Shown here one piece after another: positions 1 to 64,000 of a DNA stretch of 64,000 nt. The notes under the pieces are model-generated. The model was not told the DNA's origin. It worked only from the letters and a program-made list of their open reading frames with translations, and made no database searches. The stretch lies in NCBI RefSeq assembly GCF_013363995.1, contig NZ_JABWGO010000015.1, positions 62,001 through 126,000 on the forward strand, in the 5' to 3' direction. A program made the position numbers and the translations under genes. The stretch is from Nonomuraea rhodomycinica (GTDB lineage Bacteria; Actinomycetota; Actinomycetes; Streptosporangiales; Streptosporangiaceae). The first letter of the stretch is position 1. The number at the start of each line of letters is the position of its first letter.

Positions 1-1605
1 AGCGGAGTCACCGCCGCCCACGAGTGGCTGCGGCGCGACCCGAAGGCCCGCGTGCTCGTCCTCGACAACCACGACGAGATCGGCGGGCACGCGCGGCGCA
101 ACGAGTTCAGGGGCGGCGCCCGGCCGGGACCGCTGATCGGGCCGGGCGGCTCGCCGTCGCTCGGCCCGCCCGAGGCGTGGACGCCCGAGGGCAAGGAGCT
201 GCTCGCCCTCCTCGGCGTCGAGCCGGACACGCTGGCCGGCCGCGTGGACCGCGAGCTCTACCCGGGGCTCGGGCTGCGCAAGGGCGTGATGTGCGACCGG
301 GAGGCGTTCGGGCACGACCGGCTGGTGGCCTTCGAGCCCGGCGGGCGGGCCGAGGACTGGGTGAGCCGCCTGCCGATCGCCGAGCAGGCCCGCCGTGACC
401 TGGTCATGCTCTGCACCGACCCGCCCGACTGGTTCTCCGGGATGGCCGACGAGGAGAAGGAGCGGCGGCTGGCGGAGCTGACCTACTCGGCGTTCCTGCT
501 GGAGGTGTGCGGGGTCCACCCGGACGTGGAGCGGTTCTGCCGCACGATGCCGTGCGCCCGCTGGGGCCTCGGCGCCGACGCCTTCGGCGCGATCGACGCC
601 TGGGGGACGGCGCGCCGGTGGGACTTCCCCGGCTTCGGCGGCCTGGGCCTCGACCGGGGCAAGCCGTCGCGGTTCAACTCGCCCACGGTGCGCAAGGAGT
701 GGGACGCGGGCGCGCCGGTCCGCTTCCCCGAGGGCAACCAGGCGCTGGTGCGGATGCTGGTGGGCCGGATGGTCCCCGGCTTCGCCGGCTCCTCGTCCGC
801 GGACGGCGTGACCACGGCCGCCTACGACTACGCCCGCCTGGACCGGCCGGGCGGCCGGGTCCGCGTCCGGCTGTCCAGCCCCGTGGTGTCGGTGCGCGAC
901 GACGGCTCCGCCGCGACGGTCGGCTACTTCGACGGCTACCGGCTGAGGACCGTGAGCGCGGGGGCCGTGGTGCTCGCCTGCTGGCACACCGTCATCCCGT
1001 ACCTCGTGCCGGAGCTGCCGGCCGACCAGCGGCGCGCGCTGCGGGCCGCCGTCAAGACGCCCGTGCTGCACGCCACCGTACGGCTGCGCGACTGGCGGGC
1101 CTGGCACCGTGCGGGGGTGCGGGCCGTGCGGTGGACGGGCGCGTACTGGTGCCAGACGGAGCTGGGACGGCCCGTGAGCGCCCCCGGCTACCAGTGCCCC
1201 ACGGACCCCGCCGAGCCGATCCTGGCGCATCTGGTGGCCGCGCCGAGCCGCTCGGAGCTCGGGCCGGCCCGTGGGGCCGCCGCGGGCCGGCAGGAGCTCC
1301 TCAAGGTGCCGTACGAGGAGCTGGAGTACACGCTGCGCGACCAGCTCACCCGGCTGCTGGAGCCGCACGGCTTCGACCCGGCCGCCGACGTCGAGGCCGT
1401 CACGGTCAACCGGTGGGGGCACGGGTACGCGCCCGAGTACCGCAGGCCGTGGGACGGCTTCTACCCCGACGGCCCGCTCCCCGCGGAGGCCGCCCGGCGG
1501 CCGTTCGGCCGGATCGCGATCGCGAACGCCGACGCCGAGCCGGGGGGCGGCTTCGACTCCGCGGTCACGGCGGCCTACCGGGCGGTGGACGACCTGACCC
1601 GCTGA
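1..1605 (+). CDS. FAD/NAD(P)-dependent oxidoreductase, spermidine-dehydrogenase-like (5' partial)
   Basis: The frame is open from the first base, so the gene starts left of the window and the beginning of the Rossmann fold is missing. The visible N-terminus reads VLVLDNHDEIGGHARRNEF, which is the second strand and GG-doublet of an NAD_binding_8 FAD-binding fold. Further on, a GNQALVR stretch and a VNRWGHGYAPEY motif resemble spermidine dehydrogenase-type amine oxidases, and GFDSAVTAAYRAVDDL fits the closing FAD-binding helix. A flavin-linked amine or polyamine oxidation is the family expectation; the substrate cannot be read from the sequence. It faces a convergent SDR gene 59 bp downstream. 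Confidence 0.85.
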   Translation, partial: SGVTAAHEWLRRDPKARVLVLDNHDEIGGHARRNEFRGGARPGPLIGPGGSPSLGPPEAWTPEGKELLALLGVEPDTLAGRVDRELYPGLGLRKGVMCDREAFGHDRLVAFEPGGRAEDWVSRLPIAEQARRDLVMLCTDPPDWFSGMADEEKERRLAELTYSAFLLEVCGVHPDVERFCRTMPCARWGLGADAFGAIDAWGTARRWDFPGFGGLGLDRGKPSRFNSPTVRKEWDAGAPVRFPEGNQALVRMLVGRMVPGFAGSSSADGVTTAAYDYARLDRPGGRVRVRLSSPVVSVRDDGSAATVGYFDGYRLRTVSAGAVVLACWHTVIPYLVPELPADQRRALRAAVKTPVLHATVRLRDWRAWHRAGVRAVRWTGAYWCQTELGRPVSAPGYQCPTDPAEPILAHLVAAPSRSELGPARGAAAGRQELLKVPYEELEYTLRDQLTRLLEPHGFDPAADVEAVTVNRWGHGYAPEYRRPWDGFYPDGPLPAEAARRPFGRIAIANADAEPGGGFDSAVTAAYRAVDDLTR

Positions 1606-1664
1606 CGCGCCGGCCCACCGCACGACCTGACCCGCCGACCCGACCGACGGCCTGGCCGGCCGAC

Positions 1665-2447
1665 CTAACCGACGGCTTTCAGGGTGGCCTCCCAGAGGCG
1701 CTCGGCCAGGGCCGGGTCGGACATGGTGGCCGGCACCTCCCGGGGCTCCCGCCCGTCGAAGTACCGGCCCTGGTGCTCCACCCCGTCGCGGTGCGTGGCC
1801 AGGTGGACCAGGGTGCGCGCCCCGTGCTCGGGCGGCTTGGCGTACCCGGGCAGCGCCAGGAAGACCCGCATGAGCAGCGACCCGGAGGCGAACCCGGTGC
1901 GGATCACCCCCGGGTGGAAGCACGTGGCCGCCACCCCGCGGGCCGCGAGCCCGACCGTGAACAGCGCGTTGGCCTGCTTGGTGTCGCCGTACTGGAGCCA
2001 GCCGTTCCACCTGCGCCGCTCCCGCGACAGGTCGGCCGGGTCGAGCCGGCCGCTCCGGGCCGCCCGGGACGACGTGGTCACCACCCTCTCGACCCGGTCC
2101 CCCAGGGTTCGGGTCAGCACGAACGGCGCCAGATGGTTGACCTGAATCATGAGCTCGTGGCCGTCCGGGGTCACGGTCCGCTCGGTGCTCATGACCCCGG
2201 CGTTGTTGGCGAGCACCGCGATGCGCTCGTAACGCTCCGCGAGGCGGCCCGCGAGCGCCCGCACGTCCTCAAGCGACGTGAAGTCGCACGTCAGCACGTC
2301 GGCCTTCGGACCGGTCAGGCCGGCCGCCACCTCGTCGAGCCTGCGCCGGTCGCGGCCCACGAGTACCACCCGGTGCCCGCGGCGGGAAAGCTCGGCCGCC
2401 GCGGCGGCCCCGATCCCGGCGCTTGCCCCAGTAATCACGCTAATCAT
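1665..2447 (-). CDS. SDR family NAD(P)-dependent oxidoreductase
   Basis: A 260-residue classical short-chain dehydrogenase. It opens with TGASAGIG, the glycine-rich cofactor loop. The Arg-rich segment VGRDRRR after the second strand suggests NADP(H). It has NNAG near residue 85 and the catalytic YGDTK (YxxxK) near residue 150, preceded by a TTSS serine region. The C-terminal half resembles retinol dehydrogenase/WW-oxidoreductase-like SDRs (FHPGVIRTG). The substrate is unknown. The start is 111 bp from the divergent conservon kinase, so the two promoters share that gap. Confidence 0.9.
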   Translation of the reverse strand: MISVITGASAGIGAAAAAELSRRGHRVVLVGRDRRRLDEVAAGLTGPKADVLTCDFTSLEDVRALAGRLAERYERIAVLANNAGVMSTERTVTPDGHELMIQVNHLAPFVLTRTLGDRVERVVTTSSRAARSGRLDPADLSRERRRWNGWLQYGDTKQANALFTVGLAARGVAATCFHPGVIRTGFASGSLLMRVFLALPGYAKPPEHGARTLVHLATHRDGVEHQGRYFDGREPREVPATMSDPALAERLWEATLKAVG

Positions 2448-2479
2448 CCTGTTCCTCCCACTGCGCCGGGAGCTTAAAC

Positions 2480-2492
2480 GGTGCTAGTCTCC
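2480..2492 (+). promoter_or_regulatory. Candidate -10 region of the complete conservon
   Basis: GGTGCTAGTCTCC contains a TAGTCT -10-like hexamer about 70 bp before the kinase ATG. It is preceded by CTTAAACG and followed by GCGATCTTC. The same words (CTTAAACG, GGTGCTATTCTC, GCGATCTTC) occur upstream of the second conservon kinase on the minus strand. This is a sequence observation; promoter activity is inferred. Confidence 0.4.
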
Positions 2493-2558
2493 TGTGCGAT
2501 CTTCCGGAGGTGTATTTACACAAAAGGTGGAAATGCCCCTCGACTCCGAGGTTGGGAC

Positions 2559-4763
2559 ATGGGCTCGCGTAACCGGTCAATTCGGTTCAAGATCTTCTTA
2601 TTGCTGCTACTACCCCTCCTATCTCTGAGCGCGTTGTGGGGGTTCGCCCTGAACCTCACGGTCGGTGATGGGCAGGCCCTCCTGCGGACCAACACCCTGT
2701 ACCAGACGGTCGGGGTCACCTCGACCGAGCTGGGCCTCCAGCTTCAGGCCGAACGCGCCCGCTCCGCCGTGGCCGTCACCACGCGTGAGCTCACCAAGGA
2801 CCTCGGTGCCCAGCGAGCCCGCACCGACAAGGCCGTCGCCGACTTCCGCCGCGCCGCCGTCGAGGCCGGCGACGCCGTCACCGCCGAGCTGCGCCGCCCC
2901 CTCGACACCCTCGACGGCGCGCTCGCCCGCCTCGGCTCCATCCGCGCCGACATCGACGCCGGCCTCAGCTCCCGCCTCGTGGGCATCAACGCCTACAACG
3001 CCGTCCTCGACGCCCTCTTCCGCTTCTACGACCACATGGTCTCCGTGCCCGACCTCCCGCTCTTCCAGCAGGCCACGGCCATGCAGGCGATGGGCAACGC
3101 CCGCGAGGTCATCGCCCGCGAGCACGCCCTGATCAGCGGCGCCCTGGTCGACGGGCAGCTCACCCAGCCCGAGGCCGCCGCGTTCACCGAGTACACCGCC
3201 ACCCGCACGTTCCTGCACTCCCGCGGCCTGGCCGGCCTCGACGTCGCGCTGCGCGGGCCGTACGAGAAGGTCTTCGACGGCGCCACCTTCCGCGACTTCG
3301 CCCGGATGGAGAAGCGGATCGTCACCACCGGCGAGCCGCCGCCCGACGGCGCCGCCTGGAACGCGGCCGTCGGCCAGGTGATGGCCCAGCTCGACCGGCT
3401 CGGCGTCTCCTCCTCCGAGGTGCTCTCCGACCGCGCCACCGGGGCGGCCACCGTCATCCTCGTCCGCATCGGCATCGCCGGCGTCGTCGGCCTGATCGCG
3501 GTCCTCGCCTCGATCGTCATCTCGGTGCGCCTCGGCCGCCGCCTGGGCGCCGAGCTGGCCGGGCTGCGCGCCGCCGCGGTCGAGCTGTCGGAGGAGCGGC
3601 TGCCCGCCCTGGTCGAGCGCCTGCGCCGCGGCGACGACGTGGACGCCGCGAAGGACGTCAAGCCGCTCAAGGTCAGCGGCTCCGCCGAGATCACCGACGT
3701 GGGCCGCGCGTTCGCCTCCGTCCAGTGCACCGCCGTACGGGCCGCCGTGGGGCAGGCCGAGCTGCGCCGCGGCGTGAGCCAGGTCTTCCTCAACCTCGCC
3801 CGGCGCAAGCAGGGCCTGCTGCACCGCCAGCTCGCGCTGCTCGACAGCATGCAGCGCCGCACCCACGACCCCGACCGCCTGGAAGAGCTCTTCCGCGTCG
3901 ACCACCTCACCACCCGCATGCGCCGCCACGCCGAGAGCCTCATCGTGCTGTCGGGGTCGGCTCCCGGGCGGGCCTGGCGCAAGCCGGTGTCCGTGCTCGA
4001 CATCGTGCGGGCCGCCGTCGCCGAGGTCGAGGAGTACACGCGGGTCACGGTGGAGTCCATGCCGGCCGGCGCCATCGACGGCGGCGTCGCGGCCGACCTC
4101 ACCCACCTGGTGGCCGAGCTGGTCGAGAACGCGACCCTGTACTCGCCGCCCGACACGCCGATCCACGTCCGCGGCGACCTGGTGAGCAACGGGTACGCGA
4201 TCGAGGTGGAGGACCGGGGACTCGGGCTCCCCCAGGCCGAGTACGCCGCGATCAACGCGCGGCTGGCCCGCCCTCCGGAGTTCGACCTCGCCGACAGCGA
4301 CCGGCTCGGCCTGTTCGTGGTCGGCAAGCTGGCCGAGCGGCACGGCATCCAGGTGATGCTGCGCCGCTCGCCGTTCGGCGGCACCACGGCGATCGTCCTG
4401 GTGCCGCGCTCGCTGGTCAGCGAGCAGACGGCGTTGACGGCCGGCGACGGCGACCGTGACACCGGCCGCGAGGCCGGCGAGGACACGGGCGGCGGCGCCG
4501 CCCGGAGCACCGCCTCCGGGCTGCCCAGCCGGACGAGGAAGAAGAAGGCCCTCGCCGTGGTGAGCGGCGGGACCCATGCCGGCCTGCCCACGCGGGTCCG
4601 GCAGGCGAACCTGGCACCCCAGCTTCGGGCGGACCCGACGCCCGAGCCGGAGCCGGAGCAGACGACGGAACGCTCTCCCGACGAGGTACGCGATCTGTTC
4701 TCCGCGTTCCAACGGGGAACCCAACGCGCCCGAGAAGAAGCAAAAGAGGAGGGGGAGGCATGA
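2559..4763 (+). CDS. cvnA: CvnA-type sensor kinase-like ATPase with nitrate/nitrite-sensing (NIT) domain
   Basis: A 734-residue membrane protein and first gene of a complete conservon. It has an N-terminal membrane segment (residues about 10-30), an extracellular NIT-like helical domain, and a second membrane segment at about 297-322. A HAMP-like linker and a C-terminal HATPase domain follow, with N-box LVENATLYSP, G1 box VEDRGLGLP and G2 region GLFVVGKLAERHG. The tail is low-complexity and charged. I start at MGSRNRSIRF because the same MxSxxRSIRFKI start occurs in the paralogue at 8827, and the in-frame upstream codons look like leader. It overlaps the next gene by ATGA. In the family, CvnA acts with CvnB, C and D as a membrane-associated, GPCR-like switch. 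Confidence 0.92.
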   Translation: MGSRNRSIRFKIFLLLLLPLLSLSALWGFALNLTVGDGQALLRTNTLYQTVGVTSTELGLQLQAERARSAVAVTTRELTKDLGAQRARTDKAVADFRRAAVEAGDAVTAELRRPLDTLDGALARLGSIRADIDAGLSSRLVGINAYNAVLDALFRFYDHMVSVPDLPLFQQATAMQAMGNAREVIAREHALISGALVDGQLTQPEAAAFTEYTATRTFLHSRGLAGLDVALRGPYEKVFDGATFRDFARMEKRIVTTGEPPPDGAAWNAAVGQVMAQLDRLGVSSSEVLSDRATGAATVILVRIGIAGVVGLIAVLASIVISVRLGRRLGAELAGLRAAAVELSEERLPALVERLRRGDDVDAAKDVKPLKVSGSAEITDVGRAFASVQCTAVRAAVGQAELRRGVSQVFLNLARRKQGLLHRQLALLDSMQRRTHDPDRLEELFRVDHLTTRMRRHAESLIVLSGSAPGRAWRKPVSVLDIVRAAVAEVEEYTRVTVESMPAGAIDGGVAADLTHLVAELVENATLYSPPDTPIHVRGDLVSNGYAIEVEDRGLGLPQAEYAAINARLARPPEFDLADSDRLGLFVVGKLAERHGIQVMLRRSPFGGTTAIVLVPRSLVSEQTALTAGDGDRDTGREAGEDTGGGAARSTASGLPSRTRKKKALAVVSGGTHAGLPTRVRQANLAPQLRADPTPEPEPEQTTERSPDEVRDLFSAFQRGTQRAREEAKEEGEA

Positions 4764-5167
4764 GCGCGCCCACGACCAACACCGGTGAGCTGAACTGGCT
4801 GCTCGACGACCTGACGACCAGGGTCGCGGCGGTCCGTCAGGCCGTGATCCTGTCGACCGACGGCCTGGCGGTGGGCTACTCCAAGGGGCTGACCCGCGAG
4901 GACGCCGAGCACCTGTCGGCCGTGGCGGCCGGGTTCCAGAGCCTCGCCCGCGGCACCGGACGCCACTTCGGCGGCGGCGACGTCCGCCAGACCATCGTGG
5001 AGATGGAGTCGGCGTTCCTGTTCGTGACCGCGGCCGGCCAGGGCACCTGCCTGGCCGTGCTGGCCGAGGCGAACGTCGACGTCGGTCACATCGCCTACGA
5101 GATGGCGATGCTGGTCAAGCGGGTGGGCCAGCACATCTCGACCAACCCGCGAAACACGGCGCCATGA
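4760..5167 (+). CDS. cvnB: Roadblock/LC7 domain protein, conservon CvnB
   Basis: A 135-residue single-domain Roadblock/LC7 protein (GELNWLLDDLTTRVAAVRQAVILSTDGLAVG), the family that modulates small GTPases such as the CvnD/MglA type. Its start codon overlaps the stop of cvnA (ATGA), and its own stop overlaps the start of cvnC, so translation is coupled through the operon. Family knowledge places it as a regulator of the CvnD GTPase on the membrane complex. Confidence 0.93.
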   Translation: MSAPTTNTGELNWLLDDLTTRVAAVRQAVILSTDGLAVGYSKGLTREDAEHLSAVAAGFQSLARGTGRHFGGGDVRQTIVEMESAFLFVTAAGQGTCLAVLAEANVDVGHIAYEMAMLVKRVGQHISTNPRNTAP

Positions 5168-5538
5168 CGGAGACCCCCCAGTGGCTGGACGACGCGGCGG
5201 GACCGGTCGTCCGGCCCTACGCGCTCATCCAGGGGAGGACGAGGTCGTCGGGAGACGCCTTCGACCTCGTCGCCACCGTGACCGTCGTCAGGGAGCCCTC
5301 CGGCGAGGCGGCGGGCGAGCTGGGGCCCGAGCAGCGGCTCATCCTGCGGGCGGCGCGCTCCCCGATCTCGGTCGCCGACGTGGCCGTCGAGCTGGACCTG
5401 CCCATCGGGGTCGTACGGGTGCTGCTGGGCGATCTGCGTGACAACGGCCTCATCTCTGTGACCTCTCCCTCAGCGGCTCGGCAGCGTTCGAACGAGGGCA
5501 TTCTCAAGGAAGTGATCAATGGACTCCGGGCTCTCTGA
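5164..5538 (+). CDS. cvnC: DUF742 protein, conservon CvnC
   Basis: A 124-residue DUF742 protein. It shows the signature opening WLDDAAGPVVRPYALIQGRT, a central winged-helix-like segment (LPIGVVRVLLGDLRDNGLISV) and the family ending VINGLRAL. It overlaps cvnB by four bases and its last 20 bases overlap the start of cvnD. A second DUF742 gene with the same start and end signatures lies at 6144-6518 on the other strand. Its biochemical role within conservons is not established. Confidence 0.93.
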   Translation: MTETPQWLDDAAGPVVRPYALIQGRTRSSGDAFDLVATVTVVREPSGEAAGELGPEQRLILRAARSPISVADVAVELDLPIGVVRVLLGDLRDNGLISVTSPSAARQRSNEGILKEVINGLRAL

Positions 5539-6091
5539 CGACCCCGTGGCGCTGAAGATCCTCGTCGCGGGGGGCTTCGGCGTCGGCAAGACCACCCTCG
5601 TGGGCGCCATCAGCGAGATCAAGCCGCTGCGCACGGAGGAGGTGCTGTCGGAGCGCGGGATCGGCGTGGACGACATCGACGGCGTGGAGGCCAAGACCAC
5701 CACCACCGTCGCCATGGACTTCGGCCGCATCACCATCCGCGACGGGCTGGTCGTCTACCTGTTCGGGACGCCGGGGCAGGAGCGGTTCTGGTTCATGTGG
5801 GACGAGCTGTCCTACGGCGCGCTCGGGGCCGTGGTCATCGCCGACACCCGGCGGCTGACCGACTGCTTCCCGTCCGTGGACTACTTCGAGCAGCGCGGCA
5901 CGCCGTTCGTGGTGGCCGTCAACTGCTTCGACGGCGCCGAGCGGCACAGCGTGGACGACGTGCGGATCGCGCTCGACCTGGACCCGGACGTACCGGTGCT
6001 GCTGTGCGACGTACGGCGGCGCAGCTCCGCCAAGGAGGTCATGGTCACGCTGGTGGAGCACTCCCTGCGGACCCTGACCGCGGCGGGCTGA
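5519..6091 (+). CDS. cvnD: Conservon GTPase CvnD (MglA-like small GTP-binding protein)
   Basis: A 190-residue Ras-like GTPase. The P-loop is GGFGVGKTT near residue 20. A switch region TTTTVAMDFGRI and the DxxG-equivalent LFGTPGQERF follow; the last is the Gly-Thr-Pro-Gly-Gln form typical of CvnD proteins. The base-recognition motif is VNCFD, in place of NKxD. It is the last gene of the complete A-B-C-D conservon. A convergent, shortened conservon begins only 52 bp past its stop codon. Confidence 0.93.
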   Translation: MDSGLSDDPVALKILVAGGFGVGKTTLVGAISEIKPLRTEEVLSERGIGVDDIDGVEAKTTTTVAMDFGRITIRDGLVVYLFGTPGQERFWFMWDELSYGALGAVVIADTRRLTDCFPSVDYFEQRGTPFVVAVNCFDGAERHSVDDVRIALDLDPDVPVLLCDVRRRSSAKEVMVTLVEHSLRTLTAAG

Positions 6092-6143
6092 CGCCCCGGC
6101 GCCCGCCCCCCCGACGCGGCGCCCCTCACGGCTCTGACGGGCG

Positions 6144-6518
6144 CTACAGCGCCCGCAGGCCGTTGATGACCTCTCTCAGCAGGTTCTCCGTCGCGCCCGT
6201 GCCCTTCGCGAGCGGCGGACGCACCGAGACCAGCCCGTAGTGCAGCAGGTCGCCCAGGAGCACCCGCACCACCCCGACGGGGAGCTGCAGCTCCGCGGCG
6301 AGCTCCACCACCGGCCTGGCCTGCGCGGCCACGGTGGCGATCAGCCGCCGGTGCTGCGCGCTCAGCTCCGCCTTGGCCGGCACCGGCAGGCCGCTGGCCA
6401 CCACCGTCGCCAGCAGGTCGATCTCGGGCGCGGAGGACCTGGTGCGTCCACGGGCGACCGCGTACGGCCGCACCACCGGCCCGGCCTCCTCGTCCACCCA
6501 CTCGGGCTCGCGGCTCAC
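6144..6518 (-). CDS. DUF742 protein of a second, incomplete conservon
   Basis: A 124-residue DUF742 protein (EPEWVDEEAGPVVRPYAVARGRT at the N-terminus, REVINGLRAL at the end), the same length as the CvnC homologue at 5164. The start is a GTG whose TG is shared with the TGA stop of the upstream kinase (GTGA overlap at 6515-6518), so the two are translationally coupled. No Roadblock gene lies between kinase and DUF742, and no CvnD GTPase follows. Downstream lies only a 52-bp gap and then the 3' end of the other conservon. Confidence 0.92.
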   Translation of the reverse strand: MSREPEWVDEEAGPVVRPYAVARGRTRSSAPEIDLLATVVASGLPVPAKAELSAQHRRLIATVAAQARPVVELAAELQLPVGVVRVLLGDLLHYGLVSVRPPLAKGTGATENLLREVINGLRAL

Positions 6519-8827
6519 GACTGAGTTCCCCCATCCTGGTCGCTGTCCTGGCGCCCGCGCCGCCAGCCCGACTGGAGGGAGGACAGCAGGGCCCTGGCCT
6601 CCTCGGGCGAGCGCTCCTCGACGGACTTGGCGGGCTGGTGCTGCGTCTGGGTCCTGGAGGGCAGGCCGGCCCCCTGCCGGCCGCTCGGGGCTGACGCTCC
6701 GGCCCCCTGCTGCTGGAGCTGGGGCGGCAGGTTGGTCTGCCGCACGCGGCGGGGCAGCCCGGGCCCGGCGTCCGGCTGCGACTGCGCCTGCTGCGTCTGG
6801 GGCGCCTGGGCGCGGCGGGACGTGCGGACCCGGCGCGGCAGCCCGCCCGGCCCGGTGGCGCCTTCCAGGGAGAGGGCGGGCCCCTCGGGGCCGTCGGCGT
6901 CCTGCCGGACCACCGACACCGACACCGGCTCGAACACCGGCATGTCCAGCGGCGGCGGCAGCATCTCCACCAGCATCGAGGGGATGAGCACGATCGCCGT
7001 GGTCCCGCCGTAGGGCGACGGCTTGAGCGTCACCGAGATGCCGTGCCGGTTGGCCAGCAGGCCGACCACCGCGAAGCCGAGCTGCTCGGTCTGCGACGGG
7101 TCGAAGTCGGGCGGGGCCGCCAGGCGCAGGTTGATCGCGTCGCGCTGCTCCGGCGACATGCCGAGGCCGCGGTCCTCCACCTCGACCGCGAAGCCGCGGC
7201 CGACCATCTCGCCGCGCACCGACACCTCGTTGCCGGGCGAGGAGAACGAGGTGGCGTTCTCGATCAGCTCGGCGAACAGGTGCATGAGGTCGGCCACCGC
7301 CGAGCCGGAGAAGCCGCACTCGGGCATCGGGTAGACGCGGACCCGGGTGTACTCCTCGACCTGGGCCGCGGCGCCGTTCAGCACGTCCTCGACCGGGATG
7401 GTGCCGCGCCAGCGGCGTCCGGCCGAGCCGCCCGACAGCAGCACCAGGCCCTCCGCGTGGCGGCGCATGCGGGTGGTGAGGTGGTCGAGCCTGAACAGCC
7501 GCTCCAGCGCCTCCGGCTCCTCGGTCTGGCGCTGCATGTCGTCGAGCAGCCTGAGCTGGCGCTGGAGCAGCGTCTGGCTGCGCCGGGCCAGGTTGCGCAG
7601 CGCCTCGGAGACGCCCTGGCGGAGCCTGGCCTGCTCGACGGCCGCGTCCACGGCGGTGCGCTGGACGCTGTCGAAGGCCGCCGCGAGGTCCCGGACCTCG
7701 CTCGTGGTCTGGTCGGCCACGGTGATGGGCGGCGCTTCGGCGTCGACGTCCACGCTGTCGCCCCTGCGCAGCCGGGTCACCACGTCGGGCAGCTTGATCT
7801 CGGCCAGGTCCAGGGCGCTGCGGCGCAGGGCGCCGAGGTCGTGGGCGATGCGCCGGCCGGCCCGGATGGACACGACGACGGAGAAGATGACCGCGAGCAG
7901 CCCGAGCGCGCCCGCGATGCCGGCGCGGACGATGATCGTGATGCCGGCCGGCTCGATCCGGGCGAGCAGCGCGTCACCGGTGCGCCAGACGGCCTCGGTG
8001 TAGTCCTTCAGCACCGGGTCGGCCAGCTCGCGCCACATCTGCATGTTGACGGGCTCGCCCATGATGTACGAGTCGAGGGCCCGCTCCATCGTGGCGAAGC
8101 GGGAGGAGGTCGCCACCTTCTGCACCCGGGCGCGCAGCTCGGGGTCCATGTTGGCCATGGCCGACGGGAGGAGGTTCTGCCGGGCGCCGTCGATGCGGGC
8201 CAGCAGGTGCAGGTCGGTCATGCTCGGCTTGCCGTCGGCGGCCACGATGAGCGCGTGCTCGCGGCTGAGCAGCTCGCGCACCTCGTCGGCGGCGATCAGG
8301 CCGTGACTCTGCCGGGCCAGGTCCACGTCGGTGCTCACCGTGAACGTGGAGTACATGATGTGGACGATGTCGGAGATCTCGGAGTACTGCTGGATCAGCG
8401 ACGAGGGGGTCATCTTGCCGGCGTCGACCTGCCGGCGCACCTCCGGCAGCCGCTCGATCGCCTCGAAGGCGCTCTTCAGCCGGTCGCGCATCTCCTGCGT
8501 CATGGCCGACTGGGTGCTCGGCGTCGTGCCGTTCTCGACCAGCTTGGCGCGGACCCGGTCCACCTTGACCCGGGCGTCGGTCAGCGCGGCGGGGTCGGTG
8601 GCGGTGCCCGCGAGCCGCTCGGCGGAGGCCAGGCGCTCCTGCTGGAGGTTGCCGACCATGCCGTCGGCGTAGTTGATGACGTTCGTCCAGATGGTCTGGG
8701 CCTTGAGCAGGTTGACGGCCTCGCCGATGGTGGTGGCGGCGGCGAAGGCCCAGAGCGCGACGAGAGAGACCAGGGGGATGACGAGCAGTGTCGAGATCTT
8801 GAATCTGATGGATCTGCCCGATGCCAT
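6515..8827 (-). CDS. CvnA-type NIT-domain sensor kinase-like ATPase (second conservon)
   Basis: A 770-residue paralogue of the protein at 2559. The start MASGRSIRFKISTLL follows a GGGAGCAGG ribosome site, and its RSIRFKI segment matches the paralogue. It has an N-terminal membrane helix, a NIT-like sensor region, a second membrane helix (IIVRAGIAGALGLLAVIFSVVVSI), a HAMP-like linker, and a HATPase domain (LIENATSFSSPGN, VEDRGLGMS, GFAVVGLLANRHGI). A long Gln/Pro/Ser-rich tail ends the protein. It is followed directly by a DUF742 gene with no cvnB between them. Codon use matches its neighbours, so it looks native rather than recently acquired. Confidence 0.92.
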   Translation of the reverse strand: MASGRSIRFKISTLLVIPLVSLVALWAFAAATTIGEAVNLLKAQTIWTNVINYADGMVGNLQQERLASAERLAGTATDPAALTDARVKVDRVRAKLVENGTTPSTQSAMTQEMRDRLKSAFEAIERLPEVRRQVDAGKMTPSSLIQQYSEISDIVHIMYSTFTVSTDVDLARQSHGLIAADEVRELLSREHALIVAADGKPSMTDLHLLARIDGARQNLLPSAMANMDPELRARVQKVATSSRFATMERALDSYIMGEPVNMQMWRELADPVLKDYTEAVWRTGDALLARIEPAGITIIVRAGIAGALGLLAVIFSVVVSIRAGRRIAHDLGALRRSALDLAEIKLPDVVTRLRRGDSVDVDAEAPPITVADQTTSEVRDLAAAFDSVQRTAVDAAVEQARLRQGVSEALRNLARRSQTLLQRQLRLLDDMQRQTEEPEALERLFRLDHLTTRMRRHAEGLVLLSGGSAGRRWRGTIPVEDVLNGAAAQVEEYTRVRVYPMPECGFSGSAVADLMHLFAELIENATSFSSPGNEVSVRGEMVGRGFAVEVEDRGLGMSPEQRDAINLRLAAPPDFDPSQTEQLGFAVVGLLANRHGISVTLKPSPYGGTTAIVLIPSMLVEMLPPPLDMPVFEPVSVSVVRQDADGPEGPALSLEGATGPGGLPRRVRTSRRAQAPQTQQAQSQPDAGPGLPRRVRQTNLPPQLQQQGAGASAPSGRQGAGLPSRTQTQHQPAKSVEERSPEEARALLSSLQSGWRRGRQDSDQDGGTQS

Positions 8828-8859
8828 GGTACCTGCTCCCGGATAGAAGATCGCGGGAG

Positions 8860-8887
8860 AGAATAGCACCGAAACAGGGGCGTTTAA
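8860..8887 (-). promoter_or_regulatory. Candidate promoter of the second conservon
   Basis: On the minus strand, TTAAAC and TATTCT are separated by 16 bp (CTTAAACG, then GGTGCTATTCTC). They are followed by GCGATCTTC, about 30 bp before the kinase ATG at 8827. The same three words occur in front of the other conservon kinase at about 2473-2503, but there TTAAACG and the -10-like block abut. That points to a shared ancestral promoter with a small deletion in one copy. Confidence 0.45.
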
Positions 8888-8889
8888 GA

Positions 8890-9762
8890 TCAACTAGCGA
8901 TAAATCTGTGATAAGTCGGGAAATTGACGGCTTTTCCGACCCCACGGGCCCAGGCCAGCCGGGCCAGCCACCCCGCCAGGACCAGGAGCGACGCCACCTC
9001 CGCGGCCAGCAGCAGCCGCTCCACCAGCCCGATCATCACCCCGCCGCCCGGCAGGGCCACGTACGTGATCGCCAGCAGCCCGAACCCCCCGGCGAGCGCC
9101 AGCCACTCCATCACCCGCGCCACCGGCTTCCACGCCGCGTCGGCCGCCAGCCGCGGCACCATGAGCGCCGCCGCCGCGGGCAGGCTCACGAACGCCGCCA
9201 CCGACACGTACCGGTGGATCTGCGCCGTGAGGGTGAGGTCGTGGCCGATGGGCGTGGTCGGCACCACCGCGGCGACGACCAGCGCGGCCGACCACACCAG
9301 CAGCAGCCGCTCGGGGATCCCCCGGACCGGCGCCCCCGCCGCCCGCAACCCGCCCAGCAGCGCCAGCGACCCCAGCCCCATGACGGCCATCGCGACCTCC
9401 GTGACGCCCCCGCGGTCGGACACGGCGTACTCGCTGATGGTCACGTTGAGCGGGTCGAGGTACGGGTCGGGGCCGAACTGCCCGGCCACGACCGCGACGA
9501 CGGCGGAGACCATGGACAGGCACGCCACGAGCGCGTAGACGCCGACCCGGGCGCCGGCGCCCCCGAACCGGTACCCGGAGCCCTCCCCCGGAGCCCCGGC
9601 GGCCCTCGGCGCGACCCGAGCCCCGGAGGCGACCCGCGCCTCGGAGGCGACCCGCGCCTCGGAGGCGACCCGCGCCCCGGACGCGACCCCTGCCTCGGAC
9701 GCGACCCGCGCCTCGCCCTGAGGCGTGGTCGCGGGGGCGATCCTGTCCTTCACTGCCGTCAT
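8890..9762 (-). CDS. DUF998 family membrane protein with repeat-rich N-terminus
   Basis: A 290-residue protein. Residues about 80-290 form a DUF998-type bundle of roughly six membrane helices (LNVTISEYAVSDRGG early in the domain is typical). The cytoplasmic N-terminus, residues about 15-55, is made of hexapeptide repeats (ASEARV, ASGARV) encoded by an 18-bp tandem repeat. The start ATG at 9762 is preceded by GGGAGGGTAGGGGC. The repeats are probably a minisatellite expansion with no catalytic meaning. The gene ends just before the divergently arranged kinase region. Function of DUF998 proteins is unknown. Confidence 0.85.
   Translation of the reverse strand: MTAVKDRIAPATTPQGEARVASEAGVASGARVASEARVASEARVASGARVAPRAAGAPGEGSGYRFGGAGARVGVYALVACLSMVSAVVAVVAGQFGPDPYLDPLNVTISEYAVSDRGGVTEVAMAVMGLGSLALLGGLRAAGAPVRGIPERLLLVWSAALVVAAVVPTTPIGHDLTLTAQIHRYVSVAAFVSLPAAAALMVPRLAADAAWKPVARVMEWLALAGGFGLLAITYVALPGGGVMIGLVERLLLAAEVASLLVLAGWLARLAWARGVGKAVNFPTYHRFIAS
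9608..9715. repeat. 18-bp tandem repeat, six copies, within coding sequence
   Basis: Consecutive copies of GAGGCGACCCGCGCCTCG with small substitutions run from 9608 to 9715. They encode a hexapeptide repeat in the N-terminus of the DUF998 protein on the minus strand. The copy number keeps the reading frame. Confidence 0.85.
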
Positions 9763-9994
9763 GCCCCTACCCTCCCGCCCGCACCGGGCCGCGGGCATCA
9801 GGCCACACCCCGGGAGCGCCCCTGATCCCTCCTCAGGGTCCCCTAGGGGTCCGGCGGACGGGCGAGGACCAGGTGATGCGGGTACGCCAGCCCGAGGAGA
9901 GACCGCACGAAGAGCAGAGGGACGACACCTCATCATCAGATACCTGCGAGGAATCAGCACGAGGCTTACCTGGGTGTGCAGGAGGATGGGAGAT

Positions 9995-11102
9995 GTGGCG
10001 CAGACCGTGAAACGGGCCTACAGGTACCGCTTCCACCCGACCCCCGAGCAGACCGAAGAGCTTGCCCGGACGTTCGGCTGTGTTCGCCCTCGTCTACAAC
10101 AAGGCCCTGGAAGAGCGCACCCGCGCCTACACGCTGGAAGGACGTCGTGTCTCCTACGTGGAATCGTCCGCAGCACTGACGGCATGGAAGCGCAGCGGCG
10201 ACTACGACTTCCTGTCGCAGGTGTCGTCCGTGCCGCTTCAGCAGGCCCTGCGCCACCTCCAGGCGGCGTTCGCGCACTTCTTCGCCAAGCGGGCCAAGTA
10301 CCCGACGTTCAAGAGCAAAAAGAAGTCGCGCCTGTCGGCGGAGTACACCCGTAGCGCGTTCCGCTGGCGGGATGGCACCTTGACGCTGGCGAAGATGAAC
10401 GCGCCGCTGAACATCGTGTGGTCGCGCCCCCTTCCCGGGGGTGCGGACCCGTCCACGGTCACGGTGTCGAAAGACGCGGCCGGACGCTGGTTCGTCTCCA
10501 TCCTGGTGGAGGAGAAGATCCGTCCGCTGCCGCCGGTCGAGGCGTCGGTGGGCGTGGACGCGGGCGTCCACGCCCTGGCCACCCTGTCCACCGGAGAGAA
10601 GATCGTCAACCCTCGTCACGAACGGCGAGACCGTCGCAAGTTGGCCAAGGCGCAACGTGCACTGGCTCGTAAGGAGAAGGGTTCGAACAACCGGGCCAAG
10701 GCCCGGCTTCGCGTGGCCAAGGTGTATGCCCGGATTGCCGACCGCAGACACGATCACCTGCACAAGGTCACCACACGGCTTGTTCGCGAGAACCAAGTGA
10801 TTGCCGTGGAGGACCTGACCGTCCGCAACATGGTCAAGAACCACAGTCTGGCCCGAGCTGTCTTCGACGCCTCCTGGCGGGAGCTGCGGGGCATGCTGGA
10901 GTACAAAGCAGCCTGGTACGGGCGTGAGTTGGTGGCGGTGGACCGCTGGTTCCCGTCGTCGAAGCTGTGCTCGGCGTGCGGGGCCTTGCACGACAAGATG
11001 CCGCTGAACATCCGCGAGTGGACCTGTGCGTGCGGCGCGGTTCACGACAGGGACGTGAATGCGGCCAAGAACGTGCTCGCCGCCGGGCTGGCGGAGAGCT
11101 GA
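9995..11102 (+). pseudogene. tnpB: tnpB, RNA-guided nuclease of IS605/IS1341, N-terminal frameshift
   Basis: The N-terminus (VKRAYRYRFHPTPEQTEELARTFGCVR) is read from a GTG at 9995 with GGAGG nine bases upstream. The family sequence then continues, one frame over, as LVYNKALEERTRAY. One extra C in the CCC around 10086-10089 explains the break. The rest of the protein is intact. RuvC-like catalytic residues are present: Asp in VGVDAGVHALATL, Glu in IAVEDLTVRNM, Asp in HDRDVNAAKN, plus the four-cysteine zinc finger CSAC...CACG. A shorter product starting near 10062 would lack only the first strand, so partial activity cannot be excluded. A sequencing error is the other explanation. Confidence 0.85.
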
Positions 11103-11226
11103 AACGCCTGTGGAGCTGGTGTAAGACCTCAACGAGAATTCTCTCGGGCGGGCAACCGGTGGTGAAGCAGGAAACCTCACGGGCGACCGTGGAACTCCCC
11201 CTCGTTCACGAGGGGGAGGATGTCAA
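11000..11226 (+). ncRNA. Candidate omega RNA / right-end RNA of the tnpB element
   Basis: In IS605-family elements the guide RNA of TnpB overlaps the tnpB 3' end and runs to the right end. Here the last 100 bases of tnpB and the following 124 bases contain a strong hairpin, CTCCCCCTCG-TTCA-CGAGGGGGAG (11195-11218), just before the presumed element end. The guide would then be the flanking sequence starting around 11227. This is drawn from family knowledge; no transcript evidence is available. Confidence 0.35.
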
Positions 11227-11241
11227 GATGCTCAACCCGCT

Positions 11242-11537
11242 GCGGGGGGACGGCCGCCGCCACGGGGGCCGTCGAGCAGGCCGTCCACGTCCTGCGCAAG
11301 GCCCTCGGCACGGGCTGACCCCCCGAACCGCGCCTACCGCCGGCGCCCGGCGGCCCGACCCGCGACGGCCGCCGGAAGCGCCCTGACCGGCCACAGCCGT
11401 CGCGCGAGCCCCCGAGGGCCCTGAGCCCCGGAGGTCACCCGGAACCTGAGGCCCCGGAGCGTCCGAGAAGCGTGGAGGCCCGCGCGACGCGGACACCCCC
11501 GGAACGGGCGCGTTCGAGAATCGGGTCTGTGGGGCGG
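11242..11537. other. Intergenic stretch between IS element and xylulokinase
   Basis: Apart from a short frame ending at 11318 (last residues AVEQAVHVLRKALGTG), which looks like the C-terminal tail of a lost gene, I see no gene here. The rest is GC-rich sequence without a clear promoter or terminator. Confidence 0.3.
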
Positions 11538-12995
11538 TCAGCGCGGGCGGTCGAGGATGTGGGGGCGGGCCGCGGCGTAGCGGTGGCGGATGTCCGGCAC
11601 CGCGTCGGCCTCGTAGACCTCCGCCTCCTGCGACGACCAGTCGACGTCCCCGTCCAGCAGCCAGGCCGCCTGGTAGGCCGCGCCGTCGGCGACGTACTCG
11701 CCCGGCGGAGGCGCCAGCACCGGCCGGCCGAAGACGGTGGGCGCGATGCGGCGGACCGCCTCCGAACGGGCCCCTCCGCCGATCAGCAGCACCCGCTCCG
11801 GAGAGCGGCCGAGCGCGTCGAGGCCGTCGGCCAGGCCGCACAGCATGCCCTCGATCGCGGCCCGGGCGAGGTGGGCCGGGGTCGAGGTGGCCAGGGTGAG
11901 GCCGTGGACGGCGCCCGTGGCGGTGGGCTGGTTGGGGGTGCGCTCGCCTTCGAGGTACGGCACCAGCGTGAGGCCGCCGGCACCGGCCGGGGCCTGGAGG
12001 GCCAGCTCGCCGAGCCGGTCCAGGCCGACACCCGTGAGGCGTGCCGCCGCGTCCATGACCCGGGCCGCGTTCAGCGTGCACACGAGCGGCAGGAACCGGC
12101 CCGTCGCGTCGGCGAACCCCGCCACCTGGCCGCTCGGGTCGGCGCTCGGCGCGTCGGAGACGGCGAACACGGTGCCCGAGGTGCCGACCGAGACCACGAC
12201 GTCCCCGGGCCGGGCGCCCACGCCGAGCGCGGCGGCCATGTTGTCACCGGTGCCCGGCGCGATGCGCGTACGTCCCGCGTCACCGCCGTGGCTCGGACTC
12301 CCCCCGGCGGCGGCCGGGGTGGCGGCGTCGGCGACCGGGCCGAGGACGCGCGGCAGCAGCGGGACCGCGCCGAAGGCCGCCTTCAGCAGATCGGTGCGGT
12401 ACGCCCCCGTGGCCGGGGACCAGTAGCCCGTGCCCGAGGCGTCGCCCCGGTCGGTGGTCAGGTGGTCGAGCGGCGGGGGCGGCGCGTCGGCCCACGCGTC
12501 GAAGGGCAGCCCGAGGGCCCCCGCGAGCCGCCAGGTGAGCCAGTCGTGCGGCAGGCACACCGCGGCCACCCGGCGGGCGTTGCCGGGCTCGTGCTCGGCC
12601 AGCCAGCGCAGCTTGGTGATCGTGAACGAGGCCACGGGCACGCTGCCCACCGCCTCGGCCCACGCCGCGGGACCGCCCAGCTCGGCCACGAGCGCCGCGG
12701 CGGCCTCGGCCGAGCGCGTGTCGTTCCAGAGCAGCGCGTCGCGGACGACCTGGCCCGTCTCGTCGAGGCAGACCAGGCCGTGCTGCTGCCCCGCCACGCT
12801 GATCGCGGCCACGTCGTCGAGCCCGCCGGCCTCCTCGGCGGCTCGCAGGAACGCGGCCCACCAGTGCGCCGGGTGGACCTCGGTGCCCTCGGGGTGGGCC
12901 GCCCGGCCCTGGCGTACGAGCCGGCCGGTGGCGGCGTCGCGGATGACGACCTTGCAGCTCTGCGTCGACGAGTCGACCCCGGCGACCAGCGTCAT
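11538..12995 (-). CDS. xylB: Xylulokinase (FGGY family)
   Basis: A 485-residue FGGY-family carbohydrate kinase, full length for XylB. Phosphate-1 loop: [15 protein letters not shown] at the N-terminus. Substrate-site region: [12 protein letters not shown], followed by [11 protein letters not shown]-binding C-domain: [25 protein letters not shown], and [15 protein letters not shown]. It phosphorylates D-xylulose to xylulose-5-phosphate for entry into the pentose phosphate pathway. It stands alone, without xylA or a transporter next to it. A LacI-type operator-like palindrome lies about 45 bp before the ATG. Confidence 0.95.
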
Positions 12996-13039
12996 GCGGT
13001 CACGTCCTGGACGCCGCCGTACGGGAGGGGAAGGTGGAT

Positions 13040-13051
13040 GTTAGCGCTACC
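13040..13051. promoter_or_regulatory. LacI-family operator-like palindrome upstream of xylB
   Basis: GTTAGCGCTACC is an imperfect palindrome around the central CG step (TAGCGCTA perfect) and lies 45 bp upstream of the xylB start. Actinobacterial LacI-type sugar regulators commonly bind such sites. No regulator gene is adjacent, so control would be in trans. Inferred from sequence form only. Confidence 0.4.
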
Positions 13052-13059
13052 CATGGCCA

Positions 13060-13649
13060 CGATGCTGCACGAACCACACCGGCCATCACAAGCCCGCCGG
13101 CCGTCCGAGCACATCCGGGCACCGGAATCGTGAGCGCCGCCCCGCCACCACCGCACTCCCGGCGCGCCGCCACCGCAGTCACCGCGGCATCACCGCAGTC
13201 CCTGCCCTGCAGTCAGCGCGCCCTCGCCTCGCCGCCACCGCAGTCCCCGCCGTGCCACCACCGCAGTCCCCGCCGTGCCACCAGCGCGCTCCGGCCTCGC
13301 CGCCACCGCAGTCCCCGCTGCGCCACCACCGCACCCTGCCTCACGGCACCGCAATCTCGTCTCTGCCACCCCACGCTCTCGGCCGCAGGGATCGAGAGCC
13401 TGGCAGCGCCGTTCGCCATATCTCGCGGCGGCGGCGACCACGGCCCGGCCGCCATGGGCGTGACAGCGGGATCGCGGTCCCCACCGCCGCGGAGCGGGCC
13501 TCCGGAGACCGGGCACCGGGCGCCGCCGCCTCCTGCGGCACGGCCACCCCGCTTCGAGCACCGGCTGTCGGGCGCCGGGCGCAGGCTCGAAGCGACGGGC
13601 GGTCGCCACCCCGGCCGCCGGCGGTCCGAGATCGCGGGTCAGCGGCAGG
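13060..13649. repeat. Gene-free GC-rich stretch with degenerate 23-24-bp repeats
   Basis: Between xylB and the small gene at 13650 there is about 590 bp without a convincing gene. From about 13146 to 13330 it contains repeated blocks built on CACCGCAGTCCCCGCCGTGC, in spaced and variant copies. Long open frames cross the region on both strands, but they are low-complexity (Pro/Arg/Ala/Ser) and lack ribosome sites, so I treat them as by-products of GC richness. Confidence 0.6.
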
Positions 13650-13838
13650 TCACAGGCCGGAGGGGTCGCGGCCCACGCTGATCTCTTCAGCGATCTTGCG
13701 CAGCTCGGGACCGTCGAGACCGGGCGCCTTGGGAAGCTGGCGTACCAGCGCGTCGAGCACCACGGGCACCGGCGCACCCGCCAGCCGCCCCGCGATCCCG
13801 TGGACCGCCCTGAACAGCGCGTCGTCCATGTCGTGCAT
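13650..13838 (-). CDS. Small conserved-looking protein of unknown function
   Basis: A 62-residue protein starting MHDMDDALFRAVHGIAGRL, with GAGGAGCGGGGG directly before the ATG at 13838. A second ATG lies three codons in. The sequence is a regular mix of amphipathic helices (VVLDALVRQLPKAPGL, ELRKIAEEISVG), unlike the low-complexity frames around it. No family recognised. Confidence 0.6.
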   Translation of the reverse strand: MHDMDDALFRAVHGIAGRLAGAPVPVVLDALVRQLPKAPGLDGPELRKIAEEISVGRDPSGL

Positions 13839-14054
13839 CCCCCGCTCCTCCGTCCGGTCGCGCGGGGCCTCCGCTCCCCGCGGGGCCGAGGCCACTCCCC
13901 CGGCCACCCGCGCAACGCTACGACCTGCCACCGACAGTTTCCGCGCTAGCGGCGCAGCGTGTCCGCGACCGCGGGGAGGCGCCGGGCGAACGGCGCGGGC
14001 CGGCAGGTCCGAGTGGGCTCGTCGCCCGGTCAGCCGGTGCGCGTCATGTCCGGG

Positions 14055-14513
14055 TCAGCGTTCCAGGCGGGCGCGGACCGTGGCGCAGATGTCGTCGAGC
14101 GCCCGGATCTGCTCGGGGTCGAGCACGTCGAACAGGCTCCGCCGGACCTCCTCGACGTGGCCCGGCGCGGCGGCCGCCAGGGCGGTGAAACCCTCGTCCG
14201 TGAGCACCGCGAAGTTGCCGCGCCCGTCCTCCGGGCAGCGCTCGCGGCGCACCCACCCGCGCTCCTCCAGCCGCGCGACCGCGTGCGACAGGCGGCTCTG
14301 CGAGGACTGCGCCCACGTGGCCAGCTCGCTCATGCGCATGCGGCGCTCCGGCGCCTCCGACAGCCCCACGAGGATCACGTAGTAGGTGTGCGGCAGTCCG
14401 CTGTCGCGCTGCAACTGGCGGTCGAGCGCCGCGTACAGGAGCTGGGTGGCGGCCACGAAGTTGCGCCAGGTGCGCTGCTCGTCGTCATCCAGCCATCGGG
14501 TCATGGGATGCAT
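14055..14513 (-). CDS. MarR family transcriptional regulator
   Basis: A 152-residue MarR winged-helix protein. The helix-turn-helix is around MSELATWAQSSQSRLSHAVARLEERGWVRR, and the wing is CPEDGRGNFAVLTDEG. The start at 14513 (MHPMTRW) has GAGAG ten bases upstream; an alternative ATG at 14504 is also possible. It is divergent from a VOC-family gene across a 54-bp AT-richer gap, the usual place for an autoregulated operator, so it probably controls itself and the VOC gene. Confidence 0.88.
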   Translation of the reverse strand: MHPMTRWLDDDEQRTWRNFVAATQLLYAALDRQLQRDSGLPHTYYVILVGLSEAPERRMRMSELATWAQSSQSRLSHAVARLEERGWVRRERCPEDGRGNFAVLTDEGFTALAAAAPGHVEEVRRSLFDVLDPEQIRALDDICATVRARLER

Positions 14514-14567
14514 TTTACTTGAACTCTCATATACATTGGACATGGCCTGCTGAAAGGGGAAAAAGCA

Positions 14568-15077
14568 ATGCCGGTCCAGCGACTCAACCACGCGGTCCTG
14601 TACGTCCGTGACGTGGAGCGGAGCGTCGCCTTCTACCGGGAAGCCCTCGGCTTCGAGGTGGTCATGGGCATGCGGGGGGCCGCCTTCCTCCAGGCTCCGG
14701 GTTCGACCAACGACCACGACCTCGGCCTGTTCGAGATCGGGGCGGGCGCGGGGCCGTCGCCCGCCGGGCGCACCTCGGTCGGGCTCTACCACCTGGCCTG
14801 GGAGGTCGACACGCTCGACGAGCTGGAGCGCATCGCCGCCCGGCTGAGCGAGATGGGCGCGCTGGTCGGCGCTTCGGACCACTCCACCACCAAGGCACTG
14901 TACGCCCAAGATCCCGACGGGCTGGAGTTCGAGGTGTCGTGGCTGGTCCCGGCCGCGCTGATCGACGACGAGGTGCTCGCCGCGCGCAGCTCGGTCCGGC
15001 CGCTCGACATCGCCGCCGCCAAGCAGCGGTACGGCGGGCAGACCCGCGGCGGCGTGGGCGTCTCCGTTCCCGCCTGA
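14568..15077 (+). CDS. VOC family protein (glyoxalase/ring-cleavage dioxygenase fold)
   Basis: A 169-residue vicinal-oxygen-chelate protein. It opens LNHAVLYVRDVERSVAFYREALGFEVV, with the first metal-ligand His (LNHAV). A second His occurs in VGLYHLAWEVDT, and a Glu in DPDGLEFEVSW completes a plausible 2-His-1-Glu metal site. The start follows AAAGGGGAAAAAG. Being divergent from a MarR regulator suggests inducible detoxification or dioxygenase-type chemistry on an aromatic or electrophilic compound. The substrate is unknown. Confidence 0.85.
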   Translation: MPVQRLNHAVLYVRDVERSVAFYREALGFEVVMGMRGAAFLQAPGSTNDHDLGLFEIGAGAGPSPAGRTSVGLYHLAWEVDTLDELERIAARLSEMGALVGASDHSTTKALYAQDPDGLEFEVSWLVPAALIDDEVLAARSSVRPLDIAAAKQRYGGQTRGGVGVSVPA

Positions 15078-15165
15078 GGCCCGCACCGGGGAGGCGCGGT
15101 AGGAAACGATCGGGGCGCGAGAGGTACCGTGGCCTTGTCCGACTCCCGCGCCTTGGAGAACGGTC

Positions 15166-15477
15166 ATGTCGAGCGATCCTGATCACGTGCTCGACGCCAT
15201 CGACGGCGTCGTCGACGAATGGGAGGCGCTGAGCGCCGACGCGATGCGCTGGGTCCCTCCCGAGAAGAAGCGGACGGACCTGGTGGGCGAGGTGACCGAG
15301 ATCTTCGCTCCGCTCACCAACGCCCTGGCCGAGGCGTTCCGCCCGCTGGGCGACGCCGTGACGCGCCTGCTGGACGGGCTCGCGGGCGGCGACGGCAACG
15401 GCGATGACGACGGCACCGGCGGCGGCAACAGCGGCGGCAGCGAGGGCAGCACCGACGCCAACGGCGACGAGCGCTGA
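15166..15477 (+). CDS. Small acidic protein of unknown function
   Basis: A 103-residue protein with a helical first half (HVLDAIDGVVDEWEALSADAMRW) and a Gly/Asp/Ser/Asn-rich, disordered last 35 residues. The start follows GGAGAACGGTC. There is no signal peptide and no recognised domain. Neighbours are VOC and MarR genes on the same strand, separated by 80-90 bp. Confidence 0.7.
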   Translation: MSSDPDHVLDAIDGVVDEWEALSADAMRWVPPEKKRTDLVGEVTEIFAPLTNALAEAFRPLGDAVTRLLDGLAGGDGNGDDDGTGGGNSGGSEGSTDANGDER

Positions 15478-15557
15478 GACCCGCAGGCGCCCGGTCGCGT
15501 TCCCGGCGGGCCGCGAAGGGCATCAGCCGAATCCACCAGGGTTGTTAGGTTGATGGC

Positions 15558-16013
15558 ATGGCATCGCTCGGGACGCTCCTCCGCCACGTGCACGAGGTCA
15601 TGGACGGCGCGATCGCGCAGCTCTACGCCGATCTCGACATGCCCGACTACCGGCCGCGCTTCTCGCCCACCGTCCGGGTTCTCGCCGCCGAGGGCCCCAT
15701 GGCGATCCGCGACCTGGCCGCCGCCGTCGGCGTCACCCACTCGGCGGCCAGCCAGACGGTCCACCAGATGAGCCGCGCGGGCTTCGTCACGCTGGAACGC
15801 GGCGCCGACGGACGGCAGCGCGTCGTCCACCTCACCGAGCGCACCCGGGCGGCGCTGCCCGCCATCGAGGCCGAGTGGGCGGCCACCACCCGGGCGGTGG
15901 CCGAGCTGGAGAAGGAGCTGCCGGCGCCGCTGACCGCCGTGCTGGAGGCCACCGCCGAGGCGTTGCGCCGCCGCTCCTTCCACGAGCGGGTCACCGCGCA
16001 CCACCGCCCGTGA
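15558..16013 (+). CDS. MarR family transcriptional regulator, probably leaderless
   Basis: A 151-residue MarR-type regulator. The DNA-binding helices are IRDLAAAVGVTHSAASQTVHQMSRAGFV and the wing is RGADGRQRVVHLTE. TAGGTT, a -10-like hexamer, ends only 7-8 bases before the ATG and there is no ribosome site, which suggests a leaderless mRNA. The target is unknown; the next gene is convergent. Confidence 0.85.
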   Translation: MASLGTLLRHVHEVMDGAIAQLYADLDMPDYRPRFSPTVRVLAAEGPMAIRDLAAAVGVTHSAASQTVHQMSRAGFVTLERGADGRQRVVHLTERTRAALPAIEAEWAATTRAVAELEKELPAPLTAVLEATAEALRRRSFHERVTAHHRP

Positions 16014-16031
16014 GACCGGGCGAAGGCCGGT

Positions 16032-17144
16032 TCAGGACTCCATGGGCAGGCCCAGGTGCTCGGCGATCGCGGCCGTCACCGGCGTGACCGTGGGCAGCGG
16101 CGGGCCGGCGAAGTGGCCCGGCTTGTGCGCCCGCAGCAGCAGCTCGCCGCTGCGCTCCCAGTCGAACCCCTTGCGGCCGAGCAGCCCGGCGAACACCTCG
16201 CTCGCCTTGGCCGGGTCGCGCTCGGCCAGGCGCTGGAGCGGCACCGGCGACACGGTGTCGCCGCGCAGGTAGGCCGACAGCAGGTCGCGGTACGCGGCCC
16301 GGACGACGAGCGAAGGATCGTTGAACAACTCCTCCAGCTGCCCGAACTCCGCGTAGTAGCCCAGCCCCGCCACCTCGTCGAAGATCAGGCCGACCGTTCG
16401 CGCCGCCGCCAGCGGGGCGGGCGGGTCGATGTCGCGGGGCGGCGGGCCGCCGAGCCGCGCCACCTGGTGGGCGAGGTAGCCGCGGACCATCTCGGCGACG
16501 TCGGCGCCGGGCAGCACGATGAGGTCGGCCCCGAAGTACTCGGTGAAGCACCGGCGCTGCGCCCGCTGCGCCTCCCTCGCCTGGGCGAGCAGCACGGGAT
16601 TGCGGAAGACCCACTCCGGGTGGGCGAGCGCGAGCCGCGCGGCGACCTCCACGAGGGTGTCGCGCGCGCCGGCGGTGTGGACGGCCGGCGGCGCGCTGAT
16701 CAGCCAGTCGGCGCCGAGCGGGATCAGCCGTCCCACGACGAACATGCCGGGCTCCAGCGGCGCGAACGCCCCCTCGCCCAGGTTGGAGAAGGCCCGGTAG
16801 ACCAGCTCGTCGACGAGGTTGAACAGCAGCACGGCCGCCTCGTCCACGGCCCGCACCTCGAACACTCCCTCGACCACGATCTTCCAGCTGGCCACGAGCT
16901 CCACGTCGGCGCGGTCGAGCCCCGGCGTCTCGGCGAGGAAGCGGTCCACGACCGTGTCGCCGCCGGGCAGCGCGTGCTGGTGGGCGAAGAAGTCGACGGG
17001 CAGGAACGCCGCCGCCTCGTCGGCCGGCGTCTCGTCGGAGTAGAACCGGTCGAGCACCACGCCCAGCTCGGCGGCGAACCGCCCCGAGGTGGCGAAGTGG
17101 ACCAGGTCGGCCTTCAGCTCCACAGCCCGCGCAAGTCTGCTCAT
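16032..17144 (-). CDS. Conserved hypothetical protein, 370 residues
   Basis: Starts at the second of two adjacent ATGs (17144), which places the GGAGG ribosome site six bases upstream. The protein is soluble-looking and largely helical, without signal peptide, membrane helices or an obvious nucleotide- or metal-binding motif. Features include repeated Asp/Glu-rich helices and two GxDW-type segments (PLGADWLISAPP, RKGFDWERSGELLLRAHKPGHF). I do not recognise the family. It lies alone between a MarR gene (convergent) and an amino-acid permease. Confidence 0.75.
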   Translation of the reverse strand: MSRLARAVELKADLVHFATSGRFAAELGVVLDRFYSDETPADEAAAFLPVDFFAHQHALPGGDTVVDRFLAETPGLDRADVELVASWKIVVEGVFEVRAVDEAAVLLFNLVDELVYRAFSNLGEGAFAPLEPGMFVVGRLIPLGADWLISAPPAVHTAGARDTLVEVAARLALAHPEWVFRNPVLLAQAREAQRAQRRCFTEYFGADLIVLPGADVAEMVRGYLAHQVARLGGPPPRDIDPPAPLAAARTVGLIFDEVAGLGYYAEFGQLEELFNDPSLVVRAAYRDLLSAYLRGDTVSPVPLQRLAERDPAKASEVFAGLLGRKGFDWERSGELLLRAHKPGHFAGPPLPTVTPVTAAIAEHLGLPMES

Positions 17145-17250
17145 CATCACCCTCCGTGCCCGGAGCGGCACAATGCGTCCCGCGTACGGAGTGACACTAA
17201 CCGGCGACGCTGTGCTCACGCGGGCGGTTCGGGCAACTCGTGGGCCCGGC

Positions 17251-18660
17251 CTACACCTCGCCGGCGGTCTCCGTCTCCAGCGCGGAGTGCCTGCGGCTGT
17301 AGCTGAAGTAGATGATCAGTCCGATCACGAACCAGACGGCGAAGCGCAGCCACGTGAGCGGGTCGAGGAACGTGATCAGCCAGATCGAGAAGACGACCCC
17401 GATGGCCGGCACGAACGGCATGCCCGGCGTGCGGAACGTCCGCGGCAGGTCCGGCTGGCGGTACCGCAGCACGATCACCGCCACGCAGACCACCACGAAC
17501 GCCAGCAGGATCCCGATGTTGGTGAGTTCGGCCGCCTCCCGGATCGGGAGGAAGCCGGCGATCAGGGCAGAGGCCACGCCCACGATCCAGGTGACCCGCG
17601 TGGGCACCCGCCGCACCGGGTGGAGCTTGGCGAACCACAGCGGCAGCAGCCCGTCGCGGCTCATCGAGAACCACACCCGCGTCACGCCCAGCATGAACGT
17701 GAACATGACGGTCAGGATGCCGATGATGGCGCCGACCGCGATCACGGCGGCCAGACCGCCCAGCCCGACCGAGGCGAACGCCGAGGAGAAGCCGCTCTCC
17801 GGGTCGATGTTCTTGTAGTTCTGCATGCCGGTGAGCACCAGGCACGCCAGCACGTACAGGATCATCGAGATGACGAGCGAGTAGATGATCGCCTTCGGCA
17901 TGTGGCGCTGCGCGTCCTTGGACTCCTCGGCGGCGGTGCTCATCGCGTCGTAGCCGAAGACGGCGAAGAACACGGTGGCCGCGCCGGTGATCGCGCCGCT
18001 GACGCCGAACGGGAAGAACGGCGAGTAGTTGCCGGTGTCGATGTAGAAGAAGCCGACCACGACGACGAGCAGCACCACGGCAACCTTGAGCCCGACCACG
18101 AACGTCTCGAAGCGGGCGGCGGTGCGGATGCCGAGGTTCAGCAGGGCCGCGATCAGCAGGCACAGGATGACCGCGAACAGGTCCACCCGGTGGCCCGCGC
18201 CCGTGCCCGGCGCGCCGAGCATCCAGGCCGGCAGCTTGAACCCGAGCTCCTGCACCAGGAAGCCGAAGTAGCCGGAGATGCCGATGGCCACGACGGCGAC
18301 GATCGCGGTGTACTCCAGCAGCAGGTCCCAGCCGATGAACCAGCCGACGATCTCACCGAGCACCGCGTAGCCGTAGGTGTAGGCCGAGCCGGCCTTCGGG
18401 ATGAGCCCGGCGAACTCGGCGTAGGAGAAGGCCGCCGCCGCGCTCGCGATGCCGGCGATGAGGAACGAGACGACCACGGCCGGTCCGGCGGTCTCGTGGG
18501 CAACGGCGCCGGCCAGGGCGAAGATGCCCGCGCCGATGATGCCGCCGATGCCGATGGCGGTGAGCTGCCACAGGCCCAGCGTCCGTGACAGCTCCCCCTC
18601 GTGCTCGTGCGCGATCTGGTCCACGGGTTTGCGCCGGAAGACACCGCGAGAAGACACCAT
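17251..18660 (-). CDS. APC family amino acid permease
   Basis: A 469-residue transporter with about 12 membrane helices. The APC signature in helix 1 is LWQLTAIGIGGIIGAGIFALAG, followed by the helix-2/3 region IPKAGSAYTYGYAVLGE. It resembles the cationic-amino-acid (CAT/YfnA) branch. The ATG at 18660 follows AGGAGG at six bases. Proton- or sodium-coupled amino acid uptake is the expected role. No metabolic partner gene is adjacent. Confidence 0.92.
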   Translation of the reverse strand: MVSSRGVFRRKPVDQIAHEHEGELSRTLGLWQLTAIGIGGIIGAGIFALAGAVAHETAGPAVVVSFLIAGIASAAAAFSYAEFAGLIPKAGSAYTYGYAVLGEIVGWFIGWDLLLEYTAIVAVVAIGISGYFGFLVQELGFKLPAWMLGAPGTGAGHRVDLFAVILCLLIAALLNLGIRTAARFETFVVGLKVAVVLLVVVVGFFYIDTGNYSPFFPFGVSGAITGAATVFFAVFGYDAMSTAAEESKDAQRHMPKAIIYSLVISMILYVLACLVLTGMQNYKNIDPESGFSSAFASVGLGGLAAVIAVGAIIGILTVMFTFMLGVTRVWFSMSRDGLLPLWFAKLHPVRRVPTRVTWIVGVASALIAGFLPIREAAELTNIGILLAFVVVCVAVIVLRYRQPDLPRTFRTPGMPFVPAIGVVFSIWLITFLDPLTWLRFAVWFVIGLIIYFSYSRRHSALETETAGEV

Positions 18661-18718
18661 GACGATCCTCCTGAGCAAGGTTCGGCCCCGCGGGTGGACC
18701 TTCCCGCCGGTGCCGCAC

Positions 18719-20173
18719 CTATGCCGGGACGTTGTCGCAGCTCAACCGGCGCGTACGCGGGCTGAGCGCCAGCCCGGCGGCCAGGCAGGCGAGGGGGATG
18801 GCGGGAACCACGTACCGGACGTCGAAACCGGCGAGGAACGGCGGCGCCACGATCAGCGCGGCGGCGGCCAGGCCGGGCAGCAGGGCGTCGCCGCGGCGCC
18901 GGACGACGGCGAGCGGCAGCGTCCCGGCCAGGGCGAGCGCCAGCAGCGGGAACGGCAGGTAGCCGAAGCGCTGGTAGGCGCGCAGCAGGCCCGCGTACGG
19001 CTCGTGGATACGGGTGGCGGCCGGGCCGCCCTCGTACGCCTCGGCGACCGGGCGGACCGACGGTCTCAGGGGCCGTTCCTCGAAGGGGAACCAGTACGGG
19101 TTCGTCCGCTTCGTGGCGGCCGCGCGGCTCGTGGTGCGCTCCCAGCGCAGCAGCCACCGCAGGTCGGAGCCGGCGGCGGCCAGGTAGTCGCCGGGCTGGG
19201 CCAGGACGGCGGCGCGGGCGAACCGGCCGGCCAGGGCGTTCCGGTCGCCGTGCGCCTTCCTGATGGGCGACCAGGGCGCCCACAGCCAGAACGGCGGCGC
19301 GGGGCGGCCGGCCACGGGCGTGTCCGGGCAGAGCGGCGCCAGCCGGGGCTCCGGCCGGATCACCGAGCAGTCGGCGAACGTCATGGTCCGCGCCCACAGG
19401 AACAGGCCGTCGGCCCGGGTCAGGCCGAAGACGCCGCTGGTGGCCGCCATCCACGTCGCGTACGCCAGCAGCGGCGCGAGGCCGGCGACCGCGAAGGCGC
19501 CCCACACCCGCCATCCGGTACGGCGCAGCAGCAGCCGGGCGCCCGCGAGCGCGAGCACCATCACGCCGACCGTCCGGGTGAGCGCGGACAGGCTCAGCAC
19601 GAGTCCGGCGAGCGCGGCGGTCGCCGGGGTGACGCGCCGCCGCAGCAGCACCAGCACCCCGCCCGTGGCCAGCACGGTGAACAGCGCGTCGGCCATGACC
19701 ATGTGTTCGAGCAGGACCAGGAACTCGTCGTACAGCAGCGGCGTCACCAGCGCGGTCGCGCCCCAGCCGGGCAGTCCCCGCCGTACCAGCAGCGCGTACA
19801 CCGCCGCGGCCAGTCCCACCCCGAGCAGGTGCTGCACGGCCGTGACCAGCGCGAGGCCGGGGCCGGGGGCGAGGGCGCCGAGGAACAGGGAGTACCCCAG
19901 CGGCCGGAACGCCCCCGGCACCGGCCTCGCGGCCGACTCCAGGTAGGCGAAGGAGTCGGCCCAGAAGAACAGCGCCGGCCGGTACCCGAGCATCGCCAGC
20001 CCCCGCAGGGCGAGCCCGAGCACCAACGCGACGGCGAACGGAACGTGCCGCCCTCCGGACCGGCGCCCGGGCGGGCGCCCGCTTCCAAGCAGGCGCCCGC
20101 TTCCGGGCAGGCGCCCGCTTCCGGGCAGGCGTCTGTTTCCGGGCAGCACGAAACGAACGGCGGGCGCCGTCAT
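18719..20173 (-). CDS. Multi-spanning GT-C-like membrane protein (putative glycosyltransferase)
   Basis: A 484-residue protein with about 10-12 membrane helices. An acidic loop early in the chain (FFWADSFAYLESA, with Asp after helix 1) is typical of GT-C glycosyltransferases of the ArnT/PMT class. That class uses polyprenyl-phosphate sugars on the outer membrane face. The N-terminal 30 residues contain the repeated hexapeptide LPGSGR, encoded by a short tandem repeat near 20080-20150. The sugar and acceptor cannot be predicted. Confidence 0.7.
   Translation of the reverse strand: MTAPAVRFVLPGNRRLPGSGRLPGSGRLLGSGRPPGRRSGGRHVPFAVALVLGLALRGLAMLGYRPALFFWADSFAYLESAARPVPGAFRPLGYSLFLGALAPGPGLALVTAVQHLLGVGLAAAVYALLVRRGLPGWGATALVTPLLYDEFLVLLEHMVMADALFTVLATGGVLVLLRRRVTPATAALAGLVLSLSALTRTVGVMVLALAGARLLLRRTGWRVWGAFAVAGLAPLLAYATWMAATSGVFGLTRADGLFLWARTMTFADCSVIRPEPRLAPLCPDTPVAGRPAPPFWLWAPWSPIRKAHGDRNALAGRFARAAVLAQPGDYLAAAGSDLRWLLRWERTTSRAAATKRTNPYWFPFEERPLRPSVRPVAEAYEGGPAATRIHEPYAGLLRAYQRFGYLPFPLLALALAGTLPLAVVRRRGDALLPGLAAAALIVAPPFLAGFDVRYVVPAIPLACLAAGLALSPRTRRLSCDNVPA
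20080..20150. repeat. Short tandem repeat in the N-terminus of the GT-C-like gene
   Basis: Units of about 18 bp (GCTTCCGGGCAGGCGCCC and close variants) repeat three to four times and encode LPGSGR repeats on the minus strand. The frame is kept. Confidence 0.7.
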
Positions 20174-20348
20174 GAGGTCCCCCTGGGCTGTGGGTCAGCC
20201 GGGTTCCCCCACGCGCGAGCCCCCGCCGACGTGGTCGTCTGTCGGTTCTTGGCCTCTCACCGCGAGGCCGTTACCGCCCCAGGCGGGAACGGCCTCGTCC
20301 GTGTATTGCCGTCAGACCCGCGAAAGGTTCACGCCGCCGGGAGAGTGG
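20174..20348. other. Intergenic stretch without visible gene
   Basis: This 175-bp gap lies upstream of the GT-C-like gene and downstream of the TetR gene. It contains the ribosome site region of the former; I see no conserved element. Confidence 0.4.
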
Positions 20349-20990
20349 TCACTCGGCGGGCCGGGGAGGCGAGCCGGGCAGGCCCAGGGTGCGGTGGAGC
20401 ATGTGGTGCATGTGGGAGCGGAAGCGGCGCTGGGCGCGCGGGTCGTCGGGCCCGCGGCGCGCGCCGCTCTTGTCGATCACCCCGCTCAGCACGAAGCTGT
20501 GGATGCACCAGATCATGGTGCTGACCGTGTAGGGCACGTCCGCCTCGGGGTCCACGTCGAGCATCGAGTTGATGGTGTCGATGACGAGCTGAGCCAGCGG
20601 CAGGACGTAGGCGGGTTCGAGCCCGGTGACGTCGCTGGCGTCGGACAGCCAGCGGTGCGTCCACAGGGCGGGATGCTCGGGGCACTCGACGCAGAAGTCG
20701 ATGTAGCGGTCGATCAAGTGGTGCAGCGCCGCGACCTTGGCCGCCACCGGGGCCGCCACGAGCTCCTGGACCGCCTCCTCCAGGACGACGCGGTGGGCCT
20801 CGTTGGCCCGCTCCATGACCGCGAGGTACAGCTCGCGCTTGCTGCCGACGTGGTAGCTGACGGTGGCCACGTTCAGCCCGACGGCCTCGGCGATCTGCCT
20901 CGTGGAGGTGCCGTCGTACCCGAGTCCGGCGAAGAGCTTCGTCGCGACCTGGAGGATCATCTCTCGCTGATGTGTGTCACCTGAAATCAC
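20349..20990 (-). CDS. TetR family transcriptional regulator
   Basis: A 213-residue TetR regulator. The DNA-binding domain is MILQVATKLFAGLGYDGTSTRQIAEAVGLNVATVSYHVGSKRELY in form, with the recognition helix around NVATVSYHVGSK. The C-terminal ligand domain has a membrane-like hydrophobic stretch (STMIWCIHSFVLSGVI). I use the GTG at 20990; no strong ribosome site is visible, so the start is uncertain. Target and ligand unknown; the nearest upstream gene on the same strand is the DUF4328 membrane protein. Confidence 0.85.
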   Translation of the reverse strand: MISGDTHQREMILQVATKLFAGLGYDGTSTRQIAEAVGLNVATVSYHVGSKRELYLAVMERANEAHRVVLEEAVQELVAAPVAAKVAALHHLIDRYIDFCVECPEHPALWTHRWLSDASDVTGLEPAYVLPLAQLVIDTINSMLDVDPEADVPYTVSTMIWCIHSFVLSGVIDKSGARRGPDDPRAQRRFRSHMHHMLHRTLGLPGSPPRPAE

Positions 20991-21025
20991 CCCGTGAGGA
21001 TAGGTGTCGCTTTTGTCCCCCTCAA

Positions 21026-21724
21026 TCACTTGATGGGCAGATTTACGATAAATCGCGGCAAAGCGTTTCGCCGCGCCTCCTGGTCCCGCGTGATCTTCAT
21101 GACCACGTACGCCGCCAGCGCTCCCGTACCCGCCCAGGACAGCGATCCGATCACGTCCACCCGCGCCAGCTCGCGCAGGGACTCCAGGTCCGCCCGCCCG
21201 AGCAGCGCGGCCACCACGTCGAGCACCCAGAAGCTGATCACGAACGCGTTCCACCAGACCCAGACCAGGACCGAGCGGCGCGCCAGCGGGAGCGACGGCA
21301 CCGGCGCGCCCGGCTTGGAGGCGTTCCAGACGTCCTCCACGACCTGCTTGGGGAACCACAGGTTGACCACCGGCACGAACCAGCCCAGGATCACCCACGG
21401 CCGGGCCCGCCGGTGCGGCCCCGGCGCCAGCACCTCGGCGTTCCCCCGCACCCGGTGCAGCCACGTCAGGAACGCCACCGCGGCCAGCGCGAACACCGCG
21501 ACCTTCACGTACGCCGCGCCGAGCAGCAGCGTGTCGGTGACCTCCACCTCGAGGGAGCGCACGGAATCCGAGTCGACGAGCATCCGCTCGATGATCGTGA
21601 CCCGCCACAGGCTCAGCCCGGACCCCACGACCCGCACCAGGGCGTAGACGGCCAGCATCACCACGGCCCCCAACGCCAGCCCCCGCACCGGCCGCACGCC
21701 GGCGGCAGGTATCGCCGGATCCAT
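21026..21724 (-). CDS. DUF4328 domain membrane protein
   Basis: A 232-residue protein with about five membrane helices. The family-defining block FLTWLHRVRGNAEVLAP, then RARPWVILGWFVPVVNLWFPKQVVEDVW, identifies DUF4328. The start MDPAIPAAG at 21724 is preceded by GGAAGGGAGA. These proteins are common in actinomycetes, often near regulators, with no known activity. Confidence 0.88.
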   Translation of the reverse strand: MDPAIPAAGVRPVRGLALGAVVMLAVYALVRVVGSGLSLWRVTIIERMLVDSDSVRSLEVEVTDTLLLGAAYVKVAVFALAAVAFLTWLHRVRGNAEVLAPGPHRRARPWVILGWFVPVVNLWFPKQVVEDVWNASKPGAPVPSLPLARRSVLVWVWWNAFVISFWVLDVVAALLGRADLESLRELARVDVIGSLSWAGTGALAAYVVMKITRDQEARRNALPRFIVNLPIK

Positions 21725-21864
21725 GGATCTCCCTTCCACAAACCCCGAGAAGCGCCAGTATGACGGCACACTCCACCGTTCTTGATCGGAACGGTCGGAA
21801 CTAGACCCTTGAACATCCGGGCGCCGACGGGCAAGATCATGCTGCCTATCAGGAGGTCGTTCCC

Positions 21865-23046
21865 ATGCGCGTGATCATCGCCGGCGCCGGCATCGGAGGG
21901 CTCACGACGGCGTTGAGCCTGCACGCCGCGGGCATCACGGACGTCGTCGTCCACGAGTCCGTCCAGGAGATCCGGCCGCTCGGCGTCGGCATCAACATCC
22001 TGCCGCACGCCGTGCGCGAGCTCGTCGAGCTCGGCCTCGGCGACCGGCTGGCCCGGATCGGCGTGCCGACCGGGGACCTCACGTTCGTCAACCGCTACGG
22101 GCAGACGATCTGGTCCGAGCCGCGCGGCGAGGCCGCAGGCTACAGGTGGCCGCAGTACTCGATCCACCGCGGCCGGCTCCAGTTCATGCTGCTGGACGCC
22201 GTACGGGAGCGGCTGGGCCCGGACTCCGTGATCACCGGCTCTCCGGTCACCGGCCTCGACCACGACGCCGACCTGCTCGTGGGGGCCGACGGGATCCGGT
22301 CGAGCGTACGGGCCGCGATGTTCCCCGACGAGGGGGAGCCGCTGTGGAGCGGCGAGGTCCTGTGGCGCGGCACCACCTACAGCAAGCCGTTCATGACCGG
22401 CAGGTCCATGCTCATGGCCGGCGACGACGTGCAGAAGGTGGTCATCTACCCCATCGCCCCGCCCGAGCCCGACGGCCGCGTGCTGATCAACTGGGCCATC
22501 CAGCGGCAGGCCGCCGAGACCGTGCCGAGGGGCGACTGGAACCGGCGGGTGGAGATCGACAAGTTCCTCCACCATGTCGCCGACTGGCGCTTCGACCAGC
22601 TCGACATCCCCGAGCTGATCAGCGGCGCCGAGGCGGTGTACGAGTACCCGATGGTCGATCGCGACCCGCTTCCGTACTGGTCGAAGGAGCGCGTCACGCT
22701 GCTGGGCGACGCCGCCCACCCCATGTACCCGACCGGCTCCAACGGCGGCACCCAGTCGATCATCGACGCCCGCGTGCTCGCGTACGCGCTGGCGACCGGC
22801 CGGGGCGTGGAGTGGTACGAGGAGCAGCGCCGGCCGACGACCGCGCAGATCGTCGCCTCCAACCGCAAGGACGGCCCCGAGGTGGTGCTGCGGCTGGCGC
22901 ACCAGAAGGCGCCGGAGGGGTTCGCCGACATCGAGGACGTCATGCCGCTGGCCGAGCTGGAGGAGATCGCGAGCGGATACAAGAAGACGGCGGGCTTCCT
23001 GCCCTCGGTGCTGAACGAGCGCCCCTCCTGGTCCGTGCCCGCCTGA
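21865..23046 (+). CDS. FAD-dependent aromatic monooxygenase (PhzS/UbiH-like)
   Basis: A 393-residue group A flavoprotein monooxygenase. GAGIGGLTTALSLHAAG is the FAD dinucleotide fold, DLLVGADGIRSSVR the DG motif, and VTLLGDAAHPMYPTGSNGG the GD motif. It resembles PhzS-type 5-methylphenazine-1-carboxylate or salicylate hydroxylases. The start follows AGGAGG. The segment between residues about 110 and 135 is shorter than in typical family members: SPVTGLDHDADLLVGADG runs directly into the DG motif with little of the usual strand-hairpin. This may be a small deletion. The substrate is unknown. Confidence 0.85.
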   Translation: MRVIIAGAGIGGLTTALSLHAAGITDVVVHESVQEIRPLGVGINILPHAVRELVELGLGDRLARIGVPTGDLTFVNRYGQTIWSEPRGEAAGYRWPQYSIHRGRLQFMLLDAVRERLGPDSVITGSPVTGLDHDADLLVGADGIRSSVRAAMFPDEGEPLWSGEVLWRGTTYSKPFMTGRSMLMAGDDVQKVVIYPIAPPEPDGRVLINWAIQRQAAETVPRGDWNRRVEIDKFLHHVADWRFDQLDIPELISGAEAVYEYPMVDRDPLPYWSKERVTLLGDAAHPMYPTGSNGGTQSIIDARVLAYALATGRGVEWYEEQRRPTTAQIVASNRKDGPEVVLRLAHQKAPEGFADIEDVMPLAELEEIASGYKKTAGFLPSVLNERPSWSVPA

Positions 23047-23079
23047 CCTGCCGGCGGCCCGCGCGACGCCCTTCGGCGA

Positions 23080-23105
23080 CCGCGCGGCCTCGGGAGGCCG
23101 CGCGG
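23080..23105. terminator. Hairpin between convergent monooxygenase and cholesterol oxidase genes
   Basis: CCGCGCGGCCT-cggg-AGGCCGCGCGG, an 11-bp perfect stem with a 4-base loop, lies between the two convergent stop codons. There is no T-run, as is usual for actinomycete terminators. It could serve both genes. Confidence 0.6.
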
Positions 23106-23121
23106 CGTCACCTGACCCGCG

Positions 23122-25311
<2,190 letters not shown>

Positions 25312-25315
<4 letters not shown>

Positions 25316-26391
25316 GAATGACTCCTTCCGAGCTTGCCCGTCGCGGGACGAAGGGGGACGTCGAGCGCGTCGTACAGCCCCGGCCCGGCCTCGGCCAGCC
25401 ATTCGATGGCGTTGACCAGCCGGCCGGCGGCGGTGGCGTTCCCGCCGGCGGCCCGGTTGCCGTCCTCGTCGGTCGCCTCGACCGTGACCTCGATGCGCGG
25501 CCGCCCCTCGATGATCACCCGGTGCGCCCCGCCCTGGCCGGGCGTCGCCGGCCAGTCCGGCGCGCACGACGGGTGGATCCGGGTCACGTGCTCGACCACG
25601 ATCCGCGGCTCGCCGCCCACGATCCCCCGCACCTCGAAGCGCAGCGCGCCCTGCGTGCCCGCCTTGAACTCGCCCATCGTGGCGGTGGAGACGGTGGCGT
25701 CGAGGGGGCGCCGCTCCACGCTCTCGCGGATCTCCTCGACCCGGACCCCGAGGCCGCGGGCGATCAGCCGCACCTGGCCGCCCCAGACCATGGTCGGCAC
25801 GGTCGGGGCGATCATGGGCGGCTCGTAGTCCATCGGCTGCCCCATCCCGACCAGGTAACGGACCGAGTCCTCCTGGTCGTAGACGGAGTAGTCGAAGATC
25901 TCCTGGCAGCGCACGACGTCCACGGTGCCGGCCAGCCCGCTGACGAGCAGGGGGAGCACGTCGTTGCCCCAGCCCGGATCGACGCCGGAGACGAACAGCG
26001 ACCCGCCGCCCTCCGCGACGGCCTCCAGGACCCGCGCCCGCAGTTCGGGCGGGGCGTCGCGCGGGTCGTACAGGGCGTACAGGGACGGTGTGACGACCAC
26101 GGCCCCCGCCCGGACGGCCCTGGTGATGTCGCCGAGCGCCTCGTCGGGGCGGATGTCGCCGGACGCCGCGTACACCACCGCCTGGGGACGCGCGCGGAGG
26201 GCGGCGTCGACGTCGAGGGTGGCGCGGACGCCCAGGGGACGGCCGAGGCCGGCCAGGTCGCCCGCGTCCCGTCCCGCCTTCGCGGGGTCGTGGACGAGGA
26301 CGGCGGTGAGTTCGAGCGCGGGGTGGGCGTCGACCGCTCGGATGGCGGCGCGGCCCACGTTGCCGGTACCCCAGACCAGGGTGGACACCAT
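25312..26391 (-). CDS. Dihydrodipicolinate-reductase-like NAD(P)-dependent dehydrogenase
   Basis: A 359-residue protein. The N-terminal Rossmann fold has LVWGTGNVGRAAIRAV, and the body resembles the mycobacterial dihydrodipicolinate reductase-like/2,4-diaminopentanoate dehydrogenase-like family (VSGVDPGWGNDVLPLLVSG is typical). It is not the lysine-pathway DapB, which is much shorter. The gene is translationally coupled to the AhpD-like gene, with cholesterol oxidase further downstream. This family is often found in lipid or steroid gene neighbourhoods of actinobacteria, which fits here. A palindrome CAAGCGCTTG lies 14 bp upstream of its start. Confidence 0.85.
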
Positions 26392-26404
26392 GTGCGGAGC
26401 GTAG

Positions 26405-26414
26405 CAAGCGCTTG
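26405..26414. promoter_or_regulatory. Palindromic operator-like site upstream of the dehydrogenase/choA group
   Basis: CAAGCGCTTG is a perfect 10-bp palindrome, 14 bp upstream of the minus-strand gene at 26391. Its form is typical of TetR-type binding sites in lipid-degradation promoters of actinobacteria. The regulator is not known; the TetR gene at 20349 is a possible but unsupported candidate. Confidence 0.4.
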
Positions 26415-26752
26415 GTTAGGTGTATAGAGGGCGCCGCGGGAGGAACCGCGCACCGGGAGCCCCAGGTTGTCGGCGTCAAGCGACGGCAAATTATCGGGGC
26501 CCTCGGGAAATCAACGGCCTGCGGCCTTAAAAATATGGCGACGCTCCGGGCCGCTGCGGAACGAATACGCCACCGATTCCCGACCTCCCGCTAGAGCGCG
26601 CATTACCGCGCTCCACCCGCATTGTCGCCGACCTTGACACCGGGTGAGAGCCGGAGGTTGGCTGAAGTATGGCCTGATTCGCCATTGACCTCCGGCGACA
26701 CAGTGCGCGCCGAAGGCCGGACAAAGACGGGCTCAATCTCTGGCGGGTGCCT
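26415..26752 (+). promoter_or_regulatory. Structured leader region of the formamidase operon
   Basis: This 338-bp gap precedes fmdB and contains two strong inverted repeats. The first is GAGCGCG-cattac-CGCGCTC (26594-26613). The second has GCCGGAGGT at 26650-26658 pairing with ACCTCCGGC at 26688-26696, extended inside by TTGGC/GCCA around an 18-base loop. A TTGACA hexamer at 26634-26639 could be a -35 element. Neither hairpin has a T-run. It could be a leader control element or a protein-binding region; I do not recognise a known riboswitch class. Confidence 0.4.
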
Positions 26753-27031
26753 ATGGCGACTTATGAGTATCGCTGCCGTGATTGTGGACTATTCGAGGTG
26801 CGCCTGCCGATCGGCACCGCCGCGGCGGCGTGCGACTGCCCCGAGTGCCACGGCCCGGCGTCACGCGTCTTCTCCTCGCCGTACCTCAGCCAGCTGTCCC
26901 CGGCGACGGCCCGCGCGCGCTCCCTGGAGGAGCAGAGCTGCGAGGCCCCCGAGGTCGTGACGAGCGTGCCCGCCCCGCGACGCCGGCAGCGGCCTCCCCA
27001 CCCTGCCCTGCAGCGGCTGCCCCGCCCCTGA
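26753..27031 (+). CDS. fmdB: FmdB-type zinc ribbon protein
   Basis: A 92-residue protein. The first 45 residues are an FmdB/CxxC zinc ribbon: YEYRCRDCG, then DCPECHGPASRVFSSPYLS, which supplies two CxxC pairs. The tail is Pro/Arg-rich. FmdB proteins accompany amidase and formamidase genes, where they were proposed to be regulatory. Here it is the first gene of an fmdB-amiS-fmdA operon. Confidence 0.85.
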   Translation: MATYEYRCRDCGLFEVRLPIGTAAAACDCPECHGPASRVFSSPYLSQLSPATARARSLEEQSCEAPEVVTSVPAPRRRQRPPHPALQRLPRP

Positions 27032-27088
27032 GGGGTTGGGGCCTACGCGTCCATCCATCACGAGCATGAATGAGGAGGTGCGTCGCTG

Positions 27089-27754
27089 ATGGGAGCCGTC
27101 GGACTTCTCTACGTCGGCGCGGTGCTTTTCCTGAACGGCGTAATGCTGCTGAACAAGGTGGACCCGCGGGCGGCGGGGATCTTCAACCTGTTCGTCGGAG
27201 CCCTGCAGGTGATCGTGCCCACGCTGCTGATCGTCACCAACCAGGCCAGGCCGGCGGCGATCCTCGCGGCGTCCGGGATCTACCTCTTCGGTTTCACCTA
27301 TCTCTACGTCGGGGTCAACCTGCTCGGCAATTTCGACTCCACGGGCGTGGGCTACTACTCGTTGTTCGTGGCGATCACGGCGCTCGGGTACTCCTTCGCC
27401 AACTTCCGGGTCCTGAACGATCCGGCATTCGGTGTCATCTGGCTCTACTGGGCGTACCTGTGGTTCCTCTTCTTCGTGCTCCTGGGGCTGAAGAAGGAGC
27501 AGATCACCAGGTACACGGGCTGGGTCACGGCGATCGAGGGCTGGGTCACGGCGGCGATCCCCGCGTTCCTGATCCTCACCGGCTACTGGCGCAACCCGCA
27601 GGTGCTCGCCGTCATCCTCGCCGTCTTCGGCGTCGTGGTCTTCGGCGGGCTCTGGCCGCTGACCCGGGGGCGTGAGCCGACGCAGGCGGCGCCGGCCCCG
27701 AGCGACGAGGAACTCGGGGTCAGCGACCGGCGGCACCGTCCCCGTTGGACGTGA
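27089..27754 (+). CDS. amiS: AmiS/UreI family amide or urea channel
   Basis: A 221-residue inner-membrane protein with six to seven helices. Early motifs VGLLYVGAVLFLNGVMLL and VGALQVIVPTLL, and the helix region IWLYWAYLWFLFFVLLGL, are typical of AmiS/UreI channels. These pass urea or short-chain amides. The family partner gene, formamidase, lies 77 bp downstream, so formamide or acetamide entry is the likely job. The charged C-terminal tail (about 40 residues) is cytoplasmic. Confidence 0.9.
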   Translation: MGAVGLLYVGAVLFLNGVMLLNKVDPRAAGIFNLFVGALQVIVPTLLIVTNQARPAAILAASGIYLFGFTYLYVGVNLLGNFDSTGVGYYSLFVAITALGYSFANFRVLNDPAFGVIWLYWAYLWFLFFVLLGLKKEQITRYTGWVTAIEGWVTAAIPAFLILTGYWRNPQVLAVILAVFGVVVFGGLWPLTRGREPTQAAPAPSDEELGVSDRRHRPRWT

Positions 27755-27831
27755 CACGCGTATTCGAGGGAGGCGTCACGACGCACCAGAATCCGAGAAC
27801 TCCGAGAGGTCCACCAGCGAAGAAGGACATC

Positions 27832-29079
27832 ATGCCGAAAATCATATTCACCGTCGACCAGTCGAAACCGATGCGCGAGCAGGAAACTCCCGGACACAAC
27901 AGATGGCACCCGGACATTCCCGTGGTGGACATGGTCCGCCCCGGAGATGAATTCCGGGTCGAATGCCGGGAATGGACCGACGCCCAGATCGGCAACAACG
28001 ACTCGGCGAACGACGTACGCGACGTCGACCTGACCAGAGCGCACATGCTCAGCGGACCGATCGGCGTCGAGGGAGCCGAGCCCGGCGACCTCCTGGTCGT
28101 CGACATCATGGACCTCGGCCCGGTGCCGCAGCAGGTCGGCGACGCGCCAGGACAGGGGTGGGGTTACACCGGCATCTTCGCCAAGGCGAACGGCGGCGGG
28201 TTCCTCACCGACTACTTCCCGGACGCGTACAAGGCGATCTGGGACTTCCACGGAATGGTGGCCATGTCCCGCCACCTGCCGGGTGTCCGGTTCACCGGCA
28301 TCACCCACCCCGGGCTGTTCGGCACGGCGCCGTCGGCCGACCTGCTCGCGACCTGGAACCGCCGGGAGCAGGCGCTCATCGACACCGACCCGGACCGGGT
28401 CCCGCCGCTCGGCCTCCCGCCGCTGACCGACAACGCGCTCTGCGGCACGGCGACCGGCGAGGCGATGGAGCGGATAGCCAGCGAAGGCGCCCGTACCGTC
28501 CCGGCGCGGGAGAACGGCGGCAACCACGACATCAAGAACTTCACGCGCGGGGCCCGGGTCTTCTACCCGGTCCACGTGAACGACGCGAAGCTCTCCGGAG
28601 GTGACCTGCACTTCAGCCAGGGCGACGGCGAGATCACGTTCTGCGGCGCGATCGAGATGGGCGGTTTCATCGACTTCCACGTCGACCTCATCAAGGGCGG
28701 CATGGAGAAGTACGGCGTGACCACCAACCCGATCTTCATGCCCGGGAACGTGGAGCCGCGCTACTCCGAGTTCCTGTCGTTCATCGGGATCTCGGTCGAC
28801 CACGACACGGACACGAACTACTACCTCGACGCGACGGTGGCCTACCGCAGGGCCTGCCTCAACGCGGTCGAGTACCTCAAGAAGTGGGGCTACACGGGAG
28901 AGCAGGCGTACCTGCTGCTCGGGTCGGCCCCGATCGAGGGGCGCGTCAGCGGGATCGTCGACATCCCGAACGCGTGCTGCTCGCTCTACCTGCCCACGGC
29001 GATCTTCGACTTCGACGTCCGTCCGACGTCGGAGGGGCCGGTGCGGGAGGACCGTGGACAGTGCGCAGTGACGAGCTGA
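27832..29079 (+). CDS. fmdA: Formamidase (acetamidase/formamidase family)
   Basis: A 415-residue cytosolic amidohydrolase of the acetamidase/formamidase family. MPKIIFTVDQSKPM opens the protein. VVDIMDLGPVP, FTGITHPGLFGTAPS, ENGGNHDIKNFTRGARVFYPVHV and GDGEITFCGAIEMGG are family blocks. It hydrolyses formamide to formate and ammonia. The start is set by GAAGAAGGACATC before the ATG. Together with the upstream zinc ribbon and channel it forms a short amide-utilisation operon closed by a strong terminator. Nitrogen control would be expected, but I could not place a GlnR site. Confidence 0.95.
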   Translation: MPKIIFTVDQSKPMREQETPGHNRWHPDIPVVDMVRPGDEFRVECREWTDAQIGNNDSANDVRDVDLTRAHMLSGPIGVEGAEPGDLLVVDIMDLGPVPQQVGDAPGQGWGYTGIFAKANGGGFLTDYFPDAYKAIWDFHGMVAMSRHLPGVRFTGITHPGLFGTAPSADLLATWNRREQALIDTDPDRVPPLGLPPLTDNALCGTATGEAMERIASEGARTVPARENGGNHDIKNFTRGARVFYPVHVNDAKLSGGDLHFSQGDGEITFCGAIEMGGFIDFHVDLIKGGMEKYGVTTNPIFMPGNVEPRYSEFLSFIGISVDHDTDTNYYLDATVAYRRACLNAVEYLKKWGYTGEQAYLLLGSAPIEGRVSGIVDIPNACCSLYLPTAIFDFDVRPTSEGPVREDRGQCAVTS

Positions 29080-29090
29080 CCTGTCCACCG

Positions 29091-29120
29091 TGGGGCCCCG
29101 CCGCGGCCGGCGGGGCCCCA
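29091..29120 (+). terminator. Strong terminator hairpin after fmdA
   Basis: TGGGGCCCCGCCG-cggc-CGGCGGGGCCCCA, a 13-bp perfect stem with a 4-base loop, begins 12 bases after the fmdA stop codon. An AT-rich stretch (ATTAAAATTT) follows within 20 bases. Confidence 0.85.
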
Positions 29121-29395
29121 CTTCGTCAGCCGTCATTAAAATTTCCGCCAAGAACGGGATGCCCGCCTGAAGCGCCCGGCCGGGCCGGGACGCCCGTCCC
29201 ATCGGGCCTGCGGCCCCGACTCCCCGCGCCTGCACGGGCTTTACCCGAGTACAGGCTGACAAGCTGTCCATAAAAACCGGCAAAACACTGGGTATCATCA
29301 CAAAAAGACCTAGATGGTGATACACCTCCCCAAACAGGCGCAGACCCCCGGCATTTTTCTGGCGCGCCTGCCCTTTGCGAAAGGTCAATCAGTCC
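29121..29395. promoter_or_regulatory. Intergenic region with inverted repeat before the 29396 gene
   Basis: This gap has no gene. At 29292-29323 it holds GTATCATCA and TGGTGATAC, an inverted repeat (8 of 9 matching) with a 14-base spacer in a locally AT-rich stretch. It may be an operator or promoter feature for the downstream gene. Confidence 0.35.
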
Positions 29396-29827
29396 ATGAA
29401 CAACGACGCGGTGTGGGTCCGAGGCGTCACCGGGATGCAGTTGCACCACACCACAGACCTCCAGGACGCCAGCCGCTTCCTGGGCAACGCGGTGATGGCG
29501 CTGCGCGCCGCCCACGTCCGAACCGGCGACGCCCGATACTCCAGCCTGGCCTCCCAGCTCAAGAGCATGGCGGCGGAGACCCGCGTGCTGGAGAACCAGG
29601 CGCGGGAGCGCATGCACGGGCTCCACTCGGAGAACCCCGAGATGTTCACCCGCTGCCGCGAGGGCGAGGAGCCCTGGCCGGACGAGATCCAGGCCGGCTT
29701 CATTCCCCGCCACACCTGCCAGGACCAGTGCCTGTACCATGACCACGACGTCCTGGACGCCATCATGCAGTGCACCTGCGGCCAGCCCCCGTGCCGCGCC
29801 TGCGCCATCGGCGGCGCCCCGGCCTGA
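29396..29827 (+). CDS. Hypothetical protein with C-terminal Cys/His cluster
   Basis: A 143-residue soluble protein starting at MNNDAVWVRG, with GAAAGG about 11 bases upstream. The middle is helical (ASRFLGNAVMALRAAHVRTGDARYSSLASQLKSM). The C-terminus is rich in cysteine and histidine: HTCQDQCLYHDHDVLDAIMQ, then CTCGQPPCRAC. That arrangement suggests metal binding. Family not recognised. Confidence 0.75.
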   Translation: MNNDAVWVRGVTGMQLHHTTDLQDASRFLGNAVMALRAAHVRTGDARYSSLASQLKSMAAETRVLENQARERMHGLHSENPEMFTRCREGEEPWPDEIQAGFIPRHTCQDQCLYHDHDVLDAIMQCTCGQPPCRACAIGGAPA

Positions 29828-29885
29828 CCCGGCCCTGGCGGGCACACTGTGAGTGAGAGTCGCCACCTCACCAAGGGGGTCGTCC

Positions 29886-30344
29886 ATGACACCCGGCTCC
29901 AAGCTCACCGAGGCCCGCTGGACCCATGTCGCCCTGCCGAGCTGCGACCTGGACCGGGCGATCGAGTTCTACACGACGATGACCCCGCTCGTGGTGGTCG
30001 CCCGGCACGCGGACGAGCACGGCCGCAACGCCTGGCTGTCCAACGACGGCCAGGCGGAGAGCCCGTTCGTGCTCGTCCTGGTGGAGTTCGCCAAGGACCG
30101 GGGCAAGCCGCAGCCGCACCTGGCGCCGTTCGCCCACCTGGGCATGGAGGTGCCGGAACGCGCGGACGTGGACCGCATGGCCGACGAGGCGCGGCGGGCC
30201 GGCTGCCTGCACTGGGAGCCCATGGATCTGCCCGATCCGGTGGGCTACGTGTGCGCCTTGACGGACCCGGACGGCAACGTGGTGGAGATCTCCCACGGGC
30301 AGAAGGTCTACGAGGAGGTCCGCGCCCTCTGGGGTGATCGCTGA
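29886..30344 (+). CDS. VOC family protein (glyoxalase-like)
   Basis: A 152-residue VOC-fold protein. It opens WTHVALPSCDLDRAIEFYTTMTPL, with a metal-ligand His in WTHVA. A second His occurs in FAHLGMEVP, and Glu in DPDGNVVEISHGQ ends the second half. The start at 29886 follows AAGGGGG. Small-molecule lyase, isomerase or resistance functions are all possible within this fold. Confidence 0.85.
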   Translation: MTPGSKLTEARWTHVALPSCDLDRAIEFYTTMTPLVVVARHADEHGRNAWLSNDGQAESPFVLVLVEFAKDRGKPQPHLAPFAHLGMEVPERADVDRMADEARRAGCLHWEPMDLPDPVGYVCALTDPDGNVVEISHGQKVYEEVRALWGDR

Positions 30345-30394
30345 GTCCGGCCCGGATCATCGTGCGCGGGCCGTGCGGGACCTACGCTGACCTC

Positions 30395-30808
30395 ATGCCG
30401 CCGTGTCTCGACGTCTACGTCTGGGTTCCGGAGCGGAACCCCGAGACTCTCGGGCGTTTCGTCGACGACTACGTCGACGGGGACGGCTGCGGCGACGGCC
30501 AGCGCCACGGCCGCACCCGCTACCTCAGAGCGCGCGCCCCCCATCACCAGGCGATCATCACGTCCACCCGTGACGGGGCGACCGTCCTCGGACTCAGCGT
30601 GGACGCCCCCGACGACCTGCCGGCGGTCCTCTCCCTGGCCGAAGACCTCATGGGACGGCTGCTGCGGCAGTTCTCCGCCCCGGCCGGACGCGCGGGCGTC
30701 GAGCTGCCCCCGGCCGAGGACCGCTCCGAATGGCACGACGACGCGCTCGTGCTGCTGCGCATCGGTGAACCCCCGCCCCCTGAAGCAGGCTTTCAGCGGC
30801 CGTCGTGA
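30395..30808 (+). CDS. Hypothetical protein, probably leaderless
   Basis: A 137-residue protein starting MPPCLDVYVWVPER. TACGCT lies 6-7 bases before the ATG with no ribosome site, as in leaderless actinomycete genes. The fold looks alpha/beta (DVYVWVPERNPETLGRFVDDYVDG, then QAIITSTRDGATVLGLSVDAPDDLPAVLSLAEDLM). No known family identified. Confidence 0.7.
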   Translation: MPPCLDVYVWVPERNPETLGRFVDDYVDGDGCGDGQRHGRTRYLRARAPHHQAIITSTRDGATVLGLSVDAPDDLPAVLSLAEDLMGRLLRQFSAPAGRAGVELPPAEDRSEWHDDALVLLRIGEPPPPEAGFQRPS

Positions 30809-30832
30809 GCCCCGCCCCCCGGCATGGGGCCC

Positions 30833-32317
30833 TCAGTGGCCGTGGCCCGTGAACTCGCCGGCGTTGTCGGCGCGGGCCGGCAGGAGCAGGGCGGCCGCGA
30901 CCACGGCGAGGGACAGCACCGCACCGATGATGAAGGCCAGCCGCATGCCGTCGAGCTGGGCCAGGGTGGCGGAGACGTCCTGGGCCTTCAGGGCATCGGC
31001 TCGCGCGCTCATCACGGTGATCACGAGCGCGGTGCCGAAGGCCGCGGCGACCTGCTGCAACGTGCTCAGGATCGAGCTGCCGTGCGAGTAGAGGTGCGGC
31101 GGGACCGCGCCGAGCCCGAGGGTGAAGACCGGGGTGAAGGTGGCGGCCAGGCTCACCATCAGCAGCGCGTGCAGGCCGAGGAGCTGCCAGTACGGCATGG
31201 TCATCGTGACCTGGGTGAAACCGGCGAGCGCCAGCGTGATCCCGATCGCGCCCGGGATGACCAGGATCCGGCCCCCGAGCTTGTCGAACACGCGCCCGAC
31301 GGTCGGACCGAGCAGTCCCATCGCGAGACCGCCCGGCATCACGAGAAGCCCGGTCTCCAGAGGGCTGAGCCCGCGGATGTTCTGCAGGTACAGCGGCAGC
31401 AGGATCATCGAGCCGAGCATCGCCATGAAGGCGACCGACATCAGGATCAGCGCGACCGTGTAGGTGCGGTGGCGCAGGGTGCGCAGGTCCATCAGCGGCG
31501 CGCCGCGCTTCTGCAGCGCGAGCTGGCGGACGACGAAGACGGCGATGGCGACCAGCCCGGCCGCCACGATCGTGGCGGCGACGCGGACGTCACCGCCCTC
31601 GAACTGGCTCAGCCCGTAGACCAGGCCGCCGAAGCCGGCCGCCGCGGTCATCACGCTCAGCCAGTCGATGGTGCTGAACTCGGGCTCGCCCACGTTCTCG
31701 AGCTGCTTCAGGCCGCGCCAGGCGATCAGGGCGGCGATGGGGAGCACCACGGCGAACAGCAGCCGCCAGGAGCCGAACTGCAGGATCACTCCCGAGACCG
31801 CCGGCCCCATCGCGGGCGCCACCGAGATGGCCAGCGTGACGTTGCCCATCACCCGGCCCCGCTCGGACTCCGGCACCACCTGCATCAGCGTGGTCATCAG
31901 CAGCGGCATCATCACCGCCGTGCCGGATGCCTGGATGATGCGGGCGCCCAGGAGCACGGCGAACGTCGGCGCGACCGCGGCCAGCGCGGTGCCGAGCAGG
32001 AACAGCCCCATCGCGGTGGTGTAGGCGACGCGGGTGGACACCCGCTGCAGGAACCATCCGGTGATCGGGATGACCGCGGCCATGGTCAGCATGAAGGCGG
32101 TGGAGAGCCACTGCGCGGTCTGCTCGGTGATGTGCAGGGCGTCCATCAGCCGCGGGATCGCGTTGATCATGATGGTCTCGTTCAGGATGACCACGAACGT
32201 GGCGAGCACCAGCAGCCGGATCACGGCCGGGGTGCGGCCTGAAGCGGCGGCCGCGGGGCTGGCGGGTGAGTCGAGCTGTGGGCTGGACACGGCACCTCGA
32301 TCTGAGTTGTCGGACAT
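30833..32317 (-). CDS. MFS multidrug exporter, DHA2 (14-helix) type
   Basis: A 494-residue transporter. DHA2 features are VVILNETIMINAIPRLMDAL in helix 1, the helix 2-3 loop region, and motif C-like APAMGPAVSGVI in helix 5. It expels drugs by proton antiport. I start at MSDNSDRG (32317); an in-frame ATG at 32371 would add 18 residues. It is divergent from a TetR gene across an intergenic region carrying two near-identical palindromes, so it is very probably repressed by that TetR. Confidence 0.92.
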   Translation of the reverse strand: MSDNSDRGAVSSPQLDSPASPAAAASGRTPAVIRLLVLATFVVILNETIMINAIPRLMDALHITEQTAQWLSTAFMLTMAAVIPITGWFLQRVSTRVAYTTAMGLFLLGTALAAVAPTFAVLLGARIIQASGTAVMMPLLMTTLMQVVPESERGRVMGNVTLAISVAPAMGPAVSGVILQFGSWRLLFAVVLPIAALIAWRGLKQLENVGEPEFSTIDWLSVMTAAAGFGGLVYGLSQFEGGDVRVAATIVAAGLVAIAVFVVRQLALQKRGAPLMDLRTLRHRTYTVALILMSVAFMAMLGSMILLPLYLQNIRGLSPLETGLLVMPGGLAMGLLGPTVGRVFDKLGGRILVIPGAIGITLALAGFTQVTMTMPYWQLLGLHALLMVSLAATFTPVFTLGLGAVPPHLYSHGSSILSTLQQVAAAFGTALVITVMSARADALKAQDVSATLAQLDGMRLAFIIGAVLSLAVVAAALLLPARADNAGEFTGHGH

Positions 32318-32472
32318 GACGGGGTCATGGCTGGCGTCGCAGCCGCGGGTCTCACAAGAAGTCGTGGTCATGCACAGTCTGACCGGCACCACCGACAAAA
32401 CTCATCGCCCCCCGCCCAGCATTCCGGCAAGTGCCGCGAAATGTCACCCGATTTTCACCCGGCGGACAGGCC

Positions 32473-32490
32473 GGAGTGAGCACTCACTTC
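32473..32490. promoter_or_regulatory. TetR operator copy 1
   Basis: GGAGTGAGCACTCACTTC, near-palindromic, differs at two positions from the perfect palindrome 27 bp to the right. It lies on the MFS-gene side of the intergenic region. Confidence 0.75.
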
Positions 32491-32494
32491 GCTC

Positions 32495-32524
32495 TTGACG
32501 GAGTGAGTACTCACTCCGTACCGT
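32495..32524 (+). promoter_or_regulatory. tetR promoter with operator copy 2 between -35 and -10
   Basis: TTGACG (32495-32500) and TACCGT (32519-32524) are separated by 18 bp. The perfect 18-bp palindrome GGAGTGAGTACTCACTCC (32500-32517) fills that spacer. The ATG at 32531 is six bases past the -10, so the message is probably leaderless. Binding there would block transcription, the classical autorepression layout. Confidence 0.75.
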
Positions 32525-32530
32525 GGACCC

Positions 32531-33163
32531 ATGACCGATGAACCGCGCCGGCGCCGCGCGCCGGGAATGAGCCCGGAACAACGACGAGCGATGATCGTCC
32601 AAGCCGCCCTGCCGCTGATCGCGCAGCACGGCGCGGCGATCACCACCCAGCAGATCGCCCGCGCGGCGGGCATCGGGGAGGCGACGATCTTCCGCGCCTT
32701 CGCCGACAAGGACGCCGTGCTCGAAGCCTGCATGGCGGAGGCCGCCAACCCCGCCGGGCTGCTGCGCGAGCTCGCCTCCATCCCCCTCGACCAGCCGCTC
32801 GCCGACCGCCTGACCGAGGCCCTGGACGCGATGCGCGCCCACCTGGACAGGATGGGCGCGGTCGCCGGGGCCCTCATGACCTCAGGGCACCGCGCGGGCG
32901 GCGACGACCGGCGACGCGAGAGCGGCGACGACCGGCGACGTGAGGGCGGCACGGGCCGCGCCGAGTCGCTGGGCATGGTGCGCGAGGCGGTGGCCGAGCT
33001 GCTCCAGCCCGACCAGGACACGCTGCGCCTGCCGCTGGACCTGGTCGCGGAGGGCTTCCTGGCCATCAGCATGGCCGCCGGCCGCGCCGGAGCCACGCTC
33101 AGCCACCCCGACTTGGTGGACCTGTTCCTGCACGGCGCGCTGACCGGCGGGAGCGACCACTGA
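32531..33163 (+). CDS. TetR/AcrR family repressor of the divergent MFS exporter
   Basis: A 210-residue TetR regulator. The DNA-binding domain is MIVQAALPLIAQHG with ITTQQIARAAGIGEATIFRAFADKD. The middle carries an octapeptide duplicated by a 24-bp tandem repeat (GDDRRRES, GDDRRREG, DNA about 32899-32946). It is divergent from the exporter with shared operators, and three bases after its predicted promoter and start the arrangement suggests leaderless autoregulation. Its last codons lie in the first unit of the 20-bp repeat array that follows. Confidence 0.92.
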   Translation: MTDEPRRRRAPGMSPEQRRAMIVQAALPLIAQHGAAITTQQIARAAGIGEATIFRAFADKDAVLEACMAEAANPAGLLRELASIPLDQPLADRLTEALDAMRAHLDRMGAVAGALMTSGHRAGGDDRRRESGDDRRREGGTGRAESLGMVREAVAELLQPDQDTLRLPLDLVAEGFLAISMAAGRAGATLSHPDLVDLFLHGALTGGSDH

Positions 33164-33270
33164 CCGGCGGGAGTGGGCGCTGACCGGCGGGAGTGGGCGC
33201 TGACCGGCGGGAGTGGGCGCTGACCGGCGGGAGTGGGCGCTGAGCGGCGGGAGTGGGCGCTGAGCGGCGA
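33140..33270. repeat. 20-bp tandem repeat array, six copies plus a partial
   Basis: CTGACCGGCGGGAGTGGGCG repeats head-to-tail from the last codons of the tetR gene into the gap before drrA. The final copies read CTGAGCGGCGGG. The first copy encodes the TetR C-terminus and its stop codon. No coding role for the rest. Confidence 0.9.
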
Positions 33271-33361
33271 CGCCTGCGCATCACCGGCCACGGCGGTCCC
33301 CGGGAAACCGGTGAAACCCGGGCGAGGGTGCCGTGAAACCGGCGCCGCCGACAGTGGGGCC

Positions 33362-34465
33362 ATGAGCATCACAGAACTCGGACGCGCCGGGGGCGACCTG
33401 TCCCCCGGCGCGGGCGCCGACCTCGCCGTACGTACGGAAGGGCTGGTGAAGACGTTCGGCGAGCACCGTGCCGTCGACGGGATCGACCTGGTCGTCCGCC
33501 CCGGTGAGATCTTCGGCGTCCTCGGCCCGAACGGCGCCGGCAAGACCACCACGCTACGGATGCTGGCCACCCTGCTGACGATCGACGCGGGCCGCGCCGA
33601 GATCTTCGGGGTGGACGTGGCCGCCAACCCGCACGTGATCCGCCAGCTGGTCGGCGTCACCGGACAGTACGCCTCCGTCGACGAGAACCTGACGGCCCGC
33701 GAGAACCTCTGGCTCTTCAGCCGCCTGCAGGGCATAGCAGCGCCGCGCGCCCGGCGCATCGCCACCGAGCTGCTGGGCCAGTTCGGCCTGGAGAAGGCCG
33801 CCGACAAGCCGATCGCGCAGTTCTCCGGCGGCATGCGCCGGCGCCTCGACCTGGCCGCCAGCCTGATCACCAGGCCGCCGCTGATCTTCCTCGACGAGCC
33901 GACCACCGGTCTCGATCCGCGCACGCGCGGCCAGATGTGGGACACCATCCGCGGCCTGGTCGCCGACGGCTGCACGGTGCTGCTGACCACGCAGTACCTG
34001 GACGAGGCCGACCAGCTCGCCGACCGCGTCGCCGTCATCGACCACGGCCGCAAGGTCGCCGAGGGCACCCCCGACGAGCTGAAGACCGCGGTCGGCAACT
34101 CCACCCTCCAGTTGCTGCTCGCCGAGCCGGATGAGGTGCCCACCGCCGCGCAGGTCGTGCGGCGCGTCCTCGGCTCCGACCCGGTCCTCAGCCCGGAGCG
34201 GGGCCGTCTCAACGTCGCCCTCGACCAGGCGGACCTGGCGGCGGACGTACTGATCGCGCTGCGCACCGCCGGGGTGTCGATCTCCTCGGTCAGCGTGGCC
34301 AAGCCCAGCCTGGACGAGGTGTTCCTGGCCCTGACCGGCCACGAGACCGGCGGCGGCGAGACCGGCGGAACAGAGGAGTCCGGCGGAACGGAGGAGTCCG
34401 GCGGTTACCGCGAGTCCGGCGGTTACCGCGAGTCCGCCGGTTCCGGCAGGGAGGAGAACCGATGA
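33362..34465 (+). CDS. ABC transporter ATP-binding protein, DrrA (drug resistance) type
   Basis: A 367-residue ATPase of the daunorubicin-resistance DrrA class. Walker A is GPNGAGKTTT, the signature is FSGGMRRRLDLAASL, Walker B is LIFLDEPTTGLD, and the switch follows (TTQYLDEADQLADRV). The C-terminal DrrA-type regulatory domain ends in PSLDEVFLALTGH. After it comes a 35-residue Gly/Glu/Ser repeat tail (GGTEESGG, GGYRESGG). It overlaps the permease gene by four bases. The pair would export a drug or lipid. Confidence 0.93.
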   Translation: MSITELGRAGGDLSPGAGADLAVRTEGLVKTFGEHRAVDGIDLVVRPGEIFGVLGPNGAGKTTTLRMLATLLTIDAGRAEIFGVDVAANPHVIRQLVGVTGQYASVDENLTARENLWLFSRLQGIAAPRARRIATELLGQFGLEKAADKPIAQFSGGMRRRLDLAASLITRPPLIFLDEPTTGLDPRTRGQMWDTIRGLVADGCTVLLTTQYLDEADQLADRVAVIDHGRKVAEGTPDELKTAVGNSTLQLLLAEPDEVPTAAQVVRRVLGSDPVLSPERGRLNVALDQADLAADVLIALRTAGVSISSVSVAKPSLDEVFLALTGHETGGGETGGTEESGGTEESGGYRESGGYRESAGSGREENR

Positions 34466-35298
34466 GCACCGTGATCGCACCCGCCCGTGGGGCGGTCCGG
34501 GCCGCCGACCGCGTGGCGGCCGCCCGGCGCCGCGTCACCCTGGGGGAGACGCTCGGCCAGACCCTGGTGATGGCGTGGCGGGCGCTCAAGAAGATGCGCC
34601 GCAACCCGGAGCAGTTCTTCGACGTGGCGTTCCAGCCCATCCTGTTCACCGCGATGTTCGCCTTCGTCTTCGGCGGCGCCATCGCCGGCGACGTGGAGAG
34701 CTATCTGCCGCTGATGATCCCCGGCATCCTCTCGCAGACCGTGCTGACGACGTGCATGGCCACGGGCACGCAGCTGCGCGAGGACCTGGAGAAGGGCGTC
34801 TTCGACCGGTTCAAGTCGCTGCCGATCGCCCGGATCGCGCCGCTCGCCGGCCCGATGGTGGCCGACCTGCTGCGGTACGCGATCGCGGCCACGCTGACCT
34901 TCGGCATGGGCCTGGTGATGGGCTACCGGCCGGGCGGCGGGGCGGGCGGCGTGCTCGGGGCGATCCTGCTGGCGATCCTCACGGGCTGGTCACTGGCCTG
35001 GGTCTTCACCTGGGTCGGCACGATCGCCCGCAGCGCCCAGGCGGTGCAGGGCATCTCAATGATGATCTTGTTCCCGCTGACGTTCCTGTCGAACGCGTTC
35101 GTCCCGGTCGACACCCTGCCCGGCTGGCTGGCCGCGTTCGTCCGGATCAACCCGGTCTCACACCTGGTCACGGCCGCCCGCGACCTCGCCAACAGCGCCC
35201 TGATCAGCGGAGAGGTGGCCTGGACGCTGCTGGCGTGCCTGATCGTCGTCGCGATCTTCGCCCCGCTGTCGGTACGCAGCTACAAGCGGCACATGTGA
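34462..35298 (+). CDS. ABC-2 type permease, DrrB family
   Basis: A 278-residue ABC-2 permease with six membrane helices. NPEQFFDVAFQPILFTAMFAFVFGG and the loop GVFDRFKSLPIARIAPLAGPM are typical of DrrB. The end is FAPLSVRSYKRHM. The start ATGA overlaps drrA, so the two are made together. Its last 141 bases are also read on the other strand as the C-terminal tail of the AfsR-like regulator. Confidence 0.93.
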   Translation: MSTVIAPARGAVRAADRVAAARRRVTLGETLGQTLVMAWRALKKMRRNPEQFFDVAFQPILFTAMFAFVFGGAIAGDVESYLPLMIPGILSQTVLTTCMATGTQLREDLEKGVFDRFKSLPIARIAPLAGPMVADLLRYAIAATLTFGMGLVMGYRPGGGAGGVLGAILLAILTGWSLAWVFTWVGTIARSAQAVQGISMMILFPLTFLSNAFVPVDTLPGWLAAFVRINPVSHLVTAARDLANSALISGEVAWTLLACLIVVAIFAPLSVRSYKRHM

Positions 35299-38200
35299 CC
35301 CGCGCCCGTCGTGGCCCGAGACCTGCTTGAGGAAGCTCCGCGCCTCGGCGAGCAGGTCGGGGCCGCGTCGATCGCCGTACTCCGCCCGCACCGCGGCCAT
35401 CACCCCGGGCGCGGCCCGCTCCGCGTGCGGTTCGATCCGCTCGAAGGTCATGCCGGGCATGTTGGTGTTGTACGCGAACCGCTCGGCCAGCACCAGCAGC
35501 CTGATCGCGTCGCGGGGGTCCAGGGCGCCCCGCAGCAGTCCCCAGGCGCCGAGCCCGAAGAGCATCGACCCGCACACCGGATAGTCGAGAACGGGGTTCT
35601 CCACGGACAGCACGTCGTGGCCCCGGACGGTGCGGAACAGCTCCTCGCCGTAGCCGACGTCCTCCGGCGAGGCGTGGTACGCGTACGCCGTCAGGGCGAC
35701 CGACTCCGCGGTGATCGCCCACGGCGTGGACTCCGGGCGCGGCACCCCGGGCAGGCGCAGGTCGCGCGCCCGCTGGACGGCCAGGCGGCATTGCGCGAGC
35801 GCGGCGGCCTTCTCGCCGCGGGCCAGGGCCAGCTCGGCCGCGCACAGCGAGACGATCGCCACCCCGCCGAGCACCGTCTCGTTGTCGTTGACGCGGGAGA
35901 TCTCGGCGAACTCCGCCTCCGCGGTGTCGAGGTCGCCGTCGGCGAGCGCGGAGACCAGCAGCAGCGAGCGCAGCTGCGTCTCGTCGTCGGTGGCGCCGAG
36001 CCGGCTCAGCACCGGGATGGCCGCCCGCGCGTGTCCGACCGCCCGCGGGCGGTCGCCGAGCTGCATGACCAGGTGGGCCAGCACGGCGTGGTTGATCGCG
36101 GCGAACCACGGCCCGTCGTCCTCGTCGAGCATCGTCAGAACCTGCTCGGCGGCCGCGATCGCCCCGGTCACGTCTCCCGCGTTCTCCAGGACGTGGACGC
36201 TCATCTGCGTCGCGGCCAGGACCACCTCGGGGTCGTCGCTCCGGCGCAACGTCACCAGTCGGCGGCGTACTTCGGCGCCGTCGGCCGCGTCGCAGGCGAG
36301 CACCACCGCGGCCATCGCCGCCACGCGGGGGTCCGTCGCGTCACCGACCGGCAGCGTACGGAGCAGATCGCGCAGCGGATCGTGGTAGCGGTCGGTGATG
36401 ACCACCATGTTCATGAGCGTGACCAGCATGGCGGCCCGGGTCACCTCGACGAGGTGCGGCGGCGGCGCCCAGCCGGTGATCGCCTGGATGACCGCGTCCC
36501 TGAGGACGAGGAGGCGCGAGTGGTCGCCGCGGATCGACCAGTGCATGCCCACGCCGGACAGCAACTGGATCGCCGTGACCGGATCGGGCTCGCCGAGGGC
36601 CTGCCGGAGCAGGTCGGCGAGGTTGCTCTCCTCGGCGCGCAACGCGTCGGCCGCCGCGAACTGCGCCGGGCCGAACAGGCCGGCGGCGTTCTCCAGGGCG
36701 TACTCCGTGGCCCAGGCCCGCTGCGCCGCCCGGGCGGACGCCTCCTCCCCGGCCTCCCGCAGCCGCATCCGGCCGAACTCCCTGATGGTCTCCAGCATCC
36801 GGTAGCGCAGGCCGTACGCCGTCTCGCGGACGCTCAGCATCGACTGCTCGCTCAGCGCGTCCACGGCACGCAGGGCGTCCGGCCCGAGGACGTGCTCGGC
36901 CGCCGCCAGCGTGAAGCCGTCGCCGAACAGCGACAACCACCGCAACGCCCGCCGTTCCGGCTCGGCCAGCAGGTTCCACGACCAGGCGATGACCGCGAGC
37001 AGCGTCCGGTGCCGGTCGGGGGCCGTACGGTTGCCGCCGCGCAGCAGGCCGAACCGGTCCGCCAGGCGCCGCGCGATCTCCTCCACCGACATCACCCGCA
37101 CCTTGGCGGCGGCCAGCTCGATCGCGAGCGGCAGTCCGTCGAGCCGGGTGACGACGTCCTCCACCACCGCCTCGTCGATCCGGACGTCCGGGCGGGCGGC
37201 CGTGGCGCGCTGCCGGAACAGCTCCACCGCGTCGCCCGTGGGCAGCTCGCCGAGCGGGTAGACGCGTTCGGCGGGGATCGACAAGGGGGCGCGGGAGGTG
37301 ACGAGCACCCGCAGGTCACGGGTCGTCACGGTCAGGAACGCCACCAGGTCGGCGACGGCCTCGATCACGTGCTCGCAGTTGTCCAGGATCAGCAGGGCCG
37401 GCGCCTGGTCGAGCTGCTGGGCGATCCGGGCGCGCACGTCGGAGCGCTGCTCGGCGGTCAGGGCGCGACGCCCGCTGACCGAGTCGCGTACCCCGAGGGC
37501 CGAGCCCACCTCCCCCACCACGCCCTCCGGCGAGGACACGCCGACGAGCTCGACGAAGTGGGCGACGGGCTGCGCGGCGTTCCTGCCGACGACATGGGCC
37601 AGCCGCGTCTTGCCCAGCCCGCCGGGGCCGATGACGGAGACCACCCGGTTGGTCTGCAACAGGGCGTGCAGCGCGCGGATGTCGCCGTCGCGGCCCAGCA
37701 GCGAGGAGCCGTCGTACAGGATGCCCTCGCGCACCGGCCGGTCGGCGAGGAGGAGCGCGGCGTACACGCGGGCCAGCTCGGGCCCCGGTTCCGTGCCGAG
37801 CCGCGCGGCCAGGTCCGCGCGGTACCGCTCGTAGCGCTCCAGGGCCGCGGCGGCGCCCCGCACGGCGGCCTCGCTGCGCAGCAGGCAGGCCAGCAGCTCC
37901 TCGTCGTTCGGCCGGCCGGCCGCGGCCTCCTCCAGCAGCGGCAGGGCCTGCTCGTGGGCGCCGCTCCGGCCCTGCGCGATCGCCGCGACCCGCCGCGCCT
38001 CGGCCACCCACCCCGCCGCGACACCCCTCAGCTCGGCGAGCGCGCCCGTGGCGCCGTCCATGAGCCCTGCGGCCTCTTCGCCCGCCATGGGCCCTGCCGC
38101 CTCTTCACCGGCCATGAGCGCCACGGCCTCTTCGGCGCGGCGACGCGCGAGCGCCGTGTCGTCCTCGGCCAGCGCCGCCCCCGCCTGCTCCACCAGCGCG

Positions 38201-38496
38201 CCGAGCAGCAGCGCGTCCACCTGGCCGGCGGGCAGCCCGAGCCGGTACCCGCGCGGGATCCGCACCACGGCGTCGGCGCTGGTCGCCGCCCTGGTCCGCG
38301 AGACGACCACCTGCAGCGCCTTCGTCGGGTTGACCGGCGCCCCGTCGGGCCACAACTCCTCGACCAGGCGTTCGTCACTGACCCCGGCGCGTCCGCGCAT
38401 GGCGAGCACGGCCAGCAGGGTCTGTGCGCGATCACCGACCACGCGCGCACCCCGCCAGCGGACGCCGTCGAGCAGGACCAGTGCGGGGGAGGACAC
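35158..38496 (-). CDS. AfsR/SARP-type transcriptional regulator with BTAD, NB-ARC ATPase and TPR-like domains
   Basis: A 1,112-residue regulator. An OmpR-like winged helix occupies residues about 1-90 (DERLVEELWPDGAPVNPTKALQVVVSRTR in part). A bacterial transcriptional activation domain covers about 95-255, followed by an NB-ARC ATPase with Walker A GPGGLGKTRLA (290-300) and Walker B ALLILDNCEH. A long helical TPR-like half follows. Residues about 1067-1112 are encoded antisense to the end of drrB and look unlike the rest of the protein, so the natural stop was probably lost. A duplicated MAGEEAAG octapeptide sits near residue 128. The family senses small ligands or phosphorylation and activates secondary-metabolite genes. 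Confidence 0.88.
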   Translation of the reverse strand: MSSPALVLLDGVRWRGARVVGDRAQTLLAVLAMRGRAGVSDERLVEELWPDGAPVNPTKALQVVVSRTRAATSADAVVRIPRGYRLGLPAGQVDALLLGALVEQAGAALAEDDTALARRRAEEAVALMAGEEAAGPMAGEEAAGLMDGATGALAELRGVAAGWVAEARRVAAIAQGRSGAHEQALPLLEEAAAGRPNDEELLACLLRSEAAVRGAAAALERYERYRADLAARLGTEPGPELARVYAALLLADRPVREGILYDGSSLLGRDGDIRALHALLQTNRVVSVIGPGGLGKTRLAHVVGRNAAQPVAHFVELVGVSSPEGVVGEVGSALGVRDSVSGRRALTAEQRSDVRARIAQQLDQAPALLILDNCEHVIEAVADLVAFLTVTTRDLRVLVTSRAPLSIPAERVYPLGELPTGDAVELFRQRATAARPDVRIDEAVVEDVVTRLDGLPLAIELAAAKVRVMSVEEIARRLADRFGLLRGGNRTAPDRHRTLLAVIAWSWNLLAEPERRALRWLSLFGDGFTLAAAEHVLGPDALRAVDALSEQSMLSVRETAYGLRYRMLETIREFGRMRLREAGEEASARAAQRAWATEYALENAAGLFGPAQFAAADALRAEESNLADLLRQALGEPDPVTAIQLLSGVGMHWSIRGDHSRLLVLRDAVIQAITGWAPPPHLVEVTRAAMLVTLMNMVVITDRYHDPLRDLLRTLPVGDATDPRVAAMAAVVLACDAADGAEVRRRLVTLRRSDDPEVVLAATQMSVHVLENAGDVTGAIAAAEQVLTMLDEDDGPWFAAINHAVLAHLVMQLGDRPRAVGHARAAIPVLSRLGATDDETQLRSLLLVSALADGDLDTAEAEFAEISRVNDNETVLGGVAIVSLCAAELALARGEKAAALAQCRLAVQRARDLRLPGVPRPESTPWAITAESVALTAYAYHASPEDVGYGEELFRTVRGHDVLSVENPVLDYPVCGSMLFGLGAWGLLRGALDPRDAIRLLVLAERFAYNTNMPGMTFERIEPHAERAAPGVMAAVRAEYGDRRGPDLLAEARSFLKQVSGHDGRGSHVPLVAAYRQRGEDRDDDQARQQRPGHLSADQGAVGEVAGGRDQV

Positions 38497-38750
38497 GCCT
38501 TCAGCTTACGGACGTGCCACGAGCGACGAGGAGGTCGGCGGCGGGGAATCTCGCCACGCCTCGCCCGGCCGCTGTGCGGCGTCAGGCTGCCGTCGCGGAC
38601 CGGCGGCACAGTGGTGGAGGGCCGCCATCTCCCCGCCCTCTCCCCGCCCTCTCCCCGCCGACGAGACGACGCCGGGCGCCGCCAGCGCGGCATGCCGCCT
38701 GCTGTGGCTGACATCACACCGAGGCGCGCAGCGCCGAACACGCACAGTAA

Positions 38751-38797
38751 TTGATCAACGACTGTCCGCTGTGACATGGTGCTCGAGTCTTGATCAA
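38751..38797. promoter_or_regulatory. Pair of TTGATCAA palindromes upstream of the lectin gene
   Basis: TTGATCAA occurs at 38751-38758 and at 38790-38797, with centres 39 bp apart. The second is 18 bp before the lectin ATG. A related TTGATCATCAA (39518-39528) sits just before the next gene. A shared regulator is possible. Confidence 0.3.
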
Positions 38798-38814
38798 CTC
38801 TCCTGGGAGGCACC

Positions 38815-39333
38815 ATGCTCGCTCGCCATCTCCTGGCCGCCGCCGCCATCTCCGCCGCCGTGGGCGCGGTCACCCCCCTGCCCGCGGTGGCCGCCGACGG
38901 CGCCGCCCCGATCGGGACGGCGATGTGCGTCGACCTCAGCAACAACCGCGGCAACGGCACCCTGATGTACCAGTGGGCGTGCGACACCTACAACAACAAC
39001 CAGAGGTTCGTCGTCGAGGACGGTCTCATCAAGGTCGCGGACACCATCGGCCGGAACCCGGTGATGTGCATGGACTCCTCCAACGGCCGCACCAACGGCA
39101 CCCGGGTCTACCAGTGGCAGTGCCTGGGCAACGCCAACCAGCTCTGGGTGCTCCAGAACGGCCAGATCATCCTCAAGTCGACCCTCAACTCCAGCAACCG
39201 CCTGTGCCTGGACGCCACCGGCAACCGCGGCAACGGCGTCCAGGTGTACCTGTGGCAGTGCGACCCCAACAACAACAACCAGAAGTTCGTGATCGGAGAC
39301 GGCCAGATCGCGATCAAGGACACCTTGTCCTGA
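38815..39333 (+). CDS. Secreted ricin B-type lectin (RICIN domain) protein
   Basis: A 172-residue protein with a Sec signal peptide (residues 1-27, ending PAVAA-DG) and a single beta-trefoil RICIN domain. Three repeats each carry the carbohydrate-binding pattern: CVDLSNNRGNGTLMYQWACD, CMDSSNGRTNGTRVYQWQC and CLDATGNRGNGVQVYLWQCD. Each has a QW-like motif and paired cysteines. There is no catalytic module, so it probably binds glycans outside the cell. The start follows GGGAGG. Confidence 0.92.
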   Translation: MLARHLLAAAAISAAVGAVTPLPAVAADGAAPIGTAMCVDLSNNRGNGTLMYQWACDTYNNNQRFVVEDGLIKVADTIGRNPVMCMDSSNGRTNGTRVYQWQCLGNANQLWVLQNGQIILKSTLNSSNRLCLDATGNRGNGVQVYLWQCDPNNNNQKFVIGDGQIAIKDTLS

Positions 39334-39350
39334 TTCGCCGATCTCCCGAG

Positions 39351-39438
39351 GCGGCCGGCGGGGGATGCCCGTTTCGGCGACGGACCGCGGTCCCGCGGCC
39401 GGCGGGGGAAGCCCGGCCCGGCGACGGACCGCGGTCCC
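39351..39438. repeat. 44-bp direct repeat, two adjacent copies
   Basis: Two copies of a GC-rich 44-bp unit (GCGGCCGGCGGGGGA... ending GACGGACCGCGGTCCC) lie end to end just after the lectin gene, with a handful of differences. The inner GGACCGCGGTCC is itself palindromic, so each unit can fold and may act in termination. Confidence 0.75.
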
Positions 39439-39542
39439 GGCATGCGGCCGGGACCGGCGTCCCCGCCGGCACGCGCGCTCCTGATCGACGGATGGCCGTT
39501 CGCTACCCTGACTCCCATTGATCATCAACGGGAGAGGGCGCC

Positions 39543-40655
39543 GTGACACAGGACCCGGCCGCGGACGCGCGATCCCTGGCCGGAGTGGCGCTGCGCTTAG
39601 GTGCGGTTCTGGCCGCCTCCGGACCGGTGATCATGACGGCCTTCGGGGCCGGCAGACGAAGCGTCGGCTGGTTCTGCGCCGCGACGGGCGCGGCCTCGTA
39701 CGACGTGGACGGCTTGCCCGCCCTTCCTCGGGGCGAGGTCCTTCCTCAGGGCGAGGGTTTTCCTCAAGGCGAGGGCCTTCCTCAAGGCGAGGGCCCGTAC
39801 GCGCTGGAGAACATGCCGGGAGAGCTCCTCTTCTGGGGCGTTCTCCTGCTGCCGGTCCTCCTTGCCGGCCTTCTCCTGCGCGGGTCGCGCCGGGCCATGC
39901 TCGCCGGGGTGGCGGCGGTCGGGGCCGTGCTGGCGTTCGGGCTCTGCGCCGCGTTCTTCCTGCCGGGTCTCGACCCGTGCACCGGGCAGCAACGCGCGAT
40001 CGTACCTCCCTGGCCGTTGATCGTCTGTTATCCGGTGGCCGCGGGAACGCTGCTCCGGGCCGCCCGCTCCCCCATGCCGCGGGGACGGCACGGGCTCGTC
40101 CTGTGGATGGGCGCCGCCGCGGCGGCGGCGTGGGCGGCGCTGTTCCACCGCCTCACGGTCACGTTCGACAGGTTCATGGTCGCCCTCTACATCGACGAGA
40201 CTCCGGAGTCGCCGTGGGACGGCCTCGCGTGGTGGTCCTGTGACGTCGACCGGATCGGCCTGCCGGTCGTTCTCGTCGCGTTGGCGGCGACCGCGCGAGC
40301 GACCGCGCCAACCGGATGGGGACGGGCGTTCGGCTCCGCGACCGCGGCGGCGCTCCTCCTGTCGCCGCTGCTCGACATCGCGGCGTACATCAGCCAGTAC
40401 GGTGACGAGTTCCCGTCGTCTCTCGCCGATTCGGTGCGGTGGAACCTGCTCCTCGCGGCCGGCCTCGTCACAGCGGCCACATGGATCCCCGGCACATCGA
40501 TCTCCCGAGCCGGCACCGTCGGCCTCGTAGATCGCCTGATCCACGCACGCCTGAGGCGGACAAGCCCCGGACGGGCGAAGGATCTCGCCGTCGCCGTCGT
40601 CATCGCGGCCGCCGCCGTCTGGCTGGTCGTCTCGTCCTTCACACCGACCCGGTAG
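39543..40655 (+). CDS. Membrane protein of unknown function with short repeats
   Basis: A 370-residue membrane protein starting at a GTG with GGGAGAGG upstream. Eight or so membrane helices are predicted by eye. A loop near residues 60-85 contains the tandem hexapeptide LPQGEG/FPQGEG from an 18-bp DNA repeat (about 39727-39795). The final helix (DLAVAVVIAAAAVWLVVSSF) ends at the C-terminus. No family recognised. Confidence 0.75.
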   Translation: MTQDPAADARSLAGVALRLGAVLAASGPVIMTAFGAGRRSVGWFCAATGAASYDVDGLPALPRGEVLPQGEGFPQGEGLPQGEGPYALENMPGELLFWGVLLLPVLLAGLLLRGSRRAMLAGVAAVGAVLAFGLCAAFFLPGLDPCTGQQRAIVPPWPLIVCYPVAAGTLLRAARSPMPRGRHGLVLWMGAAAAAAWAALFHRLTVTFDRFMVALYIDETPESPWDGLAWWSCDVDRIGLPVVLVALAATARATAPTGWGRAFGSATAAALLLSPLLDIAAYISQYGDEFPSSLADSVRWNLLLAAGLVTAATWIPGTSISRAGTVGLVDRLIHARLRRTSPGRAKDLAVAVVIAAAAVWLVVSSFTPTR

Positions 40656-40670
40656 GAGAGCGCGGCCACC

Positions 40671-40937
40671 TCACCACACGTGACGACGGAACACGCACAC
40701 GAAGAGCGGACGATCGCCCGTCATCTTGTCGACCTTGAGGGTGTTCACGGTGTCGAGCTTCCACCCCTGGGCTTCAACAGCCTCGATGCCCCGCCCCAGC
40801 TTCTCGATCTCGCCAGAGAAGTTGACATGTCCGATCTCACTGATGATCTGAGCGGTGAACACCGTACGCCCCTCAGCAGCGGCGATGCGGGCACTGGCAG
40901 CCAAGGCATCGTTCGTGGACTGCTTGAAGATCCCCAT
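40671..40937 (-). CDS. Small hypothetical protein (DUF4177-like)
   Basis: An 88-residue protein starting MGIFKQSTNDALAASARIAAAEG, preceded by GGAGAGGCAGG. The second half (IEAVEAQGWKLDTVNTL, then PLFVCVFRR) resembles the short beta-alpha-beta DUF4177-type proteins. No membrane segment. It is the first gene of a lower-GC accessory stretch. Confidence 0.75.
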   Translation of the reverse strand: MGIFKQSTNDALAASARIAAAEGRTVFTAQIISEIGHVNFSGEIEKLGRGIEAVEAQGWKLDTVNTLKVDKMTGDRPLFVCVFRRHVW

Positions 40938-41414
40938 ACGTACCTGCCTCTCCATTTGGACGCGCCTTTCCTCCCAACGGTTGAGAGCGTCCGGCAGTTA
41001 CGGGAAGAGGAAGACAGCCGTTGCGACCCTCGACAGGACCAGCAGACTGCACGATATGAGTGAGGTCCTGCGGCACGCCCCCTTCCCGTTTCCCGACAAC
41101 TCCTTCCCGCCCGACCTCGGGGCCGTAGTCCAGAGAACAGTGATCTCCGGCGAGTCCAGTCGTTCTCATCGTCGTGAATCACGATGAGCGCGGGTAGCGA
41201 GCCTGGCCGATACCGCGTCTCTCCCGTGCGGCTACGCCGCGCGCAGAACGTCGAAAGAAGACCCGTGGGTGATTGAGGAGTGGCACTACGAGGAGGAGGA
41301 GTAGGCCAAGGGGCACGGGCCAGGGCCCGGCGATCACCTCGGACCCGGACGCCCTCGCCCGAGGCGAGGAATATCGCTTCGATCGGTGGAGTGTTGCGCT
41401 GAAAGACTGACGGT
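40938..41414. other. Intergenic accessory DNA holding a gene fragment
   Basis: Apart from the fragment at 41056-41197 I see no gene in this 477-bp stretch. Base composition is less GC-rich than the flanks. Confidence 0.4.
41056..41197 (+). pseudogene. N-terminal fragment of a conserved actinobacterial protein
   Basis: The frame from ATG 41056 reads FPPDLGAVVQRTVISGE, a pattern I associate with small actinobacterial proteins that continue into a VIHDDENDW-like block. Here the frame runs into an early stop. The next bases read VIHDDENDW perfectly, but on the opposite strand (about 41156-41182), as if a short segment had been inverted. The rest of the gene is missing. Family assignment is from memory and uncertain. 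Confidence 0.4.
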
Positions 41415-41945
41415 ATGACCAGTTCGCTGTCGTTGGCGCGCAGAGTGCGACCCTACGAGAAGCTCACCGGAAGCTCATTCCGTTCCGAATGTCGTTTCTT
41501 GGATTTCGTCATCGACGGCAGGTCGCTGTTGGAGATGATGTCGGAGCGTAACTTCGGGAACGCGGACATGGCTTCGGTCCTGTGGCTGGCACCGACGCTC
41601 GATGACGATGACGCCGTCGGTCGACTGCTGGGGCGGTCTGCGTCACCGTTGGATGACGGCCGGATCCCGCTGTATGTGTGCCCGGAGTGCGGTGACCTCG
41701 GCTGCGGTGCTCTGACCGTGGTACTGGAGATCTCCTCCGGTCAGGTGATCTGGCGGGATCCGGGTTGGCAGACCGACTACGAGGACGAGGTCCACTACGA
41801 GGACTTCGCCGATATCAGTCCGTTCGTGTTCGACAGGGCACAGTACGAGGCGGTGCTGTCGACGGTGTCGGAGTTCCACGCTCGGGAGGAGAAGGACGCT
41901 CCGGCGAAGGAGCCGGCCCCTTGGTGGATGTGGTGGCGTCGTTGA
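41415..41945 (+). CDS. Hypothetical protein with CPECGDLGCG motif
   Basis: A 176-residue soluble protein. The middle reads IPLYVCPECGDLGCGALTVVLEIS, with three cysteines that could bind metal. This is followed by an acidic, Trp-rich C-terminal half (IWRDPGWQTDYEDEVHYEDF) and the ending PAPWWMWWRR. I recognise the CPECGDxGCG layout as common in actinobacterial hypothetical proteins, but not the function. Confidence 0.75.
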   Translation: MTSSLSLARRVRPYEKLTGSSFRSECRFLDFVIDGRSLLEMMSERNFGNADMASVLWLAPTLDDDDAVGRLLGRSASPLDDGRIPLYVCPECGDLGCGALTVVLEISSGQVIWRDPGWQTDYEDEVHYEDFADISPFVFDRAQYEAVLSTVSEFHAREEKDAPAKEPAPWWMWWRR

Positions 41946-42044
41946 TTCGGCCCGAGGGGAAGAAGCGGTTCGCGACGGCCCGAGCCGCCGCCGGCCAGGA
42001 CCGGCCGGTGGTGCCGAGCCATCAGGGACCGAAGGCATACCTGC

Positions 42045-42836
42045 TCAGGACAGAGCCTCCGAACGGAGAACTTCCTCTCGCAGGATCCGATGAATCTCGG
42101 TGGGGTCCGCGTTGTAGCTCGTCTGGCGCCGAAGCTCCCTCCGTACGGCGTCCACCACGCCCTCGGACAGAAGAACCTGCGCCAAGGACTTCGGCGAGGT
42201 CGCGGCACGCGCCTTCCAGAGATCATCGATGAGGCGGCGCTTGAACGCCTCCTTGGTCAGGTGGAAGAGCGCATCGGTCTTCGCAGCCAGGGTGGCGTCA
42301 CTCAGCAGGTCCACCTCAAGGGCCAGGTCGATGACGACAGGAAGGCCGGCCGTCATGTGGTACACCTGCCACACCTGTCCGTTGGACAGGATCATCCATT
42401 CGACGCCCTCGTTCACGGCGTACATCTGCACTTGGCGCAGATGTTTGGGGTTGAGCTTCTGGCTACAGCGCTTCACCTCGATGAAGGCGACCAACTGTTT
42501 GTCGATCCGGATACCGTAGTCCGCGAATTCGCCCTTGACCTGGTACTCCGTGGTCAGGTCCTCGTACTTGTCGTATCCGAGTCCTTCGCACAGGAAGTCC
42601 GTGATCAGAAGGCGCGTGTCTCCTTCGTTGGCATCGCGGGCCATCAGATCATTGAGCGGTTTGGCGTAACGGCGCACCGCCGCTCGGACACGATCTCGCG
42701 CGTCGCTTTCCCACTTCGGAGCCGTTCGTGCCTGTGTCGTCTTCTTAGCGGGAGCGCCCTCGGCCGCCTTGGACCCTTCAGAGGGGCTGACGCCCTGCCC
42801 GTCGCCGACGATCACCTGTGCTACCTGCTCAGCCAT
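42045..42836 (-). CDS. Stand-alone type I restriction HsdR N-terminal-like nuclease domain protein
   Basis: A 263-residue protein. Residues about 45-190 match the HSDR_N type I restriction endonuclease R N-terminal fold, a PD-(D/E)XK nuclease. The core is GEFADYGIRIDKQLVAFIEVKR, with Asp and the ExK pair in place. This is followed by KLNPKHLRQVQMYAVNEGVEWMILSNGQVWQVYHM. No helicase domain, HsdM or HsdS is nearby. A 45-residue Ala/Lys linker precedes the domain. The gene may be an orphan nuclease or a defence-island leftover. Confidence 0.85.
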   Translation of the reverse strand: MAEQVAQVIVGDGQGVSPSEGSKAAEGAPAKKTTQARTAPKWESDARDRVRAAVRRYAKPLNDLMARDANEGDTRLLITDFLCEGLGYDKYEDLTTEYQVKGEFADYGIRIDKQLVAFIEVKRCSQKLNPKHLRQVQMYAVNEGVEWMILSNGQVWQVYHMTAGLPVVIDLALEVDLLSDATLAAKTDALFHLTKEAFKRRLIDDLWKARAATSPKSLAQVLLSEGVVDAVRRELRRQTSYNADPTEIHRILREEVLRSEALS

Positions 42837-43225
42837 CGCTCCCCCTGGGGTCTAGTAGGGATAACGCAGGTTAAGCAACCTCAGAAGATCAAGTCATCAA
42901 CGAGTTTTCCATCGATATGAAAATGACTCTTAAGACCAGGACATAACATAAGAAAAGAAGCAAAGCATATACGGACTTCGACGCCGATCTCGGACAGGCC
43001 GACATCGCGCTCACGGGTGCATTCGAGCCCACCGCGCTGGGGCACGGCCCCTCAGCCACCGTTCGCCGTGCAGGAGCTCCATCACCTGAAGCACCGCCTT
43101 GGTGCGGCTGCTCGCCAAGGGCTGTGGATCTGCAGCCCTCGCCTCCCGAAAGAGCTGCCGCATTGACGCGCAAGCCCCAGCACAACTCTTGATCATTTGG
43201 TGCGCGTCGCAGCTAGGATTCCCTC
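42837..43225. other. AT-rich spacer with possible small minus-strand ORF and lipoprotein promoter
   Basis: Bases 42850-42975 are markedly AT-rich for this genome, as often seen in acquired DNA or promoter regions. TTGATC (43190-43195), an 18-bp spacer and TAGGAT (43214-43219) form a good promoter for the lipoprotein gene, whose ATG follows six bases later. Confidence 0.5.
43011..43196 (-). CDS. Possible small ORF of unknown function
   Basis: A 61-residue frame starting MIKSCAGACASMRQLFREARAAD, with a plausible helix (LASSRTKAVLQVMELLHGERWL). There is no clear ribosome site and no recognised family. It could equally be a fragment of a decayed gene, as other pieces in this region are. Confidence 0.25.
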   Translation of the reverse strand: MIKSCAGACASMRQLFREARAADPQPLASSRTKAVLQVMELLHGERWLRGRAPARWARMHP

Positions 43226-43843
43226 ATGCCCCCTAGGTTAGGTATTCCCCTTCTGCTGGTCCTCGGCCTCGTCACCGGCTGTGGGCTGGCTCAAGGCAGC
43301 GGCGTGAACGTCATTCCGTCCTCAAGGCCAGAAGTCTCCGCGTCAGAGAATATCCAGGGCAGGTGGTGGACGTGGGCGGCCTCCGAAGGCGACCGCACGA
43401 ACCCTGTGAGCGACACGACCGGAAAGTTCTGCGACCGGAACCAGCCACCTGATGTGTGGTTTCTCGCCGGGACCTTCGGCGGCACTTTGCAACGGACATG
43501 CAGGTTGCCCATGGGACGGCCGCTGGTCTTCCCGCTGGTCAATCTAACTAGCGACGAGGAGCAATGCGCGGAGTTCATGACCACAGCGACGGGCAAGGCA
43601 ACGCTTGACGGCAAGGTGATCACACCGGAACGGATGGAAGGCGACATCGTCACCGTCACGGGTGTAGCGGGCAATCCTCTGACCGGCGAGGAGGGAACCA
43701 CCACGTCCTACGCTTGTGGCGTCTGGGTGCGCCTCCCACCGCTGAAGCCAGGCCGTCACGAATTGACCATTCGCGGGTCATCCGGCGGCTTCCGCACGGG
43801 GGTTGACTACACGCTCATCGTCCAGTCCGACCAGCAAGCATAA
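43226..43843 (+). CDS. Putative lipoprotein, probably leaderless
   Basis: A 205-residue protein with a short signal peptide and lipobox (LVLGLVTGC, Cys at residue 18). The mature part is beta-rich without recognised domain (WWTWAASEGDRTNPVSDTTGKFC and NLTSDEEQCAEFMTTATG hold extra cysteines). TAGGAT six bases before the ATG and the absence of a ribosome site suggest leaderless transcription. It is probably anchored to the outer face of the membrane. Confidence 0.8.
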   Translation: MPPRLGIPLLLVLGLVTGCGLAQGSGVNVIPSSRPEVSASENIQGRWWTWAASEGDRTNPVSDTTGKFCDRNQPPDVWFLAGTFGGTLQRTCRLPMGRPLVFPLVNLTSDEEQCAEFMTTATGKATLDGKVITPERMEGDIVTVTGVAGNPLTGEEGTTTSYACGVWVRLPPLKPGRHELTIRGSSGGFRTGVDYTLIVQSDQQA

Positions 43844-44383
43844 ATACACCTGGTAGTCCGGTAGCGCCAGGCGAAGCTCACCGGCTACGACCCTGCCGAC
43901 ATCTGTGCGGGCTTTCCCATAACCACGAACGCCATGCCCACCTGATCATCCAGTTACGGACCCCACTCACGCTGGTGCTCATCCCGAGCCGTGCAAACAC
44001 AGATCCAAAGCCCGAAACCTGTGAGGCGCTTAATCGGCTCAACCGAGTACCAGAACTCCAACCGGCATGCCAAACCCTTTCCGTACTGATCCGCCCGACA
44101 CCCGAGAAGCACAAAGCCGTCCAGAACGGCGCCCTGCTTCCTAGGAGAAAAAGGGTCTGCCGGCGACTTGGAGTGAGTGTAGGAGCCGCGACAGGAGACC
44201 GTCTGCAGGCGGCTGTGTCGCTGTACATGTTGCTGTACCGCCACGAGCTATCGCGGGCGTATCGAAAATCGCATACGCCACCGCAACACTCCTCGGTCTT
44301 CAGTGAGGGCACGGACCACAGCGGTCCATGCCGAGGGCATAGTGCCTTGGCCCCTGATGATGATCATGGAAAAGGAGAGCGCC
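43844..44383. other. Gene-free stretch with a decayed gene copy
   Basis: Only remnants are seen: see the pseudogene at 43960-44165. No intact gene or RNA is recognised in the remaining bases. Confidence 0.45.
43960..44165 (+). pseudogene. Degenerate copy of the 3' part of the gene at 48760
   Basis: The segment around 44050-44140 translates as CQTLSVLIRPTPEKHKAVQ, then NGALLP. This parallels CWILAVLICPAPEDHRAVQ and DGALLP in the protein at 48760-49545. The nucleotide sequences also align over about 85 bases. The copy lacks the N-terminal part and diverges afterwards, so it is a gene remnant. Two related copies in one region suggest duplication or two element insertions. Confidence 0.6.
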
Positions 44384-45697
44384 ATGGCTGATGACGGGAC
44401 ATGGGACCGGCGTTCGTTGTTGCGGGGCGCAGCCGTGGTGGCCGGCGCCGCCGCGGCGGCGCCGCTGTTGGGCGGGACGGGCATGGCGCAAGCCGGTGGT
44501 AGCGACGCGGACGCGTTGTTCAAGGCGGGGAAGTTCGTGGAGGCCGGCCGCGCGTACGAGGAGATTCTCAGAGACGACCCCACGAACCTGCACGCGGCTC
44601 GCCGACGCGGCTACGTCGGGCTACTGGCCAACAAGTTCCCCGACGCGGAGAAGTTTCTCACCATGGCCCTCAAGTTGGCGCCCGCGGACAAGGAAACCAA
44701 CGCGCTGCTGGGCGACTGCTACATCCGGCAAGACAAGCTCTCCCTCTCCGTACCGTGCTGGCGAGCGGCCGGCGAGGAAGGCTACGCCGAATGGTTCGCG
44801 GCAGTCCGCGGCAAGCCGTATCAGATCCACGGCGACATCGGCCGTGTGCCATGGCTGCGGATGGACCCGTCTCCGCTGGTAGAGGCCTCGCTCAACGGCG
44901 GACCACCGAAGCGCTTCATGTTCTACACCGGCGCCCCGAGCCTGAGCCTGACCGCGTCGGCAGCCAAGGAAGCCGGGTTAAGCGCCGTCTACAAGGAAAA
45001 GACGGACTTCGAAGGCACCGTCATATGGGTGTACTACGGGGTGCTGGACTCCTTCAAGCTGGGCGGCATCGAACTGCGCAACGTCCCCGTCGGCTGGTCG
45101 GCGACGGAGTCGGGCGAAGATGTCAACACCGACAACGACGGCCTGATCGGCACGTGGATCTTCTACCACCTGCTGACCACCTTCGACTACGCGGGCCGGT
45201 CGCTGATCCTGCGCCGCCCGACTCCCCAAACGGCCGGCAAGGTACGCGCCGACGCCATCCGGGCGGGCACCAAACCCCTGCCACTGTGGCTGTCCCGCGA
45301 CCACGACCTCCAGAGCATGGGCAGCATCGCCGGCTCCGGCCCGCGGGTGATGGGCGTGAACTTCGGCGGAATCGGGGAAATGGTCGCGGGCCTGGCCGGG
45401 GAGACGGCCAAGCAGTTGGGCGTCCGCACCGACTACGACCGTCCGATCGAGACCGCCGCCCACAGCCATGCGACCATCACCTACCCCTGCTACCCGAAGG
45501 AGATCCGCCTCGGCGACGCCGTCGCCAACGAGGTCTACTGCGAAACGGACCCCAACATGCCGGTCAACGTGCCCTGGCCCTACGGCCCGGGGTTCGACAC
45601 GATCGGCTGGTTCGCCCACTGCTTCTGGAAGCCCTACAACATCACTCTCGACTTCACGAACATGAACCTCTACATCGCCCACGGCAAGGCCACCTGA
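44384..45697 (+). CDS. Tat-exported TPR protein with bilobal retropepsin-like (aspartic protease) fold
   Basis: A 437-residue protein. Twin-arginine signal DRRSLLRGAAVVAGAAAAAP, then a TPR-like helical region (residues about 45-130: DALFKAGKFVEAGRAYEEIL, PDAEKFLTMALKLAPADKET). Two aspartic-protease-like lobes follow. In lobe 1 the active-site position reads FYTGAPSLSLTASAAKEAGL instead of the usual DTGA, so the catalytic Asp is replaced by Tyr. The rest of the fold (GVLDSFKLGGIELRNVPVGW, DGLIGTWIFYHLLTTFDYAGRSLIL) is clear. Lobe 2 has FGGIGEMVAGLAGETAKQLG at that position. It is probably a non-catalytic, secreted binding protein. The start follows AAAGGAG. Confidence 0.8.
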   Translation: MADDGTWDRRSLLRGAAVVAGAAAAAPLLGGTGMAQAGGSDADALFKAGKFVEAGRAYEEILRDDPTNLHAARRRGYVGLLANKFPDAEKFLTMALKLAPADKETNALLGDCYIRQDKLSLSVPCWRAAGEEGYAEWFAAVRGKPYQIHGDIGRVPWLRMDPSPLVEASLNGGPPKRFMFYTGAPSLSLTASAAKEAGLSAVYKEKTDFEGTVIWVYYGVLDSFKLGGIELRNVPVGWSATESGEDVNTDNDGLIGTWIFYHLLTTFDYAGRSLILRRPTPQTAGKVRADAIRAGTKPLPLWLSRDHDLQSMGSIAGSGPRVMGVNFGGIGEMVAGLAGETAKQLGVRTDYDRPIETAAHSHATITYPCYPKEIRLGDAVANEVYCETDPNMPVNVPWPYGPGFDTIGWFAHCFWKPYNITLDFTNMNLYIAHGKAT

Positions 45698-46029
45698 CCA
45701 CTGCCCGCACGGGCGTCATGGGAGCAACCTGGAGTTGCCGTGACGGTGAGGAATTTTCTCGACGTCATGGCGTCGCGATTGCCCCTGTTAGCGGGCCTTT
45801 CGAGTGAGCGCGGCCCTAGAGGACTAGAACTCCCAACCTTCTGATCCGTAGGTCCTCAAACGATCTTCACTGGCGTTCGTAGGCGTTCGTCACCTCGGTG
45901 GATGGCACTCTCGCCGTTCAGTCGCGTTCGCCACAGTTCACGATCGTCCGCTCGGGTGGCTCCCAAGGTCCCTCCCGATGAATCGGCAGTCGCTTTCACT
46001 CTGATCAGCCCACCCACCTGCGCCCCCGG
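45698..46029. other. Intergenic stretch containing a degenerate tRNA-Arg 3' half
   Basis: No protein gene is evident. The only recognisable feature is the tRNA-Arg remnant at 45807-45851. Confidence 0.5.
45807..45851 (-). repeat. Degenerate tRNA-Arg 3'-half copy (old attachment site)
   Basis: AGCGCGGCC, a mutated T-arm, and AACCTTCTGATCCGTAG (45835-45851) repeat the 3' half of the intact tRNA-Arg at 49688-49760, in the same orientation. The last 17 bases are identical and the rest has several mismatches and one inserted base. GGGCCTTT further left matches part of the tRNA terminator. Such a direct repeat is what integration into a tRNA 3' end leaves behind; the decay suggests age. Confidence 0.65.
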
Positions 46030-46392
46030 CTACCACTCGCCGAGAGACTTCACGTCCCATGAGAGCCGGATTGTGGGCTTGGTCTGGAGCACAACCGGTT
46101 CCTTGTAGTCCTCCCGGAACCACAGCTTCAGCCCCTCGTAGCCGGACTGCTCGCGCTCAACCGTCAGCCTTCCGAGACGCCGCAGCCGCCCGATGTACAT
46201 GATCTCCTCACCGTCCACGTAGAGGCTGATATACGCCTCACCCGCCGTGGGATCGACGGAGAAGAGGGCCGATATCGCGCCTCGGGTGAGTCGAAAGGAG
46301 TGGAGGCCGACTGGCCAACGAACGTCCCCGTCCTCGCCTTGCGGCTCGTCCTCGAAGAGCCAGATCAGTTCCGCCAGCTCGGGGATCTCCAT
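46030..46392 (-). CDS. Hypothetical protein, probably leaderless
   Basis: A 120-residue acidic protein starting MEIPELAELIWLFEDEPQGED. TATGGT ends six bases before the ATG, without ribosome site, which suggests a leaderless mRNA. Alternating strands (SFRLTRGAISALFSVDP, AYISLYVDGEEIMYIGRLRRLG) suggest a small beta-sandwich or immunity-protein-like fold. Family not recognised. Confidence 0.7.
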   Translation of the reverse strand: MEIPELAELIWLFEDEPQGEDGDVRWPVGLHSFRLTRGAISALFSVDPTAGEAYISLYVDGEEIMYIGRLRRLGRLTVEREQSGYEGLKLWFREDYKEPVVLQTKPTIRLSWDVKSLGEW

Positions 46393-46999
46393 GACGCGAC
46401 CATACTCGAGGCCGCCCACGAACAGCAGCAGCCTGACACCGCGCAGAACCGCCCTGCTGATCTGCTTTCTCGGCCGCCGCAGCCATGTTCGCGGGAGCGC
46501 GGCCTACCGCTGCGTACCTCTATAACGCTTGAGCAGAGCCGTGATTTTGTCGTAGTTACGCGTAGCCTGCCAGCGGGCCTCGGACATGCTCTCCTTCTCT
46601 CCAGGGGTCACAGATCCACATGATGCGGCGATCAAACTTGCGACCCGGAGACACCTTCTTTTCGTAGGCCGTCCCGCCAGCAGCGCCAGCCAGAGAGACC
46701 CCTGCTGCGCTTGAGCCGGTCATTCCTCCCCCTGCTGAGCTGGGACACCGAGGACACTCTCTTGATCACGTGTGAAGCGGAGAGCGGTGGTCGAGGGCTG
46801 GCGCTGCTGCTCAACTGTGTGACGGCGTACGGGACGATCAGGCTGCACGGCGATGCTGTACTTCCCTCCTGTACGGCAGACCACAACAACCCGCGTATCC
46901 GGTGGCAAGCCGACCCGGAGCTCAGGGCCACCCGGCCCGAGACATCCGATGGGCCGGAGTTGTCCACCTGATGGGCCGGCTGTGACCGACAATAGGTCG
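46393..46999. other. Accessory DNA with no clear gene
   Basis: A TTG-initiated frame at 46711-46971 (86 codons, with moderately biased third positions) is the only candidate, but it has no ribosome site and no recognised family. I count the stretch as probably non-coding or decayed. Confidence 0.35.
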
Positions 47000-47401
47000 A
47001 TGAGCTGGGTCGCCAACGTGATGGTGTCGGTCCATCCCGATGACCGTCCGAACGTGGAGACGCTGAGCGAGTGGCTGCGCACAGAAGCTCCGCTGAGGGA
47101 TCGGCTGGGAGCGGGGTGCGGCTTTCTCTGCGAGACCACCGGCCAGGACACGGCATGGGGCGGGTGGAAGTACCCGGAGTGCGATGTGTGGGCCGGTGCG
47201 CTCAACCATGCCGATCTGAAAGCAGTCCTTGATCGCATTGTGCGGATGCCCTGGCGGTGGGCGAATGCGCTGCAGGTGTTCGTGATGGATCAGGAGGACT
47301 CGTTCTTCAGGGTGTGGATGCTGAGGGACGGTGAGCTACGGCAGTACGCGCCGGTCACGCCCGACGAGGATGACCCGGACTTCTACCCCGCTGGTCTGTG
47401 A
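47000..47401 (+). CDS. Hypothetical protein in the tRNA-Arg island
   Basis: A 133-residue protein starting MSWVANVMVSVHPDDRPNVETLSEWLRTEAP. It contains many Trp residues (WGGWKYPECDVWAGALNHAD) and an alpha/beta pattern ending in the acidic TPDEDDPDFYPAGL. The look is that of small immunity-type proteins, but I cannot name a family. No ribosome site is evident. Confidence 0.65.
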   Translation: MSWVANVMVSVHPDDRPNVETLSEWLRTEAPLRDRLGAGCGFLCETTGQDTAWGGWKYPECDVWAGALNHADLKAVLDRIVRMPWRWANALQVFVMDQEDSFFRVWMLRDGELRQYAPVTPDEDDPDFYPAGL

Positions 47402-47402
47402 A

Positions 47403-47615
47403 GCCCGATCCCGCTACTTACGCCCCACCCTCCGGGACCTACAAGCAGCGCGTGAACGCTTCGTTCACACCGGAGAGGTCACCCACGGCCGCCTGCCGCT
47501 GTTCCAAGACGACACGGTTCTAGCGATCAGCGAATGGCGCTACGCGGGCAAAGGCTTCCCGCTCCTCGTCACCGCACTCACCGGCAACCAGCCTGGAGCT
47601 GCGCATGACCGCTGA
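47403..47615 (+). pseudogene. C-terminal fragment of an unidentified gene
   Basis: The frame directly after the previous stop reads YLRPTLRDLQAARERFVHTG, then HGRLPLFQDDTVLAISEWRYAGKGFP, and ends at 47615. It is well-formed protein sequence without a start codon of its own, so it appears to be the tail of a truncated gene. The stop overlaps an ATGA. It lies just before the broken integrase. Confidence 0.45.
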
Positions 47616-47626
47616 AGTAGACGGTC

Positions 47627-48562
47627 GCTGTCTTCCTCGAGTGATGGCTCGCCGAAGTCATCGCGCCCAATCGCGAGCCCACGACCTACGTGGCGTACGA
47701 ACCCCTCATCCGGCTGTACATCATCCCCGGAGTGGGGAAGAAGCGGCTGGCCAAGCTCACAGTCCGCGACGTGCAGGCCTGGTTGAACACCCTGCCGACT
47801 CTATCGCCGGCGTCCGTCGAGTCCTGCGGTCAGCGCTCGGCCATGCCCTACGGGAAGAACTGGCCACGAAGAACGTCGCCTCATTGACCACCCTTCCGAG
47901 CGCCAGCAAGACCAACAAGAAGCGGCAGCATGGGGTGTGGAGCGTCGATGAGGCGCGCAGGTTCCTTGAACACCTCCGGGAGGCCGACGACCCGCTCTAC
48001 GCGGCGTATGTGCTCATTCTCGTTCTGGGCCTTCGTCGCGGAGAGGTCCTCGGCCTCACATGGAGCTGCGTGGACTTCCCCAGTGCCCAGCTCGCATTTC
48101 CCATCAACTCACCAGAGTCAGCGGTCGGCTCCTCCACCGGGAGACGACCAAGACAGAGGACTCAACCGCCTCGCTGCCGCTCTTCGGCATCTGCGTCGCG
48201 GCGCTCAGGCACCATCGCGAGTTCAGGAGGAGGCGCGCAAAGTGGCCGGTGAGGAGTGGAAGAACTCGGACCTGACGTTCACGACTCGGACGGGCACGCC
48301 GATCGAGCCGCGGAACTTCAACCGGGCTTTCGAGAGCCACTGCCACCAAGCCGGCGTCCCGCGCATCCGCGTTCACGACACCCGGCACACCTGCGCCTCG
48401 CTCTTGGCTGCCCTCGACGTCCATCCGCGCGTGGCGATGCGTATCATGCGCCACTCGCAGATCTCGATGGCCATGGACGTCTACACCCAGATTCCCACTC
48501 CCGAAACCCGCAAGGCGCTCGACCGGCTGAACCAGAGCCTCGATCGCCCCAGCGATGTGTGA
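47627..48562 (+). pseudogene. int: Tyrosine recombinase/integrase, broken by a stop and frameshifts
   Basis: The SAM-like N-domain reads WLAEVIAPNREPTTYVAYEP, then IRLYIIPGVGKKRLAKLTVRDVQAWLNTL, after an in-frame TGA near 47640. Frame changes occur near 47800-47830 and again near 48070-48150. The catalytic domain is recognisable: LVLGLRRGEVLGLTW (first Arg region), RVHDTRHTCASLLA (HxxRH) and RHSQISMAMDVYTQ (second His and Tyr). These are the residues of a tyrosine integrase of the actinomycete ICE/phage type. It points toward tRNA-Arg at 49688, its likely target. Inactive as it stands. Confidence 0.85.
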
Positions 48563-48580
48563 CCTAGCTTTCGTTACCGC

Positions 48581-48613
48581 AAGGGCCTTTTGGGATCACC
48601 CCAAAGGGCCCTT
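48581..48613. terminator. Hairpin after the integrase remnant
   Basis: AAGGGCC at 48581 pairs with GGCCCTT near 48607-48613, with an inner TTTTGGG/CCCCAAA stem. It closely resembles the tRNA-Arg terminator at 49646-49678. Confidence 0.65.
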
Positions 48614-48759
48614 GTCCGTGCATGGCTTCTTCTCGTAACCGAAGAGCCATGTCGCTATGACCATGGCGCCCCTTTCGCTTTTCTTTGTATGTGATTCAAA
48701 GGAGTGGAGCTCCCGGCGATTCGCCAGTTCACTTTCGTGCCGTACGCAGCGGAGGGCGA

Positions 48760-49545
48760 ATGACACATCCGGTGAATTGTGAGCGCGCCAAGGGTCACTA
48801 CTGCGGTTGTTCCGCGTGCGGCGGAGCACAGCACGGCTGGACACACGGACTCGCGCTCGCCCGTGACCCCTCTCCTGGCGCCCGTCAAGAGGCGAGAGAG
48901 CGCAGCGACTCCGAGTGGGCAGCAACCCGACCTCCCAGAGGACGGCGCGAGCCATCCAGGCGAAGAAAGGCAGCCGCTACTGATAGCGCCACCGTCGATC
49001 TCGTTGATTGGCTGACCGAGAATCCGGACGCTATCGAACGCATACAGGAGGTCGGAGACCTTCTTGCCGGCCCAGTGATTGAGGAGCTGGATAAAAGGTT
49101 CGGCGCCAGCAAGCCGCGAGAGGCCAGAAGACAGTTCACTGATCACTTCTGGTGCGACCTCCTCGTCGCTTTGGCCGAGGGCATCAAGAAGTTCTCGAAA
49201 GCCGTGGACCAAATACCGGACTACGTAACGGCGGTCATCATGCGGTCCCGAAGGACCGAGCGCCGCAGCGTTCTCCTCGAAGCGCTGGTGAGGCTTGCCG
49301 TACAGACTGCATGGGAACCCATCAAGCACATGATCCACACCACCGGGATCGAGGACCTCCAACGGACATGCTGGATCCTCGCCGTCCTGATCTGTCCGGC
49401 GCCCGAGGACCACAGGGCCGTACAGGACGGTGCTCTCCTTCCCTTGGCCAAGGAGGGGATGTTGGAGATCAGCAAGGAGCGGCTTGCGCAGGTCTTCCCC
49501 GCGGAGTGGGTTCGCCGCCTTCGAGAAGGCCTCGACGGCGTCTGA
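48760..49545 (+). CDS. Hypothetical protein with N-terminal Cys/His cluster
   Basis: A 261-residue protein starting at ATG 48760 with GGAGGG four bases upstream. The N-terminus NCERAKGHYCGCSACGGAQ followed by HGW contains five Cys and two His, which looks like a zinc-binding motif. A linker rich in Arg, Ser and Pro follows. A helical domain ends in LQRTCWILAVLICPAPEDH and a C-terminal helix (SKERLAQVFPAEWVRRLREGL). A degraded copy of the C-terminal part is at 43960. No known function; the Cys/His motif recurs, in my memory, in uncharacterised actinobacterial proteins. Confidence 0.7.
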   Translation: MTHPVNCERAKGHYCGCSACGGAQHGWTHGLALARDPSPGARQEARERSDSEWAATRPPRGRREPSRRRKAAATDSATVDLVDWLTENPDAIERIQEVGDLLAGPVIEELDKRFGASKPREARRQFTDHFWCDLLVALAEGIKKFSKAVDQIPDYVTAVIMRSRRTERRSVLLEALVRLAVQTAWEPIKHMIHTTGIEDLQRTCWILAVLICPAPEDHRAVQDGALLPLAKEGMLEISKERLAQVFPAEWVRRLREGLDGV

Positions 49546-49645
49546 GTGATGCCGTCGGAGTCCCACAGCTGGAGATCGGGGCACGCGCCGGCTGATGTCC
49601 GTCGGAGAGCGTCTGCGCGGGGCCGCGTTGCAGTACGGCCACGAA

Positions 49646-49678
49646 AAAGGCCCTCCGGGATCATCCCGAAGGGCCTTT
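49646..49678 (-). terminator. Terminator of tRNA-Arg
   Basis: On the minus strand, AAAGGCCCT and AGGGCCTTT form the outer stem, CGGGA/TCCCG the inner stem, followed by a run of five T. It lies 10 bases after the tRNA 3' end. Confidence 0.85.
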
Positions 49679-49687
49679 GACCTGAAG

Positions 49688-49760
49688 CGCGGCCGAGAGG
49701 ACTCGAACCCCTAACCTTCTGATCCGTAGTCAGATGCTCTATCCATTGAGCTACGGCCGC
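49688..49760 (-). tRNA. tRNA-Arg (anticodon ACG)
   Basis: A 73-base cloverleaf on the minus strand. The acceptor stem is GCGGCCG/CGGCCGC, the D-arm GCTC...GAGC, the anticodon stem TCTGA/TCAGA with loop CTACGGA (anticodon ACG), and the T-arm AGGGG-TTCGAGT-CCTCT. CCA is not encoded. Its 3' end faces the decayed accessory region to the left and matches the degenerate copy at 45807. Confidence 0.95.
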
Positions 49761-49816
49761 TCGCTGCGTAAGCAAGCATAGCGGACCTTCGGCAGTACCT
49801 CGAACCGGATTGCCGG

Positions 49817-50398
49817 TCAGGATCTGGCGGACTCCGGTTTGCGGGGCCAGAGGGTGTAGCTGACCGGCCAGATCAGGGCGATCAGTGGGATCTTGAGGAG
49901 GCCGCCGATGAAGGCGATGAGGTAGCCCGTGCGGGCCGGGTCGTCCACGAGCCAGATGAGGGCCTGGACGATGCCCCAGGTCAGCGCGTAGGCGAGGACG
50001 ATGCGGAGCCACATCACCCATTCGTAGCGGGCTCTGGGCATGCCGCCGGCCGGTGGCTGCGGGGGCGGAGGGCCGCCGGCGAAGCGGTGGTGGAACTTGG
50101 CGTCCGCCCAGCGGATCGTACGGTGGCCGAAGACGATCGAGTAGGAGAGGTAGGCGGCCGCCAGGCCGTGTCTGAGGTCCGCCGTGGCGCCTCCTCGCAT
50201 GTCGATGACGGCGGCTGTGAGCAGGATCACGTCCAGGAGCGGTACGCAGAGGAGCAGGACAGTGCTCACGGTGCGGCGCTTCCAGAGGTAGCGGGACGCG
50301 AGGCCCAGGGCGAGGAGGACCCAGAAGCCGATTTCGCAGCCGATGAGGATGGCGACAATCACGCTCTCCATGGTCGCGGGGGCGGTGGCCTCGCACAT
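49817..50398 (-). CDS. Membrane protein of unknown function
   Basis: A 193-residue integral membrane protein with about five helices (SVIVAILIGCEIGFWVLLALGL, TVSTVLLLCVPLLDVILLTAAVI, then two C-terminal helices). A Pro-rich cytoplasmic loop follows HHRFAGGPPP. I choose MCEATAPATM (50398); MESVIV at 50371 is the alternative. It is divergent from a two-component system with a perfect inverted repeat between them. Confidence 0.75.
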   Translation of the reverse strand: MCEATAPATMESVIVAILIGCEIGFWVLLALGLASRYLWKRRTVSTVLLLCVPLLDVILLTAAVIDMRGGATADLRHGLAAAYLSYSIVFGHRTIRWADAKFHHRFAGGPPPPQPPAGGMPRARYEWVMWLRIVLAYALTWGIVQALIWLVDDPARTGYLIAFIGGLLKIPLIALIWPVSYTLWPRKPESARS

Positions 50399-50414
50399 CG
50401 TCGGCGGATAGGAG

Positions 50415-50446
50415 CCTGTGGATACATCGAAGGGTGTATCCACAGG
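50415..50446. promoter_or_regulatory. Perfect 12-bp inverted repeat between divergent genes
   Basis: CCTGTGGATACA (50415-50426) and TGTATCCACAGG (50435-50446) are exact inverted repeats with an 8-bp spacer. It lies between the membrane-protein gene (start 50398) and the sensor kinase (start 50488). It is a strong candidate for the operator of the adjacent response regulator or another dimeric regulator. Confidence 0.65.
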
Positions 50447-50487
50447 CGGTCCGGTGGAGGAGGAGCGCGGCGGCGCGGGGTGGTGTG

Positions 50488-51909
50488 ATGGGGGGCATGC
50501 GGAGTGCGGGGTTGTGGGCGGTTGCCGCTTTTCTGGGCGGGGCGCTGCTCATCGCGGGTGGCGCCTTCTTTCGCCGTGGGGCGGACGAGTGGGCGCTCCT
50601 CGTCCCGCTGGCCTTGACGTGCGCCGGGGTCGCCGTGCGGTGGCGGAGTCCTCTGTCGGCGTTGGGGCTGGGGACGCTGGGCGTGGTCGTGGACCTCTTC
50701 GTGGGGCCGTCATTGCCTACGTTGTTGATCTATACGGACAACATCTACGCCGCGGCGCTCTACGGGCCCTCGCGGTTCGCACGGTGGTTGCTGGGTGTGG
50801 CCTGCTGTCTTGCGGTGCTGGTGGGGGCCGTCGCCTGGTTTCTGACGGAGGATTGGCGGGTGCCGGCGGTATACGGGGTGCAGGCCGGTCTGGTGCTCAT
50901 CTCGCCGGTGACGACGGCGATGGTGTTGCGGCAGCAGCGGGAGCAGGCGGCGGCCGAGCGGGCTCGGGCGGAGCAGGTGGCGCGGCTCGCGGAGCTCGAC
51001 CGGCAGGCCGCCATCGCGGCCGAGCGGGCGGCCATGGCGCGCGAGCTCCATGACATGGTGGCCAACCACTTCAGCGCCATCGCGATCCAGTCGACGGCGG
51101 TGCTCTCCCGCAAGGATCTTGATCCGCGTACGGTGCGGACGGTCATGGAGTCCGTACGGGAGAACAGCGTCAAGGGGATGGCCGAGATGCGGGCCATGAT
51201 CGGGCTGTTGCGACAGGATGACGGCACCGGGAACGGCGGTATCGGGACTGGTGGCATCGGGAGTGGCGGCGATGCCATGCGGCCTCGGTTGGCTGACGCC
51301 GAGAGCCTGGTCGAGCGGGCTCGGCGGGCGGGGATGACCGTGGAGTTGCGGGTGGAGGGGGAGCCGAGGGAGTTGCCGGCCTCTGTCGATCTGGCGGGCT
51401 ATCGGATCCTGCAGGAGGCGCTGACCAATGCGCTGAAGCATGGGGGGCGGTCGGCCGGCGTCGTGCTGGGTTATGAGGCTGAGAGCGTGAGGGTGGTCGT
51501 GGACAATCCGGTCGCCGGCGTAGGGTCTGGCGCCGGGTCCGGTCTGGTCTCCCCGCTGGTCGCCGCAGGTGCCGGCGCTCCTCGCCTCGCCGATGGTGGC
51601 AGTGGGGCCAATCCCTTGCGCTCGGTGGATCGAGATGGTCGCGGTCGTCGGGGTGAGGTGTGGCTGCCGGGGTCCGGGGCCGGGCTGGTGGGGATGCGGG
51701 AGAGGGCCTTGCTTGTGGGCGGTTCTTGCGAGGCGGGGTTGGTCGATGTCGGGCTTGAGATGGTGACGGGTGATGGCGGCTGCTCCGCGAGGGTCGATGC
51801 CGTGGCCTATGGCGGCGGGCCTTCTGCCCTTGCTGCGGGTGGTGTCGGCTCTCAGGAGGCTGTCTGGCGGGTGGAGGCCGTTCTGCCCACGGGGGTGACG
51901 GCTTCATGA
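50488..51909 (+). CDS. Sensor histidine kinase, HisKA_3 (NarL/DesK-type) class
   Basis: A 473-residue kinase with four to five N-terminal membrane helices and a coiled linker. The HisKA_3 phospho-acceptor is MARELHDMVANHFSAI. The HATPase N-box is ALTNALKHGG. Between the DNP motif and the GAGLVGMRER G-box there is an unusual insertion of about 50 Gly/Ala/Arg residues. A second insertion of about 40 separates GGSCEAG from the closing WRVEAVLP. Both are low-complexity. It pairs with the LuxR-type regulator 117 bp downstream. I use ATG 50488; 50497 is also possible. Confidence 0.9.
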   Translation: MGGMRSAGLWAVAAFLGGALLIAGGAFFRRGADEWALLVPLALTCAGVAVRWRSPLSALGLGTLGVVVDLFVGPSLPTLLIYTDNIYAAALYGPSRFARWLLGVACCLAVLVGAVAWFLTEDWRVPAVYGVQAGLVLISPVTTAMVLRQQREQAAAERARAEQVARLAELDRQAAIAAERAAMARELHDMVANHFSAIAIQSTAVLSRKDLDPRTVRTVMESVRENSVKGMAEMRAMIGLLRQDDGTGNGGIGTGGIGSGGDAMRPRLADAESLVERARRAGMTVELRVEGEPRELPASVDLAGYRILQEALTNALKHGGRSAGVVLGYEAESVRVVVDNPVAGVGSGAGSGLVSPLVAAGAGAPRLADGGSGANPLRSVDRDGRGRRGEVWLPGSGAGLVGMRERALLVGGSCEAGLVDVGLEMVTGDGGCSARVDAVAYGGGPSALAAGGVGSQEAVWRVEAVLPTGVTAS

Positions 51910-52026
51910 CGTGCCGGGCTGAGGGGTTGATGGCCGGCTCGGCTGTCGCCGCGGCGGTGGATGCGGGGTCGGGTTGGCGTTGGGCGCGTACCGGCGCTCG
52001 GGCTCGTTGCGGGCGGTGGTGAGGTG

Positions 52027-52656
52027 ATGGCCATCCGGGTGGTGGTCGCTGATGACCATGCGGCGGTACGGGCGGGGATCGCGCTGATCCTGGGCGGCGC
52101 CGACGACATCGAGGTGGTGGGAGAGGCCGCCGACGGGGAGGAGGCCGTGGCGCTCGCGCGGGAGAAGCGGCCGGACGTCGTGTTGATGGATGTGCGCATG
52201 CCGCGGCTGGACGGGATCTCGGCCACCCGGGAGCTGGCCGGGGTGGCGGATGTATTGATCTTGACGACGTTCGACGTGGACGAGTACGTGTTCGGGGCGC
52301 TTCGTGCTGGAGCGGCGGGGTTCTTGCTGAAGAACACCGACGCCGAGAGCTTGGTGGAGGCGGTTCGGGTGGTGGCGCGGGGGGACGGGCTCATCTCGCC
52401 GGCTGTCACCCGGCGGTTGATCTCGGCTTTCGCGGAGATGCCTCCGCCCCGTGATCGGCAGGCCGTGGCCGGGCTGACGCCTCGGGAGCGGGAGGTGCTG
52501 GCCTGCGTGGCTCGGGGGCTGTCCAACGCGGAGATCGCCAAGGAGCTCGACATGGCGGAGGCGACGACGAAGACACATGTGAGCAGGGTGCTCGGCAAGC
52601 TGGGGTTGAAGAGCCGGGTGCAGGCTGCGATCTACTACTCGGCGTACGAGGAGTAG
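52027..52656 (+). CDS. LuxR/NarL family response regulator
   Basis: A 209-residue response regulator. The receiver domain has the acidic pair VVADDHAAVR, phospho-acceptor Asp in VVLMDVRMPRLDG, Thr in LILTTFD and Lys in GFLLKNT. The C-terminal LuxR HTH is LTPREREVLACVARGLSNAEIAKELDMAEATTKTHVSRVLGKLGLKSR in form. The start MAIRVVV follows GGTGAGGTG. It is the cognate partner of the kinase at 50488; the inverted repeat at 50415 is a possible target. Confidence 0.93.
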   Translation: MAIRVVVADDHAAVRAGIALILGGADDIEVVGEAADGEEAVALAREKRPDVVLMDVRMPRLDGISATRELAGVADVLILTTFDVDEYVFGALRAGAAGFLLKNTDAESLVEAVRVVARGDGLISPAVTRRLISAFAEMPPPRDRQAVAGLTPREREVLACVARGLSNAEIAKELDMAEATTKTHVSRVLGKLGLKSRVQAAIYYSAYEE

Positions 52657-53062
52657 CGCGCCGACGCTCTCACCGGTCGAGGCGGACTGGTGGGGTTTCC
52701 GGCCGGTTTCGCTTTTGGGTCGGCCATGCCGTCGGAAAGCGCCTGGCATGCCGTCAGGCGATACCGCCGTCCCACGCCGCTCGCCACCGGCTGGGCGATA
52801 CCGCCGCTCCATCGCTCCACGCCGCTCGCCACCGGCTGGGCGATCCAGCCCGCCGCCCCGCGGCCCCACGCCGCCCGCCACCCCGTCAGGTGATCCCGGC
52901 GCGTCGTTCGAGGTCGCCTGTTTCAAGTCGCCTGTTCCCATCGGTTACGCCGTGACCGCCCGTTCCGGCCCATTCGGGAAGTGAGCGGTCGGTGTCCTTC
53001 GGCCGTGGGGCATCGTCCCCCGGGCCTACTCTCCGTCGGTGGCGGCCCGTAGGCTGGCCGTC
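52657..53062. repeat. Gene-free region with a 28-bp direct repeat
   Basis: Copies of a 28-bp unit (beginning CCACGCCGCTCGCCACCGGC) lie at 52772-52799 and 52817-52844, as part of a 45-bp periodicity. GCGATACCGCCG also recurs. No convincing gene is present in the 406 bp. Confidence 0.7.
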
Positions 53063-53395
53063 GTGAGTTCTCCGCCGCCTGTCTCCCCCGGGCCGTCCGG
53101 TCAACCGCCTCGCCAGACCGGTCTCGTGGTGGGGCTGGCGTTCGCGGGAGCCTTCGGCTACTGGGTCGTCAACGTGCTCCTGGGGCTGATCGTGATCAGG
53201 TTCGACTCTCGGGTCGCGGTCGGGGTGGGGGCGGCGGTGCTGGCTCTCGGGGCGTTGGGCGGCGGGGTTCTGCTGGTGTCGCGGCGCAAGCCCTGGGCCC
53301 TCGGTCTGGGATTGGGGTTGATGATCGGGTGGGCGTTGGCCTCCATCGTGACCGCCGGATTCTGTACCGGGCTCAATCCGAATCTCTACGCCTGA
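53063..53395 (+). CDS. Small three-helix membrane protein, probably leaderless
   Basis: A 110-residue protein starting at GTG 53063. TAGGCT lies 7 bases upstream and no ribosome site is visible. After a Pro-rich N-terminus it has three membrane helices (LVVGLAFAGAFGYWVVNVLLGLIVI, AVGVGAAVLALGALGGGVLLV, LGLGLGLMIGWALASIVTAGF) and ends FCTGLNPNLYA. The last 60 residues are paralogous to the next protein (LGLGLMLGWALWSIVSAGFCTGINPGMYG). Confidence 0.75.
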   Translation: MSSPPPVSPGPSGQPPRQTGLVVGLAFAGAFGYWVVNVLLGLIVIRFDSRVAVGVGAAVLALGALGGGVLLVSRRKPWALGLGLGLMIGWALASIVTAGFCTGLNPNLYA

Positions 53396-53437
53396 TGGGC
53401 GGCCATCCGGTCGCGGTCGGCACGGCGCGGTGCGCGG

Positions 53438-53953
53438 ATGAGTGAGTCGCCGCCCCCGCCGCCTCGCGGGCCGCAGTCTCACGGGCCGCAGCCTCGCGGG
53501 CCGCAGCCTCGCGGGCCGCAGTCTCACGGGCCGCAGCCCCACGGGCCCACACCACATGGGCCTCAGCGCCACGGGCAGCCACCACAGCCGCCGCAGCCGC
53601 CCCAGCCCCCGCCGCACGGCTACTGGGCGCCGCCGCCGAAGCCGCCGCGTGACAGCTCCCCCGCCCTCCTCATAGGCATGGCCTTCGCCGGCCTCGCCCT
53701 CTACAGCGCGCTGAACTTCCTGCTGGTCCTCGTCGTCCTCTTCGCCGCCATGGACAAGGGCGGCAACCAGCTGTGGACCGCCATCGCCGCCGTCGTCCTC
53801 GCGCTCGTGGGCCTGGGCGCCGGCGCCGGGCTGCTGGTCCTGCGGCGGCCGTGGGCGACCGGGCTGGGGCTCGGGTTGATGCTCGGGTGGGCGTTGTGGT
53901 CGATCGTGTCGGCCGGTTTCTGCACGGGCATCAATCCGGGAATGTACGGCTGA
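53438..53953 (+). CDS. Pro/His-rich small membrane protein, paralogue of the 53063 gene
   Basis: A 171-residue protein. Residues 5-65 are a repetitive Pro-Gln-Gly-His tract (units GPQPRGPQ, GPQPHGP). Three membrane helices follow that match the preceding protein and end FCTGINPGMYG. The gene stops one base before the Lgt-like gene, so it belongs to the same transcript. The His-rich tract could bind metal; this is speculative. Confidence 0.75.
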   Translation: MSESPPPPPRGPQSHGPQPRGPQPRGPQSHGPQPHGPTPHGPQRHGQPPQPPQPPQPPPHGYWAPPPKPPRDSSPALLIGMAFAGLALYSALNFLLVLVVLFAAMDKGGNQLWTAIAAVVLALVGLGAGAGLLVLRRPWATGLGLGLMLGWALWSIVSAGFCTGINPGMYG

Positions 53954-53954
53954 C

Positions 53955-54698
53955 ATGGCCATACCACTGCATGAGGTGTTCGTCGGGCTCGGCGTTCTCG
54001 TCGCGTCCGTCGTGTTCGTACGGGAGGCTCGCCGCCGTGGCGCGCTCAACGAGCAGTCGCTCGTGGCCGTCACCGGCGCGCTCGTCGGCGGCGCCATCGG
54101 CATGCGCCTGGCCGGCTGGATGGAGACGCTCGACCTGAAGGACCTCTGGCTGTACGGGTCCCGCAGCATCCTGGGCGGCCTGACCGGGGCGTACGTCGGC
54201 GTGCTGGTCGCCAAGCGGGTCATCGGCCTCCGGGAGCGCACCGGCGACCTGTTCGCCCCGGCCGTGGCGCTGGGCATGGCCGTCGGGCGCGTCGGCTGCC
54301 ACCTGACCGAGGCCCCGGGGCGGCCCACCGACCTGCCGTGGGGCGTCCACGCGCCGCCGACCACGCCCGAGTGCCCCGGCTGCCTGACCGGTCAGGCCAT
54401 GCACCCGTCGTTCATCTACGAGATCATCTTCCATCTCGTCGCGTACGGGGCGCTGGTGTGGGCGCGGGACAAGGTGACGCGGCCGGGCGAGCTGTTCACG
54501 CTCTACCTGGCCGGGTACGCGGCGTTCCGGTTCCTCGTCGAGTTCACGCGGGCGAACGAGACCGTGTGGCTGGGGCTGACGCGCCCGCAGTGGTTCCTCG
54601 TCCCGGGGACGATCCTGCTGGCCGTACGCGTCGGGTACGGCTGGCGGCGCGGCCACTACGATGCACTTCTCCGACGGAAGGCGACAGTTCGGTCATGA
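53955..54698 (+). CDS. Lgt-family membrane protein (prolipoprotein diacylglyceryl transferase-like)
   Basis: A 247-residue protein with about seven membrane helices. Several Lgt landmarks are present: AVGRVGCHLTEAPGRPTDLPWG (Arg of the GRxGN motif kept, Asn changed to His), HPSFIYEIIFHL, and YAAFRFLVEFTRAN (the essential second Arg). The Lgt loop that normally reads FHGG is SRSILGG here, so the catalytic His is missing. It is therefore probably not the housekeeping lipoprotein enzyme. Start and stop are tightly packed: one base after the upstream gene, and ATGA overlap with the radical SAM gene. A lipid-transfer or lipid-modification role is inferred. Confidence 0.82.
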   Translation: MAIPLHEVFVGLGVLVASVVFVREARRRGALNEQSLVAVTGALVGGAIGMRLAGWMETLDLKDLWLYGSRSILGGLTGAYVGVLVAKRVIGLRERTGDLFAPAVALGMAVGRVGCHLTEAPGRPTDLPWGVHAPPTTPECPGCLTGQAMHPSFIYEIIFHLVAYGALVWARDKVTRPGELFTLYLAGYAAFRFLVEFTRANETVWLGLTRPQWFLVPGTILLAVRVGYGWRRGHYDALLRRKATVRS

Positions 54699-56248
54699 GC
54701 CCAGGAATGGGACTGCGGGGCGACCGCATCCTCAGGTACGTCAACGCGTTCTGCCCGCACTGCCACGGCCGCGACCTGGAACACGTCGAGCGGCTCAGCG
54801 GCTACCTGGCGGTGCGCGACGGCCGGGTGTGGCTGGAGCGCGGGTGCCGCGAGCACGGCCTGGTCCGGACGCTCTACGACGAGGACCCGGAGATCCTGGA
54901 GTACCTGGAGGAGTGGACCGCTCCCACCAAGCAGCACATCCCGGACGTGTCGGGCAACTTCGCGCCCGTCCCCGCCGCGTACCTCCAGGGGCTGCCGGAG
55001 ATGCAGACGCAGCACACGTGCATCCTGCTGGAGGACATCGCCGAGGCGTGCAACCTGCGCTGCCCGACCTGCTTCGCCGACAGCTCGCCCGACCTGAGCG
55101 GGATCGTCCCGGTCGCCGACGTCCTCGCGAACGTCGACCAGCGCCTGGCCCGCGAGAACGGCCGGCTGGACGTGCTCATGCTGAGCGGCGGCGAGCCGAC
55201 GCTGCACCCGGAGCTCCCGCTGCTGCTGCGCGAGCTCACGCAGCGGCCGGTCACCCGCATCCTGATCAACACCAACGGCGTCCTCGTCGCCCGCGACGAC
55301 GACCTGCTCGACCTGCTCACCGAGCACCGCGAGCGGGTGGAGGTCTACCTCCAGTACGACGGCGGCTCGGCCGAGGCGTCGCGACACCACCGGGGCGGCG
55401 ACCTGCGGCGGCTCAAGGAGCAGGCCGTACGGCGGCTGTCGGAGCGGGAGATCTTCACCACGCTGGTGATGACGGCGGCGCTCGGCGTCAACGACGGCGA
55501 GATCGGCGACGTCGTACGGGTGGCGCTCGACACGCCGTTCGTGGGCGGCGTGTCGCTGCAGCCGCAGTTCGGCTCGGGCCGCTCGGCGCGGATCGACCCG
55601 ATGGACCGGCTCACCCACACCGGCGTGCTCAGCCGGCTCGGACCGCAGACCGGCGGGCTGGTCACCTGGCGCGACCTGACCGCGCTGCCGTGCTCCCACC
55701 CCCACTGCTGCTCGGTCGGCTACCTGATCCGCGACGACTCGCGGCGGTGGCGGTCGCTGGTGGCGCTGATGGGCCACGACCGGCTGAAGGCGAACCTGGG
55801 CCTGGTCGCCAACCGGATCGCCGACAGCGACATCCCGCGCGAGCTGCGGGCGGCCGTACAGGAGTCGCTGCTGGGGCTGCTGTCGGAGCAGTCGTCGCTG
55901 TCGCACCCGCAGATCGGCGACCTGTGGCGCGACATCTGCGAGAACTGCGACCTCGGCGTGTCCACGCTGCTCACACTCGCCTCCTCGGCGCTGCCGGGCC
56001 GGCGCGCGAAGCTGCGCCGGATGCTGGGCGAGCGGGTGGTCCGGATCACGGTCAAGCCGTTCATGGACATCTCGACGATGATCGAGGAACGGCTCACGCA
56101 GTGCTGCGTCCATGTGGGCACGCGGGCCGAGCAGGACCAGTGCGCGCCGTTCTGCGCGGTGCAGGCGTGGCCGCAGCTCTCGGCGCAGCGGCTGTCGGCG
56201 GTGGCGTCGGAGCCCCGGACGCGGCTTCCTCTGGAGGTCCTGACGTGA
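54695..56248 (+). CDS. Cys-rich radical SAM protein resembling MJ0619/tetraether-lipid-synthase (Tes) family
   Basis: A 517-residue radical SAM enzyme. An N-terminal CPHC (Cys20, Cys23) with Cys51 looks like a rubredoxin or auxiliary-site motif. The radical SAM cluster motif CNLRCPTCFADSS has Cys119, Cys123 and Cys126. MLSGGEPTLHPEL is the SAM-binding GGE motif. The C-terminal part has ALPCSHPHCCSVGYL, then VKPFMDISTMIEERLTQCC and CAPFCAVQAW, a block typical of the MJ0619/Tes-type family that also carries extra clusters. In archaea Tes joins lipid tails; other members act as methyltransferases. Here the flanking Lgt-like and membrane proteins favour a lipid substrate. It overlaps both neighbours. 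Confidence 0.82.
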   Translation: MSPGMGLRGDRILRYVNAFCPHCHGRDLEHVERLSGYLAVRDGRVWLERGCREHGLVRTLYDEDPEILEYLEEWTAPTKQHIPDVSGNFAPVPAAYLQGLPEMQTQHTCILLEDIAEACNLRCPTCFADSSPDLSGIVPVADVLANVDQRLARENGRLDVLMLSGGEPTLHPELPLLLRELTQRPVTRILINTNGVLVARDDDLLDLLTEHRERVEVYLQYDGGSAEASRHHRGGDLRRLKEQAVRRLSEREIFTTLVMTAALGVNDGEIGDVVRVALDTPFVGGVSLQPQFGSGRSARIDPMDRLTHTGVLSRLGPQTGGLVTWRDLTALPCSHPHCCSVGYLIRDDSRRWRSLVALMGHDRLKANLGLVANRIADSDIPRELRAAVQESLLGLLSEQSSLSHPQIGDLWRDICENCDLGVSTLLTLASSALPGRRAKLRRMLGERVVRITVKPFMDISTMIEERLTQCCVHVGTRAEQDQCAPFCAVQAWPQLSAQRLSAVASEPRTRLPLEVLT

Positions 56249-56490
56249 AGGCCGAGCCGTACGACCCGCTGCGGCTGTGCGTGTACGCGACGGTCGCGCT
56301 GCTGGCGTGGCTGCTGGGGCCGTGGGCGGTGCTCGGGTTCGCCGTACTGGGGTTCGCGGGGTACTGGAAGGCGCGCCGGGCCGGGCTGACCCGCAGCAAG
56401 TGCCTGCTGCGGGACACCCGGCTCGTGCTGGCCTACCTGGGGCTGCTGGCGGTGGCGGCGTCCGTCGCGATCGTGCTGTCCCTCAGGTGA
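56245..56490 (+). CDS. Small two-helix membrane protein of the radical SAM operon
   Basis: An 81-residue protein starting at a GTG that overlaps the radical SAM stop (GTGA) with GGAGG eight bases upstream. It has two to three membrane helices (LRLCVYATVALLAWLLGPWAVLGFAVLGFAGYW, LVLAYLGLLAVAASVAIVLSL) joined by a basic loop RRAGLTRSKCLLRDT. The coupling implies it works with the radical SAM and Lgt-like proteins, perhaps as a membrane anchor. Family unknown. Confidence 0.75.
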   Translation: MKAEPYDPLRLCVYATVALLAWLLGPWAVLGFAVLGFAGYWKARRAGLTRSKCLLRDTRLVLAYLGLLAVAASVAIVLSLR

Positions 56491-56499
56491 CGGCGGGGG

Positions 56500-56958
56500 C
56501 TACTCGGCGGGGACGTACAGGCTGAGCGTCTCGGCGATGCAGGCCGGACGCCGCTCGCCCTCGACCTCGATCGTCATCTTCAGGTTGGACAGGTAGCCGG
56601 CGGGCGTGCCCTTGACGTCGGTCAGCTCGCCCGAGGCCCTGACCCGCGCGCCCACCGGCACCGGCCGCGGGAAGCGGACCTTGTTCAGGCCGTAGTTGAC
56701 GCCCATGGCGATGCCCTCGACCTTGACCAGCTCCATCATGAACGACGGAAGCAGCGACAGGCTGAGGTAGCCGTGGGCGATGGTGCCGCCGAACGGTCCC
56801 TCCTTGGCGCGCTCCACGTCGACGTGGATCCACTGGTGGTCGTCGGTGGCGTCGGCGAACAGGTTGACCTGCTCCTGGGTGATCGTGCGCCACTCGGTCG
56901 GGCCGAACGTCTCGCCGACGGCCGACTTGAGCTCCTGTACGTTCGCGAAGGTCCGCAT
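56500..56958 (-). CDS. MaoC-like hydratase (hot-dog fold)
   Basis: A 152-residue MaoC dehydratase-domain protein. Key stretch: ITQEQVNLFADATDDHQWIHVDVERAKEGPFGGTIAHGYLSLSL, which contains the hydratase motif Asp-x4-His. It would hydrate enoyl-CoA esters. TAGCGT a few bases before the ATG without ribosome site suggests a leaderless message. It converges, ten bases away, on the small membrane protein gene of the radical SAM operon. Confidence 0.9.
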   Translation of the reverse strand: MRTFANVQELKSAVGETFGPTEWRTITQEQVNLFADATDDHQWIHVDVERAKEGPFGGTIAHGYLSLSLLPSFMMELVKVEGIAMGVNYGLNKVRFPRPVPVGARVRASGELTDVKGTPAGYLSNLKMTIEVEGERRPACIAETLSLYVPAE

Positions 56959-57253
56959 GGGCCTGAACGCTATTGCGCTGGCGGGACGGCTGCCAAGTCG
57001 AGCCGCCGGTACGGGCGGAACGCCCGGCTCGCCCCCGGGCGGCGGATCTGTTGCGAAGATCTTTACTCGAAAGCGTCGCATGGGTGTTCGAGTCCGCGCT
57101 ACAGTTCTGGGTGTCGAATCGAACATGGGTTCGGCCAGGTGAGAGGGGGTGTGTTCGATGACGGCGACGGCGACGGCCCGCGCTCGGACACGCCGTACGG
57201 CTTTCTGCGCAAATCTACGACGGCCGCTATATCCGGCAATAAAGTCCGAGAGC

Positions 57254-58435
57254 GTGGACCCTGTGCGCAATCCCTACGCCCCCGGAGCCGGGCAGCGTCC
57301 CCCCGAGCTCGCCGGCCGTGACCGTGAGCTCCAGCAGTTCGAGGTCGTGCTGGAGCGGGTGGCCCGTGGCCGGCCCGAGCGCAGCATGGTCGTCACCGGG
57401 CTGCGGGGCGTGGGCAAGACCGTCCTGCTCAACACCTTCAAGTCCATGGCGATGCAGCGGCTGTGGGGCACGGGCAAGATCGAGGCCCGGCCCGACCAGT
57501 CGATCCGCCGTCCCGTCGCCGCCGCCCTGCACATGGCGGTCCGCGAGCTGGCCCCGCGGCACCGCGCGCCCGAGCGCATCGAGGACTTCCTCGGCGTGCT
57601 CAAGGCGTTCGCGATGCGCGACCCGGCCGCGGCCAAGGGCACCTCCCACTGGTCGCCCGGCATCGAGGTGCCGGCCAGCCGGGGCCGCGCCGACTCCGGC
57701 GACCTGGAGATCGACCTGACCGAGCTGTTCGTCGACGCGGCGAGCGTGGCCACCGACCTCGGGGTCGGCATCGCGCTGTTCATCGACGAGATGCAGGACG
57801 TGCCGGCGGCCGACGTCTCGGCGCTGTGCGCCGCCTGCCACGAGCTGTCGCAGTCGGGCGGGCCGCTCATCGTGGTCGGCGCCGGGCTGCCACACCTGCC
57901 GAGCGTGCTGTCGGCCAGCAAGAGCTACTCCGAGCGGCTGTTCCGCTACGCCCGCATCGACCGGCTCGACCGCGAGGCCGCCGACCTGGCGCTGATCCTG
58001 CCGGCCCGCGAGGAGGACGTCGAGTTCACCCAGGACGCCCTCGACGCGCTCTACGAGGCGGCCGACGGCTACCCCTACTTCGTCCAGGCGTACGGCAAGG
58101 TGGCCTGGGACCTCGCGCCGCGCAGCCCCATCACGGTGGAGGACGTGCGGGTGTCGGCCCCCGAGGCCGAGGAGGAGCTCGCGGTCGGCTTCTTCGGCAG
58201 CCGTTACGAGCGGGCGACCCCGGCCGAGCGCGACTACATGCACGCCATGGCGCAGATCGGCGACGAGCCGGTCGCCACCGCCGAGGTCGCCGACGCCCTC
58301 GGCCGCAAGCCGTCCAGCCTGTCGCCGGCGCGCGACAGCCTCATCAAGAAGGGCCTGATCTACAGCGCCGAGCGTGGGCTGATCGCGTTCACCGTGCCGC
58401 ATTTCGGGAGGTTCCTGCGGGCCCAGCCGATCTGA
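57254..58435 (+). CDS. AAA family ATP-binding protein (Orc1/STAND-like)
   Basis: A 393-residue soluble ATPase. The start region VDPVRNPYAPGAGQRPPELAGRDREL precedes Walker A GLRGVGKTVLL and Walker B GIALFIDEMQD. A sensor region VVGAGLPHLPSVLS follows, and then a C-terminal winged-helix-like part (EVADALGRKPSSLSPARDSLIKKGLIY). This layout is typical of a conserved actinobacterial ATP-binding protein family related to archaeal Orc1/Cdc6-type ATPases. I use the GTG at 57254; the GTG at 57263 is possible. No operon partner. It is followed by a perfect 18-bp hairpin. Confidence 0.88.
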   Translation: MDPVRNPYAPGAGQRPPELAGRDRELQQFEVVLERVARGRPERSMVVTGLRGVGKTVLLNTFKSMAMQRLWGTGKIEARPDQSIRRPVAAALHMAVRELAPRHRAPERIEDFLGVLKAFAMRDPAAAKGTSHWSPGIEVPASRGRADSGDLEIDLTELFVDAASVATDLGVGIALFIDEMQDVPAADVSALCAACHELSQSGGPLIVVGAGLPHLPSVLSASKSYSERLFRYARIDRLDREAADLALILPAREEDVEFTQDALDALYEAADGYPYFVQAYGKVAWDLAPRSPITVEDVRVSAPEAEEELAVGFFGSRYERATPAERDYMHAMAQIGDEPVATAEVADALGRKPSSLSPARDSLIKKGLIYSAERGLIAFTVPHFGRFLRAQPI

Positions 58436-58450
58436 GCGGCACCCCTAGTC

Positions 58451-58494
58451 CTCTATTGGGCTGTCTAGTGGGGAAGCTAGACAGCCCAATAGAG
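58451..58494. terminator. Perfect 18-bp-stem hairpin between convergent genes
   Basis: CTCTATTGGGCTGTCTAG pairs exactly with CTAGACAGCCCAATAGAG around the loop TGGGGAAG. It lies between the ATPase stop (58435) and the stop of the minus-strand MauE-like gene (58539). The word GGCTGTCTAG occurs again at 58528. It probably terminates both genes. Confidence 0.8.
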
Positions 58495-58538
58495 CCACAT
58501 CGAGCATGCCGTCGTGGGAAATCTACGGCTGTCTAGCG

Positions 58539-59339
58539 TCAGGCCGATACAGGGGTATATTCCGGCATCGAGCCGCTGTCCTGCCGGTCGACCACGGCCG
58601 CCCGCACCACCGGCCGCCGCCCGCTGAGGTACACCGCGAAGACCACGTCCCGGTCGCCCTGGCCGTCGAAGGCGAAGAAGCGCCAGCACAGCTCCCGCCA
58701 GCTGTCGTACGGCTCGGCCGCGGCCAGCTCCGCCTGGTGGGCGCGCCACGTACCACTGCTCCTGAGCCGTGACAGCGTGACGCTCTCGGCCGGGGCCCTG
58801 CGCCGCTCGCACGGAGCGCGGTAGCGCAGGCGGTCCACCATCTCCTCCAGCTCCGGCGACAGCGCGACGAGCACGGCGACGCCGGCCAGGGTGTGCCAGG
58901 ACGGCCGGGCGAACACCGTCCATCCGGGCGTCTCGCCCCACACCGTCATCAGCGCCATGCCGCTGAGCGTCACCGTCCGCGCGACCGAACGCAGCCCCAC
59001 GGGCGCGGCGCTGACCTCGCCGAAGCAGCCGCAGCCCGCGTCGGGCCGGCGTCTGCGCAGCTCCAGCAGCACGTACGTGGACAGCGTGAAGAACGTCACT
59101 GTGCCCCACCGGAAGAGCGGATGGGTGGTGAGCAGGAGCCCGCAGGCGAGCACCAGCTCCCCCGCGGCGCAGACGACGAGCGCGGGGGCCTGCATGCGCC
59201 CCGGCACGAGGACGGCCGGCCCGAGCCGCGACAGCGCGCCCGGCTCCCCTCCGGAGCGCACCGTGATCATCTTGGCCACCGTCCCGAGGACGAGCAGCAC
59301 GATCAGCGCCGGCTGCTGCGATGCCAGCACGAGCGTCAC
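58539..59339 (-). CDS. MauE/DoxX-like membrane protein with C-terminal soluble domain
   Basis: A 266-residue protein. The first half has four membrane helices in the MauE (methylamine utilisation) pattern, with RRRPDAGCGCFGEVSAAPVG carrying the CGCFG cysteine pair seen in MauE-type thiol-linked proteins. The last 80 residues form a soluble domain (SWRELCWRFFAFDGQGDRDVVF). The GTG start shares bases with the stop of the Cys-rich protein gene (GTGA at 59336-59339), so the two are coupled. Redox maturation or thiol transfer is a reasonable inference. Confidence 0.8.
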   Translation of the reverse strand: MTLVLASQQPALIVLLVLGTVAKMITVRSGGEPGALSRLGPAVLVPGRMQAPALVVCAAGELVLACGLLLTTHPLFRWGTVTFFTLSTYVLLELRRRRPDAGCGCFGEVSAAPVGLRSVARTVTLSGMALMTVWGETPGWTVFARPSWHTLAGVAVLVALSPELEEMVDRLRYRAPCERRRAPAESVTLSRLRSSGTWRAHQAELAAAEPYDSWRELCWRFFAFDGQGDRDVVFAVYLSGRRPVVRAAVVDRQDSGSMPEYTPVSA

Positions 59340-60283
59340 CCCAATCCGATCTGAGCGTTGAAACACCCCTTGACCAGTTCTCCGCCGAGCTCCACGAACG
59401 TCGAGGGTGACAGCTCGGCGAGGCGCCCGCGCGGCGACGTCCCGCACTCCACGCAACGATCGCAGAACCGGCCGGCCACGCAACCGCAGGCGACGATCGG
59501 CACGTTGGCCGAGCGCCCGGCGCACTGGTTGTGGACCTGCACCAGCGACCCCATCGCGAGGTACGGCAGGCCCGCGCAGGACACCTCGGCCTCGGGGCAG
59601 CCGGCGTCGGAACGCTCCATCATCGGGTACGCCAGACCCCATTCCCCCTCGTCGAACGCGTCGGACCAGGTGACGGTGCCGGAGACGCGCTGCTGGGTGC
59701 CGGCGTACGCGGCGGGCGCCGGGGGGACCGCGCGGGCCGGGTACGGGGGCTGGGAGGTGGCGGGCAGCAGCGCCAGGCAGCCGCCGTCGCGCCGTACGCC
59801 GATCGCGTCGAGCAGGTAGCCGGGCTCCAGCCGCGGGTGGCGCACCTGGAGCCGGCCGGCGGCGCGGTGGGGGACGGTGATGGTGCGGCGGCCCCGGTGC
59901 GGGCCGCAGGCGAGCTCGACCGACAGGTCGGCGCGTCCCTCCACGGACAGGATGGTCCCGGTGATGCGGGTGATGCCGGCCCAGATCCGATCGACGACCT
60001 TGCCCTCGTGCAGGGCCCGGATGACCACCCTGGCCCCGACGGGCAGGTCGGCCGGGGTGGTGTCGCCGCCGTTCCAGGCGGTGGCCGAGGGGGTGATGAA
60101 CAGGCGCTCCTCCCGGCCGTCGGGGGTCTCGACGACGACGAGGTGGGGGCTGACGTCACGGATCTCGCCCGTGACGGCGCGGACGGGATCGCCGTCGCCG
60201 GGGGCGGGTCCCGGCACTCCGGCCTCACGGCCCAGGGCGGCGGCGGCGAGCAGCCTGCGCCGGTCAACGCTCGGGTAGCCCAT
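59336..60283 (-). CDS. Cys-rich protein of unknown function, partner of MauE-like protein
   Basis: A 315-residue protein. A DRRRLLAAAALG segment at the N-terminus resembles a minimal Tat signal but lacks a long hydrophobic core. The middle half is beta-rich (VTGEIRDVSPHLVVVETPDG, VVIRALHEGKVVDRIWAGI). The C-terminal quarter is full of cysteines: DAGCPEAEVSCAGLPY, NQCAG, VACGCVAGRFCDRCVECG. Start at 60283 with GAGGAGG upstream. Translational coupling to the MauE-like gene suggests one disulphide or metal system. Family not recognised. Confidence 0.75.
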   Translation of the reverse strand: MGYPSVDRRRLLAAAALGREAGVPGPAPGDGDPVRAVTGEIRDVSPHLVVVETPDGREERLFITPSATAWNGGDTTPADLPVGARVVIRALHEGKVVDRIWAGITRITGTILSVEGRADLSVELACGPHRGRRTITVPHRAAGRLQVRHPRLEPGYLLDAIGVRRDGGCLALLPATSQPPYPARAVPPAPAAYAGTQQRVSGTVTWSDAFDEGEWGLAYPMMERSDAGCPEAEVSCAGLPYLAMGSLVQVHNQCAGRSANVPIVACGCVAGRFCDRCVECGTSPRGRLAELSPSTFVELGGELVKGCFNAQIGLG

Positions 60284-60289
60284 CCCCAT

Positions 60290-60499
60290 CCCTCCTCGTC
60301 GCCTCTAGGTTCACACGTCCTGGCCGGTCGTGTGGGGGTGACACCGCATAAGGGAGCAATTAACGCACTCACGGTGAAGGAGATGGCACCCGTCGTCATA
60401 CAAACCGCCACCGACCTTGACGGACCTTTGTCGTCGGCGGGCCGAATCCTGGGTTCCGGTTCAGCCCGAACAGCGCGTTCGGCTGCGATTCTGACCACG
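60290..60499. other. Intergenic region upstream of the sigma factor gene
   Basis: No gene seen. A TTGACG hexamer occurs near 60417. No reliable promoter pair could be assigned. Confidence 0.35.
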
Positions 60500-61054
60500 A
60501 TGCCGATCATCGAGGGCGAAGAGGAGTTCCGCGAGTACGTGCGCGCCCGCGGACCTTCCCTGCTGCGCACCGCCCACCAGCTCACCGGGCACCCGCTGGA
60601 CGCCGAGGACCTGCTGCAGAACGCGCTCACCCGGACGTACCTGGCCTGGGAGCGCATCGAGGACCGCGGCTCGCTCGACGGCTACGTCCGGCGGGCCATG
60701 GTGAACATCAACATCTCGCAGTGGCGGCGGCGCAAGGTCGAGGAGTACCCCTCGGACGAGCTGCCCGAGGTGGCGGTGGAGCCGCACGACTCCCACGGGG
60801 CGTACGGGGAGGCCCACGAGCGGCTGGAGAGGGCGCTGGACAGGCTGCCCGAACGCATGCGGGCCGCGATCGTGCTGCGGTACTACGAGGACCTGAGCGA
60901 GCCGGAGGTCGCGCGGCTGCTGGGGATCAGCATCGGAACGGTGAAGAGCACGGTGTCGCGGGCCATGGCCAAGCTCAGGAACGAGCTCGGCATCAGCGTC
61001 GCGGCTGTTGAGGTTGCCGAGGCAGGTGAAGTTCCTCCCCCGCCCGAGCCGTAG
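60500..61054 (+). CDS. SigE family ECF RNA polymerase sigma factor
   Basis: A 184-residue ECF sigma factor. Region 2: EEFREYVRARGPSLLRTAHQLTGHPLDAEDLLQNALTRTYLAWERI. Region 4: LPERMRAAIVLRYYEDLSEPEVARLLGISIGTVKSTVSRAMAKLR. The sequence matches the actinobacterial SigE-type subfamily. There is no anti-sigma factor gene nearby. The last 62 bases are shared with the convergent MarR gene. Its regulon is unknown. Confidence 0.92.
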   Translation: MPIIEGEEEFREYVRARGPSLLRTAHQLTGHPLDAEDLLQNALTRTYLAWERIEDRGSLDGYVRRAMVNINISQWRRRKVEEYPSDELPEVAVEPHDSHGAYGEAHERLERALDRLPERMRAAIVLRYYEDLSEPEVARLLGISIGTVKSTVSRAMAKLRNELGISVAAVEVAEAGEVPPPPEP

Positions 61055-61529
61055 CCGCCGCGGCTGAGGCCGTCCCGGCTGTCGCGCAGGGCCGTACGAC
61101 GTCGCGGATCTTGCGCAGGGTGGCGAGGAACGCCGTCAGCTCGTCGTCGGAGAGCAGACCGGTGAAACAGCTCTCGATGTCGCGCAGGTGCACCGGCAGC
61201 ACCGCCTCCAGCCGGGCCCGGCCCGCGTCGGTGAGCGCCGCGTAGGAGGCGCGCCGGTCGGAGGAGCAGGCCACCCGTTCGACCAGGCCGTCACGTTCCA
61301 AACGATCGATGACTCTGGTGACGCCGCTGGTCGACAGGCCGGTCTGGGCGGCGAGATCGGTCATGCGCAGCCGCTGCCAGGGCGAACGGCCCAGGCGCAG
61401 CACCGTCTCGAAGTCGATGTCCGACAACCCGGAAGCGCTCAGCGCGGGCTGCATGCGGGCGATCAGGCCTGCGTGCACCTCGGCCAGCAGTCCCATGGCG
61501 GTGAGTCGAGGGTCGTCGAGAGGGTTCAC
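60993..61529 (-). CDS. MarR family transcriptional regulator
   Basis: A 178-residue MarR regulator. The recognition helix region is RMTDLAAQTGLSTSGVTRVIDRLERDGLVERV, and the wing is CSSDRRASYAALTDAG. The GTG at 61529 lies six bases after TAGAGT, with no ribosome site, which suggests a leaderless start. The GTG at 61535 is possible. It converges on the sigma factor gene with 62 bp of overlap and is divergent from a YceI gene. An imperfect ACGTTAGTTGACGT (61546-61559) in the gap could be its operator. Confidence 0.88.
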   Translation of the reverse strand: MNPLDDPRLTAMGLLAEVHAGLIARMQPALSASGLSDIDFETVLRLGRSPWQRLRMTDLAAQTGLSTSGVTRVIDRLERDGLVERVACSSDRRASYAALTDAGRARLEAVLPVHLRDIESCFTGLLSDDELTAFLATLRKIRDVVRPCATAGTASAAAATARAGEELHLPRQPQQPRR

Positions 61530-61628
61530 GTTCACACTCTAGCCGACGTTAGTTGACGTGGGGAATATTCCTCATGTAGACCTTTGTTGGCGCAAATATC
61601 CGCAAGGCAAGCTTCACTGGAGGACCTC

Positions 61629-62192
61629 ATGAGCACCCGTACCTGGGAGAACCTGACCATCCCCGCCCCCGGCACCTACAACCTCGACGCCGCCCACACC
61701 ACGATCGGCTTCGTGACCAAGCACATGATGGTCAGCAAGGTGCGCGGCACGTTCGGCGAGTTCAGCGGCTCGGTCACGATCGCCGAGAACCCCCTCGACT
61801 CGGCCGCCGAGCTCACCATCCAGACCGCCAGCATCAACACCGGCGTCGCCGACCGTGACGGCCACCTGCGCAGCGACGACTTCCTCGCCACCGACAAGTT
61901 CCCGCAGATCACCTTCCGCAGCACCCGCGTCGTGCACCAGTCGGACGACGAGTTCACGGTCGTCGGCGACCTCACGATCCGCGACGTCACGCAGCCGGTC
62001 GAACTCAAGGTCGAGTACGGCGGCGCCGGCACCAACCCGTGGGGCCAGGCGGTGTGGGGCTTCTCCATCACCACGGAGATCGACCGGGAGGCCTTCGGCC
62101 TGACCTGGAACCAGGCCCTGGAGACCGGCGGCGTGCTGGTGGGCAAGAAGGTCAAGATCGAGATCGAGGGCGAGGCCAACCCGGCCGCCTGA
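61629..62192 (+). CDS. YceI family protein
   Basis: A 187-residue YceI/lipocalin-like beta-barrel without signal peptide. Family blocks: GTYNLDAAHTTIGFVTKHMMVSKVRGTFGEF, RDGHLRSDDFLATDKFPQITF and VVGDLTIRDVTQPVEL. Such barrels bind polyisoprenoid-type molecules. GGAGG six bases before the ATG sets the start. The divergent MarR regulator probably represses it; YceI/MarR pairs often respond to stress. Confidence 0.93.
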   Translation: MSTRTWENLTIPAPGTYNLDAAHTTIGFVTKHMMVSKVRGTFGEFSGSVTIAENPLDSAAELTIQTASINTGVADRDGHLRSDDFLATDKFPQITFRSTRVVHQSDDEFTVVGDLTIRDVTQPVELKVEYGGAGTNPWGQAVWGFSITTEIDREAFGLTWNQALETGGVLVGKKVKIEIEGEANPAA

Positions 62193-62408
62193 GGCATTTC
62201 CCATGGCAGGCCCGCCCTGACGACCCCGGGCGGGCTCCATCCACAGGCCACTGTCCACAGCTTGTGGATAACGGCTTCGGGGCGCGCCGGGGCGCCGATG
62301 AGAAGGCTCTCGGGGGGCTCGAGGGAGGCTCGCGGAAGGCTCGCGGAGCCAACCGCTTTGCCGCCTCGCCAGAAGGCCGGTACGCTGTCCTGAGCCGCTT
62401 GGCTTCCA

Positions 62409-62497
62409 GGAGGATTCGCCTAGTCAGGTCTATGGCGCCGCACTGCTAATGCGGTTTGGTGGCAACACCATCCGGGGTTCAAATCCCCGATCCTCCG
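62409..62497 (+). tRNA. tRNA-Ser (anticodon GCT)
   Basis: An 89-base class II tRNA with a long variable arm. The acceptor is GGAGGAT/ATCCTCC, the anticodon loop CTGCTAA (GCT), the variable arm TTTGGTGGCAACACCAT, and the T-arm CCGGGGTTCAAATCCCCG. Discriminator G; CCA not encoded. A terminator and a piece of integrase follow directly. Confidence 0.95.
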
Positions 62498-62504
62498 CAG
62501 GTAG

Positions 62505-62539
62505 AAGGCCCTCGCCCCGGTAACGGGGAGAGGGCCTTT
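62505..62539 (+). terminator. Terminator of tRNA-Ser
   Basis: AAGGCCCTC and GAGGGCCTT form the outer stem, with inner CCCC/GGGG, followed by TTTGATCTTTT. It begins eight bases after the tRNA. Confidence 0.85.
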
Positions 62540-62581
62540 GATCTTTTCTGGGCGTCATAGTTGCAGACCTAGTTGCAACGG

Positions 62582-62780
62582 CTACGGATTTCCCCAGAGG
62601 GCGGAGGCCAGGCGCTCCCCCGCATCGCGCATCAGCGGTGTGGATACGTGGGTGTAGCGCTCGGTGGTCGTGACCCTCGTGTGGCCGAGGACCTGCGGTA
62701 CGACGCGGATGTTCACACCCGGCTCGATGAGGAGGGTCGCGGCGGTGTGGCGGGCATCGCCGCGTGGCGGTCATCCGGGG
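62582..62780 (-). pseudogene. C-terminal remnant of a tyrosine integrase
   Basis: On the minus strand the frame reads ARHTAATLLIEPGVNIRVVP, then QVLGHTRVTTTERYTHVSTP, and ends in a stop at 62582. This is the catalytic end of a tyrosine integrase (second His in LGHTRV, Tyr in RYTHVS). The upstream HxxR motif is damaged (GDARH in place of H-D-x-R-H), and the upstream part of the gene is missing. Together with tRNA-Ser it marks an old integration site. Confidence 0.8.
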
Positions 62781-62933
62781 CGGGCGGCTCCAGCTCACCT
62801 TCCCACGTCGCCGGATGCGTACGGCTGCTGTGGCGGCACCCCGTCGCCCTGCTCATCGCCCTGACGCCCGTCGCTCTCACGCTGGCGTACGGGTGGCGAA
62901 CTGCAACCGCCATCGGTTTGGGAACGCGACGAC

Positions 62934-64000
62934 ATGCGAGAAAGCCTGAAAAACCGCGACATCGCAGGACTATTCCGGCTCGTCGCAAAATACGGCGGTA
63001 TCAGTCAGGTCCGCATCGCAAGTGCGACCGAAATAGCGCAACCCCGCGTCAACAAGATCTTCAAAGGCACAGCTGGCCCCATCGAAGAACTGGCGGTCTT
63101 CGAGCGCATCGCCACCGGACTCGGCCTGCCCGACCACGCCCGCATGCTCCTCGGCCTGGCCCCACTCGACATCGCCTCCCCAACAGGCGACCTCGACGAC
63201 GAGCACCAGGAGCAGACCGACGAACTCGCCGCCCGCCTGGAGGCCGCCGCAGCCGTCGACGACACCATGGTCATGATCCTGCGGACGGACACCAACAACC
63301 TCCGCCTCCAGGACCGCCGACTCGGGAGCGTCGCCATCGCCGACAAGATGCGCGCCCAGATGGCCCAGATCGAACGAGCCCACCGCCACGCGATACGCCC
63401 ACGCATCCGCGCCCAGCTCGCCCACCTACTTGCCGAAACAGCTTCCTTGGCCGGCTGGCAGGCCATCAACACCGTGGCCCTCAACGACGCATGGAACCAC
63501 TACGAAGCCGCCAAAGCTGCCGCCCGCGAAGCCGAGGACGCCGCCGTGCTGGCCTACGTCTCCGGCGAGCAGGCGTATGTCCTCATGGACATGGGGCGGC
63601 CAGCCGAAGCCGCCGAGCTACTCCAGCACATCCACGCCGTGCACCGAGACCACGTCCCCGCCCGCTTGCGTACATGGCTCGCCGCAGCCGAAGGCGAAGC
63701 CGCGGCCATCCTCGGAGACGAGACCGCATGTCGTCGCGCCCTCGACCAGGCTGCCGCCGTAATGCCGGAAGGCGACGGCGACCCGGACATGCCCTACCTG
63801 TCCATCAACGTCCACCACTTCGCCCGCTGGCGCGGAAGCTGTCTGCTCCGCTTCGGCGACCCCGGCACCGTCGAGGACCTCCGCTCATCACTTGCCGGGA
63901 TGGACGGCACCTACAACCGCGCCGAAGCAGGCGTCCGCTGCGACCTCGGACACGCGCTCCTCGCGGCCGGCGAACCGGAAGCCGCCCAACCCCACATCCA
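62934..64000 (+). CDS. XRE-type HTH regulator with TPR-like C-terminal region (3' partial)
   Basis: The frame runs from ATG 62934 off the end of the window. HTH: IAGLFRLVAKYGGISQVRIASATEIAQPRVNKIFKG, followed by a helical region with TPR-like repeats (ALNDAWNHYEAAKAAAREAED, GRPAEAAELLQHIHAVHRDH). It resembles actinomycete HTH/TPR regulators. The same frame is open upstream to 62865 and reads GGELQPPSVWERDD, like the start of homologous proteins, but no ATG, GTG or TTG codon exists there, so the natural 5' end may be damaged. The protein is cut by the window end. Confidence 0.8.
   Translation, partial: MRESLKNRDIAGLFRLVAKYGGISQVRIASATEIAQPRVNKIFKGTAGPIEELAVFERIATGLGLPDHARMLLGLAPLDIASPTGDLDDEHQEQTDELAARLEAAAAVDDTMVMILRTDTNNLRLQDRRLGSVAIADKMRAQMAQIERAHRHAIRPRIRAQLAHLLAETASLAGWQAINTVALNDAWNHYEAAKAAAREAEDAAVLAYVSGEQAYVLMDMGRPAEAAELLQHIHAVHRDHVPARLRTWLAAAEGEAAAILGDETACRRALDQAAAVMPEGDGDPDMPYLSINVHHFARWRGSCLLRFGDPGTVEDLRSSLAGMDGTYNRAEAGVRCDLGHALLAAGEPEAAQPHI

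Follow-up and report, generated by a model that had tools for sequence, protein, structure and literature searches.

We identified a compact gene cassette that probably makes a novel modified membrane lipid, within a 64,000-nucleotide stretch of the Nonomuraea rhodomycinica genome (hereafter the window). The cassette comprises genes for the small membrane proteins SMP0 and SMP1, an Lgt-like membrane protein, a radical SAM enzyme of the Tes/TrsS group that forms its own subfamily, and a third small membrane protein, SMP4. The bacterial enzymes that make membrane-spanning and other unusual lipids are poorly known. In the available portions of two papers, the activity of bacterial Tes homologues is still unconfirmed (PMC8941075, PMC11868695). 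The cassette offers a compact system for addressing this question in genera that can be cultured, with an enzyme of the Tes group genetically tied to a partner of a lipid-binding type. If a new lipid is indeed made, it would widen the radical SAM chemistry known in aerobes and give a function to an Lgt paralogue otherwise annotated as a lipoprotein enzyme.

Organization and distribution of the cassette

The first-pass annotation described four genes coupled by ATGA and GTGA overlaps and a one-base gap, and these coordinates and junctions hold. All lie on the plus strand. SMP1 (53438..53953), which has a Pro-rich N-terminus followed by hydrophobic helices and lacks a Pfam match over cut-off, is separated by one base from the Lgt-like gene (53955..54698). 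This gene overlaps the radical SAM gene (54695..56248, with a possible alternative start at 54707) in an ATGA at 54695-54698, and the radical SAM gene overlaps SMP4 (56245..56490) in a GTGA at 56245-56248. The coupled operon is confirmed but is longer than claimed, as a paralogue of SMP1, SMP0 (53039..53395, plus strand, with a start that may instead be the GTG at 53063), lies 42 bp upstream. A scan of positions 52600-57300 with a method that fits sigma-70 only found no promoter or terminator.

Relatives of the radical SAM protein were found in named genomes (313 in total), and the best 80 loci were fetched and annotated with a simple gene caller that gives approximate starts and misses some genes. 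These 80 loci span Actinomycetota, Gemmatimonadota, Chloroflexota, Acidobacteriota and Rhodothermota. Both core genes score above threshold in 73 of them, the call of one or both being missing in the remaining seven, and in all 73 the Lgt-like gene sits directly upstream of the radical SAM gene on the same strand. The core gene order proposed from the window alone is thus conserved across phyla wherever both genes were called.

The two core genes are also inherited together. The search program chose 150 genomes from the same order, which served alike for the radical SAM, Lgt-like and SMP4 searches. Cassette-type radical SAM proteins (at least 79% identity; one split in two) occur in 34 of these, and nine further matches at 30-32% identity are of another kind. 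Cassette-type Lgt proteins (at least 361 bits; next match 116) occur in exactly the same 34 genomes. Within the genus of M. brisbanense, 51 of 198 genomes encode the cassette radical SAM protein (one split) and five more encode only the other kind. It is present in 2 of 150 Gemmatimonadota and 4 of 151 Chloroflexota genomes, in samples centred on a known bearer, and in 6 of 296 Actinomycetota genomes (including its own, at no less than 60% identity), plus one fragment. Cassette-bearing genera include Nonomuraea, Microbispora, Dactylosporangium and Nocardia, and we take the actinomycetes among the bearers to be aerobes. A search of the open-licence literature for Lgt, a radical SAM enzyme and tetraethers together found no paper; one for Lgt and a radical SAM enzyme found four, of which the one consulted proved unrelated.

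Inspection by eye of the printed neighborhoods revealed no further gene common to cassettes across phyla, and recurrent neighbors look lineage-specific. One such neighbor bears on lipids. The deepest members found, the Chloroflexota loci L261 and L262, encode radical SAM proteins 46% identical to that of the window and have the same gene order and ligand pattern. Each has, 28-37 bp upstream and in the same orientation, a fusion gene that encodes an AMP-binding domain of the fatty-acyl ligase type, an acyl-carrier domain and a PF01553 acyltransferase domain. This is the architecture of acyl-ACP--phospholipid acyltransferases, with NCBIfam scores well below cut-off. As the radical SAM proteins of L261 and L262 share 96% identity, we count this neighbor as one observation rather than two.

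The Lgt-like protein and its small membrane partners

The protein originally described as a divergent Lgt-family homologue fits that description. It scores 106.9 bits against PF01790, over the cut-off of 24.9, and 73.8 bits against the Lgt equivalog TIGR00544, below the cut-off of 118.9. With its structure model as query, plain Foldseek found nothing at E ≤ 0.001; a second comparison ranks Lgt itself (PDB 5AZB) first, and the model has the Lgt fold. Six residues are indispensable in E. coli Lgt (Y26, H103, R143, N146, G154 and R239). Of these, R143, G154 and R239 are kept in 77 of 77 Lgt-like proteins, while H103 is replaced by leucine in 73 of 77, N146 by cysteine in all 77 and Y26 probably by histidine. 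The R143/R239/E243/R246 network of the phosphatidylglycerol site is preserved.

The loss of H103 cannot by itself be read as lost Lgt activity, as other Lgt proteins lack this histidine too: nine loci of other Lgts were considered, and in the five with a usable call position 103 is W, F or L. The available part of a published study likewise gives tryptophan at this position in Actinobacteria (PMC13251419). We therefore call the cassette protein altered rather than dead. Both H103 and N146 vary among other Lgts.

These features bear on a first alternative, in which the radical SAM enzyme would alter an acyl or glycerol moiety, either of phosphatidylglycerol or of a lipid already bound to protein, and the Lgt-like protein would attach the resulting special anchor to a subset of lipoproteins or to the cassette's own membrane proteins. 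The Lgt fold and the retained phosphatidylglycerol-site residues are consistent with such specialized lipidation, as is the inseparability of the core pair in the sampled order. A second Lgt-family gene was found in nine of nine genomes searched, so that housekeeping lipidation is covered. Against this stand the changes at required E. coli residues (tempered at H103 and N146 by their variation elsewhere) and the small proteins of the window, in which we saw no lipobox by eye. On balance, we consider this alternative rather improbable.

The small membrane proteins are more variable than the core. SMP0 and SMP1 are 51% identical over residues 56-170 and are the only clear copies in their own genome (9.61 Mb), a third, weak match covering only the Pro-rich part. 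The protein encoded between the two core genes is unlike from phylum to phylum; an open frame was called there in 44 of the 73 loci with both core genes (among the best 80 of 313), and every one of these frames includes a hydrophobic segment. A small protein precedes the Lgt-like gene instead in the window and in loci of the same genus such as L078 and L081. SMP4, in which C12 and C53 are invariant across 13 aligned rows, was found in 58 of the best 80 loci (51 by BLAST and seven more by HMM) and not in the other 22, some of which are short. In the sampled order it occurs in 31 of the 34 cassette genomes and in none of the other 116. The two small membrane proteins first noted in the operon are thus present, but their types differ between phyla and SMP4 is missing in some lineages. 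Being variable and dispensable, the small proteins look like anchors.

This pattern also speaks to a second alternative, maturation of a protein or peptide, in which one of the cassette's small membrane proteins, for instance SMP4 with its pair of conserved cysteines, would be modified by the radical SAM enzyme and lipidated by the Lgt-like protein. That small membrane proteins are usually nearby, that SMP4 accompanies only the cassette in the sampled order, and that four of nine radical SAM orthologues give weak scores against the profile of the RiPP maturase AlbA all agree with such a role. The cassettes without SMP4 (three of 34 in the order, as well as the 22 loci above) and the dissimilarity of the other small protein between phyla argue against it, and in fold searches RiPP maturases match only part of the radical SAM model. 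We regard maturation as improbable.

Family placement and ligands of the radical SAM enzyme

The closest matches to the radical SAM protein are from Nonomuraea loci (89-91% identity among the 12 best rows), and at the DNA level the window aligns at 82-87% with contigs from this genus. The motifs initially reported were all found as described: CNLRCPTCFA with C119, C123 and C126 (CxxxCxxC codons at 55049..55072, plus strand), the N-terminal C20-P-H-C23 (54752..54763, plus strand) and the C-terminal KPFMD...QCC...PFC block, in which C470-C471...C487 are encoded at 56102..56155 (plus strand). We compared these residues in an alignment of 56 proteins, 24 of them cassette proteins, using MJ0619 numbering (MJ) and the available portion of the ligand list for GDGT-MAS (PMC9433317). 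The rubredoxin-type site (C20, C23, C51 and H54 in the window; MJ C9, C12, C33 and H36) is conserved in all 24 and in MJ0619, and the radical SAM CxxxCxxC motif in all 24. Three C-terminal cysteines (MJ C338, C455 and C470; C338, C470 and C487 in the window) are kept in 24, 24 and 23 of the 24 and are presumably ligands of an auxiliary cluster. Six extra cysteines (C109, C333, C415, C418, C471 and C483) are conserved in 23-24 of 24. Together with full-length homology, the residues shared with MJ0619 support the original assignment to the Tes/MJ0619 type.

Other positions set the enzyme apart. The ligands of the N-terminal [Fe4S4] cluster (C73, C77, C80 and H83) are present in none of the 24 cassette proteins. 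The deep Chloroflexota pair and L263 lack the three cysteines as well, and only L263 has a histidine at position 83. As six of six acidobacterial Tes-like proteins lack C73, C77 and C80 too, loss of this cluster is not peculiar to the cassette clade. Met439 and Tyr459 are replaced by lysine and valine in 24 of 24. The available part of the GDGT-MAS study describes these labile residues as completely conserved across 1,000 archaeal homologues and reports that an M439A variant is still active (PMC9433317).

Profile and tree searches lead to a similar picture. The best NCBIfam profile is TrsS (NF045646) at 193.3 bits, far below its cut-off of 490, with the Tes profile (NF045702) at 141.5 bits, below a cut-off of 450. 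Nine of nine orthologues match the Tes profile at E 1e-10 or better (152.8 bits in the one printed score), and one printed orthologue scores 205 bits against TrsS. The comparison with other radical SAM families, proposed at the outset as a check, thus ends on a best match for which our search of the open-licence literature found no established role, related or unrelated.

In an IQ-TREE phylogeny of 56 rows, all 24 cassette proteins form one clade (support 100/100) with a stem length of 2.79 substitutions per site. This clade lies apart from MJ0619 and acidobacterial Tes and groups with TrsS-like rows, a loose label of ours, in a tree that has MJ0619 as its only archaeal Tes row and includes no protein over the TrsS cut-off. 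A long-branch warning applies to two TrsS-like rows and to the joining of cassette rows with others. A second tree (FastTree), built minus the two longest rows and plus the deep Chloroflexota pair, keeps the cassette clade at 0.998. The unity of the clade is therefore surer than the side on which it joins. Its long stem, its five named phyla and its low internal divergence suggest horizontal spread of the cassette. Considering its scores below the curated cut-off, its separate clade and its lack of the N-terminal cluster and of Met439/Tyr459, the cassette enzyme is not a Tes.

A third alternative, a role like that of TrsS and apart from membrane lipids, draws on the higher TrsS score and on the grouping in the tree, yet it seems unlikely given that the cassette enzyme does not reach half the TrsS cut-off, that the two TrsS-like rows tested are themselves below cut-off (329-335 bits for TrsS, 314-330 for Tes), with no TrsS proper in the tree, that C73, C77 and C80 are kept in 14, 15 and 14 of 15 TrsS-like rows versus none of the 24 cassette proteins, and that TrsS-like loci have different neighbors (see below).

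A proposed lipid-modifying module and comparison with known systems

We somewhat favor a membrane-associated module that modifies glycerolipids by radical chemistry. Inheritance couples a radical SAM enzyme of the Tes group to a protein of Lgt fold in which the lipid-site arginines are kept, and small membrane proteins accompany the pair. A phosphatidylglycerol-type lipid is the simplest substrate common to both core proteins. Tes homology, the Lgt phosphatidylglycerol-site residues and the acyl-ligase/acyltransferase fusion in one deep lineage together make a lipid substrate fairly likely. In the proposed mechanism, the Lgt-like protein would bind phosphatidylglycerol or its diacylglyceryl part through R143/R239/E243/R246 and either present the lipid or move a modified diacylglyceryl to an acceptor other than the ordinary lipobox cysteine, while the small proteins would hold the radical SAM enzyme at the membrane. 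There, 5'-deoxyadenosyl radicals would activate an acyl-chain carbon, which may be stored as a C-S bond on the C-terminal cluster, as in GDGT-MAS, before it is joined to a second chain through a C-C bond or the chain is altered by some other radical reaction.

The membrane-lipid modification first proposed is thus favored as to its substrate, whereas tail cross-linking lacks support in the form stated, as the enzyme is not a Tes. Coupling of acyl chains through C-C bonds is chemically open, since the C-S-storing cluster of GDGT-MAS looks preserved; given the distance from Tes, so are sulfur insertion, cyclisation and other chain modifications. We consider tail-to-tail coupling in particular to be a doubtful candidate. 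Slightly more speculative is the fuller reading, in which a horizontally spread cassette would equip ordinary aerobic bacteria of the soil to make a novel class of glycerolipid coupled by radicals, whether through joined tails or a sulfur bridge. An Lgt-type transferase would here have been recruited to a new task, loading or unloading diacylglyceryl units, and a protein might receive such a unit as a membrane-spanning or otherwise special anchor. Counting against a lipid module are the TrsS score exceeding that for Tes, the absent N-terminal cluster, the replaced Met439/Tyr459 and the lack of a lipid gene neighbor common across phyla in the neighborhoods inspected by eye, with the acyltransferase case confined to one lineage. 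The low-confidence radical SAM model (mean pLDDT 62) also weighs against it.

A comparison with the tetraether lipid synthase Tes/GDGT-MAS (MJ0619, PDB 7TOL/7TOM), which fuses membrane lipids in archaea, identifies full-length homology, a common fold and a shared C-C-C-H rubredoxin-type site, radical SAM CxxxCxxC motif and putative C-terminal cluster cysteines. The cassette enzyme differs in its identity of only ~23%, its separate clade, its missing N-terminal [Fe4S4] ligands, its Lys/Val in place of Met439/Tyr459, its extra cysteines, its fixed partner gene and its presence in aerobic actinomycetes.

TrsS, a radical SAM (seleno)protein, is associated with a neighboring methyltransferase gene. 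The next gene is methyltransferase-like at 10 of 11 printed TrsS-like loci (four of four tested by Pfam), and none of the 11 has an Lgt beside it; by eye, no methyltransferase lies between or directly beside cassette genes in the printed neighborhoods. TrsS-like rows share C109, C333, C415, C418 and C471 with the cassette enzyme but keep the N-terminal cluster that it lacks. No selenocysteine was seen in the cassette enzyme: five relatives were flagged for one TGA inside, and in all four inspected it is a normal stop near the C-terminus.

Lgt (phosphatidylglycerol:prolipoprotein diacylglyceryl transferase, PDB 5AZB) and the cassette protein have the same fold, whereas the latter falls below TIGR00544, carries the substitutions at positions 103, 146 and probably 26, and is an additional copy tied to a radical SAM gene. 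The available part of one study describes Y26H and N146C in MSMEG_5408, the second Lgt homologue of Mycobacterium smegmatis, and we found there no mention of a radical SAM neighbor (PMC13251419). The same two substitutions are read in the cassette Lgt-like protein. Judging from these residues and the locus numbering, MSMEG_5408 is presumably the cassette Lgt-like gene of that species.

Finally, bacterial tail coupling by Tes homologues or Mss is proposed or reported in the available portions of two papers (PMC8941075, PMC11868695). Bacterial Tes homologues belong to the same superfamily as the cassette enzyme, but acidobacterial Tes and Tes-like proteins group with MJ0619 rather than with the cassette proteins. 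One Blastocatellia genome encodes both acidobacterial Tes-type and cassette-type enzymes.

Conservon-like genes and possible remains of an integrated element in the window

Pfam assignments identify a conservon-like set of the actinomycete type at 2634-6091 of the window, comprising NIT-domain sensor kinase, Roadblock, DUF742, and GTPase-type genes. Genes on the opposite strand (6144-8827) resemble, by eye, part of a second such set. Further along, a short open frame (48242-48562) matches the final part of the phage integrase family (Pfam accession PF00589; 45 bits) and lies 1.1 kb from a tRNA-Arg (acg) gene (49687-49760). This pairing is perhaps the remnant of an integrated element.

Irregular copies and intervening proteins at cassette loci

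The cassette radical SAM protein of L065 (genome G162; 8002-9846) carries an in-frame, low-complexity repeat insertion of ~70 residues soon after the HPHCC motif. In L088 (G362) and in G823, the cassette radical SAM gene appears as two overlapping pieces in different frames and is thus probably broken or mis-sequenced. For Nonomuraea lactucae, the cassette region appears on two scaffolds of one assembly (L168 and L169) with identical match figures, either a duplication or an assembly artefact.

At the Chloroflexota locus L262, four membrane-type proteins in a row (4749-7654) separate the Lgt-like gene from the radical SAM gene. All four share an N-terminal motif, approximately YLREHGxxYTxxxLRxQLIxAGH, and the equivalent protein in L098, L103, L106, and L261 has a similar N-terminal start by eye.

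Related radical SAM proteins in Actinobacteria and Acidobacteriota

Ten loci (L068-L070, L072-L074, and L089-L092) encode actinobacterial radical SAM proteins that fall about midway between the TrsS (NF045646) and tetraether lipid synthase (Tes; NF045702) profiles. At these loci a class I methyltransferase gene adjoins the radical SAM gene; for the two methyltransferases tested against NCBIfam, the DVU_1556 family methyltransferase profile scored highest, slightly below its cut-off.

Besides its cassette enzyme, the Blastocatellia genome G445 (C141 and C64) encodes a distinct Tes-like protein; the two score 151 and 326 bits, respectively, against the Tes profile. A common Tes-like subfamily within the Acidobacteriota sample (L230-L235) scores ~320 bits, under the Tes cut-off of 450 bits. 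In an alignment, the N-terminal cluster cysteines are present in none of six members of this subfamily, and Met439 and Tyr459 (MJ0619 numbering) are kept in all six.
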